IMG/VR virus record: IMGVR_UViG_3300047468_000050 | Coordinates: 1-22,140 of that record | Origin: a virus | DNA length: 22,140 bases | Strand: one strand, 5' to 3' | In this document: positions 1-22,140 of the stretch, piece by piece | Numbering within the stretch: position 1 is the stretch's first letter | Layout of the letters: the number at the start of each line of letters is the position of its first letter | Translations under genes and position numbers: made by a program | Notes under the pieces: generated by a model | What the model saw: the letters and a program-made list of their open reading frames with translations, nothing else | Told to the model about the DNA's origin: nothing | Databases searched by the model: none

Positions 1-466
1 ACAGAGACTCGACTACCTGCGACAGGCGCTGCCAGAGGCCCGCTGCGGCGCCTGGGTCCGCGGCGGATGCGCCGAAAAAAGAGGCAAAGTTGACCGTGAG
101 AGCAAACCCGAGCCACTGCGTGTAGGCGTCATACCTCGCCGCAAAATGGTCATCGAGCAGCGAGCTCAAGAGGGGCTCGCGGTCGCCGTCGAGCACGAGC
201 ACGGTTGTCTTGGCGAGCTCGTCGCTGATGGTCTCGACGTCGGCGGAAGCGATGCGCAGCGTGAGCTCGCGGATCGCGTCGCTAGCGCCGATTGCGAGCG
301 CCCCGCTGCCGTCTGACGAGTCGCGCACGACGCCGTCGACGAATGATGCAGTCATGGGCCCGAGCAGCTTGAGCAGGCGCACAGCCATAACGCGGCCGGC
401 TTTCGCGCCGAGCGGCGTGACGCGATAGACCGTGCCGCATATGAGCTTCTCTTGCGGTGTGCGCAT
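1..466 (-). CDS. Phage tail assembly chaperone (C-terminal end beyond window)
   Basis: This frame is open from an ATG at 466 to the window edge (155 codons, no stop). The N-terminus reads MRTPQEKLICGTVYRV. A segment about 120-140 residues in contains DDHFAARYDAYTQWLGFAL followed by VNFASFFG. A HFxxRY...WLxFAL.VNFxSFF block of this kind is typical of phage tail assembly chaperones, which bind the tape-measure protein while the tube is built. The start lies 1 bp beyond the tail-tube stop codon, and GGTGG upstream could serve as a weak ribosome site. The position directly after tube and sheath genes supports the call. Many such chaperones have a frameshifted longer product; that part, if present, is outside the window. 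Confidence 0.8.
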   Translation of the reverse strand, partial: MRTPQEKLICGTVYRVTPLGAKAGRVMAVRLLKLLGPMTASFVDGVVRDSSDGSGALAIGASDAIRELTLRIASADVETISDELAKTTVLVLDGDREPLLSSLLDDHFAARYDAYTQWLGFALTVNFASFFGASAADPGAAAGLWQRLSQVVESL

Positions 467-467
467 C

Positions 468-905
468 CTAGCGACCACCCACAAACGCAGTGCGCGCGTC
501 GGCGAGCTTGATGCGCCACTCGTTGACGTTGACCGTCTTTCCGAGCTTGATTTCAGGGGGCCCGATGATCCATGCGCGCGAGCTGCCGACGATGGTTTTC
601 CCGCCCGTGTCGCGCACAGCGAATGCGCCCGCGCCGCCGCCGTTCACGGTCTTGATGTCGGCGAGCAGAATGCCGCTGAGCAGGTCGTTGGCGCCCGCGG
701 TCTGCGCGTACTTGAGCGTAGCGATGGCCGAAAAGTTGTTAGTTCTGACGCGGGTGACCTCGCCGTCTGCGCCGACGTAGGCGCTAAACCAGTCGTCATC
801 CCACTCGACGGTGACAACCTCGTCCTCTGCGTAGCCGCCGTTTGACAGCAGAATCGCATTGAGCGAGACGGTCATTTCATTGATGTTCCATGCCTTGAAG
901 CCCAC
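468..905 (-). CDS. Tail tube protein, DUF3277-like
   Basis: The product is 145 residues and probably forms the inner tube of a contractile tail. It begins (V)GFKAWNINEMTVSLNAI. It has the mix of short beta-strand segments seen in phage tube proteins, including GGYAEDEVVTVEWDDDWFSAY and a middle stretch with LKYAQTAGANDLLS. In the DUF3277 family this composition and length of about 145 residues are usual, and the gene normally follows a DUF3383 sheath gene, as here. The GTG at 905 is chosen because a near-perfect Shine-Dalgarno lies 6 nt upstream, the strongest in the window, fitting a protein made in high copy number. The function is inferred from family resemblance and gene order. Confidence 0.85.
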   Translation of the reverse strand: MGFKAWNINEMTVSLNAILLSNGGYAEDEVVTVEWDDDWFSAYVGADGEVTRVRTNNFSAIATLKYAQTAGANDLLSGILLADIKTVNGGGAGAFAVRDTGGKTIVGSSRAWIIGPPEIKLGKTVNVNEWRIKLADARTAFVGGR

Positions 906-911
906 GCGTGC

Positions 912-919
912 ACCTCCTT
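912..919 (-). promoter_or_regulatory. Strong ribosome binding site for the tail tube gene
   Basis: Read on the minus strand this is AAGGAGGT, an almost complete anti-16S match, placed 6 nt before the GTG at 905. It fixes the tube start and predicts high translation. Most other genes here have weak sites or depend on overlap with the previous stop codon. Confidence 0.8.
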
Positions 920-929
920 CGTCTGACTG

Positions 930-2246
930 TTAGACCTGAACCGTGCCCTCGATGCGCACGTGGTGGATGGCGCCCGACAAGCAATAGCTGTAGCGCATGT
1001 CGGGCAGAATGCGCTGCCGCTTGAGGTTGGGGTCGATGGCACCTAACGGCGGCGCGGTGACTGCGTAGTCTTGCTCGCCGTCGATGAGCCCCTGCGCGAT
1101 GCCCTCTTGGATTTGCGCGAGGATCTGCGTGCGCACGAGCTCGATGCCCGCGGTCGTGTAGGGCACGACGTCGTTGCTGCCGAGCAGCAGAATGACGCGC
1201 GTTTGCACGCCGATGGTGAACCAGTCGATCGCAACGGTGACGTCGAGGAAACGCCCGCTCGCGGCCCACCCGTAGAGCGTCCACCCGTTGCCCTTCATGT
1301 TGGTGTAGTAGTTGGCGCTCTTAGCTTTGACCGTGCCCCGCGTGGTCGCGTCGTAGGGCACTTTGGTGATGGTGGCGATCTCTTTGTTTGCCCACGTCGC
1401 CGGGCCCGGGAGCTTGGGCAGCATGACGCCGAGCAGCCCCGCGACGAGCGGCTCGCCGACGGGTTGGTGGTACCACCACGACGAGCGGTGATAACCCGAC
1501 GCCATGGCCGTCGAAGCGACGTCGGTGGTGCTGCCTGGCGAGCTGACCTCATAGTCGCCCGTCTGCGCGAGGTAGAGCACGACCTCAGACTCTGCCCACG
1601 CTGCCGCGTCGAGCTGCGCCTGCTTGCCCGGGGTGACGAGGTCGAGGCCATACCAGTCGCCGTCATACGAGCGGATGGCTGTCAGGTCGGCCGACGGCAG
1701 CACGCTCGGCGCTGGCGTCGTGTCCATGAGGCGCATGTTGCCACTGATAGCGGTGTAGGCGTGCACGACGCTGGACGTGTCGCCGACGATGGTGATCACG
1801 GCGCCGGCTGCAGTGGCTGTGATGTCGGTGATCACGTTGAGCGCTGCGACGAGCAGCCCGGTGACGGTGTCGACGAGTGCCGGCGGCGAGCTCGTGACGA
1901 GCACGGGGATGCCGTCGACGGTGATGCGGTATTGCTCGTTGGCCGCGGTCGGCGCCGCGACGGTGAGCGTGACGGTCTGCGAGAATGTGCCGGTGAGTTT
2001 TCCGATCTTGAAGCTCGGCGGGCTCGGCGTCTGCGACTTGAGCGCTCGAGCTCGCAGGTAGACGGGCGAGGTGACGGGCACGCTGTAGGGTGCCTTGGTG
2101 AGCTCGCTCGCGTCGTTGAATGTCCGCACGAGCTCGGGCCAGTAGTTGTGCACCGCGGCGATGAGCCCGATGCCAAACCCTTGCTGCGTGACAGTGGCAT
2201 CCTGCACGACGAAAGAGTGTGTGATGACTTCGGCTTCAACGCCCAT
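930..2246 (-). CDS. Contractile tail sheath protein, DUF3383-like
   Basis: The product is 438 residues and is expected to be the sheath subunit that contracts around the tube, which makes this a myovirus-type tail. The C-terminal half carries the family's recognisable run: LPGPATWANKEIATI, then a YYTNMKGNGWTLYG segment, DVTVAIDWFTIGVQTRV, PYTTAGIELVRTQI, and a final RYSYCLSGAIHHVRIEGTV. The same pattern ends DUF3383 sheath proteins. The middle third (roughly residues 75-180) is Thr/Ala/Val-rich and looks like an inserted Ig-like surface domain. The ATG at 2246 has AAAGGA 10 nt upstream (2257-2262 on the plus strand) and overlaps the preceding neck gene by 11 bp. The tail tube gene follows after a 24-bp gap. 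Confidence 0.9.
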   Translation of the reverse strand: MGVEAEVITHSFVVQDATVTQQGFGIGLIAAVHNYWPELVRTFNDASELTKAPYSVPVTSPVYLRARALKSQTPSPPSFKIGKLTGTFSQTVTLTVAAPTAANEQYRITVDGIPVLVTSSPPALVDTVTGLLVAALNVITDITATAAGAVITIVGDTSSVVHAYTAISGNMRLMDTTPAPSVLPSADLTAIRSYDGDWYGLDLVTPGKQAQLDAAAWAESEVVLYLAQTGDYEVSSPGSTTDVASTAMASGYHRSSWWYHQPVGEPLVAGLLGVMLPKLPGPATWANKEIATITKVPYDATTRGTVKAKSANYYTNMKGNGWTLYGWAASGRFLDVTVAIDWFTIGVQTRVILLLGSNDVVPYTTAGIELVRTQILAQIQEGIAQGLIDGEQDYAVTAPPLGAIDPNLKRQRILPDMRYSYCLSGAIHHVRIEGTVQV

Positions 2247-2928
2247 GGCTTGTTAGTCCTTTGCGAGTGCGAGCAGACAGCAGTGGAGTCGGCGCGATGG
2301 GCTTGTCGATGGTGTCGGGCCCGACGGCAAACGGTGAATCGGGGCGGCCTTGCGTGTGTGAGCACACAGAGCCGCTGACAATCACGTGCTCGATGGTGTC
2401 GATGGTCTCGACGTCGCTGCCGTCGGCCTGACACTCGCAGAGCGTGTCGAACGCATACTGCATATAGAGGTCGAGCGACGCCTGCGATTCTTGCCTTTTG
2501 TCGAACACGCGCTGCAGGTCGACGAGCTCGGCGGGCGAGTCGAGCGACACGCCTAGCGACGAAAAGAGCGAGAGCGTGCTCGGCAGTGAGAGCGAGTCAC
2601 GCACGCGCTCGAGATAGCGAAACGCACGGCCCCACGGCGTGTAGTCGCGCGTGGTGACCACGATTGAGAGCGTGAATGCACGGTTGCCGATGATCTGCAC
2701 GATCGGCATGCCGGTCGGGTTTGCGGGGTCGGTGGCGGCGAGATAGCGCGTCTCGTCGCTCGTGAGCAGCTGCGAGTATGGGCCCGAGTTGCCGAGCAGG
2801 CGCAGCGAGGCGTTAGGCGTGCCGAGCATGCCGACGGGCTCGCCCTCCCACGTCACGTCATCGACGGGGATGCGCGAGCGCTCGGCAATCCAACACCGCA
2901 TGCTGTCGGCGTAGAGCTGCCAGTCCAT
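2236..2928 (-). CDS. Phage neck/tail terminator protein (LIC_12616-like)
   Basis: The product is 230 residues. It reads MDWQLYADSMRCWIAERSR at the N-terminus, with QIIGNRAFTLSIVVTTRDY and a FRYLERVRDSLSLPSTLSLF segment in the middle, then LQRVFDKRQESQASLDLYM. Myovirus proteins of the LIC_12616 neck-terminator type show the same order: a capped beta-sandwich, an FRxLExVRxxLxLPSxL helix, and a region with an RxExRAxLD-like motif. Such proteins cap the tail tube and join it to the neck. The start is coupled to the previous gene by a TAATG junction, and the 3' end overlaps the sheath start by 11 bp. Residues after about 180 are Ser/Pro-rich and include two Cys, without an assigned role. Confidence 0.7.
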   Translation of the reverse strand: MDWQLYADSMRCWIAERSRIPVDDVTWEGEPVGMLGTPNASLRLLGNSGPYSQLLTSDETRYLAATDPANPTGMPIVQIIGNRAFTLSIVVTTRDYTPWGRAFRYLERVRDSLSLPSTLSLFSSLGVSLDSPAELVDLQRVFDKRQESQASLDLYMQYAFDTLCECQADGSDVETIDTIEHVIVSGSVCSHTQGRPDSPFAVGPDTIDKPIAPTPLLSARTRKGLTSHGR

Positions 2929-3485
2929 TAGGCCCCCGCTGCTGCGGGTGGGAACCCGCCGCTCGAGCTCGGCGCCCTGACGCCGCCACCCATGTGGACT
3001 TCATACGTGATGCTGCGCTTGAGATGCCCGTAGCGGATGAGCGGCGTTGCCGAGCCCTTGATCTTGATGGTGATGGGGTGGTTAGGCGGCGGGATGTGGT
3101 TGTCGATGCGCTGCTTGATGAGCCCAACGATGTACTCGCCGAGCAGGCGCAGCCCCCGCTCGAGCTCTTTGCTGTCGCCCTGGCTCTTTTCCCAGCGCTG
3201 CAGGTAGCGCCCTGCGCGCTCGCCTATCGCGGGCGCGTATTGGTCGATGGCCCCGCGGATGAACGAGCGCTGCGGCACACTCAAGCCAAACTCGTGGATC
3301 GTGGCGAGCTCGACGTTGGTGAGCCCGGCGCCGGTGCCGTCGGGGTCGGGATGCTTGCGTTGCCCCGACTTGCCCTGCACGCCTATGAGCACGTAGGGCG
3401 AGTTTGCAGGGTTGCCGGTGTCGGCAGCTTTCGCTGCTTTCTCGGTCGCCTCCCAACCGCGGTCTATGTCATCGATGGTGATCAC
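2928..3485 (-). CDS. Virion morphogenesis / neck protein, HK97 gp10-like
   Basis: The product is 185 residues from a GTG at 3485, within a longer open frame. This start is chosen because GTGA overlaps the previous stop codon, and because codons further upstream encode only Arg/Ala-rich shadow sequence. Recognisable stretches are YVLIGVQGKSGQ, then NVELATIHEFGLS followed by VPQRSFIRGAID. A gene of this type (A-x-I-HEFG... PxRSFlR) is standard in head-tail joining proteins related to HK97 gp10 and phage virion-morphogenesis proteins, which act at the neck. The C-terminus reads LIRYGHLKRSITYEV and ends in a Gly/Ala/Pro-rich tail. Position between a connector and the tail terminator supports the assignment. 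The exact family cannot be settled by eye. Confidence 0.7.
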   Translation of the reverse strand: MITIDDIDRGWEATEKAAKAADTGNPANSPYVLIGVQGKSGQRKHPDPDGTGAGLTNVELATIHEFGLSVPQRSFIRGAIDQYAPAIGERAGRYLQRWEKSQGDSKELERGLRLLGEYIVGLIKQRIDNHIPPPNHPITIKIKGSATPLIRYGHLKRSITYEVHMGGGVRAPSSSGGFPPAAAGA

Positions 3486-3913
3486 AGCGCGAGCACCCGA
3501 GGCAGAAAGCTTGCGTGCAGCTCGTTGACGCGGCGCTCGTAGATTGAGCGCGCGCCGTCGGCCTCTTTGTTGGGGTCGAGCCGCGCGAACTCGCCCGCGG
3601 GCGTGAGCACGAGCAGCGCCGCCGTGAGGTTGCTCACGACCATGTCGCGCACGGCCTCTTGCGCCGACGGCTGCGGGCGCACGAGGGGCGCGAGCGGGTC
3701 GGGCGGTGGAAACGTAGGGTCGCGCGGCTCGAGCAGCTTGTAGAGGCGCAGAGCGTTCTCGCTCATGCCGCCGTCGAACGAGCACGCGCAGGCGCTCGCG
3801 CCGTAGTCGGGCGCGATCTGCAGCTCGGCCTCGTAGAGCTTGTGCGCGACGAGCAGAGGGTCAGCGCGGCGGAACTCCGGGAAGGCGGCAAAAATGTGCT
3901 CGACGCTGACCAT
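3482..3913 (-). CDS. Head-tail connector, DUF4054-like
   Basis: The product is 143 residues, starting MVSVEHIFAAFPEFRRADP. The FPEF motif near residue 11, followed by predicted helices (LLVAHKLYEAELQI, SENALRLYKLLEP), matches the pattern of DUF4054 and gp6-type adaptor proteins that sit below the portal. The C-terminal third (NKEADGARSIYERRVNELH) is also helical. The gene begins 1 bp beyond the stop of the Pro/Glu-rich protein upstream and ends in a GTGA overlap with the next neck gene, so the three are probably translated together. Two Cys (ACAC, near residue 42) are unusual for this family. Assignment rests on the motif, length and gene order. Confidence 0.6.
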   Translation of the reverse strand: MVSVEHIFAAFPEFRRADPLLVAHKLYEAELQIAPDYGASACACSFDGGMSENALRLYKLLEPRDPTFPPPDPLAPLVRPQPSAQEAVRDMVVSNLTAALLVLTPAGEFARLDPNKEADGARSIYERRVNELHASFLPRVLAL

Positions 3914-3914
3914 G

Positions 3915-4328
3915 TTAGCGGCGCTTGGCTCTGCTCGCGGCGGGTGGGGGTGGCGGCTCGAGCTCGGGCTCTAGCTCGAGCTCGATTTCGGGCTCGAGCT
4001 CGGGGGTGACCTCGAGCGTGACGACGCGGGGCTGCTCGAGCTCGGCGGCGGTCGGCGGCGGGTGCACGCAATCGCTGAGCGCGACGGGCCCCGCGATGCC
4101 GGCGGGCTCGCCGACGAGCGCCGGTGCAGCTGCGGGCGGCGCGTCCTCGATGGCGATCTCGCCCTGCGCCACGAACGGGCGCAAGGGGCCCGCGAGCGCG
4201 GCGCGCACAGCCTGCTCGAGCTCGGGCGGCACCTCGACGCGGTCGAGCGGCACGAGCATCAAGATGCCGAGCCCTTGGCCTGGCGCAGCGATGGACAACA
4301 GACGCGGTGAGCGGTTGGTGATGTTCAT
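3915..4328 (-). CDS. Pro/Glu-rich small virion-module protein, copy B
   Basis: The product is 137 residues with no recognised family name. The N-terminal domain (residues 1-60) reads [13 protein letters not shown], then [15 protein letters not shown], and contains [16 protein letters not shown] at 43-58. The neighbouring upstream gene has [16 protein letters not shown] at the matching place, so the two look like tandem duplicates. The rest is low complexity: an Ala/Pro linker, an acidic stretch of Glu/Leu/Pro (about 105-125), then five Pro and a basic tip ending AKRR. ATG at 4328 overlaps the stop of copy A (ATGA). Location between capsid and connector genes suggests a minor head component or decoration; this is inference. 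Confidence 0.6.
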
Positions 4329-4828
4329 GAGGTCGGCTCGTGGCGCTTGGTGCGGCGGTGGTGTCGGTGGTGCTCGAGCTCGGGCGCGGGCGCGGCCTCG
4401 GGTTCTGGCTCGGGTTCTGGCTCGGGCTCGGGTTCTGGCTCGGGCTCGGGTTCTGGCTCGGGCTCGGGCTCGGGCTGGCCCTCGCCGCCCGTCTCGCCCT
4501 CGCCGCCCGTCTCCGGCGGCGGCTCGGGTGCATAGGGGTCTTCGTGCTCGCCGGGCCCGAGCTCGGGGACCGTGAGCACGCGGTTGGTGAGCGGGTCGGT
4601 GGCGTACGGTACCGTCTGCGCTTGCCTGCTCGTTTTGAGGTATCCCGCAGCCACAAACGGAGCGAGCGGGCCCGCGAGCGCTGCGTTTACAGCGTCGACG
4701 TCGGTGCCCATGTACTGATAGAGCAGTCCGTTGTTAGGCACTTGCCCGAGCTTGCGGAACTGCTGGATGCCACCCGCCGCGGTGAGCAGGAAGCTGACGA
4801 TCTGCGGTCCAGTGTTGGCGATGTGCAT
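4325..4828 (-). CDS. Pro/Glu-rich small virion-module protein, copy A
   Basis: The product is 167 residues and not assigned to a named family. Residues 1-65 form a short domain ([15 protein letters not shown] ... [18 protein letters not shown]) shared in outline with the next gene. After a linker containing two copies of GETGGEG-like sequence, the protein contains 13 consecutive Pro-Glu pairs, then an Ala/Pro stretch and a His/Arg-rich end ([11 protein letters not shown]). This layout of folded head, rigid acidic rod and basic tip suggests a spike-like or tethering protein, but nothing shows its function. It starts 123 bp after the capsid stop and overlaps the next gene by ATGA. Gene order suggests it is a virion protein. 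Confidence 0.6.
4397..4474 (-). repeat. Hexanucleotide repeat coding for (Pro-Glu)13
   Basis: Thirteen tandem 6-bp units, mixing CCCGAG and CCAGAA on the minus strand, encode an uninterrupted Pro-Glu run. The units are not identical: the CCAGAA variants recur every two or three units, which suggests growth by duplication of 12- or 18-bp blocks. Copy number is likely to vary between relatives. Confidence 0.9.
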
Positions 4829-4876
4829 GGTTTACCGACGGGGCGAGTGACTTGAGCGAGGCGCAAGGGTGCCGCT

Positions 4877-4895
4877 GCGCCGCCGTGAGCGGCGC
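4877..4895 (-). other. GC-rich stem-loop downstream of the capsid gene
   Basis: A perfect 7-bp inverted repeat (GCGCCGC / GCGGCGC) with a 5-nt loop lies about 57 nt after the capsid stop codon, in a 123-bp gap with no gene. No T-run follows on the minus strand, so it is not a standard intrinsic terminator. It could stabilise the capsid mRNA end or weaken expression of downstream genes. It may also be chance in a GC-rich gap. Confidence 0.35.
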
Positions 4896-4951
4896 GCGGG
4901 CAGTAGCGGGGCGAGCGGTGTGTGCGAGCGTTGTGCGCGCGAGAGGCGCTG

Positions 4952-6016
4952 CTAGATGCCGTCCATGTAGACGCCCGAGAGCGGCAGCTCCCACGCGACG
5001 CCGCCCGCGCGGGCCATGCTGTTGACCACGAGTGCGAAGTTTTGCTGCTGCGGCGCCTGCTCGTTGGGCGCTTCGGTGAGCTCGAAGTGCACGTGCTCCT
5101 CGTCGCGGCGGTACCACACAGCGCGAGGCCCGGTGCCGGCGGCGTCTGCGAGGTCGAGGTACTGCCACCAATCCACGTTGCGCACGTACTGCGTGCGCTC
5201 GAGATAGACGGACAGGATCGTGTCGCTCGGGTCGGCGCCTGCGCCGGTGTAGAGCGAGGTGTTTTGAATGTAGCGCAGCTTGGCGAGCGGCAAGAGCAGC
5301 GTGTCAGGTGACTCGACGCCCTTGGTGGCGACGAGGATCGCAGTCTCGCCCGCGAGCAAGTCGTTGAGCACGTCTTGCGGGGTCTTCGTGCCGCTGCCCC
5401 ATGCAGTCGTGCCGCCGACGTTGGCAGCGGCGACGACGGGCACGTTGGCATTGTTGAGCAGCCCGCGGATCGTGCTGCCGGGCTCGCCGAGTGCGGCGAG
5501 GCGCTCGAAACGCTGCTCGAAACCGCGACGCACGGCGTCTGCCTTGCGATTGCGGTAGTCGACGCCCGCCATGCTGGCGCGCTTGACGTCGAGCACAGAC
5601 CAGTCATACGCGAGCGCGTACGAGAGAATGTCATAGGTGACCTTGGTGCTGGTCACGGCGACGCGGCGCACGTCGTCGGCGTAGTTCGCGATGAGCTCGG
5701 CGATGCCCGCCGAGTCCCACGCGTAATAAGACCACGTGTCAGCGCCCGCGGGCGCCTCGCTCGTCACGGGTACGAACAAGCGCCACTTGAGTGCGGGGTA
5801 GCGGATCTCACGCAGCCGCTGCGAGATGTACTCGAGCTGCGTGCGAAAGAACGCGGTGTCATTCGCGTCGAGCCGCTCGAGCCCGTGCGTCGCGGCGCGG
5901 GTGAGCGCGAACGATGCGCAGAAGCGGTCGAGCTCGCCTGCATCGAGCCGCAAGCCGATTTGCTCGAGACTGTTGGTGAGGCGGTTGGGGTCGATGGGCG
6001 CGAGCAGTGAGTGCAT
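4952..6016 (-). CDS. Major capsid protein, DUF2184-like
   Basis: The product is 354 residues and probably has the HK97 fold, forming the icosahedral shell. Typical DUF2184 pieces are visible in order: FFRTQLEYISQRLREIRYPAL (about 55-75, broken here by normal variation), LFVPVTSEAPAGADTWSYY (about 80-98), YADDVRRVAVTSTKVTYDI (about 112-130), then GLLNNANVPVV and a TPQDVLNDLL segment, LLLPLAKLRYI, and a C-terminal FALVVNSMARAGGVAWELP. The gene follows the cement protein and the protease/scaffold gene, the normal order. ATG at 6016 has AAAGGA 12 nt upstream. No internal frameshift or fusion is seen. Confidence is high from combined sequence pattern and order. Confidence 0.88.
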   Translation of the reverse strand: MHSLLAPIDPNRLTNSLEQIGLRLDAGELDRFCASFALTRAATHGLERLDANDTAFFRTQLEYISQRLREIRYPALKWRLFVPVTSEAPAGADTWSYYAWDSAGIAELIANYADDVRRVAVTSTKVTYDILSYALAYDWSVLDVKRASMAGVDYRNRKADAVRRGFEQRFERLAALGEPGSTIRGLLNNANVPVVAAANVGGTTAWGSGTKTPQDVLNDLLAGETAILVATKGVESPDTLLLPLAKLRYIQNTSLYTGAGADPSDTILSVYLERTQYVRNVDWWQYLDLADAAGTGPRAVWYRRDEEHVHFELTEAPNEQAPQQQNFALVVNSMARAGGVAWELPLSGVYMDGI

Positions 6017-6064
6017 AGCGGTGGTGTTTCCTTTAGGGCGCGCGGTGGGTGCGAGCGGCTCGGG

Positions 6065-6556
6065 TCAGAGGTTGATCTCGACGATGGCGACGCCGCCAAT
6101 GGCTGCGCCCTGCACTACGGTGAGGTACGGGGCTACGACTGCGTTGCCCGCGTCTGCGTCAGCACGCAGCGCGCCGAGCACGGTGCCCGCGCCGACGAGC
6201 CCGAATCGCACAAACGGGTTTGTGTGCGCCGCGAGCGCGGTCTCAGCGATGATGGCAATGCGGCCCTTGCGCAGCACGGGTAGCTGCGCGCCGATTCTGT
6301 AAGGCGGCTCGGGATAGGACGGGTCCCACTGCGTGATGCCTGCAACGCCGTTGAGCGTGGTGACGTCGATGCTGGCTGCGACGCTGCGCACTGCCTTGGG
6401 CGGTTTGCCCGCGGTGGTGTCGTAGGCGACCACGACGCCGACGGGGATCGCGGTGGCCACTGCGAGCCCCGTGACTGCGGCGTGTATATAGTTCTCGATG
6501 AGCTGCCCGTGCACTCCAATCGGGGGCTCGTAATTGTAGACTAGTTGCCCTGGCAT
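6065..6556 (-). CDS. Capsid cement/decoration protein (Gp24-like)
   Basis: The product is 163 residues. It is rich in Val, Ala, Gly and Ile, with almost no long helices, and has segments such as AIPVGVVVAYDTTAG, NGVAGITQWDP and LPVLRKGRIAIIAE that look like a small beta-barrel. The C-terminus (VVQGAAIGGVAIVEINL) is hydrophobic beta-strand. Phage structural cement proteins of the Gp24 group have this length and pattern and normally lie just before a DUF2184 capsid gene, as here. They bind the outer capsid surface and stabilise it. ATG at 6556 has no clear Shine-Dalgarno. The spacing to the capsid gene is 48 bp. Confidence 0.7.
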   Translation of the reverse strand: MPGQLVYNYEPPIGVHGQLIENYIHAAVTGLAVATAIPVGVVVAYDTTAGKPPKAVRSVAASIDVTTLNGVAGITQWDPSYPEPPYRIGAQLPVLRKGRIAIIAETALAAHTNPFVRFGLVGAGTVLGALRADADAGNAVVAPYLTVVQGAAIGGVAIVEINL

Positions 6557-6608
6557 ACGGTCGTATCGCTTTCGGTTGGGTGTTGACGCGCGTGTGTGTG
6601 TGGGCTTG

Positions 6609-7181
6609 TTAGGTGCGAGTAACCGAGAGCGGCTGCCGCCACGCGGGCGGCTCGTAGGCCGGGGTGTGCGAGCCGCCCGCGGGCTCGCGTGACTTGAGCT
6701 GCGCGCGCACTACGTCGGCGGCGCTCGTGCCGGCAGGGAAGCCGTCGGCGCGTCGGTGCGGGTCTTTGCCGCCGCCCGCGGGCTTGATCTGCTTGGTGGT
6801 CGCGGTGAAGTAGGCGGCGACGTACTCGTCAGACTGGCCGGTCATGCTCGCAGCCGAGTCGAGGTGCGCTATGGCCTTCTCTTGGATCTGACGGCTCGTG
6901 AGCCCCGTGAGCTCGACGCCTGCGCCGAGCACGGCGCGTGCAGCGTCGAACAGCGCGACGCGTTCTGCGACGAGCGAATCGAGGCGCTTGGTATCGCTCG
7001 CAGCTGCGAGCTGCTTGGCGGTCGCGTCGAGCTCGGCGGTTTTGGCGTCGAGGCGCTTCTGCAGGTCTGCGCTTGACGCGGTTGCAGTCTCGAGCTGCGC
7101 GGTGACCTTGCGCACGAGCTGCTCGGCCTGCGGGGTGACTTGCGCGTCGATGCCATCTATGCGGACGGTAACTAGATCCAT
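6609..7181 (-). CDS. Possible internal-start scaffold protein within the DUF2213 gene
   Basis: The internal ATG at 7181 (MDLVTVRIDGIDAQV) lies exactly at the boundary between the protease-like domain and the coiled-coil half. AAAGGA at 7191-7196 is placed 9 nt upstream. The same hexamer precedes the sheath and capsid starts. The product would be 190 residues, all scaffold region, in frame with the full-length protein. In lambda the scaffold Nu3 is made in the same way from inside the protease gene C. Initiation here is not proven. Confidence 0.45.
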   Translation of the reverse strand: MDLVTVRIDGIDAQVTPQAEQLVRKVTAQLETATASSADLQKRLDAKTAELDATAKQLAAASDTKRLDSLVAERVALFDAARAVLGAGVELTGLTSRQIQEKAIAHLDSAASMTGQSDEYVAAYFTATTKQIKPAGGGKDPHRRADGFPAGTSAADVVRAQLKSREPAGGSHTPAYEPPAWRQPLSVTRT

Positions 7182-7847
7182 GCGGGCGGGTCCTTTGTGC
7201 GGTGGTGCGGTCTCGGGCGGCTCGAGCGGGTCGAGCGCAAGCGTCGCGGCGAGCGGGTTGTCGGTGAGCTCGGCGGGCTTGCCGTCGAGGCGCAGCGCGA
7301 CGTCGGCGCCTGCGCGGCCCCAACCACGCGGCCCGAGTCCGACGTGGTTGTAGACGATGCCGGTCTGCTCGGCGTCGTAGCGCTCGCCCTGGTAGGTGCC
7401 GGGCTGCTCGATGAGCGTGCACGTGTAACCGCAGCTCGCCTCGACGCGGTCGCGCCGCTCGACGGCGGCGATAAGCTTGGCGTCAGTGATGAGCAGCGTT
7501 GCCTCGACGTAACGCTTGCCGTCTGCGCGAGCGTCGCCGGTGACGTGCCCGAGTGCGAGCTCGCGGGCGTTGGTGGCGCTGACCATCTCGCGCGGGTGCA
7601 GGTCAGTGATCGGAGCGTCGGCGAGCGTGGCGAGCGAGCCGCCCGCAAACACCTGCTCGGGTCGGCGCAGCTCGCGGCGCAGCGTGCCGTCGGCTCGGCG
7701 GTAGGTCAGCACGCCTGTGCGCGTGACGCGGGCGGGCGCCCTGAGAAACCCCTGCGGGGTGCGGGTGACCTCGCCAAGGGTCGCGGCATCGTAGCGCTCG
7801 ACAGGCTGCACAAGGGGCCCGTACTGGGCGAGTTTTGGGCGTGTCAA
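6609..7847 (-). CDS. DUF2213 protein: probable prohead protease with C-terminal scaffold
   Basis: The product is 412 residues from a TTG at 7847; a GTG at 7811 is an equally possible start, and neither has a good ribosome site. Residues 20-190 are the DUF2213 domain: TPQGFLRAPARVTRTGVLTY, a PITDLHP segment (His84), VEASCGYTC (Ser138), and NHVGLGPRGWGRAGADV. The His plus Ser arrangement is what is expected if this is a prohead serine protease; that role is inferred. Residues 238-300 are Ala/Gln/Leu-rich and predicted coiled coil (LVRKVTAQLETATASS, LQKRLDAKTAELDATAKQL), typical of scaffolding. An internal ATG (residue 223) with its own ribosome site could give the scaffold alone. The gene lies just upstream of cement and capsid genes. 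Confidence 0.8.
   Translation of the reverse strand: MTRPKLAQYGPLVQPVERYDAATLGEVTRTPQGFLRAPARVTRTGVLTYRRADGTLRRELRRPEQVFAGGSLATLADAPITDLHPREMVSATNARELALGHVTGDARADGKRYVEATLLITDAKLIAAVERRDRVEASCGYTCTLIEQPGTYQGERYDAEQTGIVYNHVGLGPRGWGRAGADVALRLDGKPAELTDNPLAATLALDPLEPPETAPPHKGPARMDLVTVRIDGIDAQVTPQAEQLVRKVTAQLETATASSADLQKRLDAKTAELDATAKQLAAASDTKRLDSLVAERVALFDAARAVLGAGVELTGLTSRQIQEKAIAHLDSAASMTGQSDEYVAAYFTATTKQIKPAGGGKDPHRRADGFPAGTSAADVVRAQLKSREPAGGSHTPAYEPPAWRQPLSVTRT
7191..7196 (-). promoter_or_regulatory. Internal ribosome binding site for the scaffold start
   Basis: AAAGGA on the minus strand, 9 nt before the ATG at 7181, inside the DUF2213 gene. It is better than any site found for the full-length start at 7847 or 7811. 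Confidence 0.45.
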
Positions 7848-7929
7848 GACGTCACGCCGGCATGACGGCGCGACTGCGTGACTCCATGACTGCCGAGCGC
7901 GGGGCGGGGGCAGCCCGGGAAAAGCCCGG

Positions 7930-8193
7930 TTATTCGATGGCGGTGGGCTGCGGGGGCGGGTCTTGCCCGAGCCGGCGGAAGTGCTCGAAGCGCAGGCGGT
8001 GCACGTCCTGCTCGAGCTGCTCGAGCTCGGCGTCGGCGAGCTCGGCGGCGCGCGTGTGCTCGTGCAGGTCGAGGTCAGTGAAGTCGCCATGCGCCGGGTC
8101 GGCGAGGTAGGCGGCGGCGATTTCGCGGATGTCGGCGGCGCTCCATGGGTAGAGGCGCACGGCGAGCAGCTCGGCGGCGGATTGGGTGGCCAT
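7930..8193 (-). CDS. Small acidic protein of unknown function
   Basis: The product is 87 residues and is not recognised. It begins MATQSAAELLAVRLYPWSAADI, followed by an acidic mostly helical stretch (DFTDLDLHEHTRAAEL, ADAELEQLEQDVHRLRFEHF) and a Pro-rich end. The heptad-like spacing of Leu in the second half suggests a short coiled coil. ATG at 8193 is preferred over a GTG at 8208 because the domain-like sequence starts there. It is the first gene after the repeat-rich non-coding island and lies between the MuF fusion and the protease/scaffold gene. A head-assembly accessory role, or a partner of the enzymatic domains in the MuF protein, are both possible and untested. Confidence 0.55.
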   Translation of the reverse strand: MATQSAAELLAVRLYPWSAADIREIAAAYLADPAHGDFTDLDLHEHTRAAELADAELEQLEQDVHRLRFEHFRRLGQDPPPQPTAIE

Positions 8194-8484
8194 GGCGCAG
8201 CCTACCACGCAGCCGCGCCGGGCCCCTGCGCCGCGCCGGGGGCTCGACGAGGCCTGCGCCGGGCCCGTGCGCCGGCGGCGGCCCGCGCGCCGGCGGTGCG
8301 TGAGTACGATGTGACTACGTTACGCACACACTACAATCGTATTGTAATCGATGTGATGCGTAGTGTAGTCGTTTGCAGTCGTAGTGTATGAGCTTGCATG
8401 CGTAATCGATGCGTATGCGCGCCCGCTCGTCGACGGTGCGCGAGCCGTTGGCGCCCGGCTGAGAGGCGCCCGGCGGCGAGCTCG
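8194..8484. promoter_or_regulatory. Repeat-rich, AT-rich non-coding island
   Basis: No supported gene is found in these 291 bp, one of the largest gaps in the leftward unit. The stretch 8301-8415 is close to half A+T, against about one third elsewhere. It contains ATGCGTA at 8356, 8398 and 8409, GTAATCGATG at 8344 and 8402, and CGTAGTGTA at 8359 and 8380 (21 bp apart, two helical turns). A 10-bp direct repeat, GGCGCCCGGC, occurs at 8450 and 8465. The pattern suggests protein binding: a regulated promoter for the capsid genes, or an enhancer-like site. No convincing -35/-10 pair was found. Confidence 0.5.
8332..8346. promoter_or_regulatory. Candidate operator palindrome
   Basis: TACAAT-CGT-ATTGTA is a perfect inverted repeat with 6-bp arms and a 3-bp centre, inside the AT-rich island. 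On either strand TACAAT also resembles a -10 element, but no matching -35 is present. It may be a binding site for a phage regulator. Confidence 0.4.
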
Positions 8485-11235
8485 TCAGTCGTGCGGGATG
8501 AACGGAACGGCCTTGGTCGCGGCCTTGGGGTTGCGCAGCTGCGACTTGATGGCCACGCGCTGCTCGGGCGTGAGCTTGCGCATGGAGAGCCAGAACTCAT
8601 CGGCGATGGCCTGCGCGGTGGCGGGCACGTCGTTGCGAGACTTCCAATCGAGCGCGCCCTCGAGCAGCTGCGCTCGAGCCTCTGCCGCGGTGAGCGCGGT
8701 GTTGTCGGTGATGGCCTGCAGCATCGCAGCGATCATGCGGTCGTAAGAGCGGAACGGGTCGAACGTCCAGCCCGTGTCCGTCTGCTTGGGCAGCGCGAGA
8801 ATGTGCTGCGTCGGCAGCGCCTCGAGCTCGAGCCCCGCGAGCGTCGCAGTGAACCCGCGCGCGCTAACCTCGGTGGCGATCTCGTCATAGAACAGCCGAG
8901 TCGCGCCCCACGTCGGGTAGCGCATGGTGGGCCCGTAGCCGTGGGCGACCTCATGGAAAAGCGTCTTGAGCCCCGCGAGTTGGTCGCGTTGCGGCGTCTC
9001 GCCGGCAGCGATTGAGCGCAGCCCCGCGAGCGCGGCCTGCGTGCGCGACTTGACGAGCCGTATGTGACCCGTCGCCGGCTGCATCTCGCCGTAGACCGTG
9101 CCCGCGCGGTTGAGCCGCGCTTTGAGTTCGATGGTCTCGACTTGCGGGACGTCGGGGCCCCATAGCTCGCAGTGCGTGAAGGTCTCGCGCTCGTACCACG
9201 CAGCGATGAGCGCCCGCGCGGCTGAGCCGTCATCGAGCCCGCGCAGCAGTTGGTCGATGGCCGTGGCGAGCTCGGTGGCGAGCTGCTCGCGCTGCTCGGG
9301 CGTCAGCTCGATGGCCGGCGGGATAGCGGCGGGCGCTGCCGGCGGGGCTGCAGGTGGCGCGGGCGGCTCGACGCGGGGCAGCGGCGCGGGCGGCTCGGTG
9401 ATGCCCGGCTGCGGGCGCGGCAGGCGCGCGGGCGCGGGCGGCTCGACGGGCAGCGTGGGCAGCGGCGTCGGCGCGGGTCGCGGCAGCGGCGCGGGCGGCG
9501 GCTCGACGGGCAGCGGCGTCGGCGCGGGTCGTGGCAGCGGCGCGGGCGGCGGCTCGACGGGCAGCGTGGGCAGCGGCGTCGGCGGCGCGGGCGCGGGCAA
9601 CGGGGGCAGCGGGGTCGGCGTCGGCAGCGTCGGCGCAGCCAATGGCGGCGCGGGCGGCGCGGTCGGCAAGCCCGGCAGCGTCGGCTGCGTGGGTGTAGCG
9701 CCGCGCGGTTGGATGCGCACGCGTCGACGTGGCGGCGCGGTGATGGGGCCCGAGCTCGGGCCCGCGGGTAAGCCCGGCAGCGGCAGCTGCTGCGGTGCCT
9801 GCGGGGCGAGGGGCGGCGGCAGCGGGCGAGCGAGCGGCGACGCGGGCGGGCGCGGCGGCGCGGGCTCGGGCGGCGGCTCGGCGTCAATCACGGCGTCGTC
9901 AATGATCGGGATGGCAGAGCAGCGGCAGGCATAAAAATGCGTGTCGAAGCCCGGGTGCGCCCGCTTGCCCGTGGTCGGGTTGACGACGGGTGGCTCTGCC
10001 CACTTCTGTTGCGTGCCCTCGAGCGCACGGTGATAGGGGCGGACCTTGCGATCCTTGCTCGTAGCCCACGTGTAGTCAGTGATGCCGAGTTGCGTCTGGC
10101 GCAGCTGCGTCTGCGTGCCGTGGTATTTGCCGACGGCGTCGTTTGCGATGAGCTGCGCGTGACGCTTGGCGACCTCGAACTGCGCCTGCAGCTTGGCCGC
10201 TATCTCGTCGGGGCGCGCGCCCTCCTCGAGCTCGGTCATGACGAGCTTTTTGATGTCGGCGTAAGTCTCGTCGGTGAGGTTGCTCACACGCAGGATCGAG
10301 GCCTCGGTGAAGGCCTCGAGTGACTCGGCGATGCCTGACTGCGGCAGGTGCGGATCGATGCCCGTCACGGCCTCGACTTGCCTGCGCAGCGTATTGTCGA
10401 CGTTGACGCTGACGCCGACGGCGGCCTCGAGCGAGCCCGCGCGGATGTCGGGGATCTTGAAGTCGACGGGCAGCGTGACGGCAGCGCCGTCGATGAGCCC
10501 CGACGGCGTGTTAGGCGGCTGCTTTTCCGCGTCGGTGCGCGCTTGACGCATCGACGCAAGCGCGTTGCGCTCGCCTCGGATGATGGTCACACCGCGCCGC
10601 GCGAGCTCGGGCAGCACCTCGGCGAGCACGCGGTCGTGCCCTAGCGCCATGACGCGTTGGCCGTGCTCGAGCGGCTCGAGCGGCGTGCCGAGCACGATCA
10701 CAGCGTCGACGGGTGGGCGAGCCGAGCGAGGCGTGCGGGCGAGCACCTTGCGCAGCGCCCGGCTGACCGCGACGCCCTCGAATATCGCCGGGCCCTCGAG
10801 CATGCGGTCGGCAAGCGCGTCGCTCGCCTGCGACCACCCGAGGTAGGCATAGTGGTCGGCGTGCACGACGGGCGCGCGCAGCATCGTTGCGAGCTGCTCG
10901 GAGAGCGTCGACTTGCCCGCGCGAGGCGGGCCCACAATGGCGATGCGGGGCCCGTGGTAGCCGTTATCGAGCGCAGCGTCGGTGCGCTTGGGCTTGGCGT
11001 AGATGCGCGACCACGCGGCGAGGTGCGGGCGGATGGCGGCGCGCGCGGATGCGTAGATCGCGGTGACGTGCTCGACAAGCATGCGCGTGTAGCGCTCGAG
11101 CGCGGCCTCGGGGAAGGGCTCGGCGTGCGGGCGAGCTGCCGCCATGTTGCGCCGCTCGGCGCCGAGCATGCGCCGCTGCCGTTGGGCGAGGCGCGCACGG
11201 TTGCGGGCTCGGTCTGCGCTCGAGCGGGCTGCCAT
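8485..11235 (-). CDS. MuF head-morphogenesis protein with inserted P-loop kinase-like domain and C-terminal metallopeptidase-like domain
   Basis: The product is 916 residues, against roughly 300-500 for ordinary MuF/SPP1 gp7 proteins, which bind the portal inside the head. Residues 45-90 and about 240-370 are the helical MuF N-terminal part. Residues 370-445 are the MuF core (TQLGITDYTWATSKDRKVRPYH cut by normal spacing, then PPVVNPTTGKRAHPG, YACRCSAIPI). Between them, residues 95-230 hold a complete P-loop domain: strand PRIAIVGPPRAGKSTLSEQL with Walker A GPPRAGKS at 102-109, HADHY at 125-129, and EGPAIFEGVAVSRAL, resembling nucleoside/adenylate-kinase-like enzymes. Residues 453-640 are Pro-rich with tandem repeats. 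Residues 640-916 contain HEVAH at 761-765 and Glu785 in YDEIATE, exactly the thermolysin-type spacing. The portal gene ends 3 bp upstream. Known MuF proteins may carry toxin domains; this double fusion is unfamiliar. Confidence 0.85.
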   Translation of the reverse strand: MAARSSADRARNRARLAQRQRRMLGAERRNMAAARPHAEPFPEAALERYTRMLVEHVTAIYASARAAIRPHLAAWSRIYAKPKRTDAALDNGYHGPRIAIVGPPRAGKSTLSEQLATMLRAPVVHADHYAYLGWSQASDALADRMLEGPAIFEGVAVSRALRKVLARTPRSARPPVDAVIVLGTPLEPLEHGQRVMALGHDRVLAEVLPELARRGVTIIRGERNALASMRQARTDAEKQPPNTPSGLIDGAAVTLPVDFKIPDIRAGSLEAAVGVSVNVDNTLRRQVEAVTGIDPHLPQSGIAESLEAFTEASILRVSNLTDETYADIKKLVMTELEEGARPDEIAAKLQAQFEVAKRHAQLIANDAVGKYHGTQTQLRQTQLGITDYTWATSKDRKVRPYHRALEGTQQKWAEPPVVNPTTGKRAHPGFDTHFYACRCSAIPIIDDAVIDAEPPPEPAPPRPPASPLARPLPPPLAPQAPQQLPLPGLPAGPSSGPITAPPRRRVRIQPRGATPTQPTLPGLPTAPPAPPLAAPTLPTPTPLPPLPAPAPPTPLPTLPVEPPPAPLPRPAPTPLPVEPPPAPLPRPAPTPLPTLPVEPPAPARLPRPQPGITEPPAPLPRVEPPAPPAAPPAAPAAIPPAIELTPEQREQLATELATAIDQLLRGLDDGSAARALIAAWYERETFTHCELWGPDVPQVETIELKARLNRAGTVYGEMQPATGHIRLVKSRTQAALAGLRSIAAGETPQRDQLAGLKTLFHEVAHGYGPTMRYPTWGATRLFYDEIATEVSARGFTATLAGLELEALPTQHILALPKQTDTGWTFDPFRSYDRMIAAMLQAITDNTALTAAEARAQLLEGALDWKSRNDVPATAQAIADEFWLSMRKLTPEQRVAIKSQLRNPKAATKAVPFIPHD
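9412..9564 (-). repeat. Tandem proline-rich repeats in the MuF linker
   Basis: Residues 558-608 of the MuF fusion repeat a 17-19 residue unit containing LPVEPPPAPLPRPAPTP about 2.5 times, encoded by near-identical DNA of about 50-57 bp. The repeats form part of a longer Pro-rich stretch (about 9316-9879) and would make a stiff extended tether between the MuF core and the C-terminal enzyme domain. Copy number is probably variable. Confidence 0.85.
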
Positions 11236-11238
11236 GCG

Positions 11239-12678
11239 TTAGCTCGGCTCGGGCGCGGGCTCGTCGGGCGGCGGCGGGTTGTCGGGCGGCAGCGCCCGCG
11301 GCTCGCTCGTGCCGCCCTGGCGCAGCCGCTCGAGCTCGGCCTCGATGTCGAGCTCGAGCATGGCCTCGCGCGCGTCGGTGTCTATCTCGTCGAGCTCGCC
11401 TGCGCTCGCGATGTTAAGTGCCGCTTCCTCGGGGCGGATGATGCGGGCGTTGACGAGCGCGACGAGCGCCTGCGCGCGCAAGTTGAACGTCTCGGCGGTC
11501 TCTTTGGCGCTGGGCTGCCATAGCGGCGGGTATTCGACCTCGAACTCGTCGAGCACGTTGCCCTTGGTTGGGCTGTCGTCTGCCGCCATCAAGACGCGGG
11601 TGAGCTGCTCGATGCGAGGGGTGAGGACCTTAGTGCGCTCTGATCCAACCTTGTCGTACCAGTTGCGCACGTCGCTCTCGCCGGTCGCGTTCATGCCGGC
11701 GGGCGAGCGCCCCCACAAGACAGTCGCCGGCATCTCAGCCGCGGCAGAGACGCGCAGCATGTAGCGGTCGAGCAAGTCGGGCATGCCCGTGAAGCTGGTC
11801 GCAACACGCTCGAATGACTCGGCGTCGGCGTCGATGAGCAACGCCCGGCAGACGCTGCGCACGAGGTCCATAATCTGCACGCGCTTGCGCAGCTTTTCCT
11901 CGCCGTTGGCCGCGAGCAGCTGCAGCAGATTCTTGACCCTAAACACGCCCTGCGAGGCGTCGGTGAGCAGGTGGCCCACGCTCATCCATGCGCTCGAGCT
12001 CGCCTGCATGGCGTCGTAGGCGCGCTGCAGCACGCTGTCATCAAAGAACTGCTCGCTCGCAGCGCCCCAACGCGAGGTCAGCACACCGCGGAACTGCAAG
12101 AGGCGAGACTCGTGCACGATGGCGTCGAGCTTCTCGTAGCTGCGCACAGTGACAGCCGAGCCGCGCGGTATGGCGAGCCGCATGAGCCGATAGCTTTCGA
12201 CCTCGCCGAAACGCGGCGCGAGCGGCTCGTTGTAATACGTCTCGGGCTGCAGCTGCGTGCGACGGAGCACGGTGAGGTGCGAGAGGCGCACGACGCGGCC
12301 CAAGTCGAGCGGCTCGCGTGTGTCGAGCCCGTCATCGACGCCGAGCAGCACCGCGCCGAGCCCGTAGAGCCGAGCCCAACACCAAGCTTGATGCAGCGCC
12401 GTGTCGGCGCCGAGCGCCTGCAGCGCGCTCGTGAGGTCTGCGCCGAGCGTCGCGCTGTTGTCCTCGTCTGCCGGCAGGGTGATGCAGAAGCCCGCGCGCA
12501 GTGCGTCGTCGGGCAGCTTCTCGACGATGCGCGCGGCGATGTCATCGTCGGAATGCAGCGCCTCGAGCGTCGAGTCGCGCAGCGGCTGCCGTAGCTGCGG
12601 GGCGTGGTGCGTGAGCTTGTCGCGCAGACTGCCGAGCCCCGTGATCACGTTTTCCCAGCCGTCGAGCCGCTCGGTCAT
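11239..12678 (-). CDS. Portal protein, DUF1073 / HI1409-like
   Basis: The product is 479 residues, the usual size for this portal family, which forms the ring through which DNA enters the capsid. The start ATG at 12678 (MTERLDGWENVITGLGSL) is the only sensible start codon in this frame after the large terminase ends. Typical pieces are AARIVEKLPDDALRAG, ARLYGLGAVLLGVDDG, VTVRSYEKLDAIVHESRLL, then ASSSAWMSVGHLLTDASQG, and the conserved PATVLWGRSPAGMNATGESD (cut at 20 residues) followed by VRNWYD. The C-terminus is Pro/Glu-rich. Databases may label this domain with the name of the anti-CBASS protein Acb1, because a shared domain name is used; the length and position here support portal. No ribosome site is evident. 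Confidence 0.88.
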   Translation of the reverse strand: MTERLDGWENVITGLGSLRDKLTHHAPQLRQPLRDSTLEALHSDDDIAARIVEKLPDDALRAGFCITLPADEDNSATLGADLTSALQALGADTALHQAWCWARLYGLGAVLLGVDDGLDTREPLDLGRVVRLSHLTVLRRTQLQPETYYNEPLAPRFGEVESYRLMRLAIPRGSAVTVRSYEKLDAIVHESRLLQFRGVLTSRWGAASEQFFDDSVLQRAYDAMQASSSAWMSVGHLLTDASQGVFRVKNLLQLLAANGEEKLRKRVQIMDLVRSVCRALLIDADAESFERVATSFTGMPDLLDRYMLRVSAAAEMPATVLWGRSPAGMNATGESDVRNWYDKVGSERTKVLTPRIEQLTRVLMAADDSPTKGNVLDEFEVEYPPLWQPSAKETAETFNLRAQALVALVNARIIRPEEAALNIASAGELDEIDTDAREAMLELDIEAELERLRQGGTSEPRALPPDNPPPPDEPAPEPS

Positions 12679-12718
12679 GGGGGCGCGTAGCGGGCGAGCG
12701 CTCGAGCTGTCTACGGGC

Positions 12719-14206
12719 TTAGAGTGAGATCTCGTCGAGCGCCTGCAGGTAACCCGACGCGATGCCCGCGGTGAGCCAGCGCAAAGCCTGGCTCTGCGCG
12801 TCGACGCGGTCGTTGGCAGCCCCGCGCGGGAAGCGTTTATGCTCGAGCACCCAGTCTTCGATCCATGGGGCGATGGTGTGGTGGGGCAGGTGAACCGAGC
12901 CCGACGCGAAAATGGGCTGCGTGCTGTAGGCCCTCGCGATCTTGCTGCCCTCGGGCTCGATGGGAATGATGCCCGGGATGCGGTTTCTGAGCACATCCAT
13001 CACAGCGGGCCCGTTGGCTTTGTCCTCGATGAGCACGGCAGAGCAGGCGGGCCACTTGCGGTAGAGCGTCTCGATGGCGGCGATGGTGCCCAAAAAGTCG
13101 AGGTGATCGCGCACCTCGTCGAGCAAGTAGAAGCGCGGCGCGAGATAGGCCCATGCTTGGCCCGCGACGTATGAGCTCGTCTCGTCAGCTTTGAACGCAC
13201 AGTCAAACGTGAGCACGATGAGCGCCGCGTCGAGGCGCGGCAGCACGTGGTATCTGTGCTGCATCCACTCGTCGCGATAGATTGCGCCGCCCTCGGGGAT
13301 GGGGTCTTGCTGGTCTTGGGCGCTCCAACCTTCGGGCCCAAACTCGCGCTTGCGTCGCGCGACCTCGACGTCTGACCATCGAGCAGCGCACAGCAGCTCG
13401 CCGTCGGACTTGCGCGGGTCGAGCCACCCGAGCGGCGTGGCGGCGCGCGTTGCCTTGCGCGAGTAGACCATCGGAATAGACAGCACCGCGTAATCCTGCT
13501 CGGCGGCCTCGCCCGCGAGGTCGCGGTCGTGCAGGCGTTGCATGATGATGGTGCGGGTGTTAGTCGGGCCCGGCAGCACGCGCGAGGCCATCGTTTCCCA
13601 CCACCACATACGGCAGCGCGCGAGCGCGAGCGTGCTGTGCGCGTCGATGGGCTTGATGGGGTCGTCAACTATCTGCCGGTGACAGTGAAAGCCTGTAGGC
13701 GAGCCGCCGACGCTGACACTCTGCCGTATGCCGCCCTTGTCATTCTCGAAGCGGTCGGCGAGCCACGCGCGGCGGTTGGGCTGCCACACGTCGCCGTAGA
13801 GCTCGCGATACCACATTTGTTCTACGAGCAGCCTGCAGCGCAGCGAGTCACGCACCGCGAGCGTGTCGGCGTAGGCCGAAAACTGCCACTGAATGCCGGG
13901 GCGGATCGTCCACTCCCACGCGGGCCAGAGCACGCACACAGTCGTTGACTTGCTGCTGCCCGGCGGCACGTTGATGCAGAGCCGCGGCAGCTGCCCCTCG
14001 CTCTGAGCGGTGAGGTGCTCGCAGATGGCCCCCACATGCCAGTTGTCCACGAAGGCGGCGTTAGGTACCACCAAAGGCCACGCAGCCCGCACGAAGTCGT
14101 GCAGCTTGACGGGGCGATCGCGGATGCGCCGCTGCAGCTCATGGCGGCGGGCACGTTCCGCCATGAGCCGCTCGAGATAGCGGTTGTCCTCGATGCGCGC
14201 AGCCAC
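12719..14206 (-). CDS. terL: Terminase large subunit
   Basis: The product is 495 residues, the DNA-packaging ATPase and nuclease. The N-terminal ATPase has an altered Walker A, VPPGSSKST (80-88), Walker B IVDDP (179-183, Asp181/Asp182), and coupling motif TIIMQRLHDRDLAG (219-232). The C-terminal RNase H-like nuclease has its acidic residues in LTFDCAFKADETSSY (Asp335), VLIEDKANG (Glu394/Asp395) and NDRVDAQSQAL (Asp466 and Asp469). All key residues are present, so it is probably active. It starts at a GTG (14206), 3 bp beyond the fibre-like gene stop, and ends 40 bp before the portal start. The small terminase is separated from it by a 1.2-kb gene, which is unusual. Confidence 0.95.
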   Translation of the reverse strand: MAARIEDNRYLERLMAERARRHELQRRIRDRPVKLHDFVRAAWPLVVPNAAFVDNWHVGAICEHLTAQSEGQLPRLCINVPPGSSKSTTVCVLWPAWEWTIRPGIQWQFSAYADTLAVRDSLRCRLLVEQMWYRELYGDVWQPNRRAWLADRFENDKGGIRQSVSVGGSPTGFHCHRQIVDDPIKPIDAHSTLALARCRMWWWETMASRVLPGPTNTRTIIMQRLHDRDLAGEAAEQDYAVLSIPMVYSRKATRAATPLGWLDPRKSDGELLCAARWSDVEVARRKREFGPEGWSAQDQQDPIPEGGAIYRDEWMQHRYHVLPRLDAALIVLTFDCAFKADETSSYVAGQAWAYLAPRFYLLDEVRDHLDFLGTIAAIETLYRKWPACSAVLIEDKANGPAVMDVLRNRIPGIIPIEPEGSKIARAYSTQPIFASGSVHLPHHTIAPWIEDWVLEHKRFPRGAANDRVDAQSQALRWLTAGIASGYLQALDEISL

Positions 14207-14209
14207 GGC

Positions 14210-15421
14210 TTAGCCGTTGCGTGCGCCGGGGTCTGCGAAGCCGAGTCTGATGCCCCATAGGACAGCGCCCGGGGCGAGCTTGACGAGCACGCTGTAGCGG
14301 CTCTCGCCGTTGATCACGAGCAGCCCGGTAAACGTCGCGCTTGTGAGGTACACGTCTGACGCGGTGAAGCCTGGCAAGTCGATGTCAGCGCCGATCTGAC
14401 TGTAGGTGCTTGCGGGTGGCGGCTGCGGGTTTGTGGCTCCCATGGCGCGGGGCCACCACACGAGCTTTGCTTGGTTGTAGACGGTGGGCCCGTATGCGCG
14501 CCACGTGATTTCGAGAGTAACTTTCTGCGTGCCGCGCGGCACAGCGACGGGGTACTCAACCCAGACGGAGTTGGTGGCGTGCGTGTTGCCGACGCAGCCC
14601 TGACTGCCGTAGATGTTGAGCGAGCCGAGCGGCTCGGGCGGTGACACGTTCCAATGAATCGGGCGCATGATGTCGAGCTGCAGATAGCGCATGGGGATCG
14701 CGGCTGCCGCTAGCTCGTATTCGATGTCGATGGGGCCCGTGAGGTGTAGCGACACCTCGGCCTTCAAGTTGTCGGTGGTGACGTGGTTGGTGGCAGTGAG
14801 GGTCTCGCATGTGGTGTTTTTGCCGAATAGCGTGGCGGTGAAGTTGCCGGCTACCGCTGTGATCGCTGTCGCGTTGAGCGTTGTGACGTTGATGGTATCG
14901 AATGCGCCCGACGCCCATGCCGAGTCATTCCAGCTTGCCGGGCTCGCGGGGTGCGTGAGCACCTCGAGCGCGTTGGTGGTGTTGATCGCGATGGCCTGCG
15001 CGACGGCAGCGCTATTCTGTGCCCACTGCGTGCCGTTCCACGTGGCGTTGTAAACCAGCATGAACTTGCGCGTCGCGCTGCCGCCGACGTAGAGGCTGGC
15101 GAAGATGCTAGCCGACGTGGTCGGGAAGCGCGCCACGAGCCGATACGAGCCGTTGGGCACGCTCGTCGCAGCTAGGAGCGGCACGATGTCAGCGGCGGCG
15201 CTCGATTGAGCGAAGCGCAGCGCGAGGTCGGCGGTGGCCTCGCCGAGGATCACAGCGTTTAGAAACGTGAGCCACTCGCCAGTGGCATACTGCAGATGGT
15301 TCCACCACTCGGCGGGCGGCGGCTCGTCGACAATCCAGCCTAGCGCGCGCTTGCCTGTTGGCGGCTCGAGCTTGGTGCCGGTGGTTGCCCACGTGGGGAG
15401 CGTGACTGTTGGTCTAGGCAT
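14210..15421 (-). CDS. Fibre-like virion protein between the terminase genes
   Basis: The product is 403 residues. The N-terminus has the pattern WATTGTKLEPPTGKRALGW followed by EPPPAEWWNHLQYATGEWL, a signature often found at the start of phage tail-fibre and appendage proteins (P-x-x-G-K ... P-x-x-W-x-N). The middle is Thr/Asn/Ala-rich beta repeat-like sequence (INVTTLNATAITAVAGNFT, TLTATNHVTTDNL). The C-terminal half looks like a beta-rich receptor-type domain (YPVAVPRGTQKVTLEITWR, GLLVINGESRYSVLVKLAP). It overlaps the small terminase by 8 bp and ends 3 bp before the large terminase. A head or tail fibre is the best guess; the exact role is unknown. It could have been acquired as a unit. 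Confidence 0.65.
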   Translation of the reverse strand: MPRPTVTLPTWATTGTKLEPPTGKRALGWIVDEPPPAEWWNHLQYATGEWLTFLNAVILGEATADLALRFAQSSAAADIVPLLAATSVPNGSYRLVARFPTTSASIFASLYVGGSATRKFMLVYNATWNGTQWAQNSAAVAQAIAINTTNALEVLTHPASPASWNDSAWASGAFDTINVTTLNATAITAVAGNFTATLFGKNTTCETLTATNHVTTDNLKAEVSLHLTGPIDIEYELAAAAIPMRYLQLDIMRPIHWNVSPPEPLGSLNIYGSQGCVGNTHATNSVWVEYPVAVPRGTQKVTLEITWRAYGPTVYNQAKLVWWPRAMGATNPQPPPASTYSQIGADIDLPGFTASDVYLTSATFTGLLVINGESRYSVLVKLAPGAVLWGIRLGFADPGARNG

Positions 15422-16082
15422 GCGGTGATGGTCCTTGTGTGCCGGGTGCGTCGGTGGTCGGTGAGGGTTGCGGGTCGGTGAGCGCGTCGGGCGCGCGCGT
15501 GAAACCGTACTTAGCGATCGCAGCGTCGAGCTCGGCGTCGCTCATGTCAGAGGGGCCCTTAGTGACAGTGACAGTCTGCTTTTGCCGGTAGCGCTGCGGA
15601 AAGCGCCGCTCGAGATACCAAGCGCCCGCGCGCCAATCCTCGAGCGAGGCCGACGTGACGCGCTGCACGACGCTCGCCTCTGCTCGAGCAAGCGAGGCCT
15701 GCATGTCCGACCAGAACGTGGCAAACGGTTGCTCGCCGGCCTGACCGCGCTTGCGCCACTCGTAGTAGGTCGAGCGGTTGATTGACTCGGCCTGGCATGC
15801 GGTGGCGATGGGCACGCCGACGGCGACCATGGCGCAGAGGCGCTCATGCAGCACGCGGTTATAGACGACGCGCCGATCTGACTGCTGCAGTGTCATGTCG
15901 GGGATGTTGACGCCGCGCCCTGCGAGGTCGCCGAGCACCACTGCGCGCTCGTAAAGCTCGACAGTCGGGCGAGCTCGTTTCTTGGGCTTGTCTGTTTCGC
16001 GCGCGCGCGGGCGCGAGCGCCGGGTTTTGCTGCTGATGGCTGCTTTTTTGGGTGCAGGTCGTGTGCGCTGCTTGGGCGGCAT
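15414..16082 (-). CDS. terS: Terminase small subunit-like DNA-binding protein
   Basis: The product is 222 residues. After a basic N-terminal tail (residues 1-40, many Lys/Arg), a helix-turn-helix lies at about 88-112 (VGVPIATACQAESINRSTYY, then EWRKRGQ). This is followed by FWSDMQASLARAEASVVQR and DWRAGAWYLERRFPQRYR at 149-166. The order of HTH, AxA helix and W+AxxWxLERR.P is typical of small terminase proteins that recognise packaging DNA. The C-terminus (after about 195) is Pro/Thr-rich and disordered. ATG at 16082 lies 20 bp beyond the zinc-ribbon gene; no clear ribosome site is seen. A GTGACAGTGACAGTC stretch near 15561 is noted because it resembles the origin repeats, but it encodes an ordinary VTVT. 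Confidence 0.82.
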   Translation of the reverse strand: MPPKQRTRPAPKKAAISSKTRRSRPRARETDKPKKRARPTVELYERAVVLGDLAGRGVNIPDMTLQQSDRRVVYNRVLHERLCAMVAVGVPIATACQAESINRSTYYEWRKRGQAGEQPFATFWSDMQASLARAEASVVQRVTSASLEDWRAGAWYLERRFPQRYRQKQTVTVTKGPSDMSDAELDAAIAKYGFTRAPDALTDPQPSPTTDAPGTQGPSPHA

Positions 16083-16102
16083 AGACAGTCAAACAGGGTG
16101 TG

Positions 16103-16423
16103 TTAGTAGGTTGGGCCCCGCGTCGCCGAGCGGCGGCACGCGTCGCACTGCGTCGAGTGCCGGCTGCGCCACTTGCTCGAGCTCATCTCGCGCACGGTTC
16201 CGCAACGGCAGCGCACTACAAACCAGTTTTCGGGGCCCGCGCTGCGCTGCCTCACAAACGCACTGACTATCGTCCAAGCTGTCGCCATGGGGTCGGGCAG
16301 GCGCGACGGCGGCGCGGACGGCAAGCACGCGCTGCACAGCCCCCCATAGCGGCGCAGCGGCGGCAGTAGAGCCCCGCAGCGGCAGTGCGTCGGTGTGTCC
16401 GGGATCGGTTTGGGCGACGCCAC
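16103..16423 (-). CDS. Small double zinc-ribbon protein
   Basis: The product is 106 residues from a GTG at 16423, with GAGG (plus-strand 16432-16435) placed 8 nt upstream. Two zinc-site pairs are visible: CRC at 14-16 with CSAC at 30-33, then CRC at 72-74 (in WFVVRCRCGTVREM) with CDAC at 93-96. Each half looks like a separate zinc ribbon. The second resembles the CxCG...CxxC modules attached to phage HNH and AP2 proteins, but no nuclease residues accompany it. It lies between the RuvC-like resolvase and the small terminase, so a DNA-binding role in recombination or packaging is likely but unproven. Confidence 0.7.
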   Translation of the reverse strand: MASPKPIPDTPTHCRCGALLPPLRRYGGLCSACLPSAPPSRLPDPMATAWTIVSAFVRQRSAGPENWFVVRCRCGTVREMSSSKWRSRHSTQCDACRRSATRGPTY

Positions 16424-16433
16424 GGCGAGCGCC

Positions 16434-17048
16434 TCATGAGGTAATGCGGCACTTGGTGCGCGCGTGCAGGATGCCGCTCGTTGACGCGACGTGGCCTAGA
16501 CAGATGGCCGCGGCGGCGTCGTTGGTGAGCGGCGTGATGGGCAGCCGCGCCCGCTCTAAGAGCCCGTAGGCTGCGCGCAGCTCGAGCCGCCGCGCGTCCT
16601 CGCGCTTGAGTGTGCCGAGCCCAAAGCAGCGCGAGCGCCACTCTGCCGCGGTGTACTCGATTACGTGGTGCGCGGGCCCGCCGCTGTAGCGCCACGCAGC
16701 GCGCCACACAGCGACGTGCTCGCGCAGCCGCACGACGGAGCTGAGCGGCCCGCCATAGGGCACCTCGAGCGCGAGCGCGAGCGGCAGCCCGAGCTGCTCG
16801 GCGAGGTCGCGCGTCGAGCGCATGAGCACGTGCCGGTGCTCGTCGGCGTCGATGTCGAGCTCGCCGTAGTCGTGGAGCTTGCCGCGCGTGTAGCGGGCGG
16901 TGCCCGACGTGCTCGCGACGTCGACGGCGAGCAGCACGAGCTCGAGCGGGCGAGGGGTGGGGAAGTCGCGCGGCTCGGAGCGCTTGAAGTGCAGCCCCCG
17001 ACGCGAGGTGCGCGAGGGGCGCAGGAACGGCAGCAGGCGTGCAGTCAT
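16434..17048 (-). CDS. RuvC-like Holliday junction resolvase
   Basis: The product is 204 residues from an ATG at 17048, which overlaps the previous stop codon as ATGA. The RNase H-like fold is supported by the first strand LVLLAVDVASTSGTARY with Asp43, LALALEVPYGG with Glu95, and the C-terminal helix LTNDAAAAICLGHVA with Asp177. These three acidic residues are placed as in RuvC-type nucleases (D ... E ... D), and the stretch AAEWRSRCFGLGTLKREDA (134-152) matches the Pro/Ala-x-WR plus basic-loop region of phage RuvC-like enzymes. It would resolve branched DNA from replication before packaging. The first 35 residues are basic and Pro-rich and not part of the fold. Neighbours are a Cys-rich protein upstream and a zinc-ribbon protein downstream. 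Confidence 0.8.
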   Translation of the reverse strand: MTARLLPFLRPSRTSRRGLHFKRSEPRDFPTPRPLELVLLAVDVASTSGTARYTRGKLHDYGELDIDADEHRHVLMRSTRDLAEQLGLPLALALEVPYGGPLSSVVRLREHVAVWRAAWRYSGGPAHHVIEYTAAEWRSRCFGLGTLKREDARRLELRAAYGLLERARLPITPLTNDAAAAICLGHVASTSGILHARTKCRITS

Positions 17049-17290
17049 GGTCGGCTCACGGGGGCAGGGGTTGGGCGGGGCGGGGCGTTGGGCGGGGCGC
17101 TGGGCGCGTAGAAACAGCCGCACGGGTGGCAGACTGAGAGCGTGCCGAGCTCGTCGGCGCGCTGGACGTCGACGTAGAGGCAGCGGCGGCAGCGCGCGCA
17201 GACGCGGTCGAGGTCGGGGCAGCTGTGCGCGACGCGCATGGCGACGCGCTGCCCGCTGCGCAGGAGGCAACGCGGGCACACGCGGCTCAC
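17045..17290 (-). CDS. Small Cys-rich zinc-binding protein
   Basis: The product is 81 residues from a GTG at 17290 that overlaps the helicase-loader stop as GTGA; the gene ends with an ATGA overlap into the RuvC-like gene, so all three are probably co-translated. Nine Cys occur, as CPRC (5-8), C24, CARCRRC (31-37), and CHPCGC (54-59), enough for two zinc sites. The middle (LDRVCARCRRCLYVDVQ) looks like a rubredoxin-type or treble-clef knuckle. The last 20 residues are Pro/Ala-rich. No family name can be given. Co-translation suggests a part in replication or recombination. Confidence 0.65.
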   Translation of the reverse strand: MSRVCPRCLLRSGQRVAMRVAHSCPDLDRVCARCRRCLYVDVQRADELGTLSVCHPCGCFYAPSAPPNAPPRPTPAPVSRP

Positions 17291-18003
17291 GGCTTGTCTC
17301 GCAAGTTGGGGCCCGCGACAGTGCGCTGCAGCGCGAGCTCGTCGAGCAGCGAGCCGAGCGCGCCGTGCGCGTAGGTGGTCTTGAGCTGCCCTTGCGAGAC
17401 GTAGCTCGTGACGAGCGTGTCGCGCGACGCGCGCGCCTCGAGCAGCTCGCGCAGCGCGAGCGACACTTGCGCATGGTGGCGGGTTTCCTCGCCGCCGAGC
17501 CCGTCGACGATGAGCAGCGGCGCCTGCGCGAGACGTTGCCAGCGTGCGCCCTCGTCGCCGTATAGCGTGCCGTGCGCCTGCAGGAGCGCGCGCGGGGTCG
17601 CCCATAGACTCGCGGGGTGCTCGAGCGCGAGCGCGGCGCCTGCAACGGTCTTGCCCGAGCCGACGCTCGCGCACAGCACGAGCACGCGGCGCCGCTCGGG
17701 GTCGCGGTACCACTCGCGCACGGCATCGAGCGGCAAGCTGCGCGGCAGCTGCTCGGCAGCGAGCAGCTCGAGCACACGAGGCGTGAGCCCGACGCCGAGC
17801 TGCTCGAGCTGCCGGCGGCGAGCGAGCTTGCGGTCGCGAGCTCGGGCGACGGGGTCGGGGGGCGGCCCGGGTGGGCTCGGCGGTCGCTGCCCGCCGCTGG
17901 CGACCACGCGGGCGCACTGCTCGATGGCCTCACGCAGCCGCTGCTTGGCGGTCGGCATGAGCGATGCGACAGAGGCCGGCGGGGCGTCGCGGCGCGAGGT
18001 CAT
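17287..18003 (-). CDS. DnaC/IstB-like helicase loader ATPase
   Basis: The product is 238 residues. After a Pro-rich, basic first 70 residues, an AAA+ ATPase domain follows: Walker A ASVGSGKT (112-119), Walker B LLIVDGLGGEE (163-173, Asp167), and a sensor strand TLVTSYVS (196-203). The pattern and length match DnaC-type proteins that load the replicative helicase at an origin. The start ATG overlaps the initiator stop codon (ATGA), which mirrors the lambda O-P arrangement. No replicative helicase gene is in the window, so the host helicase is probably recruited. An IstB-type transposition helper is the main alternative, but no transposase is nearby. Confidence 0.85.
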   Translation of the reverse strand: MTSRRDAPPASVASLMPTAKQRLREAIEQCARVVASGGQRPPSPPGPPPDPVARARDRKLARRRQLEQLGVGLTPRVLELLAAEQLPRSLPLDAVREWYRDPERRRVLVLCASVGSGKTVAGAALALEHPASLWATPRALLQAHGTLYGDEGARWQRLAQAPLLIVDGLGGEETRHHAQVSLALRELLEARASRDTLVTSYVSQGQLKTTYAHGALGSLLDELALQRTVAGPNLRDKP

Positions 18004-18983
18004 AACACGGCCTCTGCCGCGAGCTCGGCGGCGGTAGCGGGTCGCAGCGGCGCGGGGCGGCCGGGCTGCTCGAGCGGCTTAGCTCGCCCGCTGGGCGGCT
18101 CGCCCGCGAGATAGTCGGGCCAATACCGCAGCACGTGCCCGGCGGTGTAGTAGCGCGACGCCTGCACGTCGGGGCGAGCGCGCACGAGCCGCGTGATGGT
18201 GGCTGCGACGCGGGCGAGGTCGCGCGGCGGTTTGCGCCCGAGCTCGGCATAGGCGTTGCGCTCGTGGTGCGTGCTCGGGTAGGGCGCGGGGCGCGTAAAG
18301 AGGGTCTGACAAAGCAGGTCGAGCCACGTACGCCCGCGGTCAATGTCGACGTCGTGCGCCGCTGCAGCGGTGGGCAGCGGCGCGACGCGGGCGTGACTGT
18401 GCGCGTGACCGGGGGCGTGACTGACCGCGTGACTGTCACTGTGACTTAGCGTGTGACTGTCACGCTGTGACGGGGTCTCGTTTGCTTGATTCTGCTCGAC
18501 GTGGTCTAGCGCCGAGCTGGGGCGATCGCGGGCTGCGTCTGTGCGAGCGTCTCGCGCTCGAGCTCGGGCACGTGAGCGGCGCTTGCGGGCGGCTGCGGGC
18601 GTCTCCTGCGTGCGCCAATAGCCGAGCAGAGCTACGCCGCCGCCCGGCAGCGGGGCGATCTCGCCGATGGCCTGCAGGCGCTCGAGCCCGCGTTTGGTCT
18701 GACGCGTGGTGAGCCCGGCTGCTGCTGCAATCTGACGGACGCTGAGCGGTGCGCCGTTGCACCACGCAATGGGCACGGGCTCGTGCTGCTCGTTGGGCGT
18801 GACAGTCACGCAAGCGTCGCGCGTGACTGTCACGGTTGCAGTGCGCGCGACGCTCGCAGCGCGCATGCGCTGGGCGTGCAGGCGGGCGAGGTGTAAGAGC
18901 GCGGTTAGGAGCGCTCGCCCGAGTCCGTCGAGCGGCGAGTCGGGCCCGTAGTACGTGTCGTGTACCTTGACGTAGTCGTGCAT
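18000..18983 (-). CDS. Replication initiator (lambda O-like), containing the origin repeats
   Basis: The product is 327 residues from ATG 18983 (MHDYVKVHDTYYGPDSPLDG), preferred to a longer frame that would overlap the Cro-like gene. A winged helix-turn-helix lies at 80-121 (LSVRQIAAAAGLTTRQTKRG, then LERLQAIGEI), the usual DNA-binding unit of phage replisome organisers. A basic linker (130-152) leads to residues 173-198, a tetrapeptide-periodic Ser-His region (DSHT-LSHS-DSHA-VSHA-PGHA-HSHA) that is the translation of the 12-bp iterons. The C-terminal domain (215-293; WLDLLCQTLF ... YYTAGHVLRYWPDYLAG) would recruit the loader. The gene is followed at once by the DnaC-like gene. Identification rests on wHTH, iterons and neighbour; sequence family cannot be named. 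Confidence 0.75.
   Translation of the reverse strand: MHDYVKVHDTYYGPDSPLDGLGRALLTALLHLARLHAQRMRAASVARTATVTVTRDACVTVTPNEQHEPVPIAWCNGAPLSVRQIAAAAGLTTRQTKRGLERLQAIGEIAPLPGGGVALLGYWRTQETPAAARKRRSRARARARDARTDAARDRPSSALDHVEQNQANETPSQRDSHTLSHSDSHAVSHAPGHAHSHARVAPLPTAAAAHDVDIDRGRTWLDLLCQTLFTRPAPYPSTHHERNAYAELGRKPPRDLARVAATITRLVRARPDVQASRYYTAGHVLRYWPDYLAGEPPSGRAKPLEQPGRPAPLRPATAAELAAEAVL
18391..18474. repeat. 12-bp iteron array, candidate replication origin
   Basis: GTGAC occurs at 18393, 18405, 18417, 18429, 18441 and 18453, six copies exactly 12 bp apart, with a seventh at 18467. A typical unit is GCGTGACTGTCA. Copies at 18429 and 18453 extend to the palindrome GTGACTGTCAC. A less GC-rich stretch (about 18478-18497) lies directly beside the array. 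Iterons inside the initiator gene next to an AT-richer tract are the classic layout of lambdoid origins, so this is the likely ori. Confidence 0.75.
18797..18834. repeat. Two further initiator-type palindromes 24 bp apart
   Basis: GCGTGACAGTCACGC (18797-18811, 7-bp arms) and CGTGACTGTCACG (18822-18834, 6-bp arms) share the iteron core. Their GTGAC starts (18799 and 18823) are 24 bp apart, twice the iteron period. They lie about 330 bp from the main array, near the 5' end of the initiator gene, and could serve as extra initiator sites or autoregulatory operators. Confidence 0.65.
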
Positions 18984-19059
18984 AGGGGAGTGAGCTCGAG
19001 CGGCGAGCCCCGACAACGCGAGCGAGCAGCGGCGCGCACGCGCAGCGAGGCGTGCGGCG

Positions 19060-19299
19060 TTAGGTGGCAGCGAGCAGCTCGCGCTCGCGCTCGCGGCGGC
19101 GGCGCTTGCACACGCGATAGATCGCATCGACGGACACTGCGTGTTCCGTGGCCTCTGCGATGCTGCGCGCCGTCGAGCGGTGCGGGTAGCTCGAGCCCGC
19201 TGCGATGCGTCGCAGGGTCGAGCACGCGATGCCGGTGTGGCCATGCAGTCGCGAGATGCTTCCCAGTCCGTTGGCGTCGAACCATTCGCGGAGCGTCAT
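19060..19299 (-). CDS. Small HTH regulator, Cro-like
   Basis: The product is 79 residues: MTLREWFDANGLGSISRLHG, then HTGIACSTLRRIAAGSSYPH and a second helix pair (RSTARSIAEATEHAVSVDAIYR). The order L-x-x-HTGI..STLRRIAAG..YP is that of Xre/Cro-type helix-turn-helix domains. The C-terminus is very basic (CKRRRRERERE). It diverges from the larger XRE-type gene across a 269-bp spacer and is the first gene of the leftward transcription unit, so it probably acts as the Cro-like switch protein. The start ATG at 19299 has only a weak GGCGGT upstream. A gap of 76 bp follows before the initiator. Confidence 0.75.
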   Translation of the reverse strand: MTLREWFDANGLGSISRLHGHTGIACSTLRRIAAGSSYPHRSTARSIAEATEHAVSVDAIYRVCKRRRRERERELLAAT

Positions 19300-19568
19300 A
19301 GACCGCCGAGCCTACGGGCTCGCCGAGCAAACGCACAAGCTTCTATCCACACCTAACAGTTAGATATACAGCGAGCGCACGCTCGAGCGTCCGCTGCGCA
19401 CATGTAGGCGCCGCCATGGGTGGCGGCGTGACTAGTCGTTTTTGACGTGCTGTAGCCTGCGCTGGCTAGCCTTAGAGCGTTTAGTCGGGCATAACCTGTT
19501 GACCTACGACGCGCGGGCGGTCTATCCGCTCGAGCAGATGCTGCAACGCTCGTGCAAGGGGCTCGCTC
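19300..19568. promoter_or_regulatory. Divergent control region between the two HTH regulators
   Basis: No gene is seen in this 269-bp spacer. It contains several perfect palindromes: CTAACAGTTAG (19353-19363), ACGCTCGAGCGT (19379-19390), GACTAGTC (19430-19437) and GGCTAGCC (19464-19471), plus a strong hairpin. AACCTGTT at 19493 loosely resembles the first palindrome. TTGACG at 19442 and TTGACC at 19499 are possible rightward -35 boxes, but their -10 partners are poor. AAGGGG at 19556-19561 is the ribosome site of the rightward gene. The layout fits the operator region of a genetic switch. Confidence 0.6.
19409..19428. other. Strong hairpin in the switch region
   Basis: CGCCGCCA-TGGG-TGGCGGCG makes a perfect 8-bp stem with a 4-nt loop. 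The palindrome GACTAGTC and a run of five T (19439-19443) follow on the plus strand. The T-run is 10 nt past the stem, too far for a standard intrinsic terminator, so an operator or an attenuating structure are both possible. Confidence 0.4.
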
Positions 19569-20867
19569 ATGGCGCTACGGCTTAGAATCTCAGACCTCGA
19601 AGCACCTACACCCGACGACCCGATGGGCGAGCCGACGCTGCAGCGCCGCATATGGGCGGCGTACATGAGCCGGGGGTTTAGTCGGCACAAGTTTGCGCGC
19701 TCGTTGGGCGTCCACGGCTCGACGGTGGTGACGTGGTGCACGGGTGAGCGTGATCCCGACTTGCGGCAGCTGATCGCGGTCGCGCTGCTGCTTGACTATC
19801 CGCTCGAGCAGATTGTCTTCGGGCGCCCGGGTCAGGCGGGCGCGCGGGCGGTGGTCGAGGGGCGAGTGCCGCCGAGCGACGAGACGCTGCGCGCTGTGGT
19901 GCGCTCGTTTGTGGTGCTGATCGGCAGCTCGACGGTCTATGGCTCGTCGATGGTGCCGCCGCGTCTCGCGCACATTGCCGCCGAGCGTTGGTCAGGCGGC
20001 GACGATGCCGACGCATCGACGGGGCTCGGCAAGATGCCGCTCGACGTGGCGATGGCCCACTCGTTGCTCGCGCTGCGGCGCGGGCCCGACCTCGACATTC
20101 CCAAACATGGGCCCGGCAGAGAGACGGCGCAGCGGGCGCTGCGTGGCTGGGCGAATGCGGCGGCGCATGGCCACTTGCGCGAGGCGCTCGAGCGCGGTGT
20201 GCGTGACGATGCGGCGCTCGCGCTGCGCGTCGGGCAGCGACTTATCGAGCTCGCGACAGACGACGACGCGGATGCATGGGCAGCGTGCGTGCGCGAGGTG
20301 GTCGACGAGCTCACGGGTGCCGCCGAGCGGCGCCGGGTGTTTGCGGCGATGGATGCAGCCGAGGCGCTCGCAGGCGAGACGGGCGCAGCGACAGCCGACG
20401 AGGCCGACGACGGCGACGAGGCCGACGACGAGCGCGAGGCCGACGAGCTCGAGCACGACGCGCAGCAGCTCGTGCGGTGGCGCCCCTCGCCGGTGGCGTC
20501 ACAGCGCCGGCCTGCAACGCCTGCAACGCCTGCAACGCCCGAGCCGGCAGCGCCCGAGCCGGCGGCGGCGGCGTCGCAGCGGCGGCCTGCAGCGCCCCCA
20601 ACGCCTGCGGCGCCCGATCCGGCAGCGCCGGACAGCTCGCAGCCCGGCGGGCTCGGGCGGGCGCGAGAGGCCTACAACCGCATGATGGATGCGAGCCGCG
20701 CCGGGGGCGGGCGGTCGCTGTCCGACGCTGAGATAGACGCGTTGATTGCGCGCGAGGTGTCGCAGGTGTCGCGGTGGCGAGCTGTGCCGAAGGCGCCCGC
20801 GGTGCCGCCGAGTGACAAGCCCGGGCCCACGCGGGGCAACACGCCGGGGTCTAGGACGCGGCGCTAG
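19569..20867 (+). CDS. XRE-type DNA-binding regulator, probable phage repressor
   Basis: The product is 432 residues. ATG at 19569 is supported by AAGGGG 7 nt upstream. A helix-turn-helix domain occupies about 24-84 (TLQRRIWAAYMSRGFSRHKF, then ARSLGVHGSTVVTWCTGERD, then LLDYPLEQIVFG). Residues 100-260 are helical with no recognised enzyme motif; a LexA/S24 peptidase Ser-Lys pair could not be found. Residues 270-300 are very acidic (DEADDGDEADDERE), 310-358 are Pro/Ala repeats, and 360-405 (GRAREAYNRMMDASRAGG, LSDAEIDALIAREVS) form a last short helical segment. It diverges from the Cro-like gene, so it is the likely repressor. It is twice the usual length, and how it would be inactivated is not evident. 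Confidence 0.7.
   Translation: MALRLRISDLEAPTPDDPMGEPTLQRRIWAAYMSRGFSRHKFARSLGVHGSTVVTWCTGERDPDLRQLIAVALLLDYPLEQIVFGRPGQAGARAVVEGRVPPSDETLRAVVRSFVVLIGSSTVYGSSMVPPRLAHIAAERWSGGDDADASTGLGKMPLDVAMAHSLLALRRGPDLDIPKHGPGRETAQRALRGWANAAAHGHLREALERGVRDDAALALRVGQRLIELATDDDADAWAACVREVVDELTGAAERRRVFAAMDAAEALAGETGAATADEADDGDEADDEREADELEHDAQQLVRWRPSPVASQRRPATPATPATPEPAAPEPAAAASQRRPAAPPTPAAPDPAAPDSSQPGGLGRAREAYNRMMDASRAGGGRSLSDAEIDALIAREVSQVSRWRAVPKAPAVPPSDKPGPTRGNTPGSRTRR
20496..20639 (+). repeat. Imperfect duplication in the regulator's Pro/Ala linker
   Basis: Residues 310-334 and 335-357 both begin ASQRRPA and continue as Pro/Ala/Thr followed by (E/D)PAAP(E/D). Within the first half the 9-bp unit CTGCAACGC occurs three times in a row (20512-20538), giving PAT-PAT-PAT. 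The linker probably varies in length. Confidence 0.75.
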
Positions 20868-21237
20868 GCCGGTATGCGTTGGCCATCTCGGGATGGTAGC
20901 GGGCGAGCAGCGCGTGCATCATACGCGAGTATGAGCAGGCGAGCGCGAACCGCTCGACGATGGCGCGGGCGAGACCTAGTGAAAGCGCCGCTGTGTGATA
21001 GCGGTCGACGTTGCAGAGGACACGTTGCCCCGCGTCGTCATAACTGAAATTCTCACACGGCTCGAGCATGCCGAGGTGCCCTGCGAGCTCGGGCAGGGTT
21101 TTGGCACGCGTGGTGCGTGCGAGTATGGCCACTAGCCGCGTCGGGTCGACGTCGCGCGGGGTGGGCGTTGTGGCCTCATGGAAGTCGGACCACACAATAT
21201 AGTAGTGCCGCTGCGCTTCGATGGCTGCCCCTCGCAT
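20851..21237 (-). CDS. Hypothetical protein convergent with the repressor
   Basis: The product is 128 residues from ATG 21237; a GTG at 21255 would add six residues, and neither has a strong ribosome site. It is not recognised. Visible segments are AQRHYYIVWSDFHEA, RLVAILARTTRAKTLPELAG, ENFSYDDAGQRVLCNVD, and a helical C-terminus (LGLARAIVERFALACSYSRM). Three Cys and several Tyr occur, with no membrane segment. Its 3' end overlaps that of the repressor gene by 17 bp, and it diverges from the ASCH-like gene, so its expression is separate from the main leftward unit. Its sequence is less Arg/Ala-biased than shadow frames, which supports it being real. Confidence 0.6.
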   Translation of the reverse strand: MRGAAIEAQRHYYIVWSDFHEATTPTPRDVDPTRLVAILARTTRAKTLPELAGHLGMLEPCENFSYDDAGQRVLCNVDRYHTAALSLGLARAIVERFALACSYSRMMHALLARYHPEMANAYRPSAAS

Positions 21238-21411
21238 GGTGCACCGTAGTGCCACACTGTGCGACGCGCGTCTCGTGGTGTCGGTGGCCTAGCCCTAAAG
21301 TGAGTGGTTGAGTGTAGGTGCGAAAAGACTCCTACGGGGCAGAATGCGGATGTAGCCGCATGCCAAGACCGTAAGGTCGCTAAGGTATGCTAGTGGGCTG
21401 TAAGGGTCTAC
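21238..21411. promoter_or_regulatory. Divergent spacer with small hairpins
   Basis: No gene is seen in these 174 bp. ATGCGG-ATGTAG-CCGCAT (21344-21361) forms a 6-bp stem, and GACC-GTAA-GGTC (21367-21378) a 4-bp stem with a GNRA-like loop, together just before the ASCH-like gene. TAAGGG placed 5 nt before its ATG is a likely ribosome site. The stems could form in the 5' leader RNA. A promoter for each direction is expected but no clear -35/-10 pair was found. Confidence 0.4.
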
Positions 21412-22083
21412 ATGGCTGACTTAGGAATCACGGTTTCGCGCGGCGTACTGCGGCAGCTCGCGGCAGGTCAGCGCTCGCAGTTGTGGCTGCCGGTGCGTGT
21501 GCCCGACGGGCACGAGCTCGAGCAGGTGCAGTGCGGCGAGGTGGCGCCGGGCCCCGCGTCGGTGGTTGTGCGCGCGAACGATTCTCATGTACTCAAACGC
21601 GGGCGCTGTCCGTTTGGGCGAGTCGGCGACTGGCTTTACATTCGTGAGCAATGGGCGACTGCGAGCGACGGGCGCACGCGGTATCGGCGAGACGGCGGCA
21701 CGCTGCCCGCGGGTCAGCAGTGGTGCTCGGCGCGGTCGATGCCCGAGCAGCATGCCCGGCTGTGGCTCTTGCTCTACAGGCTGCGGCTCGTGCGCTTGCA
21801 TGATGCAGGGGATCTCGACTTGCGATCGCAGGGTGTCAGCTGTCCAGCACATGACACGGCGACCACGATCTGCTTGGGCAACGGTTGCCAGCTGCACCGC
21901 GAGGCTTTTGCCGAGCAATGGGATCGCCGGTATGGCGGCACCTCGAGCGCATGGGCATGTAATCCGCCGAGCTGGGCGCTGTCATTCACTCGGCACACGC
22001 GCATGGAGCGAGCGCGGCGGCTCGCGGTCGACGCTGTCGCCGATCGGCTAACAGTCAGACGCACGGCGCGGGCCCGGGGATAA
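21412..22083 (+). CDS. Phage ASCH-like domain protein
   Basis: The product is 223 residues. It follows the plan of a phage protein group that carries an ASCH/PUA-like fold: CPFGRVGDWLYIREQW (66-81), YRRDGG (91-96), SARSMPEQHARLWLLL (106-121) with RLRLVRLHD (123-131), then FAEQWDRRYG (166-175) and WACNPPSWALSF (181-192). These match the usual YGxxGDxLWVRExW, MPRxxSRxxL, and FxxLWDxxxG...W..NPxxW motifs. ASCH domains are thought to bind RNA or modified nucleotides; a role here is not known. Three Cys (144, 154, 159) sit in an insertion before the last motif and could bind zinc. ATG at 21412 has TAAGGG 5 nt upstream. Confidence 0.75.
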   Translation: MADLGITVSRGVLRQLAAGQRSQLWLPVRVPDGHELEQVQCGEVAPGPASVVVRANDSHVLKRGRCPFGRVGDWLYIREQWATASDGRTRYRRDGGTLPAGQQWCSARSMPEQHARLWLLLYRLRLVRLHDAGDLDLRSQGVSCPAHDTATTICLGNGCQLHREAFAEQWDRRYGGTSSAWACNPPSWALSFTRHTRMERARRLAVDAVADRLTVRRTARARG

Positions 22084-22090
22084 ACTGTGC

Positions 22091-22140
22091 ATGAGCGGTG
22101 ACCTAGTGCCGCAAACAGCTGGACGCCTGGCGCGAGAGCG
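22091..22140 (+). CDS. Possible start of a further gene, cut by the window edge
   Basis: An ATG 7 bp after the ASCH-like stop opens a frame to the window end (MSGDLVPQTAGRLARE, 16 full codons). The spacing fits a co-transcribed gene. No good ribosome site is seen and the piece is too short for any assignment. Confidence 0.35.
   Translation, partial: MSGDLVPQTAGRLARE

Follow-up and report, generated by a model that had tools for sequence, protein, structure and literature searches.

What purpose is served by a run of evenly spaced copies of GTGAC inside the coding sequence of a predicted phage initiator? The window analysed here, 22,140 nucleotides long (IMG/VR record IMGVR_UViG_3300047468_000050), had been described in a first-pass annotation, made from the sequence alone, as containing an iteron origin with the layout found in phage lambda. 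We put a probability of roughly 0.8 on the reading that these repeats, and a second cluster in the same gene, are iterons bound by the initiator, and that together with an adjoining tract of weak duplex they form the replication origin of the phage, on the lambda O-ori-P plan; we infer the binding, the opening and the origin activity. The features concerned are:

17287..18003, minus strand: putative DnaC-like AAA+ helicase loader; its start overlaps the initiator stop (PHROG 3277, E = 1.6e-4; PHROG 50, E = 0.005)
18000..18983, minus strand: predicted initiator gene, 327 amino acids, with a winged helix-turn-helix (wHTH), a basic tail, a linker with the array and a helical C-terminal region
18393..18463, unstranded: putative iteron array of six GTGAC half-sites spaced 12 bp apart; at two of these the palindrome GTGACNGTCAC is complete
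18429..18439, unstranded: palindrome GTGACTGTCAC, read on the minus strand as SDSH
18453..18463, unstranded: palindrome GTGACTGTCAC, 24 bp from the one at 18429; kept in 5 of 5 aligned sequences
18467..18471, plus strand: offset seventh GTGAC, absent from the aligned relatives
18475..18494, unstranded: low-stability tract adjoining the array, candidate unwinding element; coding strand CAGAATCAAGCAAACGAGAC
18799..18809, unstranded: second-cluster palindrome GTGACAGTCAC, coding for VTVT, in an insertion within the wHTH domain
18823..18833, unstranded: second-cluster palindrome GTGACTGTCAC, 24 bp from the one at 18799
19060..19299, minus strand: small HTH regulator, upstream of the initiator and in the same direction (PHROG 3557, E = 1.3e-4)
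19569..20867, plus strand: divergent CI-like repressor (HTH_3 above cut-off)

The plus strand carries GTGAC at 18393, 18405, 18417, 18429, 18441 and 18453, with every step exactly 12 bp, and the strict period claimed in the first-pass annotation lies beyond what Markov or shuffled sequences produce. When all pentamers were screened for strictly periodic runs at periods of 8-30 bp, this chain was the longest in the window, and the longest in each of 20 shuffles of the sequence comprised three to four copies. In 1000 first-order Markov sequences of the length and composition of the window, the longest 12-bp GTGAC chain was two; their densest 120 bp held at most six copies of GTSAC (observed, nine), and they contained no more than two perfect palindromes (observed, four). 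The complete repeat unit is the 11-bp palindrome GTGACNGTCAC, the remaining array copies being half-sites. Its four perfect copies in the 22-kb record all lie inside the initiator gene, with none elsewhere in the window.

The first-pass annotation thus had the GTGAC core and the site of the array right; its bounds (18391-18474) were wider than the array proper (18393-18463), and it had missed both the full palindrome and the second cluster (18799-18833), which lies about 370 bp away, inside the coding region of the DNA-binding domain. It had also counted as an element the GTGAC at 18467, 14 bp past the 18453 copy; this was conserved in none of the four aligned relatives, so we set it aside as probably functionless.

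The predicted initiator matched no Pfam, PHROG or NCBIfam model significantly, neither the lambda O families (Phage_rep_O and the O-like PHROGs) in those three collections nor, in Pfam, the Rep_3-type domain of iteron-plasmid initiators (Rep_3/RepA). Its residues 79-141, comprising the HTH and the basic tail (ARKRRSRARARAR), resemble the initiators of PHROGs 270/1032/391 in a weak profile match (hhalign probability 72.5, E = 3e-5). As no family model matched, it is identified as an initiator by profile similarity, by its context and by the layout. The wHTH appears to be interrupted by an insertion after its first helix and before the HTH, and the array falls in a low-complexity linker after the basic tail. 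We prefer the start at MHDYV to the longer frame from 19244, because that start is kept in relatives and the upstream frames differ. An AF2 model of the protein was poor (pLDDT 44) and good for secondary structure only, but its elements follow one another as expected: a helix, a hairpin at the VTVT cluster, the HTH, a wing, a long basic helix, a disordered linker holding the array and a helical C-terminal part. It was dropped for fold searching and, since it was too poor, a Streptomyces-phage relative was modelled instead, and pLDDT there exceeds 90 across most of its wHTH. In that model too, a disordered linker holds the array; before it come a confident wHTH and helix, and after it a helical C-terminal domain. 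Its fold matches in a viral library included replisome organisers, DnaD and a RepA-like initiator; the only PDB matches were to general wHTH regulators, and no E value fell below 0.001.

The adjoining DnaC-like loader gene reported in the first-pass annotation was found at 17287-18003, and its product weakly matches a clear phage DnaC-like loader (E = 0.002). Neither initiator nor loader had a match in a collection of 50,697 phage records. The less GC-rich tract reported beside the repeats was likewise present (GC 0.61-0.64 by the array, 0.67-0.82 nearby). The sequence at 18475-18494 is largely conserved in relatives, and the best 50-mer near the array falls within the least stable 1.6% in the window, and within 1.8% and 4.4% in two relatives. 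This tract is modest, several sites in the window being weaker, and is not AT-rich in absolute terms. GC skew, monotonic in the window and in two relatives of 48-51 kb with no turn at the array, is uninformative as evidence for an origin.

Might the sites instead be operators, through which the initiator or a phage repressor silences the replication genes, with the origin elsewhere? The palindromic 11-bp sites resemble dimer operators, the CI-like repressor and the small HTH regulator are encoded next door, and in iteron plasmids Rep dimers bind inverted iteron copies for self-control. However, the divergent promoter region (19300-19568) is devoid of GTGACNGTCAC, the two clusters are 150-590 bp into the coding sequence, and a six-copy direct array with a 12-bp step would be unusual as an operator; elsewhere, moreover, the array travels with initiator genes and their helicase or loader neighbours. 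We consider operators of this kind unlikely.

The array is also a repeat in the protein, where the 4-residue Ser-His period noted in the first-pass annotation is present (DSHTLSHSDSHAVSHAPGHAHSH). A Ser-His-rich repeat, whether metal-binding or flexible, might therefore be what is kept, with the DNA repeat as its by-product. The peptide repeat is real, and synonymous codon shuffles within the gene retained about half of the GTSAC copies (mean 6.7, observed 13), although the observed counts were reached in only 1-2 of 20,000 shuffles. When the gene was resampled 20,000 times with the phage's own codon usage, however, the means fell to 4.4 GTSAC copies, 0.41 palindromes and a chain of 0.97 (observed 13, 4 and 6), and not one resample reached any of the observed counts; the codon usage of the phage does not explain the repeats. 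The Ser codon AGT is rare (8 of 245 Ser codons across nine other phage genes) yet occurs at every Ser of the array, and the Gly codon GGT (12 of 260 elsewhere in the phage) is used at the array Gly. These rare codons appear just at the repeat, in keeping with the claim of the first-pass annotation that the coding sequence had bent to fit it. The palindrome encodes VTVT in the second cluster and SDSH in the array, an exchange of Ser and Gly within the array leaves GTCAC intact, and across the window, its distant homologue L070 and other families the word is translated as VTVT, SH, GH, RD or GD. It is very improbable that the repeat exists for the sake of the protein.

Loss or poor conservation of the repeats in close relatives had been named beforehand as an observation that would refute the origin proposal, and the proposal withstood this check. 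Five relatives, at 81-98% protein identity, retain the array with five to seven copies in strict 12-bp register; its length differs among them by whole 12-bp units only, and GTCAC is constant in every repeat present while the spacers vary. The second palindrome pair is kept by the four relatives that cover that region, and in four sequences it varies at the centre base alone.

The distant homologue L070 (IMG/VR 3300046747_000237; 26% identity to the window initiator, E = 8e-7) has four GTGAC copies at 12-bp steps in an insertion within its wHTH region, and a second group of four, also at 12-bp steps, directly after its basic tail. The peptides encoded by its clusters are KRHCDASGDACGDMDGDG and KRHSDGHGDASRDGSGDD, as against VTVTRDACVTVT and DSHTLSHSDSH in the window. 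The positions of both clusters in L070, and their word and step, correspond to those of the window although the encoded amino acids differ, so it would be the DNA that selection keeps; no other single observation speaks as strongly for the sites acting as DNA. Judged by eye only, its downstream frame starts like a DnaB helicase. Searches for more distant relatives of the two initiators gave nothing new.

How widely is the word used? A pair of the palindromes at 24 bp was found in 51 IMG/VR stretches, whereas a control palindrome of matched composition gave one. According to tblastn, 43 of these stretches fall at genes of initiator type, belonging to the window family or others: 32 in one Streptomyces-phage-like family, four in the window family and the rest single or double cases. 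The 51 matches are not independent, because those 32 represent one family. Two more (L030 and L060) follow a replicative helicase gene, and six do not belong. Genes beside the arrays encode DnaC-like loaders (L013, L033, L047) or DnaB-like helicases (L042, L050), and this shared layout, with the predicted architecture, bears out the lambda-like plan of the first-pass annotation. Arrays of GTGAC/GTCAC just past the basic tail of the DNA-binding domain occur in at least six PHROG groups of phage initiators, and an isolated Streptomyces phage, TurkishDelight, has one in gene 71. Initiators of PHROGs 2447/3926, 2514/186 and 9327/3992 and of PF09681 likewise have GTSAC arrays in the linker position. 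Across the other initiator genes the reading frame of the word is not constant, several being used, and the excess of GTSAC over synonymous shuffles was strong in most of them, weak for L013, L050, L075, L146 and L402, and nil for L037. One PF09681 (Phage_rep_org_N) initiator has an HNH endonuclease domain inserted ahead of its GTGAC array (L031:4051-5208).

When 68 prophage genes of initiator families were chosen regardless of the word, three had at least five GTSAC per 150 bp, as did 1 of 131 flanks. The word is therefore no general rule, and most phage initiators use something else. Within this sample, clusters of GTGCA (L406, L414, L416, L432, L436) and of ACCCC (L406, L408, L412, L444), absent or rare in the flanks, are candidate iterons of other specificity.

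A plain 12-bp GTCAC array was also tried as a database signature and rejected: the reversed control, CACTG, was as frequent among the matches listed, and plain arrays are not diagnostic, most matches being tandem coding repeats whose spacers are identical. Among cellular genomes, the pair of palindromes occurs mostly in intergenic hairpins or VTVT-rich repeat proteins, not in initiators, the dispersed hairpins belonging to Chloroflexi, Omnitrophota and Acidobacteria. Many such hairpins, with two GTGACNGTCAC copies 24 bp apart (for example, GGTGACAGTCACTTTCGCGAAGCGAGTGACTGTCACC), were seen in Chloroflexi and Omnitrophota MAGs (L296, L333, L369, L293, L331 and others). On one phage contig, six GTGACTGTCAC-type boxes lie around gene boundaries with no recognised initiator gene there (L027:3548-4137); these may be operators.

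Because of the 3 in 68, the undiagnostic plain arrays and the cellular hairpins, we hold the claim to "a recurrent word" and not a universal one. We suggest, tentatively and at slightly less than even odds, that GTGAC/GTCAC is a recurrent origin word, used by several dissimilar wHTH initiator families in different host groups and placed in the linker just after the DNA-binding domain. The shared word could reflect either a single ancient DNA specificity that has been conserved or convergence on several occasions.

That the sites are instead the centromere (parS) of a phage partition system we regard as highly doubtful: relatives encode ParA and arrayed repeats are typical of centromeres, but several other phage families have GTGAC arrays at their initiator genes, and the par locus of the 48-kb relative has its own flanking palindrome, GTCACGACGTCGTGAC, with parA about 13 kb from the array. 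That locus (L420:2861-4263) encodes ParA and a 168-residue partner. Full copies of the flanking 16-bp palindrome are at 2885 and 4248, and half copies at 2861, 4219 and 5681; it also contains GTCAC and GTGAC, in the order opposite to that of the iterons, and is likely a centromere or operator. The two termini of the 47,908-base relative (L420:1-127 and the end of L422) are direct repeats of 127 bp, and for that reason this relative is probably complete. A search for a tyrosine or serine integrase found none. Given ParA in the relatives and no integrase found, the proposed origin probably also maintains a plasmid prophage, and the window phage probably persists in that form by means of it.

Origins placed within initiator genes are already known. 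In lambda and the Stx phages, iterons lie in the middle of the initiator gene O, beside weaker duplex and followed by the loader gene, and in Stx phages extra iterons add amino acids to O (PMC7466680). The window shares with them repeats inside the initiator gene and a loader gene next, the low-stability tract being a candidate counterpart of the weaker duplex, and its putative iterons, like the iterons of lambda (CCCTC...GAGGG), are inverted repeats (GTGAC...GTCAC). It differs in having an 11-bp palindrome or 5-bp half-site at 12 bp, where the lambda iterons are about 18-19 bp; two clusters, flanking the stretch that encodes the HTH, where lambda has one; an AAA+ DnaC-like loader in place of P; and an initiator with no detectable sequence match to the O families.

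A second comparison is with the actinobacterial initiators of PHROGs 270/1032/391, such as gene 71 of TurkishDelight, which have a wHTH with a KRRSR-type basic tail and a GTGAC/GTCAC array with GTGACNGTCAC palindromes, mostly 24 bp apart, followed by a loader or helicase gene. They differ in having a single cluster, read mostly as VT, with spacings that mix 18, 22 and 24 bp, and only the weak profile match ties them to the window protein. Some members of the Phage_rep_org_N (PF09681), DnaD-like (PHROG 186/2514) and primosomal (PHROG 9327/3992) families resemble the window in their linker GTSAC arrays (L031, L119, L157, L096); their N-terminal domains differ, and most unselected members lack an array. 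The extrachromosomal RepA/parABS mycobacteriophages are temperate, with a par system in place of an integrase, and the authors of that study suspect an origin at or within repA, as in lambda, although they found no repeats (PMC7157519). These phages share with the window a par system (ParA in the relatives of the window phage) and a phage initiator with a suspected internal origin, and differ in that the window has arrays. We found no paper on GTGACNGTCAC in a phage context in the open-access literature, older subscription work on Gram-positive phage origins lying outside that scope. Three things depart from the known plan: the iteron, in which a 5-bp word repeated every 12 bp is combined with an 11-bp palindrome; the second cluster in the coding region of the DNA-binding domain; and one word recurring in several initiator families.

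In the origin that we propose, the wHTH domain of the initiator would read GTGAC. Copies of the protein would align along the 12-bp array, at about 1.14 helical turns per site, and would pair head-to-head on the palindromes. The assembled complex would then strain and open the adjoining low-stability tract. The C-terminal region of the initiator would hand over to the DnaC-like loader, product of the gene immediately downstream, and the loader would place the host DnaB helicase. The second cluster would probably cooperate with the array by looping or handcuffing, or act in self-regulation.

Origins have been mapped in few phages outside the lambda-like models, and here the sequence allows one to be predicted, down to the word, its spacing and the arrangement in two clusters. 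If the word is indeed recurrent, origins could be read directly from many phage genomes. Its recurrence across PHROG groups makes the choice of sites by phage initiators accessible to testing, and bears also on how a coding sequence may carry an origin while the protein changes around the repeats.
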